NCBI RefSeq assembly: GCF_030419005.1
Contig: NZ_CP106951.1
Location: 868,001-932,000, forward strand
Direction of reading: 5' to 3'
Length of the DNA stretch: 64,000 nucleotides
Source of the DNA: Eleftheria terrae
GTDB taxonomy: Bacteria; Pseudomonadota; Gammaproteobacteria; Burkholderiales; Burkholderiaceae_C
Part shown: positions 1 to 64,000 of the stretch, one piece after another
Numbering within the stretch: position 1 is the first letter of the stretch
How the letters are laid out: each line of letters begins with the position of its first letter
Translations under genes and position numbers: made by a program
The notes under the pieces: model-generated
The model's input: the letters and a program-made list of their open reading frames with translations, nothing else
Database searches by the model: none
Told to the model about the DNA's origin: nothing

Positions 1-32
1 ACTCGCTCACCCCAGCGGCTGCACCGGCGCTT

Positions 33-65
33 TTCCGGGAATTTCCAGGGTATTAGGAAATTTCC
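33..65. promoter_or_regulatory. Paired palindromes upstream of the ATPase gene
   Basis: GGGAATTTCC (37-46) and the perfect palindrome GGAAATTTCC (56-65) lie 19 bp apart centre to centre, just upstream of the ATG at 89. A further TTCCGGGAA palindrome (33-41) overlaps the first. In otherwise GC-rich DNA this pair looks like a dimer-binding operator or promoter element. The bound protein is unknown and no -35/-10 pair is obvious. Confidence 0.4.
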
Positions 66-88
66 GAGCTGTATGGAAAAATCAGGAA

Positions 89-1201
89 ATGCGGATCGAC
101 TCCTGGCGCTATCCGCGCCCGCAACTCGCTGCCCACTACCTCGGCCTGCTGGCTGACGCCCCGCGCCGGCCCCTGGCCGTGTTCGGACCGCGGCAGATCG
201 GCAAGACCTACTTCCTGACGCACGACCTCACCGAGGCGGCCGAGCAGCAGGACCTGAGGCCGCTGTACGTCGACCTGTGGAGCCAGCCGGACCCGCTGGG
301 CGCCATCAACACCGCGCTGGCCACCGCCCTGCGCGAGTTGACCAGCAAGCTGCAGCGCACCCCGGTGACGCGGGTGGGCGCCTTCGGCCTGAGCGTGGGC
401 CTGGCGGCACCGCCCGCGCTACCCGCGGGCAGCGACCCGGCGGCCTGGCTGGCCTCGCAGTTCGCCGAGCTGCGCCGCCTGGAGCCGCAACGGCCAGTCC
501 TGCTGATGCTGGACGAAGCGCAGACGCTCGGCAAGTCCGGCGCCGGGGATGCCGCGATGAAGGCCATTCGCGCACTGTTCAACGCCTACCCCCACGGCCT
601 GCTGCTGCTACTCACTGGCTCTTCCCGCTCGCAACTGCTGTCCCTGGTGGGCGACCACAGCAAGACCGCCTTCAAGCTCGCCGCGCACATGGACTTCCCG
701 CTGCTGGGCATGGAGTTCGTCGCCTTCGTGGCCGAGCGCTACCGCGCCGCCAGCCGGCGCGAGGTGCCGCTGCCAGAGCTGGACTGGGCGTTCTCGCAAT
801 TGCTGCACCGGCCCGGCGAGATGATCGACTTCGTGCGCTACTGGATCACCGACGCCCCGGGTCGCGATGCGGCCGAAGCGCTGGCCCGCTTCAAGCAGGT
901 CAACAGCCCTGACCAGTTGTTCGAGGAGGTCTACGCCGGCTGCACCGCACTGCAGCGAGCGGTATTGCGCGAACTGGTCAGCGAGGCACCGCAGCTGTTC
1001 TCGAAAGCCACCCGCGAGCGCGTCGCTGCCGCACTGGGCCTGGCCGACCCGGTGGCGCCTGCCTCGGTGGCCAATGCCATCCAGCAGCTGGAAGCCCAGG
1101 GCATCCTCGGCAAGGTGCAACGGGGCCGCTATGCCTTCGAGGACGAGGGCTTCCGCGCCTGGCTGAAGTCGGCCGCCGCCGCCCCGGGCGAAGCCCGCTG
1201 A
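89..1201 (+). CDS. AAA/STAND-type ATP-binding protein
   Basis: A 370-residue soluble protein. It has a Walker A motif GPRQIGKT at residues 33-40, a Walker B-like stretch ending VLLMLDEAQ around 136-145, and a sensor-like LLLLLTGSSRSQ further on. The C-terminal third looks like a winged helix, as in archaeal-type ATPases (MNS/STAND relatives) often annotated only as ATP-binding protein. The start is the first in-frame ATG after two palindromes; AGGA sits very close to it, so the ribosome-binding site is unusual. It appears to be monocistronic. No toxin, transposon or defence partner is visible beside it, so the biological role is open; the ATPase call itself is firm. Confidence 0.75.
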   Translation: MRIDSWRYPRPQLAAHYLGLLADAPRRPLAVFGPRQIGKTYFLTHDLTEAAEQQDLRPLYVDLWSQPDPLGAINTALATALRELTSKLQRTPVTRVGAFGLSVGLAAPPALPAGSDPAAWLASQFAELRRLEPQRPVLLMLDEAQTLGKSGAGDAAMKAIRALFNAYPHGLLLLLTGSSRSQLLSLVGDHSKTAFKLAAHMDFPLLGMEFVAFVAERYRAASRREVPLPELDWAFSQLLHRPGEMIDFVRYWITDAPGRDAAEALARFKQVNSPDQLFEEVYAGCTALQRAVLRELVSEAPQLFSKATRERVAAALGLADPVAPASVANAIQQLEAQGILGKVQRGRYAFEDEGFRAWLKSAAAAPGEAR

Positions 1202-1324
1202 GCCGGCCGCTGCAACATCAGGATGCATATATCAGGACACAGGCGTCCTCTGCCCTCCCCCTATCCTGGCCCGACTGGCGCACCTCGTGGTGCACCGGCC
1301 CCATCCATCAGCTCAGGAGAAGAG

Positions 1325-3157
1325 ATGCCCTCGTCCTCAGGCCCACAGGCTCGCGTTGCCGCCGTCCCCGCGCGTGGCGCGCGGCCGGCGCGCACAGCAG
1401 CCCCCGCCGCCTGGCCGTGTTTCATGCCGGAAAGAAGCGCAACAGGCACCGCCCCCCACCGCTCACTGCTCACCTTGCTGCTGGCCGCGGCCTTCGCGGC
1501 CGGAGGCGGCAAGGCCGTGGCCCAGCCGGCCGGCGGCCCCGCGGCCCAGCCGACCGCCGTCGCGCCGGCCGCAGCGCGGTCCGACCTGAGCGAGCCGCGG
1601 CTGAAGGACATCGCGATGCAGCTGGTGTCGAGTGCGGAGAACTCGTCGCTCGAATGGCGCGAGCAGTACAAGTACATCGAAGACATCGACGACGGCCGCG
1701 GCTACACCGCCGGCATCGTCGGCTTCTGCTCGGGCACCGGCGACATGCTGATGGTGGTCGAGGACTATGCCCGCCGATCGCCCGGCAACCGGCTCGCCAA
1801 CTACCTGCCGGCGCTGCGCCAGCTCTATGGCTCCGATTCTCATGACGGGCTCGACCCGAACTTCACCGCCGACTGGATCCGGGCCGCCCAGGACCCGGCT
1901 TTCCGCCAGGCCCAGGACGCGATGCGGGACAGCATCTACTTCAACCCGGCGCTGCAGCAGGCCAAGCAGGACGGGCTGCGGGCCTTGGGCCAGTTCATCT
2001 ACTACGACGCCATCGTGATGCACGGGCCCGGCAATGACAGCGTGAGCTTCGGCGGCATCCGCAAGAAGGCACTGCGCAAGGCCAAGCCGCCGTCGCAAGG
2101 CGGCAACGAGGTCGACTACCTGAACGCCTTCCTCGACGCCCGGGTGGCCGCGATGAAAACCGAGGAGGCGCACAGCGACACCAGCCGCGTCGACACCGCC
2201 CAGCGCGTGTTCCTGCGCAAGGGCAACCTGGACCTGAAGACACCGCTGGAATGGAAGGTCTACGGCGACAGCTTCCGCATCGATGCGGCCGACGGCAACC
2301 CGCCGCCGGACCCGACGCCTCAACCGCAGGGCGTGGACGAGGACGGCGTGCAGATGCTGCTGCCCTCTTCCCCCAAGGGCAGCCAGCTGCGCCTCGGCAC
2401 CCGCGATCCGAACACGACCCCCACCATCTACCTCGAGAAGAAACAGAAGGCGTGGCCCGAGAACGAAGGCGCGCTGCGCTACTGGACCACCGAAGCCTTC
2501 CCGCTCGACTATGCCAGCGGCGGCAGCGGCTGGAGCATGCGGCTGCAGATGCGCGCCCACCAGGAAGACAAGGTCTACTACACCTGGAAGAACCAGAAGG
2601 GCTACCTGAGCACCAAGCATGACTTCAAGAACCAGGAGTTCACGGTGTTCATGCGCGTGCACCAGCTGCTCGACGCCGACCGTGCGCAGCTGCAGCTGAA
2701 GGTGCGGGGCGGCCCTCACACGAGCAGCAATCCCGACGCCGCGTCGGCCGTGATGATGACGCTCGGCCCGGCCGGCGGCAGCCGGGTCGCCCGCTTCGGC
2801 AAGGAGCTGACGCACCCGAACTACGACTATGTGAAGCTGACGCCGAAGTTCCAGGCTGCGCTGGCCGACAACACCTGGCTGGGCCTGAAGCTGGTGAGCT
2901 ACAACGACCCGAGCAACCGCAAGCGGGTCGTCAACCGCCTCTACCTCGACACCGCGCCCTTTGACGCCGCCACCGGCAAGCCGCGCAACCAGTGGCGCCT
3001 GTTCAGCGAATACGTCGATGTCGAGGGCCAGAGCACCGGGCAGTACAGCAAGCTGGTGAACTGGGCCGGACCCTTGTCCACCTTGCGGGTGGACGGCTGG
3101 CAGCGCATTGATTTCGCACTGCCTTCGGTGCGCGAGATCGTGCCACCCTCCCAGTGA
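1325..3157 (+). CDS. Secreted GH46 chitosanase with extra C-terminal module
   Basis: An endo-acting chitosanase that should cleave beta-1,4 bonds in chitosan outside the cell. The GH46 signature is intact: a Glu (residue 105 from this start) and an Asp (residue 123), spaced 18 residues apart as in the Streptomyces enzyme, within AENSS...DDGRGYTAG...GTGDML. The start at 1325 is chosen for its clear ribosome-binding site (caggagaagag); a later ATG at 1424 would give a shorter, more typical signal peptide (hydrophobic LLTLLLAAAFAAG, cleavage near AVA-Q). Typical GH46 enzymes end near 250-300 residues; here about 270 further residues follow a proline-rich linker. They are rich in beta-strand-like sequence and aromatic residues and could be a carbohydrate-binding jelly roll, but I cannot assign a family. 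Confidence 0.88.
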   Translation: MPSSSGPQARVAAVPARGARPARTAAPAAWPCFMPERSATGTAPHRSLLTLLLAAAFAAGGGKAVAQPAGGPAAQPTAVAPAAARSDLSEPRLKDIAMQLVSSAENSSLEWREQYKYIEDIDDGRGYTAGIVGFCSGTGDMLMVVEDYARRSPGNRLANYLPALRQLYGSDSHDGLDPNFTADWIRAAQDPAFRQAQDAMRDSIYFNPALQQAKQDGLRALGQFIYYDAIVMHGPGNDSVSFGGIRKKALRKAKPPSQGGNEVDYLNAFLDARVAAMKTEEAHSDTSRVDTAQRVFLRKGNLDLKTPLEWKVYGDSFRIDAADGNPPPDPTPQPQGVDEDGVQMLLPSSPKGSQLRLGTRDPNTTPTIYLEKKQKAWPENEGALRYWTTEAFPLDYASGGSGWSMRLQMRAHQEDKVYYTWKNQKGYLSTKHDFKNQEFTVFMRVHQLLDADRAQLQLKVRGGPHTSSNPDAASAVMMTLGPAGGSRVARFGKELTHPNYDYVKLTPKFQAALADNTWLGLKLVSYNDPSNRKRVVNRLYLDTAPFDAATGKPRNQWRLFSEYVDVEGQSTGQYSKLVNWAGPLSTLRVDGWQRIDFALPSVREIVPPSQ

Positions 3158-3180
3158 GGCGGCCGGCCGCCGCTCGCGCT

Positions 3181-3420
3181 TCAGTGAGGGGTGGCGCCGG
3201 GCACGCGGGGCTGCGGCCCGGGGCCGAGGTTGCCCGCCTCAGCCGGTGACAGCCCGCCCGGGCCAACCGCCATGTCCATGCCGGCGCCCGGGTCCTCTTC
3301 ACCGGCGACCGACTCTTCGGCGAGGTCGACCGGACGTGCCTGTCCAGCGTCGACACCGGGCAGGCCGCCCCCCGGTGTCGCACGTGGCGGCGTCTGCTGA
3401 AGCTTGTGCTGGCGGTCCAT
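3181..3420 (-). CDS. Small hypothetical protein
   Basis: A 79-residue ORF rich in Pro, Gly and Ala, with no recognisable domain, signal peptide or membrane segment. It is supported mainly by a good ribosome-binding site (acaggagccgac) directly before its ATG and by its position 98 bp downstream of the response-regulator gene on the same strand, so the two may be cotranscribed. The sequence is low in complexity, and this could be a chance ORF in GC-rich DNA. Confidence 0.4.
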   Translation of the reverse strand: MDRQHKLQQTPPRATPGGGLPGVDAGQARPVDLAEESVAGEEDPGAGMDMAVGPGGLSPAEAGNLGPGPQPRVPGATPH

Positions 3421-3518
3421 GTCGGCTCCTGTGAAAGCAATGCGGGGGACGCCCCCGTTCCCACGAGGGCAAGCAAGGCGCGCACCCGCCTGACGGCCCA
3501 GGACGTGGGCGCGCTGCA

Positions 3519-4901
3519 TCAAGGGCTGCCCGGCTCCGGTGGCCCGGGCGCCAGTCCGGCGTGCAGGCCATACTCGATCAGCCGCGTGTACAGGGTCTTC
3601 TTGCTGATGCCCAGCAAGCGAGCGGTGCGCTCGCGGTGGCCGCAACAGATCCGGTAGGTGGCCAGTGTGACCGCCTGCAGGGCGTCTGCCAGGGCCATGC
3701 CGACCGACAGCCGCACGCAGGTCGGGGAAGCACCGCAGGGAGTGCGCAACAGCGGCGCGCCCAGGCTGAGGTGCTCCGCCTCGATCACCTCGGCTTCGGC
3801 CATCAGGCAGGCACGCTGCACCACATTGCGCAGCTCCCGCACATTGCCCGGCCAGCTGTGCTGCATCAGGCGCTGCATGGCGGCGGCAGAGAAGGTCCGC
3901 GAGACACCTTCGCGCTCACAGCATTCGGCCAGGAAGGCCCGGGCCAGCAAGGGCACATCGTCGATGCGCTCCAGCAGCGACGGCACCTGCAGCGGATAGA
4001 CGTTGAGGCGGTACAGCAGGTCTTCCCTCACGCGGCCGGCACGCGCGGCCTCAAGCGGCACCTGGCTGGAAGCGGCGATCACCCGGACATCGACCGCAAT
4101 GTCCACGGTGCCGCCGACCCGCCGGAAGCAACCGGTTTCCAGCACGCGCAGCAGGCGCACCTGCATGTCCAACGGCATCTCGGTGATGTCGTCGAGGAAG
4201 AGCGTGCCACGGTCGGCCCGCTCGAAGATGCCGAGCCGGCGCTCGTGCGCACCGGTGAAGGCGCCCCGCTCGTGGCCGAACAATTCGCTCTCGACCAGGC
4301 GCGGCGACAGCGAGCCGCAATGCACCGCACAAAACGGCCCCTCGCGGCGCCGGCTGAGGCCATGAACGAAGCGCGCCAGCACCTCCTTGCCGCAGCCGGT
4401 CTCGCCAGTGATGAACACGGTCAGGTCGCTGCCCGCCACCCGGCGCGCCTGGTGGCACACCGCCAGCCAGCCGGCCGAGCGACCGAGTGGCTGGCCAGCG
4501 GCCGTGCGGTCCGGCCGCGCGGCCGCCGACAGCGGCGCCGGCGCCTCGGCACGTGCGGCGATATCGCCCAGCAGGCGCTGCAGGTCGGCGAAACGCAAGG
4601 GCTTGGTGAGGTAGTCGGCCGCGCCGCGCCGCAGTGCTTCCACAGACGTGTCGACGCTGGCGTGCGCGGTGATGAACACCACCCTCGAGGACGCGACGGG
4701 CGCCTCCCGCAGCAAGTCCATGCCGCTGCCGTCAGGCAAGTGCAGGTCAAGCAACACAACATCCGGCGCGCGCGATGCCAACTGCCGCCGCGCATGGTGC
4801 AAGCTGTGGGCCGTGGCGGTGGAATACCCCTCGGCCGCCACCAGCGAGGCCAGCGTCTCTGCGGCCTGGAGGTCGTCATCGACGATCAATGCATGAACCA
4901 T
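3519..4901 (-). CDS. NtrC-family sigma-54-dependent response regulator
   Basis: A 460-residue activator with receiver, AAA+ and Fis-type DNA-binding domains. The receiver has the phosphoacceptor Asp52 (VVLLDLHLP) and Lys100. The AAA+ domain has Walker A GETGCGKE (166-173), the sigma-54-contacting GAFTGA loop (213-218) and Walker B GTLFLDDI (232-239). The C-terminal helix-turn-helix contains RTARLLGISKKTLYTRL. The start at 4901 is preferred over the upstream ATG because GGAGGAATCGGCG precedes it and the receiver begins immediately. No histidine kinase gene is adjacent, so it is an orphan in this window and its signal and regulon are unknown. It should activate sigma-54 promoters after phosphorylation. 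Confidence 0.93.
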   Translation of the reverse strand: MVHALIVDDDLQAAETLASLVAAEGYSTATAHSLHHARRQLASRAPDVVLLDLHLPDGSGMDLLREAPVASSRVVFITAHASVDTSVEALRRGAADYLTKPLRFADLQRLLGDIAARAEAPAPLSAAARPDRTAAGQPLGRSAGWLAVCHQARRVAGSDLTVFITGETGCGKEVLARFVHGLSRRREGPFCAVHCGSLSPRLVESELFGHERGAFTGAHERRLGIFERADRGTLFLDDITEMPLDMQVRLLRVLETGCFRRVGGTVDIAVDVRVIAASSQVPLEAARAGRVREDLLYRLNVYPLQVPSLLERIDDVPLLARAFLAECCEREGVSRTFSAAAMQRLMQHSWPGNVRELRNVVQRACLMAEAEVIEAEHLSLGAPLLRTPCGASPTCVRLSVGMALADALQAVTLATYRICCGHRERTARLLGISKKTLYTRLIEYGLHAGLAPGPPEPGSP

Positions 4902-5360
4902 CGCCGATTCCTCCGCAAGCCCGCCAGGACGTTTGCCGCGCCTCCCGGTGGCCATGAGTCGAACACGCCTTCCATCGATGACCTCCCGTGAAGGGCGCCG
5001 CCGTACCTTGCGGGGCGCGCTGGAAGTGCGGCAAGGCTCGTTCCTGTGAGCGGCTGGGGGAACCTGTCCTCAGGGAACGACCGAACGGGACGTCCAAAGC
5101 CCTGCCGCCGGGACGCCTGACATGCACAGGGCGATTCGCCGGCCCCGACGACCCGGGCCTGTGGCGCGCCTGACGCGGCAAGCAGCCGAGCCGCGGGCGA
5201 CCGCAGGCCGCGCCCTCGCCCAGACGCTGCACACAATTGCTTGCGGCTCAAAATACTGTATATTTGTACAGTCCTTGATTGGCCGTTCTTGCCGCTCCCC
5301 GCGGCGCTGCAACGCAGCTTCATCCCGAACCGCGGCCACCCTACAACCCGAGGAAAGTCC
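4902..5360. other. Intergenic region with one LexA-type box
   Basis: About 460 bp between two divergent genes. The half nearest the response regulator is GC-rich and shows no recognisable gene or RNA. The half nearest 5361 contains an AT-rich island with a LexA-like palindrome, listed separately. ORFs crossing this stretch have no good start site and look like noise. Confidence 0.5.
5254..5273 (+). promoter_or_regulatory. LexA (SOS) box
   Basis: The sequence CTGTATATTTGTACAG (5256-5271) matches the Escherichia coli-type LexA operator CTGT-N8-ACAG, including the preceding TA and an AT-rich centre. It stands about 90 bp before the ATG at 5361 and is embedded in GC-rich DNA, so a chance match is unlikely. 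It probably overlaps the promoter of the downstream gene; the AT-rich run around it could hold the -10 element. Confidence 0.75.
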
Positions 5361-5882
5361 ATGACACACCGCGCAAAGACGGCGTGGATCGAACGTTGTG
5401 CCGCCCGTTTGCTGGTGCTGCGGCCCAGCCTGCTGTCCGAGCAGGCCTTGCGGCTGGCGAGCGAGCGCTGGGAGCACCAGTCGCAGCTCGATCCCGAGGC
5501 GGCGGCCAATGCAGAGCTGCGTTGGGAAGATGCGTCCCGACATGCCAGCGTGGCCAGCCACATCATCGAGGGGCCGGCCTTCAGCCTGGCCGGCCTGACC
5601 CTGGTGCCGCTGGCCATCGGGGCCCGGCATGACTACTTCCCTGCCGCCCGCATCGAAGGTGGCGCAGCCACCCCGCCGGACAGCCGGCGCCCGGTCTGGA
5701 CCGCCCACAGCTACCTGCACCCGTCCGACGCGCTGGAGGCGGCGCGCTGGCTGGTGCAGACCCTGGTGGCGCCTGAGGTGGCAGCCCCACCGATGGCCCA
5801 TAGGCTGGCGCCGGTGGCGGCCAGCAGCGGTGCGGGCGAGCTCGGCTCGGCGGCCCGGCTGCCGGCACAGCGCCATTGCTGA
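5361..5882 (+). CDS. Unknown protein, probably SOS-regulated
   Basis: A 173-residue protein I cannot assign to a family. It has no signal peptide or membrane segment; the N-terminal half (about 1-110) is moderately charged and helical in character, and the last 30 residues are Ala/Gly-rich. The ATG at 5361 is chosen over the ORF's first ATG because GAGGAAAG lies 6-7 bp upstream and the earlier ATG would run through the LexA box. That box is the main clue: the gene is probably repressed by LexA and induced by DNA damage. It is monocistronic, so it could be a damage-inducible inhibitor or repair accessory, but nothing in the sequence shows which. Confidence 0.6.
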   Translation: MTHRAKTAWIERCAARLLVLRPSLLSEQALRLASERWEHQSQLDPEAAANAELRWEDASRHASVASHIIEGPAFSLAGLTLVPLAIGARHDYFPAARIEGGAATPPDSRRPVWTAHSYLHPSDALEAARWLVQTLVAPEVAAPPMAHRLAPVAASSGAGELGSAARLPAQRHC

Positions 5883-5913
5883 GCCGGTCCGCCGGCCGTT
5901 CGGCCGTGCGACT

Positions 5914-6258
5914 TCAGCCGACGCAGCGGGCCAGGTCGCGCTCGAACCGGGCCAGAAGCTGCAGTGCCGTGGCAGCGGCAATCTCGCGCGGGTCGTCGGG
6001 GTCGACGCAAGTGGCCGGGTCGTCGCCCAGCTCGTACAGCCGCAATCGGCCGAAGCCAGGGGCATGCGCGATCAAATAGCGCAACTGTTGCGCCACCACC
6101 GTGTGATCGTTGTGGAACAGCAGGAATTCCACCACCACCGCGCCGCATTGCAGCCGCCGGCGGGACTGCAGCAGCGGCGCGCCGGTCAAGCGGTGGATGA
6201 AAAACGCGGCCTGCACGAGATCGGCTGGAGACTCCAGCCTCGCCACTATCCTTGTCAT
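5914..6258 (-). CDS. Hypothetical protein
   Basis: A 114-residue ORF starting MTRIVARLE and ending near DLARCVG. It has alternating hydrophobic segments (AAFFIHRLTGAPLL, GAVVVEFLLFHND) and an acidic stretch (YELGDDPATCVDPDD), consistent with a small folded cytosolic protein. No domain is recognised. The ribosome-binding site is weak, and the ORF could begin upstream at 6327. It runs convergent to the LexA-box gene and lies just downstream of the phosphatase-family gene on the same strand. Confidence 0.5.
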   Translation of the reverse strand: MTRIVARLESPADLVQAAFFIHRLTGAPLLQSRRRLQCGAVVVEFLLFHNDHTVVAQQLRYLIAHAPGFGRLRLYELGDDPATCVDPDDPREIAAATALQLLARFERDLARCVG

Positions 6259-6363
6259 GCTGATCGCCCGCCCACGCCTGTACTCCGTTGCGACCCGCAC
6301 TGTACCTTCGGCCAGCCGCGCCGGCACCCCCGCTCCCCCGAGATCGGGGAGCGGCGGTTCGGG

Positions 6364-7395
6364 CTAAAGCGAGGGCATCAGGTCCACCACGACCGCACGG
6401 TGGTCGGAGCCCAGGGACGCGCCGCCCTGGGGCGCTCCCCGGCGCCAGGCCGGGCTCACCAGCACATGGTCCAGCGGCAGCACGCTGAGCCAGCCGCCCA
6501 GGCTGGGCCAGGTGGGTGCGAGGCCGGTCGCCCGGCGCAAGCCGGGTGCCACCCCTCGCATGCCGGTGGACCACGGTGTGTCGTTCAGGTCGCCGGCCAG
6601 CACGGCCAGGCTGGACGTGGCTTGCAGCCAGCCGGCTTCTTCGCGGAATGCGGCATCGCGGGCCGCCATGAACTCGGCGTTGAACGGCGGCATCGGGTGC
6701 ACGGCCGACACGGCCACCGGGCGCCCCTGCCAGTCCAGCACGGCGCGCAGACGGCGGGTGTGCCGGCGGTCCTTCGGCAGCAAAGGCGCCGCCTGCACGA
6801 GCGGAAAACGCGACAGCAGGGCCAGGCCGAAGGGGTCCTCTGCGGCCGCCAGCAGCCGGTGGGGATAGCGGGCCAGCACCCCGGGCGTGGACACCGCGGC
6901 TTCCGCCGCCGGCGTGTATTCCTGCAAGAACACCACGTCGGGCGCCGCCGGTCCCAGCAGCCACGCCTGCAGGGCCGTGAAATCGGTGGTGCCGACATAC
7001 AGGTTGGCGCTGCCCACCCGCAAGACAGCCGCCTCCCCGGCGGCCGCTGGCGCCGCCTCCGGCGCAGCGGGGCTGTAGCGCGACCAGGCGAACACCAGCA
7101 CCGCCAGCGCTAGCAGCGCGCGCTTGCGGCCCAGCACCAGCCAGAGCAGACCGGCCAGGCCACCAACGGCCAGGTAGAGCCATTGCCAGTGGGAGGCCAG
7201 CCCCAGCAGCCAGGCGACGGTGCCGCTCCAGTGCATCGGCCAGTGCTCAGCAGCGACCGCGCTCAGGCTGGCAGCGGCACAGCCGGTGGTGAGCAGGCGG
7301 GCTGCCGAGGCCAGGGGCCCCGGGTGGGGAGTGACTGGCGCAGGGCGACGCAGGCCCCAGCGGTTCAGCAAGGAGGACAAGGCAGGGCGAAGCAT
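6364..7395 (-). CDS. Endonuclease/exonuclease/phosphatase-family membrane protein
   Basis: A 343-residue protein with two or three N-terminal hydrophobic segments (roughly residues 45-115: WLLGLASHWQWLYLAVGGLAGLLW, then RALLALAVLVF) followed by an EEP-fold domain. The metal-dependent phosphodiesterase motifs appear in order: SANLYVG, VVFLQE, a conserved His in AVHPMPP, GDLNDTPW, LDHVLVS and the final GSDHRAV. Membrane-anchored members with this layout occur widely in proteobacteria and are mostly uncharacterised; the active site probably faces the periplasm. The start at 7395 (MLRPALSS) follows the conserved length; upstream in-frame sequence is low-quality and Arg/Gly-rich. Confidence 0.82.
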   Translation of the reverse strand: MLRPALSSLLNRWGLRRPAPVTPHPGPLASAARLLTTGCAAASLSAVAAEHWPMHWSGTVAWLLGLASHWQWLYLAVGGLAGLLWLVLGRKRALLALAVLVFAWSRYSPAAPEAAPAAAGEAAVLRVGSANLYVGTTDFTALQAWLLGPAAPDVVFLQEYTPAAEAAVSTPGVLARYPHRLLAAAEDPFGLALLSRFPLVQAAPLLPKDRRHTRRLRAVLDWQGRPVAVSAVHPMPPFNAEFMAARDAAFREEAGWLQATSSLAVLAGDLNDTPWSTGMRGVAPGLRRATGLAPTWPSLGGWLSVLPLDHVLVSPAWRRGAPQGGASLGSDHRAVVVDLMPSL

Positions 7396-8093
7396 GGAAA
7401 ACGTGCGGTTGGAAGGAAGCCGGCAGGACAGAAACGCGCCGCCGGCAGGACGGCCCGGCAGTCTCGCCCGGCAGTGTCGCTCATGGCGGAGCGATCGCCG
7501 CATCCCGCCCTGCATGGCGGGCTCCGAACCGCGGCCGGGTGGGCGGCAGCTGAGGCTGGACGTCCCCCCACGGCCGCTGCCCGTTACCCGTTCGGCGCTC
7601 GTCAATGGCCACGGCTGCGTACCGCCGCTGGCGCCCGGGGGTATCGCCCGGCGAGACCGGCGCATCGCCTGGCTCCCGGCGTGCGGCTTTTCACCGAGCA
7701 TGCGCACCGTTGCTGTTTTGCGATATCGCGCATGCCCCCTCTCCCCCCGTTGTTGCCCACCCCACCGGCCGTGCTGCCGCCAGCCCCCAGCCATCCCGGC
7801 AATCCGTGGAAATGTGCCCGCCACGAAGACCCCCATGCGGGGGGAGCCCCCACTGCAAGCGGCCGGCGCTGGCTACACTGCCGTCCTTACAAGAAACAAG
7901 GCGTGACGCATCCGGCCGGTATGGGCCGCGCTGCGCTGCCCACCAGGGAGGGTCCCGGCCTCCGCCAGCCCGCGCGGCACCGCGCCGGTGTGGCGTGGCC
8001 GTCGGCAGCGGTGCTGCCCACGGCCGGCCACCGCGCGAGCGCGACCCATTGCCTGCTGCGGCCATCGCTTGAAATGCCGCACGAGGCTCCCCG
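7396..8093. other. Long intergenic region
   Basis: About 700 bp between divergent genes. Several long ORFs cross it in different frames, but all are Arg/Pro/Ala-rich and lack start signals, so I do not call any. It must contain the promoter of the six-gene operon starting at 8094. No operator, riboswitch or mobile-element end is recognisable. Confidence 0.4.
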
Positions 8094-9074
8094 ATGATTC
8101 CGTTGCACATCCTCTCCACCGGCAAGGCGCTGCCGGACCACTGCGTCACCTCGGCCGAACTCGATGGCCGGCTGGGCTTGCGTCCCGGCCAGGTCGAGAA
8201 AAAGTCCGGCGTGGTGCATCGCTTCCATGCCGGCAACGACGACAGCCAGTCCGGCCTGGCCGCTGCGGCGTTGCGCGACGCCATGGCACGCGGCGGCGTG
8301 GCGCCTGCCTCGATCGATTTGTTGATCTCCGCCAGTGGCGTGGCCGAGCAGGCCTTGCCGTCCACCGCCTGCCGCATCGTCGAGCCGGCCGGCTTGCGCA
8401 TTGGCATGCCCGCCTTCGACGTCAATGCCAGCTGCCTGGGCTTCCTGGCCGCGCTGCAGGTGGCAGCCGGCCTGCTGGCCAGCGGCGCGTACCGGCGCAT
8501 CGCCATCGTGGCCAGCGACCTCGCCTCGCGCGGGCTGGACTGGAACGAGCCGGAAGCCTCGCTGATCTTCGGCGACGGCGCTGCAGCAGCGATTGTCGAA
8601 GCCGGCCCGGGCGGCTGCGGCATCGCCGCCCAGCGGCTGGAAACCTATCCCCAGGGCAAGGCGTGGTGCGAAGTGCGCGCCGGCGGTACGCGGCGCAACC
8701 CACGCGTCGGGCTGCTGCCGTCAGACCACCTCTTCTCTATGGATGGCAAGCGGGTCTTCAAGCTGGCTGCCGGGCTGATGGACGGTTTCCTGGCGCGCCT
8801 GTTCGAGGGCAGCGGCCACCGCCTGGACCAGATGGATGCGGTGGTGCCGCACCAGGCCAGCCACCTGTCGATGTCGCACCTGCGCAAGCGCCTGGGCATT
8901 CCGGCCGATGCGCTGGTGGATATCTATGCCCGGCACGGCAACCAGGTCAGCGCGTCCTTGCCGACCGCACTGCACGAGGCCATCCAGACCCGGCGCGTCG
9001 GGCCTGGCTCGCGCGTGTTGCTGCTGGGCTCGGCGGCCGGCCTCACCCTGGGTGGCATGGTGCTGGTGCTATGA
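8094..9074 (+). CDS. KAS III-like (OleA/FabH-type) condensing enzyme
   Basis: A 326-residue thiolase-fold enzyme that should join an acyl-CoA or acyl-ACP to a second acyl unit. The Cys-His-Asn triad is present: Cys114 in VNASCLGF, His253 in VVPHQASH and Asn283 in RHGNQVSAS. Sequence around these sites resembles stand-alone FabH-like enzymes in secondary pathways rather than the housekeeping FabH. It is the first gene of a six-gene run; its stop overlaps the next start as ATGA. Context (NAD-dependent reductase, adenylate-forming enzyme, hydrolase) suggests a beta-keto product that is reduced and activated, as in long-chain olefin or beta-lactone synthesis, but substrates are not known. Confidence 0.85.
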   Translation: MIPLHILSTGKALPDHCVTSAELDGRLGLRPGQVEKKSGVVHRFHAGNDDSQSGLAAAALRDAMARGGVAPASIDLLISASGVAEQALPSTACRIVEPAGLRIGMPAFDVNASCLGFLAALQVAAGLLASGAYRRIAIVASDLASRGLDWNEPEASLIFGDGAAAAIVEAGPGGCGIAAQRLETYPQGKAWCEVRAGGTRRNPRVGLLPSDHLFSMDGKRVFKLAAGLMDGFLARLFEGSGHRLDQMDAVVPHQASHLSMSHLRKRLGIPADALVDIYARHGNQVSASLPTALHEAIQTRRVGPGSRVLLLGSAAGLTLGGMVLVL

Positions 9075-10087
9075 AGGTCCTGGTCACCGGCGCCACCAGT
9101 GGCCTGGGGCGCAACGCGGTGGATGACCTGCTGCAGCACGGCCTGCCACTGCGGGCCACCGGGCGCAACCTGCAGCAGGGCGCTGCGCTGCAGCAGCTGG
9201 GCGTGGACTTCGAGCCGGCCGACCTGTCGCTGCTCACCCCGGTGCAGGCCGACCGCCTGCTGCGGGACGTCGACACGGTGTGGCACTGCGCGGCACTGTC
9301 GTCCCCATGGGGCCCGCGCCGCGCCTTCGAGGCGGCCAATGTCGAAGCCACCCGGCGGCTGGCCGAGGCGGCGGTGCGCCAGGGCGTGCGGCGTTTCGTG
9401 CACATCTCGACGCCGTCGCTGTACTTCGACTTCCGCCACCGCCAGCAGATCGACGAGGCCTGGCGCCCGGCCCGCCCGGTGAACGCCTATGCCGCCACCA
9501 AGGGCGAGGCGGAGGCGGTGTTGCAGAGCATCGCCTCGCGCCACGCCGGCACCACGGTGGTGATGCTGCGGCCGCGTGCGATCTTCGGGCCGCATGACCG
9601 GGTCATCGTGCCGCGCCTGCTGGCCCTGATGCGCCAGCGTGGCGGCGTGCTGCCGCTGCCAGGAGGCGGTCGCGCCCGCATGGACATGACCTATGTCGGC
9701 AACGTGGTGCATGCCATGCACCTGGCCAGCCGCGTGCCGGGCCTGCGCTCCGGCTCGGTCTACAACATCACCAACCAGGCGCCGACCACGCTGGCCGACC
9801 TGCTGCAGCGCCTGTTCGTCGACCAGCTGGGCCTGCCGCTGCGCATCCGCGCGCTGCCCTACCCGCTGCTGGCCGGCGTCGCCCGGCTGCTGGAGGCCGG
9901 CGGCCGGCTCACCGGCCGTGAGCCGCCCTTCACGCGCTACAGCATGGGCGCGCTGCACTACGAAATGACGCTGGACACCGGCCGCGCCCGCCGCGAGCTG
10001 GGCTGGCAACCGGTGATCGACCTGGATGAAGGCATCCGGCGCACCGCCGCATGGATACGAGCACATGGCACGCCTCACGGTCTTTGA
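9071..10087 (+). CDS. NAD-dependent epimerase/dehydratase (OleD/3-beta-HSD-like)
   Basis: A 338-residue extended short-chain dehydrogenase. It has the Rossmann motif GATSGLG at 7-13, a catalytic Tyr140/Lys144 pair (YAATK) and an upstream active-site Ser in HISTPSLY (111-118). The overall pattern is that of the 3-beta-hydroxysteroid dehydrogenase/OleD group. In this operon the natural substrate would be the 2-alkyl-3-ketoacid made by the preceding condensing enzyme, giving a 3-hydroxyacid. That is inferred from gene order and family, not shown. Overlaps of 4 bp upstream and 23 bp downstream imply translational coupling. Confidence 0.85.
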   Translation: MKVLVTGATSGLGRNAVDDLLQHGLPLRATGRNLQQGAALQQLGVDFEPADLSLLTPVQADRLLRDVDTVWHCAALSSPWGPRRAFEAANVEATRRLAEAAVRQGVRRFVHISTPSLYFDFRHRQQIDEAWRPARPVNAYAATKGEAEAVLQSIASRHAGTTVVMLRPRAIFGPHDRVIVPRLLALMRQRGGVLPLPGGGRARMDMTYVGNVVHAMHLASRVPGLRSGSVYNITNQAPTTLADLLQRLFVDQLGLPLRIRALPYPLLAGVARLLEAGGRLTGREPPFTRYSMGALHYEMTLDTGRARRELGWQPVIDLDEGIRRTAAWIRAHGTPHGL

Positions 10088-10871
10088 AGCCGGCTACTGC
10101 ACCCACATGGCCTGCATGGCGCTGCGCGGCGCGGGCTGGCACACCTGCGCCTTCCCCGCACGTGCCTGGCTGGTGGAAACCCGCCGTGGACGCTGGCTGT
10201 GGGACACCGGCTACGCCTCCCACTTCCTCGACCACACCCGCGAGGGCCTGTTCGCGCTCTACCGCAAGGTGACCCCGGTGCACTTCGACGCGGCCGACGC
10301 GCTGTGCCGCCAGCTGCGCGAGCGCGGCTACGCGCCGGGCGACCTGACAGGGCTGATCCTCTCGCACTTCCATGGCGACCACATCGCCGGCCTGCGCGAC
10401 TTTCCCGGCCTGCCCTGCATCTGCAGCGGCACCGGCTGGCAGCAGACGCGCCGCCGGCGCGGCCTGGCGGCGTTGCGCCGCGGCTTCGTGCCGGGGCTGA
10501 TCCCGCCGGACTTCGAGGCTCGCCTGAGCTTCATCGAGTCCTTCGAGCCGGTGCCGCTGCCGGCCACCCTGGCGCCCTTCACCACCGCCCGTGCGGTGCC
10601 CGGCAGCGATGGCGAGCTGCTGCTGGTGGAGCTGCCTGGCCACGCGGCCGGCCACATCGGCGCGCTGGTGCAGACGCAGGCGGGCTGGACCCTGCTGGCC
10701 GCCGATGCGGCATGGTCGGAGCACGGCTATCGCGACCTGCGCGGGCCGTCGCCGCTGACGCACCTGATTCTTGATGACACGCCGGCCTACCACCACACCC
10801 TGCAGCAGCTGCACCGGCTGCACCAGGGCGGTGGCGCCACCATCCTGCTCAGCCACGAGGGCGCCCTGTGA
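10065..10871 (+). CDS. MBL-fold metallo-hydrolase
   Basis: A 268-residue metallo-beta-lactamase-fold protein. The metal-binding signature HFHGDH is at 101-106, with further ligand candidates in ELPGHAAGHIG and in the Asp of LLAADAAW. The ATG at 10065 is used; an in-frame ATG at 10026 would make a longer overlap with the reductase gene. Relatives hydrolyse lactones, thioesters or phosphodiesters. Between a reductase and an adenylate-forming enzyme it could open a beta-lactone or release a thioester, a position filled by the alpha/beta-hydrolase OleB in olefin clusters. Confidence 0.83.
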   Translation: MARLTVFEAGYCTHMACMALRGAGWHTCAFPARAWLVETRRGRWLWDTGYASHFLDHTREGLFALYRKVTPVHFDAADALCRQLRERGYAPGDLTGLILSHFHGDHIAGLRDFPGLPCICSGTGWQQTRRRRGLAALRRGFVPGLIPPDFEARLSFIESFEPVPLPATLAPFTTARAVPGSDGELLLVELPGHAAGHIGALVQTQAGWTLLAADAAWSEHGYRDLRGPSPLTHLILDDTPAYHHTLQQLHRLHQGGGATILLSHEGAL

Positions 10872-12163
10872 CCCAGCTGTTGCGCCTGCTTGGCGCCTTT
10901 CGCCAGACCCGCCGGCTGAGCTGGCCTGACCGTGCCGCGCTGCTGGCCCACCAGGAACGGCAGTGGCAGCGCTACTGCCGTCGCGTGCTGCCGCGCAGCG
11001 CGTGGTTCCGGCCCTGGCTGGAGCAGCCGCTGGACCAGTGGCCGCAGATGAACAAGGCGCTGATGATGGCGCACTTCGACGAGATGAACACCGCCGGCCT
11101 GAAGCTGGCCGAGGTGCTGGCCTGTGCCCGGGCTGCCGAGGAGACGCGCGACTTCAGCCCCACGCTGGGCCGCTACAGCGTCGGCCTGTCGTCGGGCACA
11201 TCGGGCGGGCGCGGGGTCTTCGTGGTCAGCCCCGAGGAACGGGCGCAATGGGCCGGCGTGATGCTGGGCCGCCTGCTGCCCGGCGGGCTGCTGCAGGGGC
11301 AGCGGGTGGCCTTGTTCCTGCGCGCCAACAGCAACCTCTACCGCACGGTACGCACACCCTGCCTGCAGTTCCGCTTCTTCGACCTGTTCAGCCCGCTGGA
11401 GGCGCATGCCGGCCCGCTGGCCGCCATGCAGCCCAGCATCGTCGTGGCACCTGCCCAGGTGCTGCGGGCACTGGCGCTGCGAGTGCAGGCTGGGCAACTG
11501 GACATCGCGCCCGAGCGGGTCATCTCGGTGGCCGAGGTGCTGGAGCCACAGGACCGGCGGCTGCTGCAACAGGTCTTCGGCCGGGTCAGCGAGGTCTACC
11601 AGGCGACCGAAGGTTTCCTCGGCAGTAGCTGCAGCCATGGCAGCCTGCACCTGAACGAGTCCTTCCTGCGCATCGAGCCGCAATGGCTGGACGACAAGCG
11701 CTTCGTGCCGCTGGTGACCGACTTCACCCGCAGCACCCAGCCCATCGTGCGCTACCGGCTTGACGACATCCTGGTGGCGCGCGCCGCGCCCTGCCCTTGC
11801 GGCAATCCCGAGCTGGCCATCGACCGCATCGAAGGCCGCTGTGACGATGTGCTTCGCCTGCCGGGTGCGGCCGGCGCGCCGGTGACGGTATTTGCCGATG
11901 TGGTCTCGCGCGCCCTGGCGCAGGTGCTGCCGCTGGACGCCGACTACCGCTTGGTGCAAAGCGGCCCGCGGGCGCTGGGCCTGGCCATCGCACCGCTTGA
12001 CGCGGACGTGCACCAGCGCTGCCGGGCCCACCTGGGCCAGGTGTTCGCCCGACTGGGCGTGGCCACCGAGGCGCTGCACTGGGACGCGCCGGCCGGCTTG
12101 CCGGTGGCGGTCGACTTCACCGTCAAGCGACGCCGCATCGTCGGCTGGCGGGCTCCGGCATGA
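10868..12163 (+). CDS. Adenylate-forming enzyme (F390-synthetase/CapK-like)
   Basis: A 431-residue member of the phenylacetate-CoA-ligase/coenzyme F390 synthetase branch of the ANL superfamily. The nucleotide-binding loop is SSGTSGGRG at 108-116. Later motifs include YQATEGFLG, PIVRYRLDD and a Cys-containing turn APCPCGNPE before DRIEGRCDDVL. It should activate a carboxylate with ATP, but no CoA- or amine-acceptor can be read from the sequence. The GTG start overlaps the preceding TGA (GTGA). Within the operon it takes the position of OleC, although it belongs to a different ANL branch. Confidence 0.8.
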   Translation: MTQLLRLLGAFRQTRRLSWPDRAALLAHQERQWQRYCRRVLPRSAWFRPWLEQPLDQWPQMNKALMMAHFDEMNTAGLKLAEVLACARAAEETRDFSPTLGRYSVGLSSGTSGGRGVFVVSPEERAQWAGVMLGRLLPGGLLQGQRVALFLRANSNLYRTVRTPCLQFRFFDLFSPLEAHAGPLAAMQPSIVVAPAQVLRALALRVQAGQLDIAPERVISVAEVLEPQDRRLLQQVFGRVSEVYQATEGFLGSSCSHGSLHLNESFLRIEPQWLDDKRFVPLVTDFTRSTQPIVRYRLDDILVARAAPCPCGNPELAIDRIEGRCDDVLRLPGAAGAPVTVFADVVSRALAQVLPLDADYRLVQSGPRALGLAIAPLDADVHQRCRAHLGQVFARLGVATEALHWDAPAGLPVAVDFTVKRRRIVGWRAPA

Positions 12164-12801
12164 GGGCGCTCCTGCAGGCACTGCCGCCCCGGCTGCGCCA
12201 CCTGCTGTTCGGCTGGGGCAGCGTGGGCGTGGCCTACAGCCTTGGCGGCCTGCTGCAGCGGCCGGCCACGCTGCTGACCGAGTCGGCGCTGGACCGCCTG
12301 CTGCCCTTCGACCCGGCCGGCGTCTGGTGCTACTTGTCCTTCTTCCTGCTGGTGCCGCTTGGCTACCTGGCCTGCCCGGCGGCACGCCTGCCCTGGCTGA
12401 CCCGCGCCATGCAGTGCTGCGCGCTTGCCAGCGGGCTCGCCTTCATCGCCTGGCCCACCACCCTGGCCTACCCGGCGCTGCCGGCTGCCGGCGGCTGGAG
12501 CACCACGCTGCTGCAATGGCTGGCGGCGGCAGACACCGCGCAGAACTGCCTGCCCTCGCTGCACGGCGCGCTGACCGTGCTGGCCGCCTGGGCCCTGCTG
12601 CAGTGGCGCGAACGGCCCCTGCGCTCGCTGCTGGTGGTGCTGTGGGCGGCGGCCATCGCCTACAGCATCGTGCAGGCGCGGCGCCACTTGTCCATCGACC
12701 TCGGCGCCGGTGTGGTGCTCGGCCTTGCCGCGGGCCGGCTGTGCCGCCCCGCCGCCACACACGCCAGCCTTTGCCCCTTGCCGGAGACGACCGCGCCATG
12801 A
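12160..12801 (+). CDS. PAP2-type integral membrane phosphatase/transferase
   Basis: A 213-residue membrane protein with about five or six hydrophobic helices. The PAP2 signature is recognisable as CLPSLHGALT (motif 2, His) and RRHLSIDLGAG (motif 3, Arg-His-x3-Asp), both facing the same membrane side. The family removes phosphate from lipid phosphates or transfers head groups. Its start overlaps the previous stop (ATGA), and its own stop overlaps the start of the next gene. In this operon it could process a lipid phosphate intermediate or transfer a head group to the finished lipid. Confidence 0.8.
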   Translation: MRALLQALPPRLRHLLFGWGSVGVAYSLGGLLQRPATLLTESALDRLLPFDPAGVWCYLSFFLLVPLGYLACPAARLPWLTRAMQCCALASGLAFIAWPTTLAYPALPAAGGWSTTLLQWLAAADTAQNCLPSLHGALTVLAAWALLQWRERPLRSLLVVLWAAAIAYSIVQARRHLSIDLGAGVVLGLAAGRLCRPAATHASLCPLPETTAP

Positions 12802-13988
12802 ACGCCCTTGCCTTGCCGCTGGCCCTGATGCTGGTGCTGGTGCTCGCCGAACAGCTCGCGCTCAAGTGGCGCCGCGGCCAGCCCATTCCCTGGCTCGACC
12901 TGATCTTCAACCTGCATTCCGGCCAGCTCGTGCTGTGGCTGTTCCGCGGTGTGGAGGTGGCCGTGTTTGCCTGGGTGGCCGGGCATGCCAGCCTGGGCTG
13001 GCTGTCGCACTGGCCCGCGCCGGCACTCTGGCTCTTCACCGTGCTGGCCTGGGACCTGGGCTTCTACTGCCTGCACCGCGTGCATCACAAGATCGGCTGG
13101 ATGTGGGCCATTCACGTGGTGCACCACCAGGGCGAGCACTTCAACCTGTCGCTGGGCATCCGCAATTCCTGGTACTCGTCGCTCGCGTCGATTCCCTTCT
13201 TCCTGCCACTGGCCGTGCTGGGCGTGCCGACCGAGGTCTTCATGGTGGTGAGCAGCGTCCACTACTCCATCCAGTTCTACAACCACAACGGCTGGGTGGG
13301 CCGCTGCGGCTGGCTGGAGCAGGTGCTGGTGACGCCGTCGCACCACCGGGTGCACCATGGCGCCAACCCCGAGTACATCGACAAGAACTTCGGCGGCACC
13401 TTCCTGTGGTGGGACCGGCTGTTCGGCACCTTCCAGCCGGCGTTGCCCGAGGTGCCCATCGTCTACGGCACCCCCGGCCTGCCGGCCAGCCACAACCCGT
13501 TCTGGGCCAGCCACCTGCCGGTGCTGCGCTACCTGGGCTGGCCGGGCCCGCGACTGCGCCAGCAACCGGCCAGCACGGTGCTCGGGCGCCTGGTGGGCGC
13601 CGGCGGCATCGCGCTGTTTGCGGTGGTGATCTATTGCGTGCACCGCCAGGGCGGCTGGCCGCCGGGCCAGGAGGCGGTGCTGTTCGCCCTGGTGATCGCG
13701 CTGTCGTTGGTGCTGGGCGGACTCTCCGATGGCCGCCCCTGGGCGGCGCCTGCCTGGTGTGTGCTCGGCCTGGCGCTGCCGCTGGCGTTCATCGGCCGCT
13801 ACCAGTTGCGTGACCCGTTCGGCTGCGCCGTGATGCTGGCCCTGGGGCTGCATGCGCTGGCGCTGGGCGCCTGGTGGTGGCGCGGGCAGCGCCGCCACAC
13901 CGCACCGCCCCCCGCAGAGCCTGTGGCCCTGCCTGCCGGCTTGACGCCATCGCAGCGCGGCGCCGGCCCGTCCGCGGCCGAGCGTTAA
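12798..13988 (+). CDS. Sterol-desaturase/fatty-acid-hydroxylase family membrane protein
   Basis: A 396-residue multi-pass di-iron enzyme. The three histidine clusters of the family are present: HRVHH at 93-97, HVVHH at 106-110 with a following GEHFN, and HHRVHH at 182-187. The N-terminal 250 residues carry the catalytic membrane domain; the C-terminal 140 add about four more hydrophobic helices. Members use O2 to hydroxylate or desaturate alkyl chains of lipids. As the last gene of the six-gene run it probably tailors the product made by the upstream enzymes. Confidence 0.85.
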   Translation: MNALALPLALMLVLVLAEQLALKWRRGQPIPWLDLIFNLHSGQLVLWLFRGVEVAVFAWVAGHASLGWLSHWPAPALWLFTVLAWDLGFYCLHRVHHKIGWMWAIHVVHHQGEHFNLSLGIRNSWYSSLASIPFFLPLAVLGVPTEVFMVVSSVHYSIQFYNHNGWVGRCGWLEQVLVTPSHHRVHHGANPEYIDKNFGGTFLWWDRLFGTFQPALPEVPIVYGTPGLPASHNPFWASHLPVLRYLGWPGPRLRQQPASTVLGRLVGAGGIALFAVVIYCVHRQGGWPPGQEAVLFALVIALSLVLGGLSDGRPWAAPAWCVLGLALPLAFIGRYQLRDPFGCAVMLALGLHALALGAWWWRGQRRHTAPPPAEPVALPAGLTPSQRGAGPSAAER

Positions 13989-14060
13989 GGTCGTCCCGTC
14001 GCGCCGGCCCGGCCAGCACAGCGGCAAGCCGCGGCCGGCGTGTGAGGCAAGCCAACCGCC

Positions 14061-14402
14061 TCAGAGCCCGAGGATGCCAAGCACCGGGACGGCATTGGCA
14101 CACAGCAGCAACCAGCCGGCGATGCGCCAGCGTTCCCGGCGCAGCAGCGCCACCATTGCGCAGAGTGCGCCCGCCAGGCAGGACAGCCACCCGCCGAACA
14201 GCATCACGAACAGCGCGCCCCAGCCGTCGTGCTCGGGCAGCATCCCGAACGTCAGCGCGAAGCCGGCCAGTGGTACCAGCAGGGCCGCCACGCACATCAC
14301 CGGCCGCCGGCGCGGGCGCACCGCAGGCGGCGTGCCATTCCCGCGCACCGGCACCCCAGGGGGGGCCGTCTCGGCAAACAAAGGCATCGAAGGCAGCGGC
14401 AT
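14061..14402 (-). CDS. Small membrane protein
   Basis: A 113-residue protein with three predicted transmembrane helices (about residues 35-55, 62-86 and 93-112) after a polar Pro/Arg-rich N-terminus. The ATG at 14402 is preferred because ccaggatgtcc precedes it; an ATG two codons earlier is also possible. It lies convergent to the lipid operon and 96 bp downstream of the NYN-domain gene on the same strand. No family is recognised. Confidence 0.6.
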   Translation of the reverse strand: MPLPSMPLFAETAPPGVPVRGNGTPPAVRPRRRPVMCVAALLVPLAGFALTFGMLPEHDGWGALFVMLFGGWLSCLAGALCAMVALLRRERWRIAGWLLLCANAVPVLGILGL

Positions 14403-14498
14403 GGACATCCTGGTGAAGCGAATCAAGTGCCGCGCAGCATAGCGACCGCGGCGGCACCGCGCCTTCCCCCGGATAGGCGGGGCCGCAGGGCCCTGCAT

Positions 14499-15323
14499 TC
14501 AACGCCAGCGCAGCTCGCGTCCCGACGGCCCGTCGCGCCAAGCGAGCCCGCCGGCCAGGCCGGCCAGCAGGGCGTCGAAGGTGTCGCTGCCGTGCTCGCG
14601 GACGTCGAAGCTCCCGTCCAGCCGGCGCACCATGCGCTCCACCGCGGACGGCTCGGCCCACGGCTCGCCGCTGCGCAGGGCCAGCACGCGCAGCGCGCGT
14701 CGCACCAGCTCGGCGGCGGGGCCGCCAGGCAGCGGCTCCTCACGCACGCCGGAGGCGTCGGCCGGGCCCGGCGGCGCCTCTTCCACCAGGCTCTCGTAGT
14801 AGCGGAATTCGTGGCAGCTGCGCGCCCAGTGCCGATTGGTGGTGCGGCGGCTGCCCACGCCGACCAGCCGGCGCCCGGCGGCCTTCACCTTCTGCGCCAG
14901 CGGCATGAAGTCGCTGTCGCCGCCGACCACCATCACGGTGCCCACGTGCGGCTGGCGGCCCAGGTCCTCCATCGCGTCGAGGCAGAGGCGGATGTCGGCG
15001 CCGTTCTTGGCCGAAGCACCGGGCGGGAAGAGCTGGATGAGCTCGATCGCGTTTTGCAGCAGCACGTCGCGGTAGCGGCCGAAGAACTGCCAGTTGCAGT
15101 AGGCGCGGTGGACCGCGATCGGCCCCAGCGCATGGGCCAGGTCGACGACGGCCTGCACGTCGATCAGCGGCTCCTGCAGCCGGAAGCGGGCATCGGGCTT
15201 GTGGTAGCTGCCTTCACCCTGACGCGCCTCGCAGAGGCTGGCATGCAGGTTCTCGAAGTCCCAGTAGAGGGCGATGGCACCCTGGGGTTCGTCAGGCAGC
15301 GAGGCGGTGGGGTTCACGGGCAT
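14499..15323 (-). CDS. NYN-domain ribonuclease-like protein with C-terminal OST-HTH-type domain
   Basis: A 274-residue protein. Residues about 15-180 match the NYN/LabA (PIN-like) fold: an acidic WDFENLHA near the start, NGADIRLCLDAMEDL in the middle and VVGGDSDFMPLAQKVKAAG later. These supply the cluster of acidic metal-binding residues used by this nuclease superfamily. The C-terminal about 70 residues (VRRALRVLALRSG...FDALLAGLAG) resemble an OST-HTH/LOTUS RNA-binding domain. A role in RNA cleavage is likely from the family; the target is unknown. Confidence 0.83.
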   Translation of the reverse strand: MPVNPTASLPDEPQGAIALYWDFENLHASLCEARQGEGSYHKPDARFRLQEPLIDVQAVVDLAHALGPIAVHRAYCNWQFFGRYRDVLLQNAIELIQLFPPGASAKNGADIRLCLDAMEDLGRQPHVGTVMVVGGDSDFMPLAQKVKAAGRRLVGVGSRRTTNRHWARSCHEFRYYESLVEEAPPGPADASGVREEPLPGGPAAELVRRALRVLALRSGEPWAEPSAVERMVRRLDGSFDVREHGSDTFDALLAGLAGGLAWRDGPSGRELRWR

Positions 15324-15455
15324 CGGTCTTGGCAGTGGCGGCTGGCGCCTATGCTAAAGCCTACCTGCCCAGCGGCCCCGGGCGGGGCCGCGGGCCGCTG
15401 CGGCCACCGGCGGCCCTGGCAGGCCGCCGGCCGCACTGCGGCCTGCTGGATCAGC

Positions 15456-15761
15456 TTACTTGGCAGCGGCCTTGCGCTTGGCTGCCTTGGGGTCCACGGC
15501 GGCCTTGAACTTGGCGCCCGGGACGAACTTCGGCACCTTGGTCGCCGGGATCTTGATGGCCTTGCCGGCCTGGGGATTGAAGCCGGTGCGAGCGGCACGG
15601 TCAGCGCGCTTGAACGTGCCGAAGCCGATCAGCTGCACGGTGTCGCCTTTCTTCACGGCCGTCACGATGGAGTCCACCAGCGTGTCCAGGATCCGCCCTG
15701 CGGCCGCCTTGGTGAGTTCATGCTCAGAGGCGATCTTTTCGATGAGTTCGACGCGATTCAT
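15456..15761 (-). CDS. hup: HU-family histone-like DNA-binding protein
   Basis: A 101-residue nucleoid protein. It begins MNRVELIEKIA, carries the core VQLIGFGTFKRADRAARTG and the arm sequence FNPQAGKAIKIPA that intercalates DNA, and ends in a Lys/Ala-rich tail (DPKAAKRKAAAK). The tail is about ten residues longer than in standard 90-residue HU, which is common in betaproteobacteria. It is monocistronic. The downstream 15324-15455 stretch holds nested GC-rich inverted repeats that may form its terminator. Confidence 0.95.
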   Translation of the reverse strand: MNRVELIEKIASEHELTKAAAGRILDTLVDSIVTAVKKGDTVQLIGFGTFKRADRAARTGFNPQAGKAIKIPATKVPKFVPGAKFKAAVDPKAAKRKAAAK

Positions 15762-16222
15762 TCTTCGTACTTCCAATTGGAGACTTCGCCTCCGCCCCTG
15801 CGGAGTGCGGCTTCCGCGGTATGCGGAGCGGGCGTGAGTGTAGCGGCCCCGCACCGCCCAGGCCGGAAGTTCTTCACGCCACCCCCCGCGAACATGCGCC
15901 GGCAGTGGGCCCTGGCAGTGGCCTTGCGCTGCGCAAAGCCGCCCGCGGGCACGGGGCCTGCTGCTCTGCCTGTGGCGACCGCAGCGCCATGTCGCGCCCT
16001 TCTTCCCGCGCCCGCCGGCCGGGCCCGCCCGCCATGGCCGCAGGCCGGCCTGCCGTGAAAGGACCCCACCATGCACGCCCACGCTGACCTGCCCCGCTTC
16101 CGCCGTCGCCAGGCGTGCGCGCCCGTCGCAGGCACCGAAGGGGTGGCGGGCGCCCCCCGCCGACGCTCCCTGGCCGCTGCCACCGCAGCGCGACTGGCTT
16201 GCCCGCCTGCCGGAGCGCCTTG
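15762..16222. other. Intergenic region between hup and cheB
   Basis: About 460 bp. The part nearest hup must hold its promoter; it contains direct/inverted CCGC-rich repeats (around 15800-15825). The part nearest cheB holds one small ORF listed separately. Nothing else is recognisable. Confidence 0.4.
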
Positions 16223-16223
16223 A
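16071..16223 (+). CDS. Possible 50-residue upstream ORF coupled to cheB
   Basis: An ATG at 16071 opens 50 codons without interruption, and its TGA overlaps the cheB ATG as TGATG. Such an arrangement can couple translation of the two. The predicted peptide is Arg/Ala/Pro-rich with no motif, and the ribosome-binding site is weak (gaaagg). It may be a leader ORF or chance. Confidence 0.25.
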   Translation: MHAHADLPRFRRRQACAPVAGTEGVAGAPRRRSLAAATAARLACPPAGAP

Positions 16224-17227
16224 TGGGTCGGCGTGACGTGGTGGCCATTGGCGCCTCGGCGGGCGGCGTGCAGGCCTTGCAGCACCTGGCCGCGGCCCTG
16301 CCGGCGGACTTCCCGGCCGCGGTGCTGGTGGTGCTGCACATCGGCATGCACCGCAGCGCGCTACCGCGCCTGCTCGCGTCGGTCGGGCCGCTGCCGGCCC
16401 GGCATGCCGTGCACGGCGAGCCGATGCACGCCGGCTGCATCTACGTGGCTCCACCCGACCGCCACCTGCTGGTCTCGCAGGGCAGCCTGCGGCTGTCACG
16501 CGGACCGAAGGAAAACCACTCGCGCCCCGCCATCGACCCCTTGCTGCGGTCCGCGGCGGTCGACTGCCGGGCCCGCGTCATCGGGGTGGTGCTCACCGGC
16601 TATCTGGACGACGGCTCGGCCGGCCTCGCGGCGGTCAAGGCCTGCGGCGGCCTGGCCGTGGTGCAGGACCCCGAGGACGCCTACGCCCCGCAGATGCCCA
16701 GCAGCGCGCTGGCCACCACCGCGGTGGACCATGTCGAGCCCCTCTCCAGGCTGCCCGCCCTGCTGGACCGCCTGGTGCGCGAAGACCAGCCCCTGCCGGA
16801 CGTGAAGGTCCCCGACATCGTGAAGATCGAGAACGACATGACCCTGCTGGAAGGACGCGCCGTGGAAAACCGCATGCCACTCATCGGCAAGCCGTCGTCA
16901 CTCACCTGCCCGGAATGCCACGGTACGCTGTGGCAAGTCGAAGACGGCAGCCGGCTGCGATACCGCTGCCACACCGGCCACGCCTATTCCGAGCTGAGCT
17001 TGCGCGAGTCGCAGCGCGAGAGCACCGAGGCGGCGCTGTGGGCCGCCGTGCGGGCGCTGCAGGAAGAGGCCATGATGGCCAAGGAAATGGCCCGGTCGCT
17101 GCAGGCACTGGGCCGCAGCACCGAAGCGCTGGCCGAGGAAAGCCGCGCCAGGGACGCGATGGCGCGCGCCGAGAGCCTGGGCGAGCGGCTGCTGCGCATG
17201 GTGGGCGCCGATGCGCCCAACGGATGA
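16223..17227 (+). CDS. CheB-type methylesterase without receiver domain
   Basis: A 334-residue protein whose first about 200 residues form the CheB methylesterase/deamidase domain. The catalytic triad is Ser12 (IGASAGG), His39 (VLHIGMH) and Asp130 (GYLDDGSAG). The usual N-terminal receiver is absent, so activity is not controlled by direct phosphorylation of this chain. The C-terminal part holds a CPECHG...RYRCHTGHAYS segment that looks like a small metal-binding knuckle, then a charged helix. Stand-alone CheB proteins of this size are common in proteobacteria, often outside chemotaxis clusters. No cheR or receptor gene is adjacent here. The start is set by conserved domain length and GGAG upstream. 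Confidence 0.85.
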   Translation: MGRRDVVAIGASAGGVQALQHLAAALPADFPAAVLVVLHIGMHRSALPRLLASVGPLPARHAVHGEPMHAGCIYVAPPDRHLLVSQGSLRLSRGPKENHSRPAIDPLLRSAAVDCRARVIGVVLTGYLDDGSAGLAAVKACGGLAVVQDPEDAYAPQMPSSALATTAVDHVEPLSRLPALLDRLVREDQPLPDVKVPDIVKIENDMTLLEGRAVENRMPLIGKPSSLTCPECHGTLWQVEDGSRLRYRCHTGHAYSELSLRESQRESTEAALWAAVRALQEEAMMAKEMARSLQALGRSTEALAEESRARDAMARAESLGERLLRMVGADAPNG

Positions 17228-17273
17228 GGCCCCGCGCAGCACCGCGTGACGCAGTGCGCACTGCGGCCGCCCG

Positions 17274-18140
17274 GTGCAACGCATCACCAGCGCCACCGCG
17301 GTTAAGCTCGCAGACCGACCCCCGCCCCACGAGACGACCGCCTTGTCCCAGCCTCCTGTCCCCGCATCGCCGCCTGCCGGCGGGTCGCCGTCGGTGCCCT
17401 GCGAGCCGATTGGCGACGATGTCGACATCACGCCCTACCGGTTGACCGACCCGCAACCGATCGGCGCAGCCCTGCAGGCGGTGGCTGCCGGCCGCCATGC
17501 GGTCACGCTGTATTCGCTGGAAGCCGGCAGCTTCCGGATCGGCCGGCTGACGGCCGTGAACCTGCCGGCCGGCCACCTGGTGTTCGAGGCCGACGCCCAG
17601 CGCCCGGTAGATCCCGGCCCCCTGCTGCTCGTGACGGCCCTGCAGGGCATCAAGCTGCAGTGCCTGCTGGCGCCCGACTGGCAGGCCGGCGCCGGCCAAC
17701 CGTGGCGGGTGACCGCCTCCCTGCCGGAGGAGCTGGTACGGCTGCAGCGGCGCGAATTCGGCCGGCTCGACGCCCCGCTGGGTCGCCCCTACCTGGCCGA
17801 GTTCGTGCTCAACGACCAGGCCTACACCCTCAACGTGCACGACCTCTCGCTGGGCGGCGTCGGCCTGCGGGCCTCGCCGCACGAGGCGCCCGCCCTGCAC
17901 GTGGGACGCCGCCTGCCCAAGGTGACGCTGGAGCTCGGCCGCGACCAGCGCCTGGTGGTGGGCCTGGAGATCCGGCTGTGCCGGGCCTTCCGCTCGCACC
18001 TGCTGGGCGAGCAGCTGCACATCGGCTGCCGCTTCTTCGACCAGGCGGCGGCGCAGCAGGCCGAACTCAAGCGCCTGCTGTCGCAGCTCGAGCGCGAGCG
18101 CCTGGCCCTGATGGGCGGGCGCCGCACGCCGCGGCGCTGA
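17274..18140 (+). CDS. PilZ-domain c-di-GMP-binding protein (YcgR-like)
   Basis: A 288-residue protein with a YcgR-type N-terminal domain (about 55-155) and a C-terminal PilZ domain. The c-di-GMP-binding signature is present: Arg-rich RREFGRLDAP near 160 and DLSLGGVGL near 195. YcgR relatives slow the flagellar motor when c-di-GMP is high; other relatives control secretion or polysaccharide synthesis. The first about 45 residues are Pro-rich and poorly conserved, so translation may start later, for example at a TTG near 17343. It lies 46 bp after cheB on the same strand and may be cotranscribed. Confidence 0.82.
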   Translation: MQRITSATAVKLADRPPPHETTALSQPPVPASPPAGGSPSVPCEPIGDDVDITPYRLTDPQPIGAALQAVAAGRHAVTLYSLEAGSFRIGRLTAVNLPAGHLVFEADAQRPVDPGPLLLVTALQGIKLQCLLAPDWQAGAGQPWRVTASLPEELVRLQRREFGRLDAPLGRPYLAEFVLNDQAYTLNVHDLSLGGVGLRASPHEAPALHVGRRLPKVTLELGRDQRLVVGLEIRLCRAFRSHLLGEQLHIGCRFFDQAAAQQAELKRLLSQLERERLALMGGRRTPRR

Positions 18141-18159
18141 GCGGCACTGCCCCGCGCCC

Positions 18160-21100
18160 TCAGCCGCCTGGCCCGGCAGCGGGCTCCAGCGCATCGAAAG
18201 CCAGGCGGGCCTGCTCGCGTGCCAGCTCACGCTGGCGCACCCACAGCTCGCGCATGCGGTCGCTCTTGAGCACGCGCTCGTCGCAGTCGGAGATGAAGTC
18301 CAGCTCGCCGTTGGGCACCGGTTTCAGGCGGGTGAAGCTGTACTCCCGGGTGAACTCGTCGCGCAGGCTGCCGGCCTTCATCGTCGGCATGGCGCTGAGC
18401 ACCTGCAGGTCCAGCTTGTCGCGCAGGAAACCCAGCACCGAGCGGGCGCGCGGCTCATCCATCTTGGAGAACGATTCGTCGTTGGCCAGCAGCTTCAGGC
18501 TGGGGCCCTTCTCGAACAGCTTGAGCCGGTTGGTGACGACCGCCGCGCGCACGATGTAGGCCGGCGTCTCCAGCTGGCCGCCCGAGCCGGTGCCCCATTC
18601 CGAGAGGCGGATGCGGCCGCCGCTGTCAGACTCGTTCCAGATCTCGTAGCGGCGGTAGTTGCGGTAGTCGGCAATGCGCATCAGCTCGCGCGTGGCGCGT
18701 TCGTGGTCCTCGTCGAGCAGCAGCTTGACCAGGCGGTCGCGCACCTGCACATGCTTGGCCGACAGCTCCACCTCGCCGAACAGGTCCACCGTCTCCGGCG
18801 CATCGGCCAGCTCGGCCACCGCCTTGAAGAAGCCGTAGTAGTCCTCGAACTCCGGCTCCCAGCGCGACCAGTCGATGTCGAAGCGGTCGGGCCCGAAGCT
18901 CAGGTTGCGCAGCTCGGCGTTGAGCTGGCGCAGGGTGCGGATGCCCTCCTCCACCTTGCTCTTGATCTCGACGCAGAACTGCTTCGTGAAGACGTCGTGG
19001 AAGGACTTCTCGGCCTGCTCCAGCTCATTGCGGTTGTTGTACAGGCCGATGCTGCGCAAGCCGTCCAGCGTGGCGCCGACCGACTGCGACAGTGCCACCA
19101 GCGGCGCGTAGTTGGGGTCGAAGCTGCTGCCCTCGTGCAGGTGCGGCAGCGCGGCCGCGAAGCGCTCCTCCGGGCGCGACTGGCTGTTGTACTCGGCCAG
19201 CGCCTCGCGCACCTCGCCCAGCAGCTGGTCGGGCTTCTTGCCGAGCGCCTCCAGCTTGCGCCGCAGCGCCTCGGCGTCGACGGCGCCGTCCGCCATCATC
19301 GCGTCGACACGGGCCGACAGCACGGTGTAGGTCAGCTGCGGGTTGGCCTCGCACAGGCGCTTGAGGCGAGCCAGCTGGGCGTCACGTGCCTGGAAGCGCG
19401 CATCGCGCCCCTGCTGCAGGCCCTGGATGGCCTGCTCGGCCGCCTCGATGCGCGCCTCCGCCCGGGTGATCTCCTTGCGGGCGGCCTCGATCTGTGCCTC
19501 GTGGCCGCGGATCTCCTGCGCCACCTTGGCGATCTCGGCCTCCAGGTCGTTGAGCTCCTGCAGGTCGAGCTGGGCCAGGCCACGGCGGGCGGCATCGATG
19601 TCGCGAGCAGCAGCCAGCAGCGGCGCCGCGTCGAAGCGCGGCTCGCGCAGGTGCTGCAGCTGCCGCTTCACCGCCGACAGCTCGGCCTGCAGGCCCTGCA
19701 GCCGCTGCACCTCCTGCTCGGCCCTGTCCAGCTCGGCGGCGACCTGCGCCAGCGCCGCGTCGCGCGCACCGCGACCAAAGACCAGGTCGCGCTGCTCGCA
19801 GGTGAACATGGTGCGAGAGCCGCTGCCCTTGCCGTCGCGGGTCAGCCCGCGCGAGGTGCGACGCAGCTCCTCGGTGGAGCGCACCTTGACGACCGGGCCG
19901 TACTGCTCGATGAGATAGGCCTCGGCAATCGGGTTGGCCGCCTTCAGCTCGCGGATGATGGAATCCTCCGGCACCAGGCTGCGGTTGGCCCGCTTCAGGC
20001 ACAGCGACCCCTGGATGACCCGCGAGCGCAGGCCGCGAGCCTGCACGAAGTCCATCGCGCGGCCCTCCCACTCGGTGTCCACCACCAGGTTGAAGCGCGC
20101 ATGGTCGAGGTAGCCCTCGATGGCCGGCTGCCATTCGGGCGACAGCGGCTCGATGAGGTCGCACAGCACCTGCGCGTTGGCCTGCGGCAGCGACTCGCGC
20201 AGCAGGTCGAGCGCGCGTGCCACCTGCGGCGGGTAGTTGCCGCCACCGCTGGCCAGGCGCGCCTTCCTGGCGCCCAGCTCGCGCACCGCACGGTGCGCTT
20301 CGTCGAGCCGCTGCGCCAGCGCCACCTCCTCCGCCGCCACGGTGAGCGACACGCTGTCCTGCGGCCCGACCAGCGCCGCATGCAGCGCCTCGATGCCGGT
20401 ATTGGCGCCTTCGAAGGCGCCGGCCAGCTGCTGCAGCCGGGCCACGTTGAGCGGCTCGTCCGCCGCCGCCGCGGCGACCGCATCGCGGTAGTCACCCAGC
20501 CGGCCGAGCGCGGTGGCCGCCAGCGTGGCCTTCACCGCCTGCACCGCAGCACGCAGCCGCGGCAGGTCGGCGGGCAGCGGCCGGGCGGCCAGCTCACGGG
20601 CGCTCTGGTCGAGCAGGCCGGCCGCCAGCAGCGAGCGGCTGAGCGACTCCAGCGTGCCACGGGCCAGCTCGGTGCCGGCTTTCAGCTGCTTGTCGAGGTC
20701 TTCCTTCTGGCCGTGCGCGGCAATGCCCAGCTTGCGGGCCTGCAGCGCGATGCGGTTGCCGTCGAGCGACTCGCGGCGCGCCTGCCAGCCACGGATGCGG
20801 GCGGCCTCGTGCTCGATCAGCGCCTGGTCCTCTCGGATCTGCTGCTGCCGCGCGGCCACCGTTTCGTCGTCCAGTTGCAGCTGCAGCCGGGCCATCATCA
20901 GCTCGTGCTGCACCTGTTCCTCGAAGGCCGCCGTGGTCTCCTGCACCAGTCCCTGCAGCGCCTGCAGGCGGCCCACGCTGGCCTGCAGGCGGCTGCCTTC
21001 GTGCTTGAGGCCGGTGACCTGGCGCATCAGCCCGCCGATGCGCTCGATGCTCTCCTGCAGCTGCTTGGCGTCGAACTCCAGGATCTCGTCGCGCACCAGC

Positions 21101-21786
21101 TCGTGCACGGAACCGATGGGCCGGTAGGCGATCGACTGGCACCAGGCGCGCGACGCGGTGGACGCCTCGTCCCAGGTGGTGCTGGTGCGGCCGCGGAAGC
21201 GGCCGAACAGGCCACAAAGGTAGTCCTTCTTCAGCTGCCCGAAGGCCGTGACGCGCGGGTACTTCTCCTTCAGCCGCCGCACCACCCCGTCCACCGGCAC
21301 CCATTCGCCGGCATCGGCATCGGCCAGGAAGTCGGTATGGCTCAGCACCGCGTCGTCGATGATCAGCAGCTCCATGCGCTCCAGCTGCGCCTGGCGGCGG
21401 TCGGCCTGCCCCTCGACACGGGCCGAGACCGCCACCAGCGCGGTGAAGGGCTTCAGGTCCTCCTCGTCGGGACAGGGCCGGAACACCGCCGCCACATAGC
21501 CCTGGGCGCCGGCCGGCCGCGAGAACTTGCTGTACTCCGCCCCCACCACATACGACTCGAGCGTGCGCTTGGACTTGCCGCGCCGCTGGTCCTGGCTCAC
21601 CTCGTCCTGGCCCGGGTTGTAGTTGAAGATGCCCTTGTAGGCCGCCGTCATCACGGTCTGCAGCGCGTCGAGCAGCGTGGACTTGCCGGAGCCGGTCTCG
21701 CCGGTCAGCAGCGTCATGTTGCCCATGTCGTAGTCGCCGGGGCGGATCTGGCCCCAGTTCACGAGCACCAGTCGGTCGAGCTTCAT
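18160..21786 (-). CDS. jetC: JetC/MksB-like SMC-family ATPase
   Basis: A 1208-residue SMC/Rad50-type ATPase. Walker A GETGSGKS is at 29-36. Long helical coiled-coil segments follow (roughly 240-400 and 680-830), separated by a hinge-like region. Near the C-terminus come the signature-like GTGSGGQLETPAYIV and a Walker B region in LLANDESFSKMDEPRA. This architecture is that of the ATPase subunit of Wadjet (JetC) and Mks condensins, which extrude DNA loops. It is the last gene of a three-gene operon, its ATG overlapping the jetB TGA. No jetD gene follows; the next gene is convergent. Confidence 0.88.
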   Translation of the reverse strand: MKLDRLVLVNWGQIRPGDYDMGNMTLLTGETGSGKSTLLDALQTVMTAAYKGIFNYNPGQDEVSQDQRRGKSKRTLESYVVGAEYSKFSRPAGAQGYVAAVFRPCPDEEDLKPFTALVAVSARVEGQADRRQAQLERMELLIIDDAVLSHTDFLADADAGEWVPVDGVVRRLKEKYPRVTAFGQLKKDYLCGLFGRFRGRTSTTWDEASTASRAWCQSIAYRPIGSVHELVRDEILEFDAKQLQESIERIGGLMRQVTGLKHEGSRLQASVGRLQALQGLVQETTAAFEEQVQHELMMARLQLQLDDETVAARQQQIREDQALIEHEAARIRGWQARRESLDGNRIALQARKLGIAAHGQKEDLDKQLKAGTELARGTLESLSRSLLAAGLLDQSARELAARPLPADLPRLRAAVQAVKATLAATALGRLGDYRDAVAAAAADEPLNVARLQQLAGAFEGANTGIEALHAALVGPQDSVSLTVAAEEVALAQRLDEAHRAVRELGARKARLASGGGNYPPQVARALDLLRESLPQANAQVLCDLIEPLSPEWQPAIEGYLDHARFNLVVDTEWEGRAMDFVQARGLRSRVIQGSLCLKRANRSLVPEDSIIRELKAANPIAEAYLIEQYGPVVKVRSTEELRRTSRGLTRDGKGSGSRTMFTCEQRDLVFGRGARDAALAQVAAELDRAEQEVQRLQGLQAELSAVKRQLQHLREPRFDAAPLLAAARDIDAARRGLAQLDLQELNDLEAEIAKVAQEIRGHEAQIEAARKEITRAEARIEAAEQAIQGLQQGRDARFQARDAQLARLKRLCEANPQLTYTVLSARVDAMMADGAVDAEALRRKLEALGKKPDQLLGEVREALAEYNSQSRPEERFAAALPHLHEGSSFDPNYAPLVALSQSVGATLDGLRSIGLYNNRNELEQAEKSFHDVFTKQFCVEIKSKVEEGIRTLRQLNAELRNLSFGPDRFDIDWSRWEPEFEDYYGFFKAVAELADAPETVDLFGEVELSAKHVQVRDRLVKLLLDEDHERATRELMRIADYRNYRRYEIWNESDSGGRIRLSEWGTGSGGQLETPAYIVRAAVVTNRLKLFEKGPSLKLLANDESFSKMDEPRARSVLGFLRDKLDLQVLSAMPTMKAGSLRDEFTREYSFTRLKPVPNGELDFISDCDERVLKSDRMRELWVRQRELAREQARLAFDALEPAAGPGG

Positions 21787-22460
21787 GCCGGCACCTCCTC
21801 CGCGGCAGGCGGCTCGCCGGCCAACGCGGCGTCATCGGCCTCCAGGGCAGCGGCCAGCGCCTCGTTGCTCACCACGCCCAGGATGGTCGGGCGGATGGCC
21901 AGGTAGGCGTCCTCGTCGGCGATCGAGAAGGTCGACGAATAGCGCAGCAGCCGGTGGCGCTTCAATTCGGCCAGCAGGGCCATGCGGTCGGTGGTGCCGG
22001 GCGGCAGCTGGCGCTTGAGCTGGGTCTGCAGCGTGGCGGCCAGGTCCTCGAAGCTCACCAGTGCCTCGCCATGCGGGTCGAGGTAGCCGCCGTTGAGCCG
22101 CTCCTGGTAGAGGAAGCGCAGGGCCAGGGCCGCCGCGACGAAGTCCGCCGACACGCGCGCCTTCAGCGACGGCACCGGCTCCAGCGTGTCCTCGGGCAGG
22201 CCGTCCACCACCGCGCCGGGCGCGTAGAGGCGAAAGAACTGCACGTTGGTGTCGTGGTGCAGCAGCAGGCCGGCCAGGTCGAAGTAGTCCGACAGCAGGC
22301 CTTCGACGCGGCGTGCGTCATCGTAGAGCAGCTGCTCGGTGCGGTCCTCGTCGCGGACCAGCACACCCCAGGTGAGCAGCCGGGTGATCAGTTCGCGGAA
22401 ACGCTCGCGCGAGATGTTGGCCAGTGCAAGCTGTTCCTGCACGGAAGACGAGAGGCTCAT
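21783..22460 (-). CDS. jetB: JetB/MksE-like condensin accessory protein (DUF4194 type)
   Basis: A 225-residue protein of the JetB/MksE type, the winged-helix (KITE-like) subunit that binds the kleisin in Mks/Wadjet complexes. Recognisable stretches are RFRELITRLLTWGVLVRDED, LLHHDTNVQFFRLY and ALALRFLYQERLNGG. The start at 22460 lies 4 bp after the jetA stop and the stop overlaps the jetC start, so the operon is tightly coupled. The C-terminal 20 residues are Glu/Ala-rich and probably disordered. Confidence 0.85.
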   Translation of the reverse strand: MSLSSSVQEQLALANISRERFRELITRLLTWGVLVRDEDRTEQLLYDDARRVEGLLSDYFDLAGLLLHHDTNVQFFRLYAPGAVVDGLPEDTLEPVPSLKARVSADFVAAALALRFLYQERLNGGYLDPHGEALVSFEDLAATLQTQLKRQLPPGTTDRMALLAELKRHRLLRYSSTFSIADEDAYLAIRPTILGVVSNEALAAALEADDAALAGEPPAAEEVPA

Positions 22461-22464
22461 GGCG

Positions 22465-23898
22465 TCACTGCTTCTTGAAGTCGATTTCGTAGTCGGCGCC
22501 GCTGAAGTACTCGTTGTCATGGCGAGTGGGCAGCCGCGTGGCCTGCAGGTCGCGCGCCTTGGTGTTGCGCACGGCTTCCACCGTCTGCAGCACCTCCAGC
22601 AGCTCGCGCGCCGTGCGTGTCGGCAGGGCCGACAGGCGGATGGGGTGGCGGAACAGCTCGAGCTCGCGGCGCAGCTTGTCGGCCAGTTCCTCGTTGGCAA
22701 CGGCGAAGGCCTCGTTCTCGGCCCGCTTCATCGCCGCCTCCAGCCTCGCCTCGCGGCTCGGCCGCGGCTGGATCGAGACGGTCACCGCCTTGCGCCGCTG
22801 CGCCGCCGAGCGCAGCCTGAAGCTCGCGGGGTCCAGCAGGCGCAGCTCGATGAAGGCCAGGCGGTCGCCGATGGCGGCCAGTAGCCGGTCCTGCCGTGCC
22901 GGCTCCAGGCGCGCCACCCGCTGCACCGCGGCCAGCCAGGCATGCCGGTTCTGCCCGGTGCGCAGCATCATCGATTGCTGCACCAGGCCGGCCACGCGCT
23001 TGAGGTAGCTGTCCATCGCCTTGATGAAGCCGGGCTGCTTGGACTCGCAGGCGGCGTTGACGATGTCGTCGATGCGGTCGAGGAGCCAGTCGTACACCGT
23101 CGCGCCGGTGTGCTCCTTGACGGCCCATTGCGCAATGTCGTGCAGCTGCGCCTCCATGCGTTGCTGCTTGGCCGGTGCCGACAGCCGCAGCTTCTCCAGC
23201 TTCTGGCGGATCGCCTCGCGGTTGAGCGTCGCATTGTCGGCAGTGAGCTGCTTGGAGTAGTTGCGGCGGAAGCGCTCCAGGAACTCCACGAACTCGTCCC
23301 ACTGTGAATGCAGCGTGGCTTCGCGCATCAGCCGCCGCAGCAGCTCCTGGAAGTAGTCGATGCCTTCGGACAGGTCGCGGTTCACCTGCACGGCATATTC
23401 GTACGCATCCACCAGGTCATGCGCATCGCCGCGTTCGGTAAGGGCCGCATCGAGCGAATTGCGGCAGCTGCGCATATTGCGCTGGCGGCTGTGGCTCGGC
23501 CGGTTGAGCGACCAGAAGGCCTCGGCGAACAGCACCCCCGGGCGCGAGAAGCGGAAGGCCGTCACCAGGCCCTGGCGGTCCGGGAACTGCTCGAGCCAGC
23601 CGTCACGCAGCAGTGCGCGGATCAGCAGCGCCGTGAGCTGCTGCGGGTCGCGGCTGTCGGGCGTGCTGAACTCGTCGGGCTCGCCATCGGCCTCCACGGC
23701 GTCCTGGTGCTCGCGCACCACCGGCAGCAGCAACTCCTTCAAGGCATCGCGAGTGAGGTTGTGCGCATAGTCAGCGGCCGGACCGTGCAGACGCTCGTAC
23801 AAGGCGCGCAGGCAGGCCACCACCAGCTCACGCCGGGAGCTGTGCAGGGGCCTGAAAAACTTGTGACGTTCTCCTTCGAAGAACGCGATGGAACTCAT
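22465..23898 (-). CDS. jetA: JetA/MksF-like kleisin subunit
   Basis: A 477-residue protein of the Wadjet JetA family. It begins with the typical MSSIAFFEGERHKFFRPL and continues with a winged-helix N-terminal region, then long helices (about 190-300) and a helical C-terminus. In the complex this subunit bridges the two JetC heads. It is the first gene of the operon and starts at 23898, about 500 bp from the divergent RTX gene. The type resembles Wadjet type II/III JetA rather than the DUF3375 type I form, which is my reading from sequence and needs a profile search. Confidence 0.82.
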   Translation of the reverse strand: MSSIAFFEGERHKFFRPLHSSRRELVVACLRALYERLHGPAADYAHNLTRDALKELLLPVVREHQDAVEADGEPDEFSTPDSRDPQQLTALLIRALLRDGWLEQFPDRQGLVTAFRFSRPGVLFAEAFWSLNRPSHSRQRNMRSCRNSLDAALTERGDAHDLVDAYEYAVQVNRDLSEGIDYFQELLRRLMREATLHSQWDEFVEFLERFRRNYSKQLTADNATLNREAIRQKLEKLRLSAPAKQQRMEAQLHDIAQWAVKEHTGATVYDWLLDRIDDIVNAACESKQPGFIKAMDSYLKRVAGLVQQSMMLRTGQNRHAWLAAVQRVARLEPARQDRLLAAIGDRLAFIELRLLDPASFRLRSAAQRRKAVTVSIQPRPSREARLEAAMKRAENEAFAVANEELADKLRRELELFRHPIRLSALPTRTARELLEVLQTVEAVRNTKARDLQATRLPTRHDNEYFSGADYEIDFKKQ

Positions 23899-24398
23899 GC
23901 ACTTGATCCTTCGGTCGAGGGCCGGCGCCCACGGGCGGGTCGCGCGGCGCGCTGCGCCGGCAGTCCTGGCGACCTGCCGGCCGTCCCGGCGCGGGCGGCT
24001 CGACGCACCGGGACGCCGCCCGGAGGCGGCGGTGAACCGCGCATTATCCCAAGATGTGAAGTAACCCGGCCGCGCCCCTCAGGTGAACCAGGCGGCGAGC
24101 GTGCCGGACCGCACGCCGGCCGCAGCCGCGCAGGAATCCGGCAGAACCCACCGGCGCACGATGCGCCGGCGAGGCCGCAACGCCCCGCGGGCGAGCCGCC
24201 ACCCCGCAAGCAAGCCCGACCGGCCCGCCCCCATACAACAGCTGCCCGCCTCAGCCATTACCCCGCGCCCCTGGCAAAGTTGCCCTTGCCGATGCCCAGG
24301 GCCGGCCGTACCGTGCACTGCCCCGAGCCGCCAAGCGGCCGGGAGTGGCCCCCGGCATGAGGCCGGCCGGCCGTAGTTCTTCAACGCAGGAGATCGAG
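23899..24398. other. Divergent intergenic region jetA / RTX gene
   Basis: About 500 bp of GC-rich DNA holding the promoters of two divergent genes. I see no palindromic operator, repeat or RNA gene in it. Confidence 0.4.
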
Positions 24399-25586
24399 AT
24401 GGCAATGATCAATGGCACGGATGCACGCGATGCGCTGGCCGACTTCAGCGACGACCCGAGCTCGGTACTGAACGCCAACTGGTCCGGGGGTGACGACGTG
24501 CTCGTCGGCCTCGGCGGCGACGACACCTACCATGTCAACTCGGCCGGCGACATCGTCGTCGAGCGCGCCGGCGAAGGCAGCGACACGGTGGTGTCGCGCC
24601 TGGCCAGCTACACGCTCGGCGACCATCTGGAGAACCTGACGCTCGACAACTTCCCGGCCGACGCACCCACCGCCGTCAACGGCACCGGCAATGCACTGGA
24701 CAACGTGGTGACCGGCAACGACGCGGCCAACACGCTGTCCGGGCTCGACGGCAACGACACCCTGCTGGGCAACGACGGGGCCGACACGCTGGACGGCGGC
24801 AACGGCGACGACACCTTGTCCGGCGGCAACGGCATCGACCTGCTCAACGGCGGCGCCGGCAATGACACCTTGTCCGGCGGCAACGGCGCCGACCTGCTCA
24901 ACGGCGACGCCGGCAACGACACGCTGGACGGCGACAACGGCGCCGACACCCTCAACGGCGGCGACGGCGACGACCGCCTCGACGGCGGCACCGGCGACGA
25001 CCTGCTCACCGGTGGTGGCGGCGCTGACACGCTGATTGGCGCCAACGGCGGCGACACACTCAACGGCAATGCCGGCAACGACAGCCTGGAAGGCAACAAC
25101 GGCCAGGACACCCTCTTCGGCGGCAGCGGCAACGACGGCCTCGACGGCGGCAACGGTGCCGACAGCCTGGACGGCGGTGCCGGCAACGACACGCTGCTGG
25201 GTGGCAACGGGATGGACCGTTTCGTCTTCTCGATCGCTGGCGCACCGCATGCCGACACCCTGGTCGACTACGAGGTGGCCGACGACACCATGGTGCTGGC
25301 CAACTCGCTCGACGCCGGCCTGCCAGGAGCCATCAACCCGGGCGTGCTGGGCCTGGCGTTCGGTGGCGGCGTGGGCAGCGTGCTGGAGGCCAGCTCCTTC
25401 TTCAAGGGAGCCGGCCTCACCGGCAACGCGGCAGGCAACAGCAGTGGCATCTACCTCAATACCAGCAACGGGCAGCTCTGGTACAACGCAACCACCGCGG
25501 CCGGCGGCGATGCCCTGCTGCTCGGCACGCTGGACACCGGCGTGGCCGCCAGCGTGACCAACGCCGACTTCGTGCTGGGCGCCTGA
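24399..25586 (+). CDS. RTX-repeat calcium-binding secreted protein
   Basis: A 395-residue protein with about 18 uninterrupted RTX nonapeptides of type DTLxGGxGN between residues about 111 and 272; these bind calcium in a beta-roll. One further RTX-like block (GGDDVLVGLGGDDTY) lies at 30-45. There is no N-terminal signal peptide; the last about 120 residues (RFVFSIAGAPHADTLVDYE..., ending FVLGA) match the C-terminal region used for type I secretion. No enzyme domain is visible, so it may be a surface-layer, adhesin or matrix protein. The ATG at 24399 follows a good AGGAG. No type I secretion genes lie nearby. Confidence 0.85.
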   Translation: MAMINGTDARDALADFSDDPSSVLNANWSGGDDVLVGLGGDDTYHVNSAGDIVVERAGEGSDTVVSRLASYTLGDHLENLTLDNFPADAPTAVNGTGNALDNVVTGNDAANTLSGLDGNDTLLGNDGADTLDGGNGDDTLSGGNGIDLLNGGAGNDTLSGGNGADLLNGDAGNDTLDGDNGADTLNGGDGDDRLDGGTGDDLLTGGGGADTLIGANGGDTLNGNAGNDSLEGNNGQDTLFGGSGNDGLDGGNGADSLDGGAGNDTLLGGNGMDRFVFSIAGAPHADTLVDYEVADDTMVLANSLDAGLPGAINPGVLGLAFGGGVGSVLEASSFFKGAGLTGNAAGNSSGIYLNTSNGQLWYNATTAAGGDALLLGTLDTGVAASVTNADFVLGA

Positions 25587-25615
25587 GGGGCCAAGCCACA
25601 GGCACACGGCCCTGG

Positions 25616-25639
25616 CGTCGGCGCTTTTTTGCGCCGACG
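25616..25639. terminator. Inverted repeat with T-rich loop after the RTX gene
   Basis: A perfect 9-bp stem (CGTCGGCGC / GCGCCGACG) surrounds a loop of six T residues, 30 bp after the RTX stop. The T run is in the loop rather than after the stem, so this is not a canonical intrinsic terminator, but it probably ends or protects the RTX transcript. Confidence 0.45.
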
Positions 25640-25676
25640 TCTTGAGCGGAGCATGGGCAGTGGTCTATGATCCGCC

Positions 25677-25885
25677 GCGTTGGTGCTCGCGCCGGCATTG
25701 CGCCGGTGCAGTTAAACGGGAATCAGGAGGAGCAGGCCCCATCGAGCCTGCCCTTGCCTGAGCTGCCCCCGCAACGGTCAGCGGACGAAGCCCTGCGCTT
25801 CACTCGTGTTCCCCGCTCCACTGGACACCCTGGTGTCTGGGAAGGACGACACGGGCGCTCCGCCAGCCCGGATACCGGCCAACAG
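25677..25885 (+). ncRNA. Cobalamin riboswitch
   Basis: Conserved elements appear in the expected order: GTTAAACGGGAA near 25713, CTGCCCCCGCAACGGT near 25762, a CACTGG...GTGTCTGGGAAGG segment near 25818-25845, and the B12 box AGCCCGGATACCGGCC at 25865-25880. It stands upstream of the cobalamin operon and should switch expression off when adenosylcobalamin is plentiful. About 250 bp separate the B12 box from the first start codon. Confidence 0.93.
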
Positions 25886-26138
25886 GCGGTCGCGTTCGCG
25901 CGGCCATGCACGTGTCGCCTGCGGGGAAGCAGGCGAAGCGACGATCTTCTGCTTTTCATCATGCCTTGCTCATCCTGGCTCCCCAGGCGGACGGTGTTCG
26001 GCCGTGCCTTGCCTGCCTTGCCCTGGCTGCCGGCACCACGCCGGCCAGGCCGGCTCCGCCTGCAGCCTCCCGGCTGCCAGCCGGCCTGAGCGACATGCGC
26101 CCTCTCCCGCGTTGACCCCTTCACTCCACAGGACACCC
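25886..26138. other. Leader between riboswitch and first cob gene
   Basis: About 250 bp of 5' untranslated leader. It is expected to contain the riboswitch expression platform (terminator/anti-terminator or sequestering helix), but I cannot single out the helix. No coding sequence is supported. Confidence 0.4.
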
Positions 26139-26768
26139 ATGCACATCGAACCCGGCTACCTGTCGCACACCAAGGTGGTGATGGCCTCGGTCGCGGCCAC
26201 CGCGCTGCTCGGCGGCTATCTGCTGCCGCTGCTCAAGCAACCGTCGCTGTGGCTGCGCACCGGCCTGGCAGCCCTGTTCTTCTCGCTCTTCATGCAGGCC
26301 TTCCACCTGAAGGTGGGCCCGTCGGAGCTGCACTTCATCGGCGCGATGCCGATCTACCTGGCCTTCGGCTTCGTGCCGACACTGTTCGGCTTCGCGCTCG
26401 GCCTGCTGGCGCAGGGCCTGCTGTTCGAGCCGCAGGACCTGATGCACCTGGCGGTGAACACCCTCTCGCTGGCAGTACCGCTGGTCGCGGTGCACTACAC
26501 CGCCGGACGCACGCTGGTGCTGCGCGGCTGGCTGGACGTGCTGAAGCTCGACAGCCGCTACTACGCCGGCGTCACCGCCATGGTGGGTTTCTGGCTGGCC
26601 ATGGGCGAGATCGAGACGCCGCTGGTCGAGTGGCTGCACTTCGCCGCTTCCTACGTCGCGGTGGTCGCGCTGGAGCCGCTCGTCACGATTGCAGTGCTCG
26701 CCCTGATCCGCCGGGTGCAGCACACCGGCCTGGGCACCGCCTGCTTCGCTCCGCTGCCCGCGCGTTGA
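26139..26768 (+). CDS. cbiM: CbiM-like cobalt ECF transporter permease
   Basis: A 209-residue membrane protein with about six helices. The N-terminal MHIEPG places a metal-binding His at position 2, as in CbiM/NikM substrate-binding subunits of cobalt and nickel ECF transporters. No cbiN, cbiQ or cbiO gene is adjacent, so it works either alone or with an ATPase module encoded elsewhere. It is the first gene behind the cobalamin riboswitch, supporting cobalt rather than nickel as its substrate. Confidence 0.8.
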   Translation: MHIEPGYLSHTKVVMASVAATALLGGYLLPLLKQPSLWLRTGLAALFFSLFMQAFHLKVGPSELHFIGAMPIYLAFGFVPTLFGFALGLLAQGLLFEPQDLMHLAVNTLSLAVPLVAVHYTAGRTLVLRGWLDVLKLDSRYYAGVTAMVGFWLAMGEIETPLVEWLHFAASYVAVVALEPLVTIAVLALIRRVQHTGLGTACFAPLPAR

Positions 26769-26772
26769 CCCG

Positions 26773-27570
26773 ATGCCGGGCACCGTGTGGTTCGTGGGCG
26801 CCGGCCCGGGCGATCCCGAATTGCTCACCGTCAAGGGACGCGACCTGATCGCCCGCGCCGGGGCCATCCTCTTCGCCGGCTCGCTGGTCAACGAAGCCGC
26901 GACACGGTGGGCGCCGGCCGGCTGCGCCATCGCCGACTCGAAGGACATGACGCTGCAGCAGATGGGCCGCTGGCTGGTGGCGCAGGCGCAGCAGCATGAG
27001 ACAGTGGTGCGGCTGCAAACCGGTGACCCGGCGCTCTACGGCACGCTGATCGAAGTGGTGCAGGCCCTGGACGCGGCCGGCGTGCCGCTGGCGGTGGTGC
27101 CCGGCGTGTCCTCGGCCATGGCGTCTGCGGCCGCGGCGGTGGAGAGCTTCACCCTGCCAGAGGTCACGCAGAGCGTGATCTTCACGCGGGTGGAAGGCCG
27201 CACGCCGATGCCACCGGGCGAGTCGCTGGCCGAGCTGGCCCGGCACCGCTGCACCTTGTGCATCTTCCTGTCCATCACGCTGCTGCACAAGGTCGAGCAC
27301 GGCCTGCGCGAGGCCGGCTGGCCGGAGGACGCGCCGGTGCTGGTGGTGCACAAGGCCAGCTGGCCGGGCGAGGAGCGCATCGTCCGCGGCACCCTGCACG
27401 ACATCAAGCAGCGTTGCCGCGATGCCGGCATCGTCAGCCAGGCCATGATCATCGCCAGCCCCACGCTCGGCGCCCGCGACTGGCCGGAACTGGCCAAGTC
27501 CAAGCTGTACGACGCCACCTTCTCGCACCGCTTCCGCCGCGCATCCCTCGTTCCTGGAGAACCTTCGTGA
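26773..27570 (+). CDS. cobM: Precorrin-4 C11-methyltransferase
   Basis: A 265-residue SAM-dependent tetrapyrrole methyltransferase. The start VWFVGAGPGDPELLTVKG and the later LQTGDPALYGTL and VVPGVSSAMA are typical of CobM/CbiF, which methylates C11 of (cobalt-)precorrin-4. With CbiX, CbiD and CbiG in the same operon the substrate is probably the cobalt-containing form. It follows the permease by 4 bp and overlaps the next gene by 4 bp. Confidence 0.93.
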   Translation: MPGTVWFVGAGPGDPELLTVKGRDLIARAGAILFAGSLVNEAATRWAPAGCAIADSKDMTLQQMGRWLVAQAQQHETVVRLQTGDPALYGTLIEVVQALDAAGVPLAVVPGVSSAMASAAAAVESFTLPEVTQSVIFTRVEGRTPMPPGESLAELARHRCTLCIFLSITLLHKVEHGLREAGWPEDAPVLVVHKASWPGEERIVRGTLHDIKQRCRDAGIVSQAMIIASPTLGARDWPELAKSKLYDATFSHRFRRASLVPGEPS

Positions 27571-28622
27571 ATCACACCATCCTGCTCGTCGGGCACGGCT
27601 CGCGTGAAGAGTCGGGCAATGAAGACGTGCGCCGCTTCGCCGCCCGCTGGCGCGCTGCCCATCCGGATTGGCGCATCGAGCTGTGCTTCATCGAATTCGG
27701 CGAGCCCGGCCTGCAGGCCGGGCTGCGCGCCGCGGCACACGGCAGCTCGCAGGTCCTGGTGCTGCCGCTGATCCTGAACGCGGCCGGGCACGTCAAGATG
27801 GAGATTCCCGAAGCCATCGAGCAGGCCCGCCTGGAATGCCTCGGCACCGGCTTCCTCTACGCGCCGCACCTGACGGCCTGCGACCCGCTGTTGCAGGTGC
27901 TGCGGCGGCGCCTGCGCGGGGCCATGCAGGCCCTGGACATGCCCGACCCGCGCACCACCGGCGTGGTGCTGCTGGGGCGCGGCTCGTCCGACCGGCAGGC
28001 CAATGGCGAGATGGCCAAGATGGCCCGCTGGCTGCAGGAAGACAGCGACCACGAGCTGGTGGACCTGGCCTTCACCGGCATCACCTGGCCGCGGCTGGAA
28101 CGGGTGGTGCAGCGCCAGGCGCTGGTCGGCATGCGGCAGGTGGTGGTGCTGCCCTACTACCTGTTCACCGGCACACTGATGCAGCGCATTGCCCGCCAGG
28201 TGGACCACCTGCGGGTGCAGTACCCGACGCTCAGGCTGGCCCACACCGACTGCTTCGGCTTCGAGCCCGAGGTGTTCGGGCTGCTCGACGAACGGGTGGC
28301 CGAGCTGCTGGCCGGCCTGCCGCAGTCGCGCATGCCTTGCGACGGCTGCAAGTACCGCGAGCTGGCGCACGACCTGGGGCACAGCCACCACCACGGCCAC
28401 CCGCATGACCCTGCTGCCGCGCCGGGCGCTGCCCAGGCGCTGTCAGCCGTGCCGGTGCACGAGCACATGCACACGCACGGGCACGCCCACGAGCACACGC
28501 ACCAGCACCAGCACCAGCACCAGCACCAGCACCTGCACGAGCACGCCACGGCAGCCGGCGGCCGGCCGGTGCATGCCGGCCACGCGCCGGCCACAGAGCC
28601 CACCTCCGCCACCGCCGCATGA
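27567..28622 (+). CDS. cbiX: Sirohydrochlorin cobaltochelatase with MxCxxC motif and His-rich tail
   Basis: A 351-residue CbiX. Two chelatase half-domains are present: the first with the catalytic His10 in VGHGSREE, the second with LLGRGSSDRQANGEM. They insert cobalt into sirohydrochlorin early in the pathway. An MPCDGC motif (MxCxxC, Cys258 and Cys261) follows, known from long CbiX proteins to bind an Fe-S cluster. Residues about 272-326 are extremely His-rich (many HxH steps) and likely store or deliver metal; part is encoded by five CACCAG hexamers at 28500-28529. The GTG start overlaps the cobM stop as GTGA, with tggaga upstream. Confidence 0.9.
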   Translation: MNHTILLVGHGSREESGNEDVRRFAARWRAAHPDWRIELCFIEFGEPGLQAGLRAAAHGSSQVLVLPLILNAAGHVKMEIPEAIEQARLECLGTGFLYAPHLTACDPLLQVLRRRLRGAMQALDMPDPRTTGVVLLGRGSSDRQANGEMAKMARWLQEDSDHELVDLAFTGITWPRLERVVQRQALVGMRQVVVLPYYLFTGTLMQRIARQVDHLRVQYPTLRLAHTDCFGFEPEVFGLLDERVAELLAGLPQSRMPCDGCKYRELAHDLGHSHHHGHPHDPAAAPGAAQALSAVPVHEHMHTHGHAHEHTHQHQHQHQHQHLHEHATAAGGRPVHAGHAPATEPTSATAA

Positions 28623-29305
28623 GCACCGTCAACACCGTCACCGAGCAACTGACCCGCGCGGGCCAGGCCATCGAGCACGACTCCTTCGCCATCATCGATG
28701 CGGAGGTCGGCCCGCATCCCTACGATGCCGGGCAGTGGCCCATCGTGCGGCGCATGATCCACGCCAATGCCGACTTCGACTTCAACGGGCTGACGCGCTT
28801 CCACCCGCGCGCTGTCGAAGCCGGCGTGCAGGCGCTGCTGCGAGGTGGCACCCCGCTGGTGGCCGATGTGGAGATGATCTGCAGCGGGCTGTCGGCGCCG
28901 CGCCTGGCGCACTTCGGCGTGCAGGCGCATCACTTCATCAGCGATGCCGACGTGATCGAGGCCGCCCGTGCCGAGGACAGCACGCGGGCCGTCCAGGCCA
29001 TGCGCAAGGCGCACCGCCTGGGCTTGCTCGACGGCGCCATCGTCGGCATCGGCAACGCGCCCACGGCCCTGATCGAGCTGGTGCGCCTGGTGCGGGAAGC
29101 GGGCGTGCGCCCCGCCCTGGTGGTCGGCATGCCGGTGGGTTTTGTCTCGGCCGCCGAGTCCAAGGCGCTGATGGCCGAGGTGGAGGCCGTGCCGTGGATC
29201 GTCATCGACGGCCGCAAGGGCGGCTCCACGCTGGTGGTGGCCGCGATCCATGCCCTGCTGGCGCTGGCCGAGGCCCGCCAGCGCCAGGGCACCGCCGCCG
29301 GCTGA
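28619..29305 (+). CDS. cobH: Precorrin-8X methylmutase
   Basis: A 228-residue CobH/CbiC. This enzyme moves the C11 methyl group to C12, giving (cobalt-)hydrogenobyrinic acid. The catalytic His48 lies in RRMIHANADFDF, and the family stretches PLVADVEMICSGL and AIVGIGNAPTAL are intact. The ATG overlaps the cbiX stop (ATGA). Confidence 0.95.
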   Translation: MSTVNTVTEQLTRAGQAIEHDSFAIIDAEVGPHPYDAGQWPIVRRMIHANADFDFNGLTRFHPRAVEAGVQALLRGGTPLVADVEMICSGLSAPRLAHFGVQAHHFISDADVIEAARAEDSTRAVQAMRKAHRLGLLDGAIVGIGNAPTALIELVRLVREAGVRPALVVGMPVGFVSAAESKALMAEVEAVPWIVIDGRKGGSTLVVAAIHALLALAEARQRQGTAAG

Positions 29306-29332
29306 GCCGCGGCACTCCCAGGACCCCCGGCC

Positions 29333-30451
29333 ATGATGGAGAAAACCGTCAAGCGCGGCACCCGCACCGGCTTCACCACCGGTGCCTGCTCCGCGGCCGC
29401 GGCCCGGGCAGCGGTGCTGGGGCTGGTCTGCGGCGCGGTGCCGGAGCGGGTGGAATGCCTGCTGCCCAACGGCCAGCAGGTGGTCTTCGCCGTCAATGAC
29501 GGCTGCTGCGAAGGCGACAGCGCGCAGCGCCGGGCCCACGCCATGGTCATCAAGGATGCCGGCGACGACCCCGACTGCACCGACAAGGCCCACCTGACTG
29601 CCGACGTCCGCCTGCTGCCGCAGCGGCCGGGCGAGGTGCTGCTGCTCGGCGGCTTCGGTGTCGGCACGGTAACCATGCCCGGGCTGGGCCTGGAGGTGGG
29701 CGGCCCCGCGATCAACCCGGTGCCCCGGCGCAACATCGAGGCCAACGTGCGGCTGGCCGGCGCCCCGCTGCTGGAGCAGGCCGGGCTGGAGGTGACCCTG
29801 TCGGTGCCGCAGGGCATCGAGATGGCCAAGAAGACCCTGAACGCGCGCCTGGGCATCCTCGGCGGCATCTCCATCCTCGGCACGACCGGCATCGTCAAGC
29901 CCTACTCCACCGCTGCCTACCGGGCCAGCGTGGTGCAGGGCGTGGAGGTGGCCGCCACGACGGGCAGTGGCGTGGCGGTGCTCACCACCGGCGGCCGCAC
30001 CGAGAAATTCGCGATGGAGGAACTGCCCCACCTGCCGCAGGCCTGCTTCGTGCAGATGGGCGACTTCCTGCGTTACGCACTCGACACGGCGGTGGCCTGT
30101 CGGCTGCCGCGGGTGGTCATCGGCGGCATGGTGGGCAAGCTGACCAAGATCGCGCAGGGCGAGACCATCACCCATGCGGGCCGCGCCGAGGTCGACACCG
30201 CCCTGCTGGCCGAGCTGTGCGCCGGCATCGGCGTGCCCCCCGAGGTGTGCGAGGACATCCGCAACGCCGAGACCGCGCGCTATGCCAGCGAGCGCGTGCA
30301 GGCCCTGGGCCTCGTGCACGAGTTCCACCAGGCGCTGGCCGAGCGGGTGGTGGCCACCGTGGCGGGCCGCTACCCGGGACAGTTTCAACTCACCGTGCTG
30401 GTGTGCGACTTCGACGGTCGCAAGCTGGCCGAAGCAAGCAGCTCTCCATGA
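29333..30451 (+). CDS. cbiD: Cobalt-precorrin-5B C1-methyltransferase
   Basis: A 372-residue CbiD. The N-terminal RTGFTTGACSAAAARAA and later GTTGIVKPYSTAAYRASV are characteristic. CbiD methylates C1 in the cobalt-early (anaerobic-type) pathway and replaces CobF of the oxygen-dependent route. Its presence, with cbiX and cbiG, shows that the corrin ring is built with cobalt already inserted. Confidence 0.95.
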   Translation: MMEKTVKRGTRTGFTTGACSAAAARAAVLGLVCGAVPERVECLLPNGQQVVFAVNDGCCEGDSAQRRAHAMVIKDAGDDPDCTDKAHLTADVRLLPQRPGEVLLLGGFGVGTVTMPGLGLEVGGPAINPVPRRNIEANVRLAGAPLLEQAGLEVTLSVPQGIEMAKKTLNARLGILGGISILGTTGIVKPYSTAAYRASVVQGVEVAATTGSGVAVLTTGGRTEKFAMEELPHLPQACFVQMGDFLRYALDTAVACRLPRVVIGGMVGKLTKIAQGETITHAGRAEVDTALLAELCAGIGVPPEVCEDIRNAETARYASERVQALGLVHEFHQALAERVVATVAGRYPGQFQLTVLVCDFDGRKLAEASSSP

Positions 30452-31773
30452 AAGAAGACCGAGGCCGCTTCGGCGGCGAGCCGTGCCGCGTCATCGGCGT
30501 GCTGGACGACGGCGCCCGCAGCCTGCATCCGCAGGCACTGGCCCACCTGCGGCAGGCCCACTGCGTGATCGGCGGCGAGCGCACCTTGCGCCTGCTGGCC
30601 GAGCACATCGACCCGGAGGCGCGCCTGCTCGACCTGGGCGGCGCACTCTCGCAGGTGCCCGGCTGGGTGGCCGAGGCGCAGCAGGCCGGCCAGCGCTGCG
30701 TGGTGCTGGCCACCGGCGACCCGCTGTGCCATGGCATCGCGGCCTACCTGGCCTCGCGCCTGTGCATCGAGGCGCTGGAGATCCTGCCCAACCTGTCCAC
30801 CCTGCAGCTGGCCTGCGCCCGTGTCGGCCTGCCGTGGCAGGACATCAGGATCGTCTCGGTGCACAGCCGCGATGCCGGCGAATGGGTGCCCGGCGCCGAC
30901 GCGCGGCACGGGCTCTATGCGCTGGCCCGTGCCGCCCACGCACATGCCCGGCTGGCGGTGCTCACCAGCCCGGACAACACGCCCGACCGCATCGGCCGCC
31001 TGCTGCTGGCCGAGGGCCTGGGCGCCGACTTCCAGTGCGCTGTGGCACAGCGGCTGTGCCAGCCCGAGGAAGCGGTCAGCGCCGCACTGTCGGTGCAGGA
31101 GCTGGCCGAGCGCCGTTTCGCCGATCCGAACGTGGTGCTGCTGTGGCGCTTGCAGGACAAGCCGCAGCCGGTGCTGTTCGGGCTGCCCGACGCCCGCTAC
31201 GAGCAGCGCCATCCCGACAAGGGCCTGATCACCAAGCACGAGGTGCGCGCCGTCTCGCTGGCGCGGCTGCAGTTGCGCCGCGACAGCATCGTCTGGGACA
31301 TCGGCGCCGGCTCCGGCGCGGTGGGCCTGGAAGCCGCGCGCCTGTGCGAGCAAGGCCATGTCTACGCCATCGAGAAGAACGAGGAGGACCATGCCATCGC
31401 CCTGCGCAACCGCCAGGCGCTCGGCGTGGGCAACTACAGCCTGGTGCACGGCAAGGCGCCGGCGGGCCTGGAGCACTGGCCCGACCCGGACGCGGTCTTC
31501 ATCGGCGGCTCCGGCGGCGAGCTGGGCGAGCTCATCCACCGCGTGCTGCAGCGGCTCAAGCCGCACGGCTGCCTGGTGATGAACTTCGTCACCTTCGAGA
31601 ACCTGGGCACCGCACTCGCCACGCTGAAAGAGGCCGCCGAGGCCCTGCCGCTGCACTGGGACGTGCTGCAGCTGCAGGCCTCGCGCAGCAAGCCCATCCT
31701 GCAGATGCAGCGCCTGGCCGCTGAAAACCCGGTATGGGTGGTCTGTGCCAGCCGGGGAGTGGCCCATGCCTGA
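30448..31773 (+). CDS. cobL: Precorrin-6Y C5,15-methyltransferase/decarboxylase (CbiE-CbiT fusion)
   Basis: A 441-residue bifunctional enzyme. The N-terminal half (about 1-240) is a CbiE-type methyltransferase for C5; after the typical linker GLPDARYEQ...LITKHEVRA, the C-terminal half is CbiT with a Rossmann SAM motif WDIGAGSGAVGLE at 283-295, which methylates C15 and decarboxylates the acetate on C12. It starts at an ATG overlapping the cbiD stop; the longer in-frame extension has no ribosome-binding site. Confidence 0.94.
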   Translation: MKEDRGRFGGEPCRVIGVLDDGARSLHPQALAHLRQAHCVIGGERTLRLLAEHIDPEARLLDLGGALSQVPGWVAEAQQAGQRCVVLATGDPLCHGIAAYLASRLCIEALEILPNLSTLQLACARVGLPWQDIRIVSVHSRDAGEWVPGADARHGLYALARAAHAHARLAVLTSPDNTPDRIGRLLLAEGLGADFQCAVAQRLCQPEEAVSAALSVQELAERRFADPNVVLLWRLQDKPQPVLFGLPDARYEQRHPDKGLITKHEVRAVSLARLQLRRDSIVWDIGAGSGAVGLEAARLCEQGHVYAIEKNEEDHAIALRNRQALGVGNYSLVHGKAPAGLEHWPDPDAVFIGGSGGELGELIHRVLQRLKPHGCLVMNFVTFENLGTALATLKEAAEALPLHWDVLQLQASRSKPILQMQRLAAENPVWVVCASRGVAHA

Positions 31774-32578
31774 CCACCGCCGCGGCTGCCTGTGGGGCGT
31801 CTCGCTCGGCCCGGGCGACCCCGACCTGATGACCCGCCGCGCGCATGCGCTGCTGCAGCGGCAGGACGCGGTCTGGACCTACCCGGTGCGCAGCACCCGC
31901 AGCGAGAGCTATGCGCTGGCCATTGCCGAGCGGGCCGGGCTGGCGCGGCCGCCGCTGCACCAGGCGCTGCTGTTCCCGATGACCCACGACGCGGAGAAGC
32001 TGGCCCGCCACTGGCTGGCCGGCGCCAGCCAGGTGCTGGCGCACCTGGAGGCGGGGCGCGACGTGATGTTCCTGGTGGAAGGCGATGCCTCGACCTTCGC
32101 GACCTTCGGCCACCTGGCGCGCACGCTGCGTGGCCTGCAGCCGGAGGTCGGCATCGAGGTGGTGCCCGGCGTGGCCAGCTTCCTGGCCAGCTGCGCCCGC
32201 CTGCAATGGCCGCTGGCGGAGCAGGACGACACGGTGGCCATCGTGCCGGCGGCCTATGGCGTGGACATGGTGGAGCGACTGCTGGACGACTTCGACACGT
32301 TGGTGCTGCTGAAGGTCAAGCCACTGCTGGATCCGCTGATTGCGCTGCTGGAACGGCGCGGGTTGCTCGCGGGCAGCTGCTTCATCGAGAAGGCCGGCGC
32401 GCCGGACGAGCGGGTGGTGCGCGACCTGCGCGAGCTCCCCGGGACCGCGGTGAACTACCTGTCACTGCTGATCGTCAAGAACCCCGGGCGGCTGCGCGGC
32501 GAACGCGTGCGCGGCTGCCGCCCCAAGCCCGGCCTGCGCCGGGAGATGCAAGGAGAACCCGATGCCCCCCGTGCCTGA
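31766..32578 (+). CDS. cobI: Precorrin-2 C20-methyltransferase
   Basis: A 270-residue CobI/CbiL. It shows WGVSLGPGDPDLMTRRA at the N-terminus, FLVEGDASTFATF in the middle and VVPGVASFLASCA later, all typical of C20-methylation of (cobalt-)precorrin-2. The start at 31766 overlaps cobL by 8 bp; an ATG seven codons upstream would extend the overlap. Confidence 0.93.
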   Translation: MPDHRRGCLWGVSLGPGDPDLMTRRAHALLQRQDAVWTYPVRSTRSESYALAIAERAGLARPPLHQALLFPMTHDAEKLARHWLAGASQVLAHLEAGRDVMFLVEGDASTFATFGHLARTLRGLQPEVGIEVVPGVASFLASCARLQWPLAEQDDTVAIVPAAYGVDMVERLLDDFDTLVLLKVKPLLDPLIALLERRGLLAGSCFIEKAGAPDERVVRDLRELPGTAVNYLSLLIVKNPGRLRGERVRGCRPKPGLRREMQGEPDAPRA

Positions 32579-33317
32579 ACCCAGCATCGTGCTGGTGGCC
32601 ATCACACGCCACGGCGCCGCCCAGGCGGCCACCCTGGCCCGGGCGCTGCCCGGGGCACGGCTGTGCGTGTCCGCCAAGTTCGCCGACGTGCTCCATGAGT
32701 TCGAAGAGCGCCTGCAGGTCTACAGCGGGCCGTTCAAGGACGAGATCGGCGGCTTGTTTGCGCAGTACGACCAGATCGTGTTCTTCGTCTCGCTCGGCGC
32801 GGTGGTGCGGCTCATCGCACCGCACCTGCGCAGCAAGGACGAAGACCCGGGCGTGACGGTGGTCGACGATGCGGGCGAGTTCGTCATCCCGGTGCTCTCC
32901 GGCCATGTGGGTGGGGCCAACGAATGCGCGCTGCGCATCGCCGGGCTGTTGAAGGCCACGCCGGTGCTCACCACCGCATCCGACGTGGGCCGCACGATCC
33001 CGGTGGACATCCTCGGCCGCGAGCTGGGCTGGCGCGTCGAGGCACCCAAGATCAACATCACCCGGGTGTCGGCCCATGTGGTGAATGGCGAGCCGGTCGC
33101 CTTCGTGCAGGAAGCCGGCAGCCGCGCCTGGTGGACCCGGCCGACGCCGCCGCCGGCCAACATCCACCGCTACGAACGTTTCGAGGACGTGGACCTGCAG
33201 CGCTTCGCCGCGGTGCTGTGGGTCACCCACCGCCCGCTGCAGGCCGAGCACTGGCAACAGCTGCCCGAGCGGCTGGTGGTGTACCGCCCGCCGCTGGCCG
33301 AGGAGGCCGGCCAGTGA
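32562..33317 (+). CDS. cbiG: CbiG N-terminal and central domains (cobalamin ring-opening protein)
   Basis: A 251-residue protein containing the CbiG N-terminal and central regions: VAITRHGAAQAATLARALP, FFVSLGAVVRLIAPHL, VTVVDDAGEFVIPVLSGHVGGAN and LTTASDVGRTIPVDILG. CbiG opens the delta-lactone of cobalt-precorrin-5A and releases acetaldehyde. The C-terminal CobE-like domain is encoded separately by the next ORF. It overlaps cobI by 17 bp and ends in a GTGA overlap with cobE. Confidence 0.92.
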   Translation: MPPVPEPSIVLVAITRHGAAQAATLARALPGARLCVSAKFADVLHEFEERLQVYSGPFKDEIGGLFAQYDQIVFFVSLGAVVRLIAPHLRSKDEDPGVTVVDDAGEFVIPVLSGHVGGANECALRIAGLLKATPVLTTASDVGRTIPVDILGRELGWRVEAPKINITRVSAHVVNGEPVAFVQEAGSRAWWTRPTPPPANIHRYERFEDVDLQRFAAVLWVTHRPLQAEHWQQLPERLVVYRPPLAEEAGQ

Positions 33318-33754
33318 GCAGCTTCAGCGTGGCGGTGGGCCTGGGTTGCGACCGCGGCACGCCGCTGGCCACGGTGCGCACGGCCATCGAGCAGGCCCTG
33401 CGGCAGGCGGGCCTGCAATGGGGCCAGGTGGCCGTGCTGGCCACCATCGACGCGAAGGCCGACGAGCCGGCCTTCCTGCAGCTGGCCGAGGCACTGGCGC
33501 GGCCACTGCACTTCTACCCGGCCGAGGCACTCGCCCGCGTGCCGGTGCCCAACCCCTCGGCGACCGTGCTGCGCTTCATGGGCACGCCATCGGTGTCCGA
33601 GGCGGCCGCCCTGCTGGCCGCCGAGACGGACACCGGCAGCCTGCTGGTCGAGAAACACCGCTACCGCGGCAGCTGCGGTCGCAACGCCACGGTGTCGCTC
33701 GCCCGTGTGCGGGCCGGCGCGGCGCATGACACCGAGCACAAGGAGAGATCGTGA
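33314..33754 (+). CDS. cobE: CobE-like protein (separate CbiG C-terminal domain)
   Basis: A 146-residue CobE/CbiG-C domain. It starts at GTG and shows VAVGLGCDRGTPLATVRTAI near the N-terminus and AALLAAETDTGSLLVEKHRYRG near the C-terminus. In many bacteria this domain is fused to the rest of CbiG; here the two ORFs overlap by 4 bp in different frames, so they are probably translated in fixed ratio. The residues VPNPSATVLRFMGTPSVSEAAA are the family's most conserved stretch. Confidence 0.9.
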   Translation: MSSFSVAVGLGCDRGTPLATVRTAIEQALRQAGLQWGQVAVLATIDAKADEPAFLQLAEALARPLHFYPAEALARVPVPNPSATVLRFMGTPSVSEAAALLAAETDTGSLLVEKHRYRGSCGRNATVSLARVRAGAAHDTEHKERS

Positions 33755-34749
33755 CCCACCCCCCCTTCCCCACCCCGCCCGGCAAGATCATGCTGGTGGG
33801 CATCGGCCCCGGCCACGAGGCCCACATGACGCAGCGCGCCCGGGAGGCGATCGCCGAAGCGGACACGGTCATCGGCTATGTCACCTACATCAAGCTGGTG
33901 GCCGACCTGGTCGAAGGCAAGGAGGTCATCCGCAAGTCGATGACCGAGGAGCTCGACCGCGCCGTCAGCGCGCTGGAGGCGGCCCGCGCCGGCAAGCGGG
34001 TGGCGCTCATCTCCTCGGGCGACGCAGGCGTCTATGGCATGGCCGGGCCCACCTACGAGGTGCTGTTCCAGGCCGGCTGGCAGCCCGAGGGCGATGTGCA
34101 GGTGGAGGTGGTGCCCGGTGCGTCGGCGCTCAACAGTTGCGCGGCCCTGGTGGGAGCGCCGCTCACGCACGACTTCTGCGCCATTTCCTTGTCCGACCTG
34201 CTGACGCCCTGGCCGGTCATTGCAAGGCGGCTGGAAGCGGCGGCGCTGGCCGACTTCGTGGTGGCGCTCTACAACCCCAAGAGCGGACGGCGCACCCGGC
34301 AGATCGTCGAGGCGCAGCGGCTGTTCCTGCGCCATCGGCGCGCCGACACGCCGGTGGCGGTGGTCAAGTCGGCCTACCGGCGGCGCGAACGCATCGAGTT
34401 CACCACGCTGCAGCACATGGCCGAGTGCGAGATCGGCATGCTCAGCACCGTGCTGATCGGCAACAGCAACACCTTCGTGCGGCATGGCCTGATGGTGACC
34501 CCGCGCGGCTATGCCAGCAAGTACGACATGGCCGACGGCGGCCAGGCGCGCGAAGGCGAGCGTGCCGGACGCTCGCTGTCCACCGGACTGGACGGCTGGC
34601 TGCAGCAGCTGCAAGAGCTGCACGCGGAGGGCCACGACGTGGCGGCCCTGGCGGCACGCTACCGGCTGCCGGAGGACTACATCGCGGCGACCCTGGCCGA
34701 GCCGGTCGCCGCCGAACCTGCAGAGCCCGAGGAAGTGAGCGAGACATGA
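33751..34749 (+). CDS. cobJ: Precorrin-3B C17-methyltransferase
   Basis: A 332-residue CobJ/CbiH, which methylates C17 and contracts the ring. Motifs are IMLVGIGPGHEAHMTQRA, LISSGDAGVYGMAGP and VVALYNPKSGRRTRQIVEA. About 80 residues follow the usual end of the methyltransferase domain, with no Cys-rich Fe-S motif such as that of the long CbiH60 form. A GTG start follows AGGAGAG and overlaps the cobE stop. The adjacent ferredoxin gene could supply electrons missing from a short CbiH. Confidence 0.94.
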   Translation: MTHPPFPTPPGKIMLVGIGPGHEAHMTQRAREAIAEADTVIGYVTYIKLVADLVEGKEVIRKSMTEELDRAVSALEAARAGKRVALISSGDAGVYGMAGPTYEVLFQAGWQPEGDVQVEVVPGASALNSCAALVGAPLTHDFCAISLSDLLTPWPVIARRLEAAALADFVVALYNPKSGRRTRQIVEAQRLFLRHRRADTPVAVVKSAYRRRERIEFTTLQHMAECEIGMLSTVLIGNSNTFVRHGLMVTPRGYASKYDMADGGQAREGERAGRSLSTGLDGWLQQLQELHAEGHDVAALAARYRLPEDYIAATLAEPVAAEPAEPEEVSET

Positions 34750-35120
34750 GCGACCAGCCCGAAACCCAGGCACCGCAAGGCGCGGTGCAGAAGCCCAAGA
34801 TCGGCGACTACCGCCGCCACCTGCTGGTGTGCACCGGACCCCGGTGCACGCAGGATGGCCAGTCGCAGGCCCTGTTCGACAGCCTGGGCGACAAGTTCAA
34901 GGCGGCCGGCCTGGACAAGGGCGAGCGGCGCGTCAAGCGCAGCCGCGTCAACTGCTTCGCCGCCTGCAAGGGCGGGCCGGTGATGTGCGTGCAGCCGGAC
35001 GGTGTCTGGTACTACGACGTCACCCCCGCCAACATGGACCGCATCATCGACCAGCACCTGGTCGGCGACACGGTGGTGGAGGAGCTGGTGTTCCACCGCG
35101 GGCCGGGCCATGTCGGCTGA
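34746..35120 (+). CDS. Thioredoxin-like [2Fe-2S] ferredoxin
   Basis: A 124-residue protein with five cysteines: Cys29 and Cys34 (CTGPRC), then Cys70, Cys74 and Cys81 (CFAACKGGPVMC). This spacing matches thioredoxin-fold [2Fe-2S] ferredoxins seen near cobalamin genes. It overlaps cobJ by 4 bp and the CobA-BluB gene by 11 bp, so it is an operon member. It may provide electrons to a ring-contraction or reduction step (no cobG or cobK/cbiJ is present) or to the BluB flavin; which of these cannot be read from sequence. Confidence 0.85.
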   Translation: MSDQPETQAPQGAVQKPKIGDYRRHLLVCTGPRCTQDGQSQALFDSLGDKFKAAGLDKGERRVKRSRVNCFAACKGGPVMCVQPDGVWYYDVTPANMDRIIDQHLVGDTVVEELVFHRGPGHVG

Positions 35121-36639
35121 GGCAGCGGCCCTCGGCGCTGGTGGCAGCCTGCCTGCCGGTTCTGTCTGCATCGTGGGCGCCGGCCCCGGCGCAGCCGACT
35201 TGCTCACCGTGCGCGCCCTGCAGCGCCTGCAGCAGGCCGAGGTGCTGGTGCACGACCGGCTGATCTCGCCCGACATCCTGGCACTGGCACCGCCGGCGGC
35301 CCGGCGCATCTATGTCGGCAAGGCCGCCGGCCGTCACGAGTTGCCCCAGGCGGGCATCCACCAGGTGTTGATCGAGCAGGCCCGCGCCGGTCGGCGGGTG
35401 GTGCGGCTCAAGGGCGGCGACCCCTTCGTCTTCGGGCGGGGCGGCGAGGAAGTGCAGGCCCTGCTTGCCGCCGGCATCGCCACCGAGGTGGTGCCCGGCA
35501 TCACCGCTGCCGGCGGATGCGCCGCCGCGGCCGGCATTCCCCTCACCCATCGACAACTGGCCAATAGCTGCGTGCTGCTGCCCGGCCACCTGGCCGACGA
35601 CCGCCAGGAGCTCGACTGGCCCGCCCTGGCCCGCCCCGGGCAGACACGCGTGTTCTACATGGGCGTGCAGCGCCTGACGCACATTGCCGGCCGCCTGCTG
35701 GCGCACGGCTTGCCGGGCGACACGCCAGCCGCCGTGGTGATGGACGGCACCCGCCCGGGGCAGGCGGTCATTGCCACCACGCTACGGGCCTTGCTGCCGC
35801 AGGCGCCCGCCTACGACGGCCAGCCCGGGCTGCTGTTCATCGGCGAAACGGTGGCCCTCTCGCCCCACTTCCGCCCCGGGCCCCCGGCTGTGGACGGCCT
35901 GCCGCCAGTCACCAGCGCCGAGCCGCAGGCAGCCGGCACGCCGGCCTGCTTCAACGCCGCCGAGCGCGAGAGCTTCTACCGCCTGCTGGCAGCCCGGCGC
36001 GACATGCGGCACTTCCGTGCCGGCGCGACGGTGGCGCCCGCGACGCTGGAACGCCTGATGCACGCCGCGCACCAGGCGCCCTCGGTGGGCCTGATGCAGC
36101 CCTGGCGCTTCCTGCGCATCACCGATGCCGGGCTGCGCCGGCGCATTGCCGCGCTGGTGGAGGAAGAGCGGCTCGCGACAGCACAGGCGCTGGGCGAACG
36201 GGCCTCGGAGTTCCTGCGCCTGAAGGTCGAAGGCGTGTCGGAGTGCGCCGAGCTGTGGGTGGCTGCGCTCGCCCCCGACGACGGCACCTTGTTCGGCCGC
36301 CGCACCATGCCGCGCGAGATGGCCATCAGCTCGCTGGCTTGCGCGGTCCAGAACCTGTGGCTTGCGGCCCGGGTGGAGCAGCTGGGGCTGGGCTGGGTGT
36401 CGCTGTTCGACCCGCTGGCCCTCAAGGCGGCGCTGGGCCTGCCCGACGGTGCCGAGCCGCTGGCCCTGATCTGCCTGGGCCCGGTGGACACGTTCTATCC
36501 CGAACCGATGCTGCAACAGGTCGGCTGGCGGCAGCCGCGCGGTGCCGAGCAGGTGTTCTTCGAGAACTGCTGGGGGTCGGTCGCCGCAGCGCAGGATGAG
36601 GGCACCGTGTCAGCGGCACCTCCCTCGTCGATGGACTGA
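35110..36639 (+). CDS. cobA/bluB: CobA-BluB fusion: uroporphyrinogen-III methyltransferase + DMB synthase
   Basis: A 509-residue two-domain protein. Residues about 17-255 are uroporphyrinogen-III C-methyltransferase (VCIVGAGPGAADLLTVRA, RLKGGDPFVFGRGGEE, VVPGITAAGG, GIPLTHR). A Pro-rich linker (256-278) leads to BluB (about 280-490), with RRDMRHF, HAAHQAPSVGLMQPWRF and ISSLACAVQNLWLAARVEQLG. BluB uses O2 to break down FMNH2 into 5,6-dimethylbenzimidazole, the lower ligand of B12. One protein therefore covers the first step of the corrin branch and the separate lower-ligand step. Domain boundaries show no frameshift. It is the last gene of the operon. Confidence 0.92.
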   Translation: MSAEAAALGAGGSLPAGSVCIVGAGPGAADLLTVRALQRLQQAEVLVHDRLISPDILALAPPAARRIYVGKAAGRHELPQAGIHQVLIEQARAGRRVVRLKGGDPFVFGRGGEEVQALLAAGIATEVVPGITAAGGCAAAAGIPLTHRQLANSCVLLPGHLADDRQELDWPALARPGQTRVFYMGVQRLTHIAGRLLAHGLPGDTPAAVVMDGTRPGQAVIATTLRALLPQAPAYDGQPGLLFIGETVALSPHFRPGPPAVDGLPPVTSAEPQAAGTPACFNAAERESFYRLLAARRDMRHFRAGATVAPATLERLMHAAHQAPSVGLMQPWRFLRITDAGLRRRIAALVEEERLATAQALGERASEFLRLKVEGVSECAELWVAALAPDDGTLFGRRTMPREMAISSLACAVQNLWLAARVEQLGLGWVSLFDPLALKAALGLPDGAEPLALICLGPVDTFYPEPMLQQVGWRQPRGAEQVFFENCWGSVAAAQDEGTVSAAPPSSMD

Positions 36640-36879
36640 CGTCCGGGCGCTGCCGTGCCACTGGCCAGGTAGCGGAAATGGCACCCGGTCCACCGGTCGG
36701 CCGACATGGCGGACGGATCCGGCCAAGTGGCTACCCGACCGACCGGCAGTGGCCGCTCACCGGCACGACCGCATGTCCGTCCCCGCCTGCCAGCCGGAGT
36801 TTCTGTGTGCAACTCCGGCTCTGAAGAGGAAAAGATCAGCAAACTCCCGCCTGCGTTCAACAGAGCCAGGGAGGCCCAC
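36640..36879. other. Intergenic region with a strong hairpin
   Basis: A 240-bp region between the cob operon and a secreted-protein gene. A perfect 10-bp stem (AGCCGGAGTT at 36792-36801, AACTCCGGCT at 36811-36820) with a 9-nt loop lies 60 bp before the next ATG. It lacks a T run, so it may be a mRNA-stabilising leader hairpin or an operator rather than a terminator. Several CCGGT-rich repeats precede it. Confidence 0.45.
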
Positions 36880-39081
36880 ATGAAAAACCACCGCTCCACC
36901 GCCGTTCATCGGGGGGCGTTCTCCGCGCGTCAACGCTGGGTCGCCGCCGGCACCCTCGCCTGCGCCCCGATCCTCGGCCTGGTGGCGCCGACGGCTGGCG
37001 CCATTGCGCTGGAAGGCTTTGAAGCCCCTGCGCTGCCGGCCAATACGCACACCTATACGCCCACCGGCGCGGCCTGGAACTTCAGCGGCACCACCGGGCG
37101 CGGCATCCAGCGCAACGGCAGCCCGTTCCATGCGGCGAGCGCACCCGAAGGCCAGCAAACGGTGTTTCTCAAGGGCCATGACGCCTGGATCTCCAAGTCG
37201 GTCTTCCTTCCCGCCGGCGTCTACAAGGTGTCGTTCATGGCTGCCCGGCGCGCGGCCCCCAGCGGCACGAACCCGGTCCAGGTCTGGGTGAACAACCGCC
37301 GGGTGGGTGCACCGATCGCTCCGGCCTCGACCGCGTTTGCCCGCCACTCCAGCGTGAGCATCCCGATCACCACGAGCGGCACGTACACCATCGCCCTGTC
37401 GTCGACCCGGCAGGGCGACCACACGACCTTCATCGATGCGGTCAGCATCGACTCGCCCAACCCCTTCGACTCCCTGTACGCGGCGGACTTCCAGCTGAAG
37501 CCGCTCGGCCGCGAACCGGCGCCGGTGGTGGCGAAGCCGCTGACCAAGGCCACCAGCCTCAGCGTCGCGAGCTATATCGACCCCGTCTTCGGCACCCGGG
37601 TCTACCGCGCGACCGCGGCCAGCGACTACCCCGGCTCGGCCTATGTGCGCCACGAGTACAGCCGGCGCCAGGCCTTCAACGCAGACAACTCGCGCTACCT
37701 CGCGCAGTCGATGGACGGCCACTGGCTGCTGTACAACGCCGACACCTTCCAGGTGCTGCCCAAGTCGGGCACCGCCGGGGCGTTCAAGGGCATGGTGGGT
37801 GACTGCGAGCCCATCTGGCATCCCACCGACCCGAAGAAGCTCTGGTACACCGGCCGCAACGGCAGCCTGGTCTGGTACGAGAAGAACGTCGAGACCGACA
37901 CCGACACCGTGCTGGTCGACTTCACCGCCCGCCTGCGAGCGATCTGGCCGGCGACCACATCGGTGTGGACCGGTGGCGAGGGCACCTCCTCGGCCGATGG
38001 CCGCTACTTCGCCTTCATGGCGACCCACTACAACGAAGCCACCCAGACCAAGACCATCGACGGCCTGTTCACCTGGGACCGGGTCAACGACAAGATCATC
38101 GGCACCTACGACGCGTCCAAGTTCGGCGGGGTCTATCCGGATCACATCAGCATCTCGCCGAGTGGAAAGTACGCCGTCCCGTCGTGGGCCTACACGCCCA
38201 AGCTGGGCACCCGCGCCTACACGCTCGACTTCTCCAGCTTCAGGCAGCTCAACACCCAGAGCGAACACAGCGACCTGGCCCTGGGCCCGGCGGGTGAAGA
38301 CTACTACGTCGTCGCCGACCAGGCGGCCGAGCAGGTGCGCGCCATCAACATGGCCAACGGCAACGCCTTCAACCTGATGCCGCTGTACCCGCGCTCGGGA
38401 TCGGCCTATGCCTTGCACATTTCCGGCCAGGCGTTCAACAAGCCGGGCTGGGTGCTGGTCAGCACGTATGGCGATTCCGCCAACTACGGCAAGGTGTTTC
38501 CCGACAGCACGATGGAGCCGATGTACCGCAAGCTGATGCTGGTGGAGCTGAAGCCCGGCGGGAAGCAGCATGCGGTGGCCCACACACGCGCGGCGGAGCG
38601 CTACCAGTACCTGAGCGCCAATGAAGGCACGGCCTACTTCGGCGAGCACCAGGCCACGCTCAGCCGCGATGGCTCGCGCCTGCTGTTCGCGACCAACTTC
38701 AACGACCAGGGCCCGCCCTCCAGCTACATGATCGGCCTGCCATCGTGGGTCTATGTCGGCACGACCGGCAGCGGCGGCGGCAGCAGCACGCCAACGCCGA
38801 CGCCGGGCGGCGGCCCCCTGGCAATCGTCCTCGGCCAGGTCACGCACAGCGGCTACAGCGCCACCTTCAAGCTGAGCAGCAGCGTGGCGGCACAGTGCCG
38901 CTGGTCGTCGCAGGCGGGCTCGAGCTACGGCGCCATGTACGACAACCTGAGCCGCTCGGCCGACGGCCTCTCGCACAGCAAGACCACCACCTTTGCCACC
39001 ACCGGCTCGCAAACGGCCTATGTGCGCTGCAAGGCCGATGCGTCGGGCGAAGAGAAGGAATTGGTGGTTCGCATCGACTGA
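36880..39081 (+). CDS. Secreted multidomain protein, propeller-like core
   Basis: A 733-residue exported protein. A signal peptide spans about 1-42 (hydrophobic AAGTLACAPILGLVAPTAGA). Residues about 45-200 resemble a beta-sandwich of the carbohydrate-binding/DUF642 kind (ISKSVFLPAGVYKVSFMA..., DHTTFIDAVSID). Residues about 215-625 contain repeated beta-strand motifs such as SRYLAQSMDGHWLLYN and ISISPSGKYAVPSW, as in a TolB/WD-type propeller. A GGGSSTPTPTPGGG linker leads to an about 85-residue C-terminal beta domain with two Cys (CRWSS, VRCKAD). No catalytic motif is clear. The start at 36880 follows GGGAGG. Binding to polysaccharide is an inference from architecture. Confidence 0.75.
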   Translation: MKNHRSTAVHRGAFSARQRWVAAGTLACAPILGLVAPTAGAIALEGFEAPALPANTHTYTPTGAAWNFSGTTGRGIQRNGSPFHAASAPEGQQTVFLKGHDAWISKSVFLPAGVYKVSFMAARRAAPSGTNPVQVWVNNRRVGAPIAPASTAFARHSSVSIPITTSGTYTIALSSTRQGDHTTFIDAVSIDSPNPFDSLYAADFQLKPLGREPAPVVAKPLTKATSLSVASYIDPVFGTRVYRATAASDYPGSAYVRHEYSRRQAFNADNSRYLAQSMDGHWLLYNADTFQVLPKSGTAGAFKGMVGDCEPIWHPTDPKKLWYTGRNGSLVWYEKNVETDTDTVLVDFTARLRAIWPATTSVWTGGEGTSSADGRYFAFMATHYNEATQTKTIDGLFTWDRVNDKIIGTYDASKFGGVYPDHISISPSGKYAVPSWAYTPKLGTRAYTLDFSSFRQLNTQSEHSDLALGPAGEDYYVVADQAAEQVRAINMANGNAFNLMPLYPRSGSAYALHISGQAFNKPGWVLVSTYGDSANYGKVFPDSTMEPMYRKLMLVELKPGGKQHAVAHTRAAERYQYLSANEGTAYFGEHQATLSRDGSRLLFATNFNDQGPPSSYMIGLPSWVYVGTTGSGGGSSTPTPTPGGGPLAIVLGQVTHSGYSATFKLSSSVAAQCRWSSQAGSSYGAMYDNLSRSADGLSHSKTTTFATTGSQTAYVRCKADASGEEKELVVRID

Positions 39082-39093
39082 GCTCGGCGGGCT

Positions 39094-39119
39094 GCACGGG
39101 CTCGCCACGGAGCCCGTGC
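39094..39119 (+). terminator. GC-rich hairpin after the secreted-protein gene
   Basis: GCACGGGCTC and GAGCCCGTGC form a perfect 10-bp stem with a 6-nt loop, starting 13 bp after the stop codon at 39081. No T run follows, so termination may need Rho, or the hairpin protects the 3' end. Confidence 0.45.
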
Positions 39120-39227
39120 CGTGGCTGCCAGCAACCTGTCTGGCCGGCAGCCAGCGACCGGCACTGCAGACCAGGATGGTCGCTGCACCGCAAGCGTCCC
39201 GGTCCCCGCAAGCAATGCTGAGGGGCA

Positions 39228-39294
39228 GCGCCACCCGGCCGACGCGCCAGCGCGGCCGCTGCCTCGCAGCGGCCGCAGCGCGAACACCGCGCCC
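39228..39294. repeat. 67-bp palindromic element, intergenic copy
   Basis: This 67-bp block matches 40752-40818 at 65 of 67 positions in the same orientation; identity stops sharply at both ends. It contains a perfect 10-bp inverted repeat GCGGCCGCTG / CAGCGGCCGC with a 5-nt loop (39252-39276). It may be a REP-like dispersed element or a fragment copied from the MFS gene. Confidence 0.7.
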
Positions 39295-39526
39295 GACGGG
39301 CGCCGGAGGCGACTTCTGCACGAATCGCTGCAGGCGCACGGCCCCCTCGCCCGCGCTCACCGGCAGCCGCACCGGCCTGCGAGGGTCGGCCGTCCGCAGG
39401 TCGTCGATGAATCGAGGGCGCAGGCACGGCGTCAACCGCCTGGCGCGTCTCCCCGGCCAGGCGCGTCAATGCGCCCGCGGGGCCCGCCATTGGCCGGCGG
39501 AAGCGGCTCGTCCTGCCAGGCCCCCC

Positions 39527-40114
39527 TCAGCGCGCCGGCGCCGGCCCCGGCGTGCGCGCCACGTTCATCAGCCAGCACACCATCGCGAAATAGCCGATCA
39601 AGGTGAGCAGCTCCACCAGCGTCGGCTCACCCCATTGCTGGAGCGCCTCCTGGTAGGTGGCGTCGCCCAGCCGGTGATGGGTGATCAGCTCCGTGGCCAC
39701 GCTGCGCGCCAGCGCCAGGTCGCCCCGCAGTTCAGGCGGTGACGGCTCGCCGGCATCCAGCGCCGCCAGCGCCGCCGCCGGCACACCGGCCGCTGCCGCG
39801 AGCGGCAGGTGCATGTCCCATTCAAAGACGTTGGACAGCTCGCGGGCGACGACGCAGATCGTCCACTCCCGCAAGGCCGCATCCAGGCTGCCTTGGTAGC
39901 GCAGGTTCTCACCCACCTTGGCCACCGCACTCAGCAGCGCCGGCCGGTGCATCAGCGGGCGGAACGGCCCGTAGACGCCGCGCCGTGGGCCGTTGATCAG
40001 CTCGTCCGCCGCCTCCTGCTGCGCGGGGTCGAGCACCGCCGGGGGGGCCAGGCGTTCGGGCAGGCCGGCTTCGGGAAAAGTCAGCGCCGAGGTCATGGAA
40101 GGTGCAAGGGTCAT
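39527..40114 (-). CDS. Carboxymuconolactone decarboxylase/AhpD-family protein
   Basis: A 195-residue helical protein of the CMD fold. The core runs from PLMHRPALLSAVAKVGENLRY through LREWTICVVARELSNVFEWDMH to ELLTLIGYFAMVCWLMN. The AhpD CxxC redox pair is absent, so a peroxidase-type role is unlikely; an enzymatic role on a lactone or acid is possible. It starts 10 bp after the MFS stop on the same strand, so the two are cotranscribed, with a LysR gene divergent from them. Confidence 0.8.
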   Translation of the reverse strand: MTLAPSMTSALTFPEAGLPERLAPPAVLDPAQQEAADELINGPRRGVYGPFRPLMHRPALLSAVAKVGENLRYQGSLDAALREWTICVVARELSNVFEWDMHLPLAAAAGVPAAALAALDAGEPSPPELRGDLALARSVATELITHHRLGDATYQEALQQWGEPTLVELLTLIGYFAMVCWLMNVARTPGPAPAR

Positions 40115-40124
40115 CGAGGTCTCT

Positions 40125-41375
40125 TCAGGTTGAAGGTGAAGCTGCCGGTACGGCTGCCGGCGCAGGCGCGCGCCACAGCCAGGCCGCCGACATCAGCAGC
40201 AGCGCGGTGGCTGCCGCATTGGCCCATGCCAGGGCGTCCCAGCCGGCCCAGCGGCCGGCGCCGAGCACACGCACCAGCAGCGGGCCGGCGATCTGCCCGG
40301 CGGCGAAGGCCATCGTCATGCGCGCCAGCAGCGCGGTCGCATGGGCCGGCGCCTGCTCGCGAGCCAGCTGCAGGCCCGCCATGGTGGCCACCATGAAGGT
40401 GCCGCCCACCAGCACGGCCGACACCGCCAGCACCCACAGGCCCTGCGCGGCCAGCAGCGGCAGCGCGGTACCCAGCGCCATGACGCCCTGCGCCAGCGCC
40501 CAGACCCGCCTGCGCGGCCAGCCCGACAGCCAGCGCGCCGCCGCCGCCACCGACACGGCAGCGGCCAGCCCGAACAACGGCCACATCAGCCCGAACACCA
40601 GCGGATCGGCCACCTGCTGCCGCGCCATGGCGGGCAGGAAGGTGGCCGGCACGATATAGCCAAACCCGAACAGGCCATAGCACAGCACCAGCGCCGGCTG
40701 CCCGCGCTTCCCCCCCGAGGCGGCTGCCGCTGCAGCCGGCGGTGGCGCCATGCGCCACCCGGCAGACGCGCCAACGCGGCCGCTGCCTCGCAGCGGCCGC
40801 AGCGCGAACACCGCGCCCAGCACCGCAAGCCCGCCCAGCTCGAGCCACAACCATCGGGCCGGCTGCCGCCCGCCGAGCCACGCCAGCCCACCGGCCAGCA
40901 TGATGCCGAGGCCCACGCCGACATACATCCAGCTGCCCCACTGCGACGCCTGCCGCCGGGCCAGCTCCGCCAGGCACCAGCTGCTGGCGCACACCATGAC
41001 CCAGGCGCTGAAGACGCCGGCTGCGGCGCGCAGCAGCGCGCCCAGCCAGCCGGGCGCCACGGCGCCGTCCATGCATGCCACCGCCAGCGTGGCCAGCGCC
41101 ACGCCGAGCAGGCCCAGACGCAGGCCGCGCTGCGGCTGGCCGGAGAACCAGGCCGCCGTCATGGCGCCGAGCAGGTAGCCGCCATAGTTGGCGGCCGCCC
41201 ATTCCGCGCCTGCGGCCGCGCTCAGCGTGCCGTCGCGCAGCATCAGCGGCAGCAGCGGCGTGAAGGCAAAGCGGCCGATGCCCATTGCCACCGCCAACGC
41301 GACAAGGCCGGCCACGGTGATCGACGCCGCCGTCAGGTCAGGCGGCCGGTGAGCAAGGGAGGGGTCGGTACGCAT
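40125..41375 (-). CDS. YbfB/YjiJ-type MFS transporter
   Basis: A 416-residue, 12-helix transporter. The first helix contains the family hallmark AMGIGRFAFTPLLPLML, and WAAANYGGYLLGAM follows. The start at 41375 (MRTDPSL) is preferred over the upstream ATG, which would extend into the operator region. Between helices 6 and 7 the central loop (residues about 186-208) is encoded by a 67-bp palindromic element that also occurs in intergenic DNA, followed by an Ala/Pro-rich stretch; the reading frame stays open. Substrate unknown; probably controlled by the divergent LysR. Confidence 0.88.
   Translation of the reverse strand: MRTDPSLAHRPPDLTAASITVAGLVALAVAMGIGRFAFTPLLPLMLRDGTLSAAAGAEWAAANYGGYLLGAMTAAWFSGQPQRGLRLGLLGVALATLAVACMDGAVAPGWLGALLRAAAGVFSAWVMVCASSWCLAELARRQASQWGSWMYVGVGLGIMLAGGLAWLGGRQPARWLWLELGGLAVLGAVFALRPLRGSGRVGASAGWRMAPPPAAAAAASGGKRGQPALVLCYGLFGFGYIVPATFLPAMARQQVADPLVFGLMWPLFGLAAAVSVAAAARWLSGWPRRRVWALAQGVMALGTALPLLAAQGLWVLAVSAVLVGGTFMVATMAGLQLAREQAPAHATALLARMTMAFAAGQIAGPLLVRVLGAGRWAGWDALAWANAAATALLLMSAAWLWRAPAPAAVPAASPST
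40752..40818. repeat. 67-bp palindromic element inside the MFS gene
   Basis: This is the second copy of the block at 39228-39294, with two substitutions. Its inverted repeat is at 40776-40785 / 40791-40800. It lies in frame within the MFS coding sequence and supplies the cytoplasmic loop ALRPLRGSGRVGASAGW. Confidence 0.7.
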
Positions 41376-41416
41376 CGTGTGGAGGATTGGACACCCGCAA
41401 AGGCATTCTGAATACT

Positions 41417-41438
41417 GAATTGTGGAGACATACAATTC
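41417..41438. promoter_or_regulatory. Inverted-repeat operator between MFS and LysR genes
   Basis: GAATTGT (41417-41423) and ACAATTC (41432-41438) form a perfect 7-bp inverted repeat with an 8-bp spacer in an AT-rich island. It ends six bases before the LysR start and lies 42 bp from the MFS start. The position fits a LysR autoregulatory/activation site serving both promoters. Confidence 0.6.
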
Positions 41439-41443
41439 TCCGC

Positions 41444-42331
41444 ATGAGAATGATGGACCTGGACGACCTCCACATCTTCCGCTGCGTGGTGAGGGAAGGC
41501 GGCGTCACCCGCGCCGCCAGCCAGCTGCACCGGGTGCCTTCCAACGTCACCACCCGCATCAAGCAGTTCGAGGAGCGCCTGGGCCTGGCCCTGTTCCAGC
41601 GCCAGGGTCGCCGCCTGGTGCTCACCGATGCGGGCCGCACCGTGCTCGGCCATGCCGAGCGGCTGCTGCAGATGGCCGACCTGGCCGAGCAGGAACTGCG
41701 CAGCGGTGTCGTGCGCGGGGCGCTGCGGCTCGGCTCCCTCGAAAGCGCCGCCGGCGCCCGGCTGCCGCCGGTCCTGTCGGCCTTCCATGCCCGCTACCCG
41801 GAGGTGTCGATCGAGCTGCAAACCGGCACGTCCACCGCACTGCTGCGCCGGCTGGAGCGCTTCGAGGTGGAGGCCGCCTTCGTGTCCGAGCCGCTGGAGA
41901 AGGGCCGCCTCCGCAGCGTGCCGGCCTTCGACGAGGAACTGGTGCTGATCACCGCCAAGCAGGCGCCCGCCCCTCGCCGTGCGGCCGATCTGGACGGCCG
42001 CACCCTGCTGGCCTTTCCGCACGGCTGCTCGTACCGGCGCCGGCTCCTGGAATGGGCGGCCGAAGGCGGCGCCTCGCCCGGCCGCATCCTCGACCTGGGT
42101 TCGTACCACGCGATCGTCGCCTGCGTAGCGGCCGGCGCCGGTGTGGCCATCGTGCCGGCCGAAGTGCTCGACCAGGCCGTGCTCGGCAGCTCGGTGCAGC
42201 GCCATCCGCTGCCCGCGCGGCTGCGCGTCAATCGCACGCACCTGGTGTGGCAGGGCGAGGCGAGCGCGCCCCTGCGGGCCTTGATGGAGATGCTGCCGCC
42301 GCCGCGCGCCAGGCGGCGCACCGCGGCCTGA
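41444..42331 (+). CDS. LysR-family transcriptional regulator
   Basis: A 295-residue LTTR. The N-terminal winged helix runs through LHIFRCVVREGGVTRAASQLHRVPSNVTTRIKQFEERLG, followed by a substrate-binding domain (ALRLGSLESAAGARLPPVLSAF..., VACVAAGAGVAIVPAEVL). The start at 41444 is just after the palindrome; ATGs at 41450 and 41453 are also possible. Divergent orientation and the shared operator suggest it controls the MFS/CMD pair. Confidence 0.92.
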   Translation: MRMMDLDDLHIFRCVVREGGVTRAASQLHRVPSNVTTRIKQFEERLGLALFQRQGRRLVLTDAGRTVLGHAERLLQMADLAEQELRSGVVRGALRLGSLESAAGARLPPVLSAFHARYPEVSIELQTGTSTALLRRLERFEVEAAFVSEPLEKGRLRSVPAFDEELVLITAKQAPAPRRAADLDGRTLLAFPHGCSYRRRLLEWAAEGGASPGRILDLGSYHAIVACVAAGAGVAIVPAEVLDQAVLGSSVQRHPLPARLRVNRTHLVWQGEASAPLRALMEMLPPPRARRRTAA

Positions 42332-42429
42332 ACGCAGCCACCCCTGGCCGCCTTGGCCGGCAGCCCTCTAGAATCCGCTCCCGCCACGGACGGCATCGCT
42401 GCCCGCGGCTCGCGGACGAAGGTGCCCGC

Positions 42430-42662
42430 GTTGCCCCTCGCGACGCGGGTTAAACGGGAAACAGGTGCGTGCTGCAGACGCTGCAGCGCAACTCCTGTGC
42501 TGCCCCCGCAACGGTGAGCGGATCGGGACGGTTTCATGCGGGCGCCAGCAGGCGCCCCAGCCACTGCGCACGAGAGTGCGTGGGAAGGCGAAACCTCCGT
42601 GGCGCCAGCGGCCCCTCGGGGCCCCGAGCGCCACACTCCGCCAGCCCGGATACCGGCCTTCG
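42430..42662 (+). ncRNA. Second cobalamin riboswitch
   Basis: Conserved elements: GGGTTAAACGGGAAACAGG near 42446, GCTGCCCCCGCAACGGTGAG near 42498, a CCACTGCG...GTGCGTGGGAAGGCG segment near 42560-42591, and the B12 box AGCCCGGATACCGGCC at 42643-42658. The length is larger than the first copy because of an extra GC-rich arm (about 42600-42632). It precedes a TonB-dependent receptor and should repress the following genes when B12 is plentiful. Confidence 0.92.
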
Positions 42663-42817
42663 CCCATCCCGGAAGCTGCGGGCGTGCGGCAGACCGGCAC
42701 ACCGGTGCGACTGCCCGCAGGCCGCCCGGTGCCGCCCGTGCGTCGCCCTCCCCGGCTTCTTCCTGCAATGCAATGCAAGGCGGGCTGCGGGGACGCGGCC
42801 CGCCAGAGAGCTGGGCC

Positions 42818-44995
42818 ATGAACGACCAACCGCGCCGCACCGGGGTTCTCCACTCCCGTGCGTTCCACTCCAGTGCCTTCCCCCCGGCCGCCGTGCTGAC
42901 AGCCGCCCTGGCCGGCGCCGCCGCCCCGGCGAGCCGCGCGCATGAGACCACGCCGGCCACCCTGCCCGACATCAAGGTGCAAGCCCGCCGCGCCAGCGCC
43001 GGGGCGCTGGACCAACCGACCCGCACCGGCAGCCGGCTCGAGCTGACGCCGCTGCAGACGCCGGCCAGCATCGAAGTGCTGTCTGGCGACGCCGTGCGCG
43101 AACGGGGCGACACCTCGGTGCTGGAGGCGGTCAGCCGGGCCACCGGCATCACCGCCTCGCCCGCCCCCGGCAATGGCGGCAGCGCCCTGTCCGCCCGCGG
43201 CTTCGGCGGCCATGGGTCGGTGATGCAGCTGTTCGACGGCACCCGGCTGCAGGTCGGCGCAGGCACCGTCACCTTTCCCTTCGACGCCTGGTCCATCGAG
43301 CGCATCGAGGTGCTGCGCGGCGCGGCTTCGGTGCTGTTCGGCGAAGGGGCCATTGGCGCGGCAGTCAACATCGTGCCCAAGAAGCCATCCCGCCAGCCGG
43401 CCGCCCATGAGGCCCTGCTGGCTGTCGGCAGTGACAGCACGCGGCGTGCGGCCTTCGGCAGCGGTGGCGCACTCGATGAGCGCTGGTCCTACCGCCTCGA
43501 CATCAGCCACCACCGCAGCAGCGGCTTCATGGACCGCGGCGACGCCCGCAGCCTGGCCGCCGGCGGCAGCCTGCAATGGGACCTGTCGCCCACGCTGGGC
43601 CTGCGGCTCTCGCACGACGAGGGACACCAGCGGCCGCAGCGCTACTTCGGCGTGCCGCTCGTCAACGGCCGGCTCGACGAGCGCAACCGGCGGCTCAACT
43701 ACAACGTCGAAGACGCCGCCATCCGCTACCGCGACCGCTGGACCCGCCTGGAAGCCGACTGGGCACTGAACGAGCAGCTCCGGCTGCGCAACCAGCTCTA
43801 CCGCCTGGAAAGCCGGCGCCACTGGCGCAACACCGAAAGCTATGCCCACCTGCCCGACAGCGGCCACGTGCTGCGCGAGGACTACCTGCAGATCGGCCAT
43901 GACCAGGAACAAGTCGGCAACCGGCTTGACGTGGCGTTGGCGCATCCGCTGGGCCGCTACAGCCACCGGGCGGTGCTGGGCCTGGACCTCAACCGCATCC
44001 AGTTCCGGCATGCCACCGATGCGCCCTATGGCGGGCAGTCGACGGTCGATCTCGAGCGCTTCGACCCCGGCCGGTATGCCTCGCCGTCGAGCTACCGGCC
44101 GCGCTTTCGCACACGCACCCGCACTGTCGCGCTGTTCATGGAAGACCGCCTCGTGATCGACGACCACTGGTCGCTGGTGGGCGGCCTGCGGCGCGACCAT
44201 GTCGACGTCGAACGCCACGACCTCGCCCAGCCGGCCGGCAGCTTCGACAAGACCTTTGCCTACACCACCGGCCGGCTCGGCGTGGTGTGGGCGCCGAGCG
44301 CGGCGCAGTCGGTGTATGCCCAGCTCGCCCGGGCGGTGGACCCGCTGGGCGGGCTGGTGTCGCTGTCTCCGTCGATGGCGCACTACGACCTCACCACCGG
44401 CCGCCAGCTGGAGCTGGGCTACAAGCAGCTGCTGGATCAGGGGCGCGGCGCCTGGTCGGTGGCGCTCTATCGCATCGAGAAGCGCAAGCTGCTCTCGCGC
44501 GATCCGCACAACCCCGCCCTGCAGCAGCAGATCGGCCAGCAGTCGTCGCAAGGCGTCGAGGCCACCGTGGAGCTGGCACTGGCGCGCACGCTGCGGCTGG
44601 AGGCCAACCTCGCCCGGCTGCATGCCCGCTACGACGACTTCGACGAAAAAGTGGGCCGCGCCGTCATCTCGCGCGCCGGCAAGACGCCCCCCGGCGTGCC
44701 GCAGCAAGCGGCCAACCTCTGGCTGCACTGGCGGCCGGCGCCCGGCTGGCAGGCCCGCTCGGGCCTTCGCCATGTGGGTCGCCGGCAGGTCGACACCGCC
44801 AACAGCCGGCAGCTCGGCGCCTACACGGTGGTCGACGCGGCGCTGGCCTGGCTGCCCCGGGGCGACCTGGAAGTCACCCTGCAGGTGGACAACGTGTTCG
44901 ACCGCGACCATGCGCTGTCCACCTCCAACGACGGGCAGCAATGGCTGCTGGGCCGGCCGCGCTCGGTCGAGCTGTCGGCCCACCTGCGCTTCTGA
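42818..44995 (+). CDS. TonB-dependent outer-membrane receptor (riboswitch-controlled)
   Basis: A 725-residue TonB-dependent receptor of the siderophore-receptor subtype. A signal peptide spans about 1-35 (FPPAAVLTAALAGAAAPASRA). A TonB-box-like LPDIKVQA follows, then the plug (LQTPASIEVLSGDAVRERG, LSARGFGG, IERIEVLRGAASVLFGEGAIGAAVNIV) and a 22-stranded barrel ending in HLRF. The start at 42818 follows gagag. Sequence type suggests an iron-chelate receptor, but the cobalamin riboswitch upstream points to a corrinoid or cobalt-complex ligand. No btuF/C/D genes are adjacent. Confidence 0.9.
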   Translation: MNDQPRRTGVLHSRAFHSSAFPPAAVLTAALAGAAAPASRAHETTPATLPDIKVQARRASAGALDQPTRTGSRLELTPLQTPASIEVLSGDAVRERGDTSVLEAVSRATGITASPAPGNGGSALSARGFGGHGSVMQLFDGTRLQVGAGTVTFPFDAWSIERIEVLRGAASVLFGEGAIGAAVNIVPKKPSRQPAAHEALLAVGSDSTRRAAFGSGGALDERWSYRLDISHHRSSGFMDRGDARSLAAGGSLQWDLSPTLGLRLSHDEGHQRPQRYFGVPLVNGRLDERNRRLNYNVEDAAIRYRDRWTRLEADWALNEQLRLRNQLYRLESRRHWRNTESYAHLPDSGHVLREDYLQIGHDQEQVGNRLDVALAHPLGRYSHRAVLGLDLNRIQFRHATDAPYGGQSTVDLERFDPGRYASPSSYRPRFRTRTRTVALFMEDRLVIDDHWSLVGGLRRDHVDVERHDLAQPAGSFDKTFAYTTGRLGVVWAPSAAQSVYAQLARAVDPLGGLVSLSPSMAHYDLTTGRQLELGYKQLLDQGRGAWSVALYRIEKRKLLSRDPHNPALQQQIGQQSSQGVEATVELALARTLRLEANLARLHARYDDFDEKVGRAVISRAGKTPPGVPQQAANLWLHWRPAPGWQARSGLRHVGRRQVDTANSRQLGAYTVVDAALAWLPRGDLEVTLQVDNVFDRDHALSTSNDGQQWLLGRPRSVELSAHLRF

Positions 44996-45003
44996 GGCCG
45001 GCC

Positions 45004-46659
45004 ATGGGGCACTTCCCGGGGCCGCTGGCACGCCGCCTCTGGCCGCCTTGCAGGCGCGCGCTGTACGCCACGCACCGCTGGCTCGGCATCGCCGGCTGCC
45101 TGCTGTTCGTGATGTGGTTCGCCAGTGGCCTGGTGATGATGTACATCGGCTTTCCGTCGCTGGACGACGAGGAACGCCTGCGCGGCTTGCGCCCGCTGCA
45201 CCTGCACGAGGCCCGGCTTGGCCCCGCCGCGGCGCTGGCTGCGCTGCCCGCCGGAGCGCGGGCCGCAGCGCCCCGGCGCATGGGCCTGGAGATGCTGGCT
45301 GCCGGGCCGCAGGCCGGCCCGGTATGGCGGGTGGTGGACGCGCACGGTGGCCGGCATGCCGTCTCGGCCCGCGACGGCGCGGCACTGGCGCCGCTCGGTG
45401 CCCGCGAGGCAGCCACCATCGCATCGGCCTTCGCAGGCGGCGCCCCGGTCCGCGCGGTGGAGACGCTGGAGCGAGACCAGTGGACCGTGTCGGGCAGCCT
45501 CGACGCCTTGCGCCCGCTGCACCGGGTCGAAGTGGCGGACGCCGCGGGCACCGAGCTGTACGTGTCCTCGGTCAGCGGCGAAGTCGTGCGCGACACCACG
45601 CGCCGCGAGCGCGCCTGGAACTGGCTGGGCGCGGTGCCGCACTGGCTGTACTTCACGCCGCTGCGGGCCGACGCGCCGCTATGGCGCCAGGTGGTGCTCT
45701 GGGTGTCGGGCGCCGGCATCGTGGCCGCGGCCAGCGGCCTCGTCATCGGCGTGCTGCGGATGCGGCTGCGCCGGCGCTACCGGGCCGGGCACATCACGCC
45801 TTACGGCGGCTGGCTGGCCTGGCACCATCTGGCGGGCTTGCTGGGCGGCGTGCTGCTGCTGGGCTGGATCGCCAGCGGTTGGCTCTCGATCGACCCCAAT
45901 CGCTGGTTCGAGCGCAGCGCGCTCGGCGCCGAGGCACTGGCGCGCTACCACGCGGCAGGCCGCACCGATGCCCTGCGCTGGCCGCCGGCCGCACCACCGG
46001 ATGCGCGCGAGCTGCAGCTGCTGTGGATTGCGGGCCGGCCGCTGCTGCAGTGGCGCGACGGCCTCGGCCGCAGCCAGGTGGTGGACGCGGTGCGCGCCGC
46101 ACCGGCGCCGGCCCTCACCGCTGCAGAGCTGCGGCAGGCGGTGCAGCGCCTGGTGCCGGGCGCCCCCGTCGCGCGCATCGACTGGCTCACCCGGGAAGAC
46201 GCGCACTGGTATGGCCACCACCGGCCGCGCCGCCTGCCGGTGTGGCGGGTGGTGCTGGCCGATGCACGGCGCACCTGGCTGCACATCGACCCGGCCAGCG
46301 GCCAGGTGCTGGGCAGCAGCGACGACCGCGGCCGCCTGCGCCGCTGGCTCTTCAACGGCGCGCACAGCCTCGATTTTCCCTGGCTGATCCAGCGGCGCCC
46401 GGCCTGGGACCTGGTGATGTGGGCGGCCTGTGCAGCGGGCCTGGTCGTGTCTGCCAGCGGCGTGGTGATCGGTTGGCGTCGCCTGCGGGCCAGCCGCCGG
46501 CGCCAGTGCCGGCGGGGATGCCGCGGCCCGGCAGGCCCAGAGCCGCCCGGCGCTGGCGGGGCCGCGGGACCTCCGCCCGTCGAGCCCGGGCGGGGGGTGC
46601 CGCGCCACCAGGCAACGGCTCCCCCCGCGACCATCGCGCCTGCCCCGCGCGGCACATGA
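45004..46659 (+). CDS. PepSY-associated membrane protein
   Basis: A 551-residue membrane protein starting 8 bp after the receptor. It has four or five helices: LFVMWFASGLVMMYIG near residue 40, VVLWVSGAGIVAAASGLVIGVL near 240, HHLAGLLGGVLLLGWIASGWLS near 280 and DLVMWAACAAGLVVSASGVVIG near 475. Periplasmic PepSY-like domains lie between them (PVWRVVDAHGGRHAVSA; AQVVDAVRA...). Such proteins often accompany siderophore receptors and are thought to reduce or help release the metal complex. The last 55 residues are Pro/Gly/Arg-rich. Confidence 0.85.
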   Translation: MGHFPGPLARRLWPPCRRALYATHRWLGIAGCLLFVMWFASGLVMMYIGFPSLDDEERLRGLRPLHLHEARLGPAAALAALPAGARAAAPRRMGLEMLAAGPQAGPVWRVVDAHGGRHAVSARDGAALAPLGAREAATIASAFAGGAPVRAVETLERDQWTVSGSLDALRPLHRVEVADAAGTELYVSSVSGEVVRDTTRRERAWNWLGAVPHWLYFTPLRADAPLWRQVVLWVSGAGIVAAASGLVIGVLRMRLRRRYRAGHITPYGGWLAWHHLAGLLGGVLLLGWIASGWLSIDPNRWFERSALGAEALARYHAAGRTDALRWPPAAPPDARELQLLWIAGRPLLQWRDGLGRSQVVDAVRAAPAPALTAAELRQAVQRLVPGAPVARIDWLTREDAHWYGHHRPRRLPVWRVVLADARRTWLHIDPASGQVLGSSDDRGRLRRWLFNGAHSLDFPWLIQRRPAWDLVMWAACAAGLVVSASGVVIGWRRLRASRRRQCRRGCRGPAGPEPPGAGGAAGPPPVEPGRGVPRHQATAPPATIAPAPRGT

Positions 46660-46755
46660 CTTCCGGCACTGCGTGTTTGCTGCCCGGCTGCCCACACTGG
46701 CGACCGTTGCAAGGCCCGGCCCTGCACATTCCCCCAGCCACAGGAAACAACGCTC

Positions 46756-47406
46756 ATGTCCCTCTCCCTTGCCCGCCACCGCGGCCTGGCGGCCGCCCTC
46801 TCCGTCCTGGCCGGCCACCTCCTGGCTTCGCTGCCTGCCCAGGCCCAGTCCGGTCCCCCCCTCAGCGAGAGTGCCGGCCGCTGGTACGCCGGCTTCGGCA
46901 TCGGCCGGCCGCACCAGAGCCTGAAGACCGAGGACTTCAGCGTGCCGGGCCAGGCCCGCCAGCGTGGCATCGACCAGAAGAACATCTGCAGCAAGCTGTT
47001 CGGCGGCTACGAGCTGCTGCCCTCGCTCTCGCTGGAGATGCAGTACGCCTGCCTGGGCCGTGCCGAGCTGAAGTACAGCGGCGGCGCGCGCGAGACCTAC
47101 GAGGCCGCTGCGCTGTCCTTCACCGCGGTGGGCCGGCTGCCGGTCACCGACCAGCTGAGCCTCTTCGCCAAGGGCGGGCCCTCGCTGCACTGGGCCCGCT
47201 CGGAGCTCCGGCGCAGCGGCCTGCGCGACGATCGCGAGAACAAGCTGCGCCACGGCCTGACGGCCGGCATCGGCATGGAATACCGCATCAACGAGCACTA
47301 CGGCCTGCGCACCGAGCTGGAGACCTTCCAGGGCATCGGCCGCAAGCAGGCCCCCGGGCGGGCCTCGGCCCATCTGGTCTCGGCCAGCCTGTTCTACCGC
47401 TTCTGA
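46756..47406 (+). CDS. Outer-membrane beta-barrel protein
   Basis: A 216-residue exported protein. The signal peptide ends near AQA-Q (residues 29-31). The mature part shows alternating beta-strands (WYAGFGIGRP, SLEMQYACLGRAEL, LSFTAVGRLPV, LSLFAKGGPSLHWA) and ends with SASLFYRF, the terminal Phe expected for Bam insertion. It resembles 8-stranded OmpA/OmpW-like barrels. Two Cys (about 77 and 97) could form a disulfide. It lies 96 bp after the PepSY gene and 11 bp before the acylase gene. Confidence 0.8.
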   Translation: MSLSLARHRGLAAALSVLAGHLLASLPAQAQSGPPLSESAGRWYAGFGIGRPHQSLKTEDFSVPGQARQRGIDQKNICSKLFGGYELLPSLSLEMQYACLGRAELKYSGGARETYEAAALSFTAVGRLPVTDQLSLFAKGGPSLHWARSELRRSGLRDDRENKLRHGLTAGIGMEYRINEHYGLRTELETFQGIGRKQAPGRASAHLVSASLFYRF

Positions 47407-47417
47407 GCGAGGTCGCC

Positions 47418-49775
47418 ATGTCCGCCCGCTCCACCCCCGCCGCCATCGCCGTGCTGCTGCTCGCCGCCTGCAGCGGCGACGGCCACGACAACGACAACGA
47501 CAACAAGACGTCCTACCAGGCAGAGATCCGCCGCACCTCCTGGGGCATTCCCCACGTGGTGGCCGACGACGAGGCCAGCCTCGGCTTCGGCATCGCCTAT
47601 GCCTATGCACAAGACAACGTCTGCAGCATTGCCGAGAAATTCATGAGCTTGCGCGGCGAGCGCTCGCGCCACTTCGGCCCGGGCAAGCAGGACGCGCAGG
47701 CACCGTTGCCGGAGAACATCGCCTCCGACTATGCCCAGCGCCTCATTCAGCATGACGGCGCCGTGCAGGCCTACTGGCAGGCCCAGACCCCCGAGGTCCG
47801 CGCCCTGCACACCGGCTGGGTGGCGGGCTACAACCGCTTCCTGAAGGACAGCGGCCCCGGCGGCCTGCCCGCCGCCTGCCGCAACGCTGCCTGGGTGCGC
47901 GAGATCGACCACACCGACCTGGTGCGGCTGATGCGCTACTACGCCACGCTCAATGGCCTCAGCGGCCAGCCCGCGGCGCTCGCCGCCGCACAGCCGCCGG
48001 GCGCCGAGCCCGCAGTGGCAGAGGCCAAGGCCGCCGCCCGCCGCGAACCGCGCCTTGCCCAGGCGCTGCCGCGGCGCCCCCGCACGGCCAGCAACGGCGT
48101 CGCCTTCGGGCGCGCCGCGAGTGAGAACGGCCGTGGCCTGCTGCTTGGCAACCCGCACTTCCCGTGGTCGGGCATCGAGCGCATGTACCAACTGCACCTG
48201 ACACTGCCCGGCAGGATGGATGTGATGGGGGCCACCCTGCCCGGCCTGCCGGCGGTGGGCATCGGCTTCACCCGCGATTTCGCCTGGACCCACACGACCA
48301 GCAATGCCGCACGCTCCACCTTCTACCGGCTCGAGCTGGACCCGGCCGATGCCACCCGCTATCGGGTCGACGGCATCAGCAAGCCGATGGTGCGGCGCCA
48401 TGTCGAGATCGAGGTGCTTGGCGCCGACGGCCGGCTGGTGCGGCAGGCGCGCGACTTCTACGCCACCGAGTTCGGCCCGGTGGTGGTGGTGGCGGGAACC
48501 ATGGACTGGAGCGCCACTGCCGCCTATGCCATGCGCGACATGAATGTCGATAACCACCGCATGGTGGCGCAATGGCATGCGATGAACCGGGCCCGTTCGC
48601 TGGCAGAGCTGAAGGCGGCCAACCTGCGCATCGTCGGCAACCCGTGGAACACCACGCTGGCCGCCGACAAGGACGGCCGCACGCTGTTCATGGACGTCAC
48701 CCCGGTGCCCAACCTGCCGGCACGCAAGCTGGCCGACTGCCAGGTGCCCGAATTCGAATCCTTGGTGCCCGCAGGCATCTGGGTGCTGGACGGTCGCACT
48801 GCAGCCTGCCACTGGGACCAAGACCCTCGGGCGCCCCAGCCCGGCGTGCTGCCCGCGGACCAGTTGCCGGTGCTGGAGCGCGACGACTATGTGCACAACG
48901 CCAACGACAGCGCCTGGCTCACCCAGCCGGCGGCACCGCTGGTCGGCCCGACCCCGGTGGCCAACCTCGTGGGCCAGCCGCCGAGCCTGCGCACCCGCAG
49001 CGGGCTCACCCAGATCGAAGACCGCCTGGCCGGGCGCGACGGCCAGCCCGGCCGTCGCATCTCGCTGCGGCAGGTGCAGGACCTGGTGATGAACAACCGC
49101 GTCCATCTGGCGGAGCTGGTGCTTGACGACCTGCTGCAGCTCTGCCGCCCCGGCCAGCCGCTCGCCACGGAGGCCGGCAGCCCCTGCCCGGCGCTTGCCG
49201 CCTGGCACCGGCGGGCCGAGCTGGACGCCGGCATCGGCTACGGTTATTTCGAGGCCCTGCAGCCCTATCTTCAGGATCACCCGGAGGTCTGGCGCCTGCC
49301 CTACGATCCACAGGACCCCCTGCACACACCGCGCGGCCTGAAGGTGGACGACGCCGCCGTTGCCAGCGCCCTGCAGGCGGCCCTGCGCGAGGCAGTGGCA
49401 CAGACCCATGCTGCGGGCTGGACACCGGGCCGCACCTGGGGTGAGGTGCAGGGCGCGACACGCGGTGGCGTGCGCGTGCCGGTGCACGGTGGCAGCGAGC
49501 TGCTGGGGATCTACAACGCCATGTACGCCGAGGCCTCGGCGCCGGGCGAGCGGGAGGTGCTGGAGGGTGCCAGCTACCTGCAGGCGGTGGGCTTCGACGC
49601 CGACGGCCCGCATGCACAAGCCTTGCTCGCCTACTCGCAGTCGGACAATCCCGACTCGCCGCACTTCAAGGACCAGACCGAGCGGTTCAGCCGCAAGGAC
49701 TGGATCGTGCTGCCCTTCACCGAGGAGCAGATCCGGTCCGACCCCGGCTACCGGCGACTGGTGTTGAAACAATAG
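47418..49775 (+). CDS. Penicillin-acylase-family lipoprotein
   Basis: A 785-residue Ntn-hydrolase precursor. It has a lipobox LAAC (Cys18), then an Asp/Asn-rich linker and the alpha region starting IRRTSWGIPHVVADDE, with the family's GFGIAYAYAQDNVCSIAEKF. The autocatalytic nucleophile is Ser225 in RTASNGVAFG, followed by NPHFPWSGIERMYQLHL. The beta region includes WNTTLAADKDG and NANDSAWLT. Relatives hydrolyse amide bonds, including acyl-homoserine lactones and beta-lactam side chains; substrate cannot be decided. It sits 11 bp after the barrel protein, in the riboswitch-led operon. Confidence 0.9.
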   Translation: MSARSTPAAIAVLLLAACSGDGHDNDNDNKTSYQAEIRRTSWGIPHVVADDEASLGFGIAYAYAQDNVCSIAEKFMSLRGERSRHFGPGKQDAQAPLPENIASDYAQRLIQHDGAVQAYWQAQTPEVRALHTGWVAGYNRFLKDSGPGGLPAACRNAAWVREIDHTDLVRLMRYYATLNGLSGQPAALAAAQPPGAEPAVAEAKAAARREPRLAQALPRRPRTASNGVAFGRAASENGRGLLLGNPHFPWSGIERMYQLHLTLPGRMDVMGATLPGLPAVGIGFTRDFAWTHTTSNAARSTFYRLELDPADATRYRVDGISKPMVRRHVEIEVLGADGRLVRQARDFYATEFGPVVVVAGTMDWSATAAYAMRDMNVDNHRMVAQWHAMNRARSLAELKAANLRIVGNPWNTTLAADKDGRTLFMDVTPVPNLPARKLADCQVPEFESLVPAGIWVLDGRTAACHWDQDPRAPQPGVLPADQLPVLERDDYVHNANDSAWLTQPAAPLVGPTPVANLVGQPPSLRTRSGLTQIEDRLAGRDGQPGRRISLRQVQDLVMNNRVHLAELVLDDLLQLCRPGQPLATEAGSPCPALAAWHRRAELDAGIGYGYFEALQPYLQDHPEVWRLPYDPQDPLHTPRGLKVDDAAVASALQAALREAVAQTHAAGWTPGRTWGEVQGATRGGVRVPVHGGSELLGIYNAMYAEASAPGEREVLEGASYLQAVGFDADGPHAQALLAYSQSDNPDSPHFKDQTERFSRKDWIVLPFTEEQIRSDPGYRRLVLKQ

Positions 49776-50355
49776 GCAAGGCCGCCCGGTCCCCGCTGCA
49801 GCCGCGCTGCAGTGGCTCCCGGCAGCGGCTCTAGGCCCTGCTTCGCCCGGGGCTCGCCACACGGCGGACCCGGGCGCCGGCCTGAAGGGGCGGCTGCGCG
49901 CCGGGGCGCCGCAGCGATCGCCGCAGGCAGGGCGGCCGGCCGGCAGGCAGGGCGGCCGGCCGGCAGGCAGGGCGGCCGGCCGGCAGGCAGGGCGGCCGGC
50001 CGGCAGGCAGGGCGGCCGGCCGGCAGGCAGGCTTTCCCTGCCTGGCATCGAGCGCGGCCTGCCCGGGGTGGCACGGCCCGCGGCGCTGCCTTGGCTGCAT
50101 GCGCTGCACCGCCGTCGCAACGGTCCGTGGTGCCCGGGCCGTGCGTCGGCATTTGGCCGACTTTCCGCGGCGCTCCCGCTGGCTAGCATCGGGCGATCCG
50201 TTCGCCGAGGACCGCCCATGCCCCAGCGCGCCGCCGCTGCGCCTGCCTGCAGCACGTCATCCACCGCCACCGATCGCCCCGGCGCCCCGCGCGCATTCGC
50301 CAGACAAGCCGTGCCGCGGCCGCGCAGCGGCGCCTTCCGCACCCGCCGTTGAGCC
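49776..50355. other. Intergenic region with tandem repeat and a possible 44-residue ORF
   Basis: A 580-bp gap containing the 20-bp tandem repeat listed separately. From 50218 to 50352 a 44-codon ORF (MPQRAAAAPAC...) ends 3 bp before the cardiolipin-synthase start and has gagg upstream; it could be a leader ORF, but its composition is unremarkable. The promoter of the next gene is probably near 50180-50210. Confidence 0.4.
49921..50031. repeat. 20-bp tandem repeat, 5.5 copies
   Basis: The unit CGGCAGGCAGGGCGGCCGGC is repeated from 49921 to 50031; the first copy differs by one base and the last is half-length. Units are otherwise identical, suggesting recent slippage. It is intergenic and its period is not a multiple of three. 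Confidence 0.9.
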
Positions 50356-51651
50356 ATGGCCGACCACTGGTTCGACGCGCTGCGGCCCGACGGCCCCGGC
50401 CTGCTCACCGGGGTGCTGCTGCTGGCAGTGGTGCTGCTGGTGCTGTTCATCTGGTCCATCAAGCGGCACCGCGACCCGCGCCTGGCGGTGGACTGCGACG
50501 CCCCCATGGCGCAACTCATCGACTCGCTGGCCGGCCTCACCCACGGGCCCATCATCGGCGGCAACGCAGTCGAGGTGTTCGAGAACGGCGCCTTCTTCGA
50601 GGCCTTGTTCGAGACCATCGCCGCGGCCCGCCACTCGGTGCACTTCGAGACCTTCCTGTGGAAGGACGGGGTGCTCGCCCGGCGCCTGGTCGACGCGCTC
50701 GTCGAGCGGCGCCGCGCCGGGGTGGAGGTGCGGGTGCTGGTCGATGCCCGCGGCGGACGCAAGATGGGCAAGGCCGCCCAGCGCCGGCTGTGCGACGCCG
50801 GCTGCAAGTTCGAGATGCACCACCCGAGCCACATCCGCAACATCGGCGTGTTCAACGAACGCGACCATCGCAAGCTGGTGGTGGTCGACGGGCAGGTGGC
50901 CTTGCTGGGCGGGCATTGCATCGTCGACCAGTGGCTTGGCGAGGCGCAGGACCGCGACCACTTCCGCGACATCGGGGTGCGCATCCGGGGGCCGGCCGTG
51001 CGCACGCTGCAGTACGCCTTCAGCGAGAACTGGATCGAGGAGACCGGCGAGCTGTTTGTCGGCGAGGCGGTCTTTCCGCCACTGCCGGACGCCGGCAACG
51101 TCGCCGTGCACGTGGCCTGCGTCAAACCCGAAGGCTCGCCGCCGGCAGTGAAGATCCTGCACCACCTGGTGATCTGCCTGGCACGGCAGCGGCTATGGAT
51201 CCAGAACCCCTATTTCCTGCCGGACGCGGAAGCCATCGAGGCCTTCGGCCGCGCAGTGGCCCGCGGCGTGGACGTGCGCATCATGGTGCCCGCGGCCGAA
51301 GCGTCCGACATGCCGCTGGTGCAGCATGCCGCCCACCGCAACTTCGGCAAGCTGCTGGATGCCGGCGTGCGCATCTTCGAATACCAGACCACCCTGCTGC
51401 ACCAGAAGGTGCTGACGGTGGACGGCGTCTGGTGCGCCATTGGCTCCAGCAACTTCGACGACCGCTCGCTCGAGACCAACGACGAGATCACCATCGGCCT
51501 GCATGATGCTGCACTGGCCCGGCACTTCGAGGCCGTCTTCGAGCGCGACGCCCGGCACTGCGTCGAGCTCGACGCTGCCAGCTGGGCCCGGCGCGGGCGG
51601 TGGCACCAGCTGAAGGACAAGGCCTTGTTCATGTTCAATGAATTGATGTGA
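50356..51651 (+). CDS. cls: Cardiolipin synthase (phospholipase D family)
   Basis: A 431-residue membrane-anchored enzyme that joins phosphatidylglycerol units (or PG and another lipid) to form cardiolipin. One N-terminal helix (LLTGVLLLAVVLLVLFIW) is followed by two HKD motifs: His171 in HRKLVVVDG...GG and His349 in HQKVLTVDG...SSNFDDRS. The single helix and length fit the ClsB/ClsC-like group. The start follows a TGA by 3 bp with no strong ribosome-binding site. Confidence 0.9.
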   Translation: MADHWFDALRPDGPGLLTGVLLLAVVLLVLFIWSIKRHRDPRLAVDCDAPMAQLIDSLAGLTHGPIIGGNAVEVFENGAFFEALFETIAAARHSVHFETFLWKDGVLARRLVDALVERRRAGVEVRVLVDARGGRKMGKAAQRRLCDAGCKFEMHHPSHIRNIGVFNERDHRKLVVVDGQVALLGGHCIVDQWLGEAQDRDHFRDIGVRIRGPAVRTLQYAFSENWIEETGELFVGEAVFPPLPDAGNVAVHVACVKPEGSPPAVKILHHLVICLARQRLWIQNPYFLPDAEAIEAFGRAVARGVDVRIMVPAAEASDMPLVQHAAHRNFGKLLDAGVRIFEYQTTLLHQKVLTVDGVWCAIGSSNFDDRSLETNDEITIGLHDAALARHFEAVFERDARHCVELDAASWARRGRWHQLKDKALFMFNELM

Positions 51652-51809
51652 ATCAAGCGGGGCCGGGCCACCGGCCGGTTTCGCCTCAAGCCGGCCGGGT
51701 GCGCGCCGATGAGGAATGCTGAGCGCCGCTGCAGCCCGCCCTGGGCGGACAGCGGCAAGAAGGCACCCCGACATCGATCCCCATGGCCGGCGCCTGGGCC
51801 ACACCGCGC

Positions 51810-52870
51810 ATGACTTCCTTCATCGGCAACCTCCGCTTCTTCCACAAGTTCCTGCTCCTTGGCCTGCTGGCCGTGAGCATGCTGGCGCTGCCCGCCAGCC
51901 TGCTGTTGCGCTCGGACCTGCAAGCCATCCAGCGTGCGCAGCGCGAGGTGAACCGGGCCACCACCCGGTCGGTGCGCCAGGCGCGGCAGCTGGCGCAGGC
52001 GGTCGCGGCGGGTGACCTCAGCCGGCAGGTGTCGGTCACCGGGCGCGACGAGGTGGGCGAGCTGCTGCATGCGCTGGCCGCGATGAACGCCAGCCTGGCA
52101 CAGGTGGTGGGCCGCGTGCGCAGCAATGCGGACAGCGTGGCCACCGCCAGCACCGAGATCTCGCAAGGCAACCTCGACCTTTCGCAACGCAGCGAGGAGC
52201 AGGCCAGCGCGCTGCAGCCAACCGCCTCGTCGATGGAGCAGCTGGGGTCACCGTGCGGCAGAACGCCGACCACGCGCGCCAGGCCAGCGCGCTGGCGTGC
52301 GGCGCGAGCGACGTCGCAGCGCGTGGCGGCGCGGTGGTGAGCCAGGTCGTGAGCACCATGCGCGGCATCGACGACAGCGCGCGGCAGGTGGCCGACATCA
52401 TCGGCGTGATCGAAGGCATCGCGTTCCAGACCAAGCTGCTGGCCCTGAACGCCACCGTCGAGGCGGCCCGGGCCGGCGAGCAAGGCCGCGGCTTCGCGGT
52501 GGTGGCTGGCGAGGTGCGCGGCCTGGCACAGCGCAGCGCCGAGGCAGCCCGGCAGATCAAGGCATTGATCACCGTCAGCGCACAGCGGGTCGAGCAAGGC
52601 AGCGCCCTGGTGGCGCAGGCCGGCAGCACGATGGAAGAGGTGGTGCAGTCCATCGGCCGTGTCAGCCACATCGTGGACGAGATCAGCGCCGCCAGCGCCG
52701 AGCAGAGCAGCGGCGTGGCCCAGGTCGGCACCGCCGTCGCGCAGATGGACCAGACCACCCAGCAGAACGCCGCCCTCGTCGAGGAAAGCGCAGCCGCCGC
52801 CGAGAGCCTGCGCCATCAGGCGGAAGACCTGGTGCGCGCAGTGAGCGTGTTCAAGCTCGCGCCGGCCTGA
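51810..52870 (+). pseudogene. Methyl-accepting chemotaxis protein pseudogene (deleted and frameshifted)
   Basis: The reading frame opens with one transmembrane helix (KFLLLGLLAVSMLALPASLLL), then goes almost at once into a HAMP-like segment ([23 protein letters not shown]). The periplasmic ligand domain and the second helix of a normal receptor are missing. The signalling domain starts ([14 protein letters not shown]), but near 52245 one base is lost: the frame continues to 52340 as nonsense, while the adjacent frame carries on from [10 protein letters not shown] to 52870. The hairpin tip shows substitutions ([31 protein letters not shown], here split by words) at usually invariant sites. This supports real decay over a sequencing error. 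Confidence 0.8.
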
Positions 52871-53151
52871 GCGCATTGCACCGCCGGGCTGGCAGCGAAG
52901 CCGCTGGACCGCACCCTCATGCGGTGGCAAGCCATGCGCGACGGGCTCCCGCAGGCCGCCTCCTGCCCGGCGCCGAGCCGCGTGGAGTGCCCGACCTTTC
53001 CCGGGCGCCAGGGTGCGGCACACCGTGCGCTGCCGCCGGGCCCGCACCGGGCGGTGCGGCTGCCGTTTCTCCTACAGAAGCGGGGCCCGGCAGCCGCTAA
53101 GGTGCTGCGGGCATGCGGCGCCATGTCGGCGCCGCCTTCCCAGGAGACGGA
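52871..53151. other. Intergenic region upstream of DUF3597 gene
   Basis: A 280-bp stretch with no convincing gene. The ATG at 52919 opens a 78-codon frame, but it has no ribosome-binding site and Arg/Pro-rich composition. AGGAG immediately before 53152 serves the next gene. Confidence 0.35.
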
Positions 53152-53634
53152 ATGAGTCTGCTCAAGGACATCCTCAAGAAGATCTTCCCGGCCGCGCATG
53201 CGGCGCCCACCCCCGTGCCGGCCCAGGCGACCCCGGCGCCCTCGCCGGCCGCGGCGGTGCCTGCCCCCTCCCCCGCACAGGGCTCGCCCGCGCCGGCGCC
53301 TGCCCAGGCGGCCAGTCCCGCCAGCCCGCCCGGCGCGGCTGCCACGCCGGGCGTGATGCCGGCCGCAGCGAGCGCACCGGTGGATGTCGCGGCCATCCTC
53401 GACGCCATGAACGGCAGAAGCACCGAGAAGCTGAACTGGCGCACCTCCATCGTTGACCTGCTGAAGCTGCTCCAGCTCGACAGCAGCCTGGCAGCCCGCA
53501 AGGCGCTGGCGGAGGAACTCCACTACAGCGGCGACACCGGCGACTCCGCCACGATGAACATCTGGCTGCACAAGCAGGTGATGAAGAAGCTGGCGGACAA
53601 CGGCGGCCAGGTGCCGGCCGACCTGAAGGACTGA
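53152..53634 (+). CDS. DUF3597-family protein
   Basis: A 160-residue protein. The N-terminus MSLLKDILKKIF is a short amphipathic helix; residues about 15-85 are a long Ala/Pro linker; the C-terminal 75 residues (VDVAAILDAMNGRS..., WRTSIVDLLKLLQLDSSLAARKALAEELHY) form the conserved helical DUF3597 domain, related to the KLOV/LysM-associated YmfJ-like group of unknown function. The start has caggagacgga directly upstream. Confidence 0.85.
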   Translation: MSLLKDILKKIFPAAHAAPTPVPAQATPAPSPAAAVPAPSPAQGSPAPAPAQAASPASPPGAAATPGVMPAAASAPVDVAAILDAMNGRSTEKLNWRTSIVDLLKLLQLDSSLAARKALAEELHYSGDTGDSATMNIWLHKQVMKKLADNGGQVPADLKD

Positions 53635-54003
53635 GCCCGTCCCGCCGCACCGCTGCCCTCCCGGTGGCCGGGGCAGCGTCGCCCCGCGGGCCAGCGGCCG
53701 GCGCTGGCCGCCTGGCGCTCCGGCCGCGGTGTGGCCCGCTCGGGCCCGACCCGGGCAGCCACGGGATCGGCACGGCGATACGGATACCCCGGCCCTCGCT
53801 GCACGCGGCACCTGGCGGAAGAAGTCCATGACGAACAGCGCCACGCGGGCCACGACCCGCCACACCGCAGCGCAGTCCCCTGGCCGCGAGGCGCGGCCTA
53901 CCAGCGGTAGCCCGCTGCAAGACAGACGGCAGCCCGGCGCCTTGCCGCCGGCCGGCAAACGCGACAAGATGTAGCGTTTCGTTTGCCGCGACAATGCCTC
54001 TCC
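53635..54003. other. Intergenic region with inverted repeat before a secreted-protein gene
   Basis: A 370-bp stretch. CGGCAAACG (53953-53961) and CGTTTGCCG (53980-53988) form a 9-bp inverted repeat 15 bp before the next ATG and may be an operator or an RNA hairpin covering the ribosome-binding site. A 48-codon ORF at 53828-53974 with GGAAGAAG upstream is possible but unsupported by any motif. Confidence 0.4.
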
Positions 54004-54672
54004 ATGAAGCTTCGCCTCCTCCTTGCCGGCATTGCGCTGTTGTCGGGCCCCGCCCTGGCACAGACGTCGTCGGCTGACATCCCGCCCGCCGCCAGCGCCG
54101 CTGCCGGCCGCCCCTCGACTGCCAAGGACCACGGCGCCGCTGCCGAACGCTGCGAGGCCGCCGTGGCCGAGACCATCCGCACCATGCGCGGCCAGGACGC
54201 CGAAGACGTGCAGTTCACCGCCGCCAAACGGGTGCTGACGCCCATGAGCGGCGATGACACCGGCGTGAAGGGCGAAGGTCGCTACCAGGGCACCGCCGGC
54301 GCCATGCCCTTCACCTACAGCTGCGCCTACAACGCCACCAGTGGCGCCACCTCCGGCGTGGTGTTCCGCGAGACCGGCAAGCGCACCGCGGCCGCCGCGC
54401 CGAAGCTGCGCGAAGCCGACATCCACCACATCTCCACCGAGGCCTGCGAGACCGCCACGGCGGCGGCACTCAAGCAGAAGTACCCGCGCGTGGGCCGCAT
54501 TGCCTTCGGCTCCGACTCGCGGCGGCTGCGCCCGACCGCCGAGCACCGGGCCAGCCTGGAAGGCCAGGGCGGTGTGCAACGCGCGCCCGGCATGAGCTCC
54601 ATCCCGTTCAGCTACCGCTGCGAGTTCGAGACGCCCAGCGGCAAGCTGGTGGCGGTGCAGACCACCGAGTGA
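54004..54672 (+). CDS. Secreted protein with internal duplication
   Basis: A 222-residue exported protein. The signal peptide is MKLRLLLAGIALLSGPALAQ. Two related halves follow: one with AERCEAAV...GTAGAMPFTYSCAYN, the other with STEACETATAA...GMSSIPFSYRCEFE. Each contains one pair of Cys that could form a disulfide, and each ends in an F-x-Y-x-C strand. The repeat suggests an internal duplication of an about 80-residue domain. No family is recognised; a periplasmic location is likely. Confidence 0.72.
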   Translation: MKLRLLLAGIALLSGPALAQTSSADIPPAASAAAGRPSTAKDHGAAAERCEAAVAETIRTMRGQDAEDVQFTAAKRVLTPMSGDDTGVKGEGRYQGTAGAMPFTYSCAYNATSGATSGVVFRETGKRTAAAAPKLREADIHHISTEACETATAAALKQKYPRVGRIAFGSDSRRLRPTAEHRASLEGQGGVQRAPGMSSIPFSYRCEFETPSGKLVAVQTTE

Positions 54673-54688
54673 AGCCGGCCGCCCGGCA

Positions 54689-55213
54689 CTAGCGCAGCAG
54701 CCGCAACAGGTCGGGCTGCAAGCGGCCGAGCGCCTCCACCGCGGGCGCGTCGTCGCGCAGGAAGGAGAAGTCGGCGAAGTCGAAGCCCGGTCCGACCGTG
54801 GCGCCGACGTAGGCGAATTCGCCCAGGGGCTCCGCCGCCTGCCACCAGCCCGCCGGCACCACCTGGCGCGGCATGCCAGCCGCACTGGCCGGCGCCAGTT
54901 CCACCGAATGGACGCGGTCGAGCGCCGGCGTCAGCAGCCACAGCCGCAGCGGCCCGCCTTCGAGCAGGTGCCACACCTCGTCGGACACCACCCGGTGCCA
55001 GGCCGAGCGCTGGCCCGCGGCCAGCAGGAAGTCGATGGTCGTGAGCGCTGAACGAGGCGGGCGGCCATCGTCGGGCTGCACGGTCGCCGGCGACCGATGC
55101 ACCTCCCGGTAGTGCCCGCCTTCCGGGTGCGGCTGCAGGTGCAGCAGCCGGATCAGGTCGCTGGCCCGCGACGAAGGCAGCGGCGCAGCGGTCACACCAG
55201 CATCACTCATCAT
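54689..55213 (-). CDS. DUF985/cupin-fold protein
   Basis: A 174-residue cupin-like protein. It shows HLQPHPEGGHYREVHRS, TTIDFLLAAGQRSAWHRVVSDEVWHLLEGGPLRLW (here read in parts) and VVPAGWWQAAEPLGEFAYVGATVGPGFDF, the conserved blocks of DUF985. Histidines in WHRV and EVWH could bind a metal. Two consecutive ATGs (55213 and 55210) are possible starts. Function of the family is unknown. Confidence 0.85.
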   Translation of the reverse strand: MMSDAGVTAAPLPSSRASDLIRLLHLQPHPEGGHYREVHRSPATVQPDDGRPPRSALTTIDFLLAAGQRSAWHRVVSDEVWHLLEGGPLRLWLLTPALDRVHSVELAPASAAGMPRQVVPAGWWQAAEPLGEFAYVGATVGPGFDFADFSFLRDDAPAVEALGRLQPDLLRLLR

Positions 55214-55364
55214 TGGACTCCGGGGGCAAAAGCCAGCATTGTGCAGCGGCTCACGCGTCCCGACGCACGCCTGCCGGCCCGGCCAGCTCAGCCTGGCACG
55301 ACCGATGAGGCGCAGGAACGCTGGCGGCAGGTTCACGGCCCCAGTCCTGCCGACCAGCCGTGCG

Positions 55365-55841
55365 CTACGCCGTGCGGTCAGTGCGCACGGCCAGCACCAC
55401 CGAGGTGGTGGTTTTCGTCACGCCGTCGATTTCGCCAATCTCGTCCAGCAAGGCATCCAGCCGCGACATCGAATCGGCCCGCAGCTGCGCGATGTAGTCG
55501 AACTCCCCGCTCACCGAGCACAGCTGGCGCAGCTCCGGCAGCCGGGCCAGGCGACGGGTCACGTCCCGGCCGGACTTCGGTTCGGTGGTGATGCCCACAT
55601 AGGCATGCACCGAGCGGTCGGCCAGGTCCTGGCCCAGGCGCACCGTGTAGCCGACGATCACCCCCTCGCGCTCCAGCCGCGACAGCCGGGCCAGCACCGT
55701 GGTGCGGGCCACGCCGAGCTTGCGGGCCAGGTTGGCGGTGCTCTCGCGCGCGTTGGCCTGCAACAGGGCCAGCAGGTCGCGGTCGAGCTGGTCCTTGGCC
55801 ACAGGCAAGGGCGCGGGCGGCGCAGCGGGTGACTTGGGCAT
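55365..55841 (-). CDS. Lrp/AsnC-family regulator
   Basis: A 158-residue regulator. The N-terminal helix-turn-helix spans LDRDLLALLQANARESTANLARKLGVARTTVLARLSRLEREG (read in parts) and the RAM effector domain follows (VHAYVGITTEPKSGRDVTRRLA, SGEFDYIAQLRA). It is divergent from the lysine-catabolic operon and probably senses lysine or an intermediate. The start at 55841 is chosen because the inverted repeat upstream would otherwise lie within the coding region; ATGs at 55883/55880 are alternatives. Confidence 0.88.
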   Translation of the reverse strand: MPKSPAAPPAPLPVAKDQLDRDLLALLQANARESTANLARKLGVARTTVLARLSRLEREGVIVGYTVRLGQDLADRSVHAYVGITTEPKSGRDVTRRLARLPELRQLCSVSGEFDYIAQLRADSMSRLDALLDEIGEIDGVTKTTTSVVLAVRTDRTA

Positions 55842-55868
55842 GGCAATGGGCAAGTGATGGGCATTGAT

Positions 55869-55901
55869 GACGAAATGCATCATAGCGCGCGACATTTCGT
55901 C
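55869..55901. promoter_or_regulatory. Inverted repeat in Lrp/lysine-operon intergenic region
   Basis: GACGAAATG (55869-55877) and CATTTCGTC (55893-55901) form a perfect 9-bp inverted repeat with a 15-bp spacer, and another TTTCGTC lies near 55935. Repeated half-sites with helical phasing are usual for Lrp-type operators, so this is likely the binding site of the divergent regulator. Confidence 0.6.
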
Positions 55902-56004
55902 GGCAACACTGCGCGTATCGTCGAACTCGCGCTTTTTTTCGTCAGCACCCCTCCCTAGACTCAGCCGCATTCCTTCAACCGACAACATCGATTCGGGAGA
56001 CGAT

Positions 56005-57099
56005 ATGCGAGTGGTTCTTCTCGGTGCCGGCCACATCGGCCAGACCATTGCCCGCCTGTTGAGCGAGAGCGGCGACTACCAGGTGACGGTGGTCGACAAG
56101 AGCGAGCCGGCCCTGGCCAAGCTGGCCGCCCTCAACGTCGCCACCCAGGTGGCCGACACTGCCGATGCCCGCCAGCTGCTGGCCGCCATGCGGGGCCACG
56201 ATGCCGTCATCAACGCCCTGCCCTACCACCTGGCCATCACCGCGGCGACGCAGGCCCGTGAAGCCGGCTGCCACTACTTCGACCTGACCGAGGACGTGGC
56301 CGCCACCCGCGAGATCAAGCGCCTGGCCGAAGGCGCCAGCACCGCCTTCATGCCGCAGTGCGGCCTGGCGCCGGGCTTCGTCGGCATCGTCGCGCACCAC
56401 CTGGCCAGCCAGTTCGAGACGCTGCACGACGTCAAGATGCGCGTCGGTGCGCTGCCGGCCTTCCCGACCAACTCGCTGAAGTACAACCTCACCTGGAGCG
56501 TGGACGGACTCATCAACGAGTACTGCCACCCCTGTGAAGCCATCCGCGACCGCCGCCGCCTGGAGCTGCTGCCGCTGGAAGGCATGGAGCATTTCTCGCT
56601 CGACGGCGTCGAGTACGAGGCCTTCAACACCTCCGGCGGCCTTGGCACGCTGTGCGAGACGCTGGAAGGCCGCGTGCGCACGCTGGACTACAAGTCGGTG
56701 CGCTACCCCGGCCACCGCGACCTGATGAAGATGCTGCTCGAAGAGCTGCAGCTCAAGGATGAGCAGGAGACCTTGAAGGACATCCTGCGCAAGTCGGTGC
56801 CGAGCACCATGCAGGACGTGGTGCTGGTCTTCGTCACGGTGAGCGGCCTGCGCAACGGCTCGCTGGTGCAGGAGGTGTTCGCGCGCAAGATCTTCGCCGA
56901 CCGCACCGAAGGCGCCGCACTGTCGGCCATCCAGATCACCACCGCCGCCGGCATCTGTGCCGCGGTCGACCTGTTCCGCGAAGGCAAGCTGCCACGCACC
57001 GGCTTCATCCGCCAGGAACAAGTGGCCCTGCCCGACTTCCTGGCCAACCGCTTCGGCTGCGCCTACCAGCAGTCGCGCCATGTAGAGTCGATCGCCTGA
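56005..57099 (+). CDS. Lysine 6-dehydrogenase / saccharopine dehydrogenase family
   Basis: A 364-residue NAD(P)-dependent enzyme. The Rossmann motif is VVLLGAGHIGQTIARLL; further blocks are AVINALPYHLAITAATQA, HYFDLTEDVAATR and MPQCGLAPGFVGIVAHHLA. Its length matches bacterial lysine 6-dehydrogenases (about 365 residues), which oxidise L-lysine to allysine (piperideine-6-carboxylate), rather than eukaryotic-type saccharopine enzymes. The next gene encodes the dehydrogenase for that product, supporting this role. The start follows GGGAG. Confidence 0.85.
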   Translation: MRVVLLGAGHIGQTIARLLSESGDYQVTVVDKSEPALAKLAALNVATQVADTADARQLLAAMRGHDAVINALPYHLAITAATQAREAGCHYFDLTEDVAATREIKRLAEGASTAFMPQCGLAPGFVGIVAHHLASQFETLHDVKMRVGALPAFPTNSLKYNLTWSVDGLINEYCHPCEAIRDRRRLELLPLEGMEHFSLDGVEYEAFNTSGGLGTLCETLEGRVRTLDYKSVRYPGHRDLMKMLLEELQLKDEQETLKDILRKSVPSTMQDVVLVFVTVSGLRNGSLVQEVFARKIFADRTEGAALSAIQITTAAGICAAVDLFREGKLPRTGFIRQEQVALPDFLANRFGCAYQQSRHVESIA

Positions 57100-57111
57100 T
57101 TTCCCGGAGCC

Positions 57112-58623
57112 ATGATGATGAAACACGCACACGAGCTACTCCAGGCCCTCGGCGTTCCCGCCGCGGCCCTCGCCGGCGGCACGCTGCCGGTGCGCTCCCC
57201 CATCGACGGCTCGGCCCTGGCCCAGGTGCACGAGTCCACCCCTGAGCAGATGCACGCCGCCATCGAGCGCGCCCACACCGCCTTCAGCGCCTGGCGCCAG
57301 GTGCCGGCGCCGCGGCGCGGCGAGCTGGTGCGCCTGCTGGGCGAGGAACTGCGCCGCCACAAGGCCGAGCTGGGCCGGCTGGTCTCGATCGAGGTCGGCA
57401 AGATCGCCAGCGAGGGTGAAGGCGAAGTGCAGGAGATGATCGACATCTGCGACTTCGCGGTCGGCCTGTCGCGCCAGCTGCACGGCCTCACCATTGCCTC
57501 CGAGCGGCCGGGCCACCGGATGATGGAGCAATGGCATCCGCTGGGCGTCGTCGGCATCATCAGTGCCTTCAACTTCCCCGTCGCGGTGTGGTCGTGGAAT
57601 GCAGCGCTCGCGCTGGTCTGCGGCGACCCGGTGATCTGGAAGCCGTCGGAGAAGACACCGCTGACCGCGCTGGCCACGCAGGCCCTGCTGGAGCGCGCGC
57701 TGCAACGCTTCGGTGCCGACGCGCCCGAGGGCCTGTCGCAGGTGCTGATCGGCCGCGCCGCACTCGGCGAAGTGCTGGCCGACCATCCCAAGGTGGCGCT
57801 GCTCTCGGCCACCGGCAGCACCCGCATGGGCCGGGCGGTGGCGCCCCGCGTGGCGGCGCGCTTCGGCCGCTGCCTGCTGGAGCTGGGTGGCAACAACGCC
57901 ATCATCGTGAGCGCTTCGGCCGACCTGGAGCTGGCGGTGCGCGGCATCGTCTTCGGCGCCTACGGCACGGCCGGCCAGCGCTGCACCACCACCCGCCGCG
58001 TCATCGTGCACGAGAGCGTGCATGACGAGCTGGTGCAGCGCCTGGAGCGCGTGCGCACCCAGCTGCGCATCGGCGACCCGCTCGAAGCCGGCACCCTGGT
58101 GGGCCCGCTGGTGGACCGTGCCGCCTTCGAGGCCATGCAGCACGCCCTGGAACGCGCCCGCGCCGAGGGCGGCGAGGTCAGCGGCGGCGCCCGTGCTCTG
58201 GCCGACCGCCATCCCGACGCCTGGTATGCCGAGCCGGCGCTGGTGCGCATGCCGGCCCAGACCGCGGTGGTGCGCGAGGAAACCTTCGCCCCCATCCTCT
58301 ACGTGCTGCGCTACCGCGAGTTCGACGAGGCGCTGGCGCTGCAGAACGACGTGCCGCAGGGCCTGTCCTCGGCCATCTTCACCAACGACCTGCGCGAGGC
58401 CGAGACCTTCCTCTCGGCGCGCGGCTCGGACTGCGGCATCGCCAACGTCAACATCGGCACCTCGGGGGCCGAGATCGGCGGCGCCTTCGGCGGCGACAAG
58501 GACAGCGGCGGTGGCCGCGAGTCCGGCTCCGATGCCTGGCGTGCCTACATGCGCCGGGCCACCAACACGGTGAACTACTCGCGCGCACTGCCCCTGGCCC
58601 AGGGCGTCAGGTTCGACGTCTGA
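57112..58623 (+). CDS. Piperideine-6-carboxylate (aminoadipate semialdehyde) dehydrogenase
   Basis: A 503-residue aldehyde dehydrogenase of the ALDH7 type. Catalytic Glu257 lies in LLELGGNNAIIV and catalytic Cys291 in GTAGQRCTTTRR. C-terminal IANVNIGTSGAEIGGAFGGDK is typical of the group. It oxidises 2-aminoadipate 6-semialdehyde to 2-aminoadipate. Three successive ATGs (57112, 57115, 57118) are possible starts after CCGGAG. It follows the lysine dehydrogenase by 12 bp. Confidence 0.92.
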   Translation: MMMKHAHELLQALGVPAAALAGGTLPVRSPIDGSALAQVHESTPEQMHAAIERAHTAFSAWRQVPAPRRGELVRLLGEELRRHKAELGRLVSIEVGKIASEGEGEVQEMIDICDFAVGLSRQLHGLTIASERPGHRMMEQWHPLGVVGIISAFNFPVAVWSWNAALALVCGDPVIWKPSEKTPLTALATQALLERALQRFGADAPEGLSQVLIGRAALGEVLADHPKVALLSATGSTRMGRAVAPRVAARFGRCLLELGGNNAIIVSASADLELAVRGIVFGAYGTAGQRCTTTRRVIVHESVHDELVQRLERVRTQLRIGDPLEAGTLVGPLVDRAAFEAMQHALERARAEGGEVSGGARALADRHPDAWYAEPALVRMPAQTAVVREETFAPILYVLRYREFDEALALQNDVPQGLSSAIFTNDLREAETFLSARGSDCGIANVNIGTSGAEIGGAFGGDKDSGGGRESGSDAWRAYMRRATNTVNYSRALPLAQGVRFDV

Positions 58624-58755
58624 GCCTGCCCCGCGGCCAGGCGCCGCGGGCTTCCCGCACACCGGCAGCACACCGGCAGCATGCCGGCCGCCATCGCGGC
58701 CGGCGCACTGCTGCGTCCCGCCTGCTTTCGACTTCCCGACACCTGGAGCTTTCTC

Positions 58756-59790
58756 ATGGCCGACACCGGCTTGTCCCGCCTCGTCTCCGACCTCCTCGGC
58801 CCGGCCGGCGCCTCGCTCGCCTTTGCGCAGCTGACCATCGCACCCGCGCTGCTGCGGCCGCCCGCCGACACGCTCAGCCGGGCCGAGCTCGCGCAGGCGC
58901 TCAACATGGCGCTGTTCGTCGACCTGCTCAAGCGTGTGCCGGTCGGCGCGGCCTATGTCGCCGAGCTGCAGGCGGCCGGCTACAAGGTGGTGTTCGACCA
59001 TGGCGCGCTGCGCACGGTGGCCTGGGACTGTGGCAGCCTGCCCGCGGGCGAGGCGGCCATCGCCCGGGTGCTGCGCCCGCTCGGCTTCGAGCCGGCCGCC
59101 ACCTATCCACTGCCGCGCCTGCGCATGACCGGTCGCGCCTGGCGGCACCAGGACGTGCCGCAGGACATCGCGCAGTTCTTCGTCTCCGAACTGCACCCGG
59201 AACGGTTTTCGGCGCCCTTCCAGGCGGCGGTCAGCCGGGTGGTCGGGGCCTCCCGCGATCCTCTCTCGCCGGGCGACCTCGGCTTGCTGCAACGCCTGCA
59301 GCAGGAGGGCAGCCTGCCCTGGGCAGAAGCGCGTGCGCTGCTGCCACGCCTGCTGCGCTGCTTTGGCCGCCAGCATGAGCTGTTCGCGCTGGACGACTAC
59401 CACCTCCTGCTGGCCGAGTCGGCCGAGATGGCCTGGATCTCGACCGAGGGCAATGCCTTCAACCATGCCACGGACCGCGTCGCCGACCTCGAAGCCTTGG
59501 CGCGCGCCCAGCGCGAGCGGGGCCGGCCGCTGAAGGACAGCATCGAGGTGTCGGCCACCGGCCGTGTCCGCCAGACCGCCTTCCGCGCCGCCGAGGTGGA
59601 GCGCGAGTTCCTCACACCCGCGGGCGTGGTGCGCCTGGGCGTGCCCGGCTCGTTCTACGAGTTCATCGAGCGCCATCCCCTGCCCGCCGAGCCGGCCAGC
59701 GGCCAGCCACCGGGCCTGGACCTGGCCTTCGACGCCGCCAATGCGACCGGCATCTTCCAGATGACACGCAAGGAAGCGGCCCTGGCCTGA
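58756..59790 (+). CDS. hglS: DUF1338-family 2-oxoadipate dioxygenase/decarboxylase (HglS-like)
   Basis: A 344-residue iron-dependent enzyme. Members convert 2-oxoadipate to 2-hydroxyglutarate in lysine breakdown. A candidate ligand His82 lies in VVFDHGALRTV, a second (His237) in GNAFNHATDRV, and an acidic ligand candidate in GSFYEFIERHP. It is shorter than the about 460-residue Pseudomonas HglS but keeps these motifs. The start follows tggag. Together with the two preceding genes it completes most of a route lysine - aminoadipate - 2-oxoadipate - 2-hydroxyglutarate; an aminotransferase for aminoadipate is not in the window. Confidence 0.85.
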   Translation: MADTGLSRLVSDLLGPAGASLAFAQLTIAPALLRPPADTLSRAELAQALNMALFVDLLKRVPVGAAYVAELQAAGYKVVFDHGALRTVAWDCGSLPAGEAAIARVLRPLGFEPAATYPLPRLRMTGRAWRHQDVPQDIAQFFVSELHPERFSAPFQAAVSRVVGASRDPLSPGDLGLLQRLQQEGSLPWAEARALLPRLLRCFGRQHELFALDDYHLLLAESAEMAWISTEGNAFNHATDRVADLEALARAQRERGRPLKDSIEVSATGRVRQTAFRAAEVEREFLTPAGVVRLGVPGSFYEFIERHPLPAEPASGQPPGLDLAFDAANATGIFQMTRKEAALA

Positions 59791-60242
59791 GGCGCCCCAT
59801 TCGCTGGGCAGGGCGGCTTCGCCTTGCAGGCACCGCCCTGCCTCGCCACCTCCCTCCCCCGCGGTGCCCTCCCCACCGCCCCCCTGATCCGAGCCCCACC
59901 CAGGGCCAGGACACCTCCCACATTCGCGCAAACCTCCCCCTGCCGCGCGCGAAAATCGGCCCCCCTGCGACTCTAGGACCCTCACAGGTGAACTATCCCT
60001 ATGGCGTTAGTTCGAAGTTAAGTTTGAGTGGGTGGCCGGGGTCTCGTCACTGGGGGCCGCGGCGGAGCAACCCGCCGCTCAAGCGTCCGCATTCGCCGGC
60101 GGCGGCCGCATTCGCTGGGCGTGTGCGCATTCGCTGGGGGTGTGCGCATTCGCTGCCGGTGACGTGGCCGGTCGAGTCGGTACGCCATGCAGAGGGTCGC
60201 CGTCGCCGCCCCCACCCGGCATGCCGCTGCTATCCTGCCGGC
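59791..60242. other. Intergenic region with 19-bp tandem repeats
   Basis: A 452-bp gap. It holds the 19-bp repeat array listed separately and, near 59990-60013, a short inverted repeat GAACTA/TAGTTC in an AT-rich segment that could be an operator or promoter. The motif CATTCGCTGGGC also occurs once near 59799. No gene is supported. Confidence 0.5.
60088..60163. repeat. 19-bp tandem repeat, four copies
   Basis: Four units beginning CGCATTCGC follow each other with exact 19-bp spacing; the two central units (CGCATTCGCTGGGCGTGTG and one variant) differ at one base, the outer two diverge more. It lies 80 bp upstream of the APH gene. Confidence 0.8.
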
Positions 60243-61037
60243 ATGTCGAACCTGCCCCTGCTTGATGCCGAACTTCCCCCCTCCTGGCCTGCTCTGTGCG
60301 CCGGTTACCGCTGGACGGCGGTCGCCACCGGCTGTTCCTCGGCCGAGGTGTTCCGCCTCGACGCCGCAAACCGCCCGGCGCTCTATGCCAAGCGCGAGCC
60401 GATCGAGGGTCATGCCGAACTGGCCGACGAGGCGCTCCGCCTGCGCTGGCTGCAGGCCCGGGGTCTGCCGGCGCCCCAGGTGGTCGAGGCCGGCCCGCAT
60501 GCGGGCCATGCCTGGCTGCTGATGACGGCCCTGCCCGGCTGCTCGCTGGCCGAGGCCGGGCTGCCGCCGCAGCAGCAGGTGGAGATCCTGGCGCAGGCGC
60601 TGCTGGCCCTGCATCGGCAGGACGCGGCCAGCTGCCCCTTCGACATGCGGCTGTCGCGGCGCATCGAGGATGCGTCGCGCCGCGTCGACAGCGGCCAGGT
60701 CGACGAGGACGACTTCGACGACGCCCACCTGGGCAAGAGCGCCCGCGCCCTGCATGCCGAGCTGCTGGCACGCCGGCCGGCGGCCGAAGACCTGGTGGTC
60801 GTGCATGGCGATGCGACGCCCGACAACCTGATGGTGGACGGCGGCCGCTTCGCCGGCTTCATCGACTGCGCCCGCCTGGGGGTGGCCGACCGCTACCAGG
60901 ACCTGGCCATCGCCCACCGCGAGATCGTTTCCGACTTCGGCGACGCCTGGGGCCGGCGTTTCCTGGCAGCGTATGGCCTGCCGGTGGGCGACGAGCACAA
61001 GCTCGCCTACTACCGGCTGCTGGACGAGTTCTTCTGA
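60243..61037 (+). CDS. APH(3')-type aminoglycoside phosphotransferase
   Basis: A 264-residue kinase-like enzyme, the usual APH(3') length. A candidate ATP-binding Lys50 is in YAKREP. The catalytic loop is HGDATPDN with His188, Asp190 and Asn195, numbering that matches known APH(3') enzymes. The metal site and hinge are in FIDCARLGVADRYQDLAIA, and it ends LAYYRLLDEFF. It would phosphorylate the 3'-hydroxyl of kanamycin-type drugs. Base composition matches its neighbours and no mobile element is adjacent, so it looks like an intrinsic chromosomal gene; actual resistance is untested. Confidence 0.9.
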   Translation: MSNLPLLDAELPPSWPALCAGYRWTAVATGCSSAEVFRLDAANRPALYAKREPIEGHAELADEALRLRWLQARGLPAPQVVEAGPHAGHAWLLMTALPGCSLAEAGLPPQQQVEILAQALLALHRQDAASCPFDMRLSRRIEDASRRVDSGQVDEDDFDDAHLGKSARALHAELLARRPAAEDLVVVHGDATPDNLMVDGGRFAGFIDCARLGVADRYQDLAIAHREIVSDFGDAWGRRFLAAYGLPVGDEHKLAYYRLLDEFF

Positions 61038-61148
61038 GGTGAGGCGGCCAGGCCCCGGCGCCCAGGCACCGTTCATCTGCACGACCGCGCCGCGCGCGCC
61101 AGGCGGTTCACCCAGCGCCCGCGCGGTGGCCCAGGCACGCCGCCGCCC

Positions 61149-63452
61149 TCATGCTTGGTCGGCCAGCACCGCCGGCTGGAGCCGCCGCGAGATGCGCCGC
61201 ACGGCCCACCACGACGGCAGCAACCGCTGCACGCGGGGCTGGGCGAAGCGGTCGTCCATCAGGTAGACCACCCCCCGGTCCTCGGTGGTGCGAATGACGC
61301 GGCCGGCCGCCTGCACCACCTTTTGCAGCCCCGGATAGAGGTAGGTGTAGTCCTGGCCCGCACCCAGGCGCTCGTCGATGCAGCGCTTCACCTGTTCGTT
61401 GACGACATTGACCTGCGGCAGCCCGAGTGTTGCCACGAAGGCCCCCACCAGCCGCTTGCCCGGCAGATCCACCCCTTCGGCAAAGGCACCGCCGAGCACC
61501 GCGAAGGCGATGCCGCAGCCCTCTGGTGTGAAGCGAGCCAGGAACTGCTCCCGCGCCGCTTCGTCCATGCCGGACGACTGCTCCCACACCGGCAGCGCGG
61601 GGTGCTGCTCGCGCAATGCAGCGGCCGCCTGGCGCATGTAGTCAAAGCTGCTGAAGAAGGCCAGGTAGTTGCCTGGCTGAGCGGCATACTGCGCAGCCAT
61701 CAAGGCGACGATGGCCGGCAACGAGCGGGCGCGATCGGCATAGCGGGTCGAGATGTGGTCGGCGATCCACACCTCCAGCTGCTCGGCCCGGAAAGGCGAC
61801 GCCACCTCCACCCAGGCGGTGTCCTCCGGCAGGCCGAGCATGTCCCGGTAGTAGGCCGACGGCTGCAGCGTCGCCGAGAACAGGGCGGTGGAGCGTGCAC
61901 TGGCCAGCCGCGGCTTCAGAAAGGGCGCCGGCACCACATTGCGCACCGCCAGCACCGACTGGCGCCGGCGCGCCCGGGCCGCCTCGTCCAGCGTCACGTC
62001 GAAGATCGAATGCGTATCGAACGTCTCGGCCAGCCGGCTGAACTGCAACGCGGCGAAGTAGAAGTCCTGCAGCCTGGCATCGGGGCTGGCGGCCGACTCG
62101 GCCAGGTGCTCGGTCATGGCGGCGAGCGCCCGGTCCAGCGCCTCGCGCCAGCGCTCGGGAATCGCCGGGTGCGCCAGGTAGGGCGCCGCCTGGTCCTTGT
62201 GGATGGCATTCCAGGCCCGATTCAGCCGGTCGAACGCCGGCTTCAGCGCCGCGGGCGCCGCGGCACGCACCGCATCGAAGCCGGCCTTGTGGAGCTGGGC
62301 GCTGTACATGCGGCGGGCGCGCTCCACCAGGTTGTGCGCCTCGTCCACCAGCACCGCCACCCGCCACTGGTTGGCCTGGGCCAGGCTGTGCAGCAGCGCA
62401 CTGGAATCGTAGAAGTGGTTGTAGTCGCCCACCACCACGTCGCTCCAGCGGGCCAGCTCCTGCCCCAGGTAGTAGGGGCAGACGCGGTGCGCCTGGGCCA
62501 CCGCGCGCAGGCCGGCCTTGTCCAGCCTGCCGCACGCCACGGCGGTGCTGCGCGCCGCCGGCAGCCGGTCATAGAAGCCCTGGGCCAGCGGGCAGGCGTC
62601 GCCATGGCAGGCCTTGTCGGGGTGCTCGCACGCCTTGTCGCGCGCGACCAGCTCCAGCACCCGCAGCGGCAGGCCGCCCGGCCCGCTGCCCAGCAGGTGC
62701 AGCGCATCCAGGGCCAGCTGCCGGCCAGGCGTCTTGGCGGTGAGGAAGTAGATCTTGTCCAGCGCCTGCCCGGGGCAGGCCTTGAGCAGCGGAAACAGCG
62801 TGCCCACCGTCTTGCCGATGCCGGTCGGCGCCTGGGCCACCACGCAGCGCCCGGTGCCGGCGCCGCGGTACACCGCTTCGGCCAGCTCGCGCTGCCCGGG
62901 GCGGAAGTCGGCATGTGGAAAGCGCAACGCCGCCAGGGCCGCGTCGCGCCGTGCGCGATGGGCCAGCTCCTGGTCGGCCCATTGCAGGAAACGCTCGCAC
63001 TGATCCTCGAAGAAGGCCTGCAGTGCCTCGGCGCTGTGCTGCTCAGCCAGCACGGTCTCGCGCTGGGTACCGATGTCGAAGTACACCAGCGCGAGCTGCA
63101 ACTCGGCCAGGCCCAGCTGGCGGCACAGCAGCGCGCCATAGACCTTGAGCTGCGCCCAGTGCAGCAGCCGGTGGTTGGCCGGCTGGCGGGCCAGGTCGCC
63201 GCGGTGGGTCTTGATTTCCTCCAGCACGCCGCGGCCGGGGTCCCAACCGTCGGCGCGGCCGCGCACCGTCAGGTGGCGGTAGTCGCCGGCCAGGGCCAGC
63301 TCGGCCTGGTAGCCCGGGCCGCGCCGGCCCGCCACCACGCCATGGCCCGCCACCCCTTCCTGCGCCGAAGGCGAAGGCGTGAAGCGCAGGTCGAGGTCGC
63401 CCTGCTTGGCGGTGAACTCGCACAAGGCGCGGACCGCGATGACGTACTGCAT
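61149..63452 (-). CDS. RecB-type nuclease / XPD-DinG-type helicase fusion
   Basis: A 767-residue protein. The first about 130 residues carry a PD-(D/E)xK nuclease motif of the RecB type: Asp68 (GRADGWDPG), Glu79-x-Lys81 (LEEIKTH) and QLKVYG (101-106). The helicase part has Walker A APTGIGKT (208-215), four cysteines (275, 282, 287, 325) for an Fe-S cluster as in XPD/DinG, and a DEAH box at 370-373. Motifs V/VI appear as GGAFAEGVDLPGKRL and QAAGRVIRTTEDRG. It should unwind DNA 5' to 3' and may cut it. The start is the conserved MQYVIAVRALCEF; the ArsR gene ends 22 bp upstream. Confidence 0.88.
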   Translation of the reverse strand: MQYVIAVRALCEFTAKQGDLDLRFTPSPSAQEGVAGHGVVAGRRGPGYQAELALAGDYRHLTVRGRADGWDPGRGVLEEIKTHRGDLARQPANHRLLHWAQLKVYGALLCRQLGLAELQLALVYFDIGTQRETVLAEQHSAEALQAFFEDQCERFLQWADQELAHRARRDAALAALRFPHADFRPGQRELAEAVYRGAGTGRCVVAQAPTGIGKTVGTLFPLLKACPGQALDKIYFLTAKTPGRQLALDALHLLGSGPGGLPLRVLELVARDKACEHPDKACHGDACPLAQGFYDRLPAARSTAVACGRLDKAGLRAVAQAHRVCPYYLGQELARWSDVVVGDYNHFYDSSALLHSLAQANQWRVAVLVDEAHNLVERARRMYSAQLHKAGFDAVRAAAPAALKPAFDRLNRAWNAIHKDQAAPYLAHPAIPERWREALDRALAAMTEHLAESAASPDARLQDFYFAALQFSRLAETFDTHSIFDVTLDEAARARRRQSVLAVRNVVPAPFLKPRLASARSTALFSATLQPSAYYRDMLGLPEDTAWVEVASPFRAEQLEVWIADHISTRYADRARSLPAIVALMAAQYAAQPGNYLAFFSSFDYMRQAAAALREQHPALPVWEQSSGMDEAAREQFLARFTPEGCGIAFAVLGGAFAEGVDLPGKRLVGAFVATLGLPQVNVVNEQVKRCIDERLGAGQDYTYLYPGLQKVVQAAGRVIRTTEDRGVVYLMDDRFAQPRVQRLLPSWWAVRRISRRLQPAVLADQA

Positions 63453-63474
63453 GCTGGCTAAGGCGACACCGGCC

Positions 63475-63810
63475 TCAGGCGTCCCCTGCCGGCTGACCGG
63501 CACGTGCCTTGGCGAGCGCCGCGCTTTCCTTCTTCAGCGGCCCGCCCACCGGGCAGAAGGTGGCAAGGTAGTTATGCAGGGTGCCGAGCAGGTTGTCGTC
63601 GGCCAGGCTGTAATGCACGAACTGGCCCTTCTTCTCGCTGCGCACCAGCCCCGCATGCTCGAGCACCTTCAAGTGCTTGCTGAGCGAGGGCTTGGTCATG
63701 TCGAACCGCGCGGCGATTTCGCCGGCCGTCAGCGAGGTGGCCGACAGCAGGGCCAGGATCTTGCGGCGCGGGGTGGAGGCCAGGGCGGCGAAAACACTGT
63801 CGATGTTCAT
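63475..63810 (-). CDS. ArsR-family autorepressor (SdpR-like)
   Basis: A 111-residue winged-helix repressor. The recognition region is AARFDMTKPSLSKHLKVLEHAGLVRSEKKGQFVHYSL (read in parts). The metal-binding Cys motif (ELCVCDL) of ArsR/SmtB sensors is absent, so this belongs with SdpR-like autorepressors. A perfect palindrome covers its promoter. It is divergent from a gene at 63970 that it probably also regulates. Confidence 0.88.
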   Translation of the reverse strand: MNIDSVFAALASTPRRKILALLSATSLTAGEIAARFDMTKPSLSKHLKVLEHAGLVRSEKKGQFVHYSLADDNLLGTLHNYLATFCPVGGPLKKESAALAKARAGQPAGDA

Positions 63811-63817
63811 GCTCTTG

Positions 63818-63833
63818 TTAGCTAATTAGCTAA
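63818..63833. promoter_or_regulatory. Perfect 16-bp palindrome, ArsR-type operator
   Basis: TTAGCTAATTAGCTAA is fully symmetric and begins 7 bp before the repressor's start codon. Its place and AT content in GC-rich DNA make it the likely autoregulatory operator. Confidence 0.75.
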
Positions 63834-63969
63834 TGCACCGGTCATGATAGCAGTGCAAACACCCCCCAGCAGGGGGGACCGCGGCCCCCGCCGAGGGCCG
63901 ACAATGGCCGGGCACGTGCAGGGGCCGCCGGCGGCCCCTGCCCTCCCCTGACGTCTGTCGAGCCGCCTC

Positions 63970-64000
63970 ATGAAGCTTTCCTTCCTGCGCCTGAGCCTGC
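63970..64000 (+). CDS. Start of a gene cut by the window end
   Basis: An ATG at 63970 begins MKLSFLRLSL and runs off the window. Only ten codons are visible, so no family can be named; the hydrophobic, positively charged start could be a signal peptide or first membrane helix. It is divergent from the SdpR-like repressor and may be its target. Confidence 0.35.
   Translation, partial: MKLSFLRLSL

Follow-up and report, generated by a model that had tools for sequence, protein, structure and literature searches.

What does a bacterium make with a condensing enzyme, a reductase, a metallo-hydrolase, an adenylate-forming enzyme and two membrane enzymes encoded in one overlapping operon? This set of genes lies in Eleftheria terrae (contig NZ_CP106951.1), within a stretch of 64,000 nucleotides that was analysed as a whole and is called the window below. 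The initial annotation had likened the operon to the olefin/beta-lactone (ole) clusters and proposed a lipid pathway that might be undescribed. We find that the operon probably makes an unusual lipid. The chances are about even that its six genes, A to F, are a variant of a lipid-biosynthesis operon that can pass between lineages and has four conserved enzymes, A-D, as its core, which would combine activation, condensation, reduction and membrane finishing.

An overlapping operon and a conserved four-gene module

An ORF check of the window located six plus-strand genes between 8094 and 13988, each where the initial annotation had placed it:

Gene A, 8094..9074, + strand: beta-ketoacyl-ACP synthase III (KAS III) type condensing enzyme, 326 aa, with Cys114, His253 and Asn283 (Pfam ACP_syn_III/ACP_syn_III_C)
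Gene B, 9071..10087, + strand: extended SDR/epimerase-family reductase, a distant OleD relative, 338 aa, with Ser113, Tyr140 and Lys144 (Pfam, NCBIfam)
Gene C, 10065..10871, + strand: metallo-beta-lactamase (MBL)-fold hydrolase, lactonase-like, 268 aa (Pfam Lactamase_B)
Gene D, 10868..12163, + strand: TIGR02304 adenylate-forming enzyme (F390 synthetase-related, PaaK-like), 431 aa, GTG start (NCBIfam)
Gene E, 12160..12801, + strand: PAP2-superfamily membrane enzyme, 213 aa, with PSLH (H135) and RRHxxxD (H176, D180) (Pfam)
Gene F, 12798..13988, + strand: sterol-desaturase/fatty acid hydroxylase family member, 396 aa (FA_hydroxylase, 98.6 bits)

Neighbouring genes overlap at all five junctions, by 4 nt at A/B, C/D, D/E and E/F and by 23 nt at B/C, as had been claimed; for gene C, the start at 10065 was preferred to that of a longer ORF at 10026. 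Ten A-F loci were measured for the B/C overlap: nine have the same 23 nt, Escherichia accounting for five of these, and in L056 it is 32 nt if counted from its TTG start. Other soil bacteria share the layout, and genes A-F stand in this order in Cupriavidus, Burkholderia stagnalis and Escherichia. The next gene in these relatives is a desaturase, G, and gene order is kept across genera at 48-68% protein identity. Together with the recurrence of the B/C overlap, this conservation indicates that the arrangement is not due to chance. The G+C content of the operon (0.717) equals that of the window (0.714), so composition shows no sign of recent transfer. As for signs of mobile elements, a tRNA search of the window found no tRNA genes. 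A promoter search returned a single weak promoter-like match (8069-8098), which overlaps the start codon.

We compared the operon across 28 loci, selected for the presence of D (although D scores below the cut-off for its family at three or more of them, L046, L059 and L062). The full A-F order is found in 11 of them, including the window. Genes A-D are a module of broader distribution: each of the 28 loci, which come from three phyla, has all four inside about 10 kb, next to varying neighbours. They are contiguous in A-B-C-D order in 23 loci, interrupted by an ATP-grasp gene in two and rearranged in three. The initial annotation had asked how the operon compares across relatives and held that neighbours not conserved together would count against it; the unit proves to be kept across genera, and the constant company of A-D favours the operon. 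Distance matrices of A-D correlate at r 0.85-0.91 over 19 loci, with 0 of 2000 permutations as high, a correlation that reflects shared species history in part. Beside other modules lie recognisable tailoring genes (GNAT, sulfotransferase, ATP-grasp, Rieske and FA desaturase); none is recognisable next to the module at L057, L058 or L066. Since these tailoring genes encode group transferases, ligases and oxygenases, they fit a core that would deliver a functionalised acyl scaffold.

The survey took in all nine other genomes matching at E 1e-40 (six above the family cut-off, three below) and the neighbourhoods of 11 of the 54 matching plasmid records; weak matches in 68 other genomes, none above the cut-off, were left out of the neighbourhood counts. 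Residue alignments were drawn from the 28 loci and hold 21 module members each (A1, A2 and A4) or, for B (A5), 20 members and one OleD. L034, L035, L039, L060, L061 and L075 were omitted from all four, L040 from all except A4, L036 from A4 and L059 from A5.

Core enzymes A to D

Gene A belongs to the KAS III superfamily, and its Cys114/His253/Asn283 triad is invariant in 21/21 aligned module members. Its closest solved relatives are the 4v2p ketosynthase (178.6 bits), which we take to be MxnB, with a chain-joining role, and CorB (173.1 bits). Both share the Cys-His-Asn triad; they come from polyketide clusters, whereas A is located among lipid-type enzymes, without a PKS. FabH-type PDB entries rank after these two (best 148.7 bits); a PQS biosynthetic enzyme, presumably PqsD, scores 103 bits and 3row, presumably OleA, 56 bits. 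Gene A stays below the NCBIfam fabH cut-off (196.2 vs 292.1 bits) and also below that of its best NCBIfam model, PRK07204 (327.7 vs 402 bits). A phage search with A gave 16 matching records, and the five listed are at most 33% identical.

The proposed parallel between A and OleA did not hold. OleA uses a glutamate as active-site base. Compared with the KAS III from a genuine ole cluster (L070), A shows 27% identity over 305 residues, and Glu97 of that enzyme aligns with Leu88 of A; this position is Leu or Ile in 21/21 module members, and A is closer to FabH and CorB than to OleA. The parallel between D and OleC failed likewise: D has no Pfam match, that of the AMP-binding family included, nor does any of the other five proteins match the AMP-binding family. 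D is instead of the TIGR02304/PaaK type, scoring 495.8 bits, far above the TIGR02304 cut-off of 251.9. Its S108/G110/G113 loop, E248, D300, R324 and K420 are invariant in 21/21, and the solved structures related to it are all phenylacetate-CoA-ligase-type enzymes, the best at 34.8 bits. The NCBIfam name of TIGR02304, F390 synthetase-related protein, gives no function, so membership is uninformative on the product. A passage in PMC2649909 mentions an 'F390 synthetase' beside a FASII cluster, solely as a possible acyl-CoA ligase.

The description of B as OleD-like stands as regards distant relationship: its best NCBIfam match is OleD and it is 32% identical to a curated-cut-off OleD, with which the 20 aligned module members share Ser, Tyr and Lys. 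Equivalence is another matter, as the match reaches 155.7 bits against an equivalog cut-off of 580. For C, the metal ligands (H101/H103/D105/H106, H193, D214 and H264, the HxHxDH, H, D, H pattern) are invariant in 21/21, and the nearest folds to its structure model (pLDDT 74.7) are lactonases, making a lactone step plausible. The initial annotation had suggested that C could replace OleB; Pfam finds no OleB-type alpha/beta hydrolase among the six proteins. C is 18-25% identical to N-acyl homoserine lactonases and 4-pyridoxolactonase in the alignments, and its NCBIfam scores for AHL lactonase (AiiA/AttM), 53.7 and 46.3 bits, lie far below the curated cut-offs of 375 and 390. PqsE is not among the fold matches listed for C, which excludes nothing.

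Membrane enzymes E, F and G

The assignment of the last two genes to PAP2 and sterol-desaturase-type families was confirmed by Pfam, for E barely above the cut-offs (PAP2_3, 28.6 vs 27 bits; PAP2, 28.3 vs 27.2 bits). Its catalytic residues H135, H176 and D180 are invariant in 8/8 sequences, in keeping with the PAP2 superfamily. In a low-confidence model (mean pLDDT 60), the structures nearest to E are an SMS-related protein and Aur1, and a search with a profile of E gave LpxE at E 0.013 with four weaker, chance-like matches. The histidine boxes of F, read by eye, are HRVHH, HVVHH and HRVHH. It matches the ornithine lipid hydroxylase OlsE weakly (56.1 bits against a cut-off of 475) and has no solved relative by sequence at E 0.001.

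Gene G, not seen in the initial annotation, follows F in nine of the ten A-F loci besides the window; at the remaining one, L036, the contig breaks off within F. It is missing at the Eleftheria locus, with no match within the window, and the nearest match in the genome is a sole gene, 28% identical and distant on the same contig. Searches of solved structures gave G no credible relative, only a single chance match at E 2.4.

Candidate pathways and the Escherichia copies

In the reading that we prefer, D would adenylate a carboxylic acid and hand it on as a thioester, or else activate the product acid. Gene A would carry out a decarboxylative Claisen condensation, B would reduce the resulting 3-oxoacyl product to the 3-hydroxyacyl form, and C may release the product by hydrolysing a lactone or thioester. 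The other enzymes, including G in loci that have it, would work in the membrane after the core: E on a phosphate group, by removal or by head-group transfer as in Aur1 and sphingomyelin synthase, F by hydroxylating the chain and G by desaturating it. Several points weigh against this reading. Sequence fixes neither the acid that D uses nor whether D acts ahead of A, the operon encodes no ACP or transporter, and a lactonase-like C is not what one would expect for simple chain release. The modules lacking a recognisable tailoring gene and the poor model of E also count against it.

The Ole pathway (OleABCD), which makes long-chain olefins via a beta-lactone, likewise has clustered genes for a condensing enzyme, an OleD-related Ser-Tyr-Lys reductase, an adenylate-forming enzyme and a hydrolase; the membrane enzymes of the operon are extra. 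With replaced enzymes, A would join two acyl chains head to head without decarboxylation, B would reduce, D would close a beta-lactone and C would open or break it. The kinship of B, the adenylating family of D and the lactonase folds near C are consistent with this. However, the OleA glutamate is gone from A, neither an OleB-type hydrolase nor an OleC family member is among the six proteins, and the genome has no OleD-family match at E 1e-100, which makes an olefin-type route improbable. Signal synthesis resembling that of PQS, with D as an aryl/acyl-CoA ligase, A extending with malonyl-CoA, and B and C modifying the product, so that a small diffusible signal is made in place of a membrane lipid, deserves equally little weight. 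The solved relatives of D, the PQS enzyme among those of A and the likeness of C to AHL lactonases point that way, but the A-G form has three membrane lipid-type enzymes, and among the annotated relatives examined, the module is not accompanied by any one constant regulator gene. It is very improbable that the operon is catabolic or detoxifying, with C opening a lactone, D activating the acid, and B and A passing it to breakdown: C has the lactonase fold and D may be a CoA ligase, yet A is a KAS III-type synthase, the enzymes of PAP2, hydroxylase and desaturase type seem suited to biosynthesis, and the six genes include no transporter.

A ceramide-like lipid made without serine palmitoyltransferase is possible, if unlikely. 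A and B would build a 3-hydroxy long-chain unit, and D would activate an acid that is then coupled. The tailoring would resemble that of sphingolipids, with E transferring the head group, F hydroxylating the chain and G acting as desaturase. The bacterial sphingolipid (dihydroceramide) pathway also has an acyl-activating enzyme and an epimerase-family protein, with hydroxylase, desaturase and possible head-group enzymes. Unlike that pathway, the operon has no serine palmitoyltransferase (Pfam) and no dedicated ACP among its six proteins. That A-D lie at the heart of a family of small lipid gene clusters, new to the literature and found in at least three phyla, and that its A-G form makes a ceramide-like phospholipid in this way, is a doubtful proposition taken as a whole. 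As for novelty, the suggestion of an undescribed pathway holds so far: searches of open-access papers, judged from listings, gave no published description of the operon, nor did one on bacterial ceramide; one of these searches covered 30 of 2,447 papers and so excludes little.

The operon lies behind narI in 672 of 5,426 complete E. coli genomes (about one in eight) and is absent from this site in K-12 MG1655. Nissle and the quality-control strain ATCC 25922 have full-length copies, in which the operon follows narGHJI, and CFT073 (L076) carries another, outside the 28-locus count. No promoter-like match was found near the start of the E. coli copy. In two Escherichia comparisons, dN/dS is 0.07-0.17 for all seven genes, and the copies are under purifying selection. 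An operon that is constrained by selection, lies behind narI and is missing there in K-12 MG1655 suggests a lineage-specific lipid or lipid-like metabolite, which would have been overlooked because the model strain lacks the genes. The lipids of E. coli are usually regarded as well known. If the ceramide-like phospholipid were real, roughly an eighth of the complete genomes of E. coli, a Nissle record included, would have genes for a membrane lipid not known from this species. The copies in common strains such as Nissle and ATCC 25922 turn a curiosity of environmental genomes into a testable system, which would also provide a function for TIGR02304, whose name assigns none.

Layout and active-site residues of the operon

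The operon occupies positions 8094-13988 of the plus strand, and its six genes, here called A to F, overlap at all five junctions.

Genes of the operon, with families assigned by domain or profile match (D by profile match)
A, plus strand: KAS III-type condensing enzyme
B, plus strand: extended short-chain dehydrogenase, distant relative of OleD
C, plus strand, start 10065: metallo-beta-lactamase-fold hydrolase
D, plus strand: TIGR02304 member
E, plus strand: PAP2-superfamily membrane protein
F, plus strand: sterol-desaturase-type hydroxylase

The longest ORF of C begins at 10026; we take 10065 as the start because relatives begin at the equivalent position and the resulting 23-nt B/C overlap recurs in them. 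We examined residues that we take to be catalytic or ligand residues in these families. Cys114, His253 and Asn283 of A, the seven metal ligands of C, and the loop residues S108, G110 and G113 with E248, D300, R324 and K420 of D are kept in 21 of 21 aligned proteins, Ser113, Tyr140 and Lys144 of B in 20 module members and one OleD, and H135, H176 and D180 of E in 8 of 8. As far as sequence can tell, A to E are working enzymes.

Just downstream, an NYN-type protein (recognized by eye) is encoded at 14499-15323 on the minus strand; Pseudomonas sp. Leaf58 (L040) likewise has an annotated NYN gene within its scattered module, which is probably coincidence. The host genome measures 7.03 Mb, compared with 3.3-3.9 Mb in the four same-genus genomes listed.

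Comparison with olefin clusters and a proposed pathway

The initial annotation had read the operon as a possibly undescribed lipid pathway with olefin/beta-lactone-like logic, in which A, B and D parallel OleA, OleD and OleC, and C could replace OleB. We compared it with an ole cluster from a genome whose OleD scores 641.3 bits (curated cut-off, 580), calling its KAS III OleA by cluster position. This KAS III and A share 27% identity across 305 residues. Glu97 of the ole protein, in the sequence LEPSTA, aligns with Leu88 of A, in ALPSTA; all 21 A proteins have Leu or Ile at this position. Against solved structures, A scores 178.6 bits with 4v2p, 173.1 with CorB, 148.7 with the best FabH-type entry and 56 with 3row, which we take to be OleA. 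Pfam searches found no AMP-binding hit in D and no OleB among the six proteins. Because A lacks the OleA Glu, D lacks an AMP-binding match and OleB is absent, we rejected identity with an ole cluster, and the parallels of A with OleA and of D with OleC are not supported. What stands is the distant kinship of B with OleD and a lactonase-like C: lactonases are the first structural matches of its predicted structure (mean pLDDT 74.7; 42 of 268 residues below 50), raising the possibility of a lactone step.

In the most economical order, D would first activate an acid, A would carry out the condensation, B would reduce the product and C would release a 3-hydroxyacyl unit, to be finished by the membrane enzymes E and F (and, in relatives, the desaturase G); alternatively, D could act last. 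The weak predicted structure of E (pLDDT 60) has a sphingomyelin synthase-related protein and Aur1 as its top two matches, with an unrelated flippase third and PAP2 phosphatases ranking below the top two; a sequence-profile search places the phosphatase LpxE nearest among solved proteins (E 0.013). Together with the hydroxylase and desaturase, the modeled matches of E would resemble sphingolipid tailoring. PMC9386255 describes dihydroceramide formation in Caulobacter as requiring, besides SPT and ACP, three further proteins: an enzyme that activates acyl chains, an epimerase/dehydrogenase and an acyl transferase. The operon studied here encodes no SPT. No description of the operon was found in the open-access papers searched, among the matches listed, subscription papers and preprints being outside that scope, and the claim that the pathway is undescribed holds to that extent.

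The A-D module across phyla

The neighborhoods of TIGR02304-type genes were read at 28 loci: the window, L031-L041, L045, L046, L056-L068 and L075. The choice was selective, taking 11 of 54 plasmid records and all nine other genomes matching at E 1e-40, three of which (L046, L059, L062) have D below the family cut-off. All 28 have the four genes inside a stretch of about 10 kb, and 23 have them contiguous in the order A-B-C-D; an ATP-grasp gene separates A from B in L064 and L067, and the module is rearranged in L040, L046 and L075. Hosts include Pseudomonadota, Bacillota (Paenibacillus, Pontibacillus) and Fusobacteriota. Pairwise distances of the four proteins correlate over 19 loci (r 0.85-0.91; reached by none of 2,000 permutations), with host kinship contributing. 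Nearby tailoring genes are of several types: ATP-grasp, GNAT and Rieske genes; a sulfotransferase with TetR; or a fatty acid desaturase with a protein whose HxxxDxxG motif (found by eye) recalls condensation-domain acyltransferases. No recognizable tailoring gene adjoins the module in L057, L058 or L066.

Several loci showed peculiarities. In L040, B is divided between two annotated ORFs (1783-2732) and the module is spread over about 10 kb, perhaps as a decaying copy. The B match in L059 (7494-8431) consists of two overlapping pieces in differing frames, which may reflect a frameshift or an error in the sequence. In L057, the next long same-strand ORF (4430-7669), downstream of the bare module, encodes an inverse autotransporter/invasin-like protein. 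L075 (NZ_CP084075.1), a 2.1 Mb Fusobacterium record labeled plasmid, is probably a chromosome.

Distribution of the complete operon

A pattern scan for D, covering one genome per species in 84,980 species and sensitive to close relatives only, found six loci (two Cupriavidus, four Escherichia), all with the same A-F order, the sequence of L036 stopping within F. A plasmid-collection search returned 54 records, the best being Burkholderia stagnalis, whose A-F proteins are 59-68% identical to those of the window. The operon is real and conserved, and the shared order in these three genera bears out the expectation that relatives keep it as a unit. G, a fatty acid desaturase gene, follows F in Cupriavidus, Burkholderia, Escherichia and L056 (same class); the window lacks G, and the one match elsewhere in its genome is a 28%-identical gene at a distant position on the contig. 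L056 carries two different desaturase genes in tandem behind F (12149-14367), 46% and 53% identical to E. coli G.

Among 5,426 complete E. coli genomes, window positions 10000-13988 matched partially in 672. When the query was an E. coli copy, 672 genomes matched 80% or more of A-D (670 chromosomal places, 2 plasmid), and in 671 a single place matched 80% or more of the seven-gene stretch. A query across the narI-A junction was at least 80% covered in 672 genomes, so from these matches the site appears identical in all carriers. The operon lies behind narGHJI in five Escherichia loci (L033-L037), and MG1655 has no operon at the site, with narI-ychS-tyrV there instead. This K-12 stretch was at least 80% matched in 3,435 of the 5,426 genomes, a rough empty-site count given the repeats inside it. 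EC958 and LF82 carry at least 80% of A-D, and NRG 857C, CFT073, ATCC 25922 and one Nissle record match the seven genes at full length; all are presumably phylogroup B2. All seven genes are annotated as unbroken, ordinary genes in CFT073 and Rb-23, and when Rb-23 is compared in turn with two other Escherichia, all seven show dN/dS of 0.07-0.17.

In strain S7 (NZ_CP107128.1), alone among the 672, the L037 operon (6985-13866) matched in two places, the first piece covering 70% of the query and ending within F, which suggests interruption there by insertion or rearrangement. Two E. coli records labeled large plasmids, L039 (NZ_CP141085.1) and CP054248.1, also carry the operon, in L039 accompanied by the chromosomal narGHJI-hns neighborhood; these are either chromosomal segments on plasmids or assembly or label errors.

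Within the window's own family, TIGR02304 matched at E 1e-40 in 3 of 399 genomes, its own included, and in none of four same-genus genomes among those listed; in an order-wide sample, 1 of 200 genomes, the window's own, exceeded the family cut-off. Possession of the operon is patchy, and transfer between lineages is therefore likely to have moved it.
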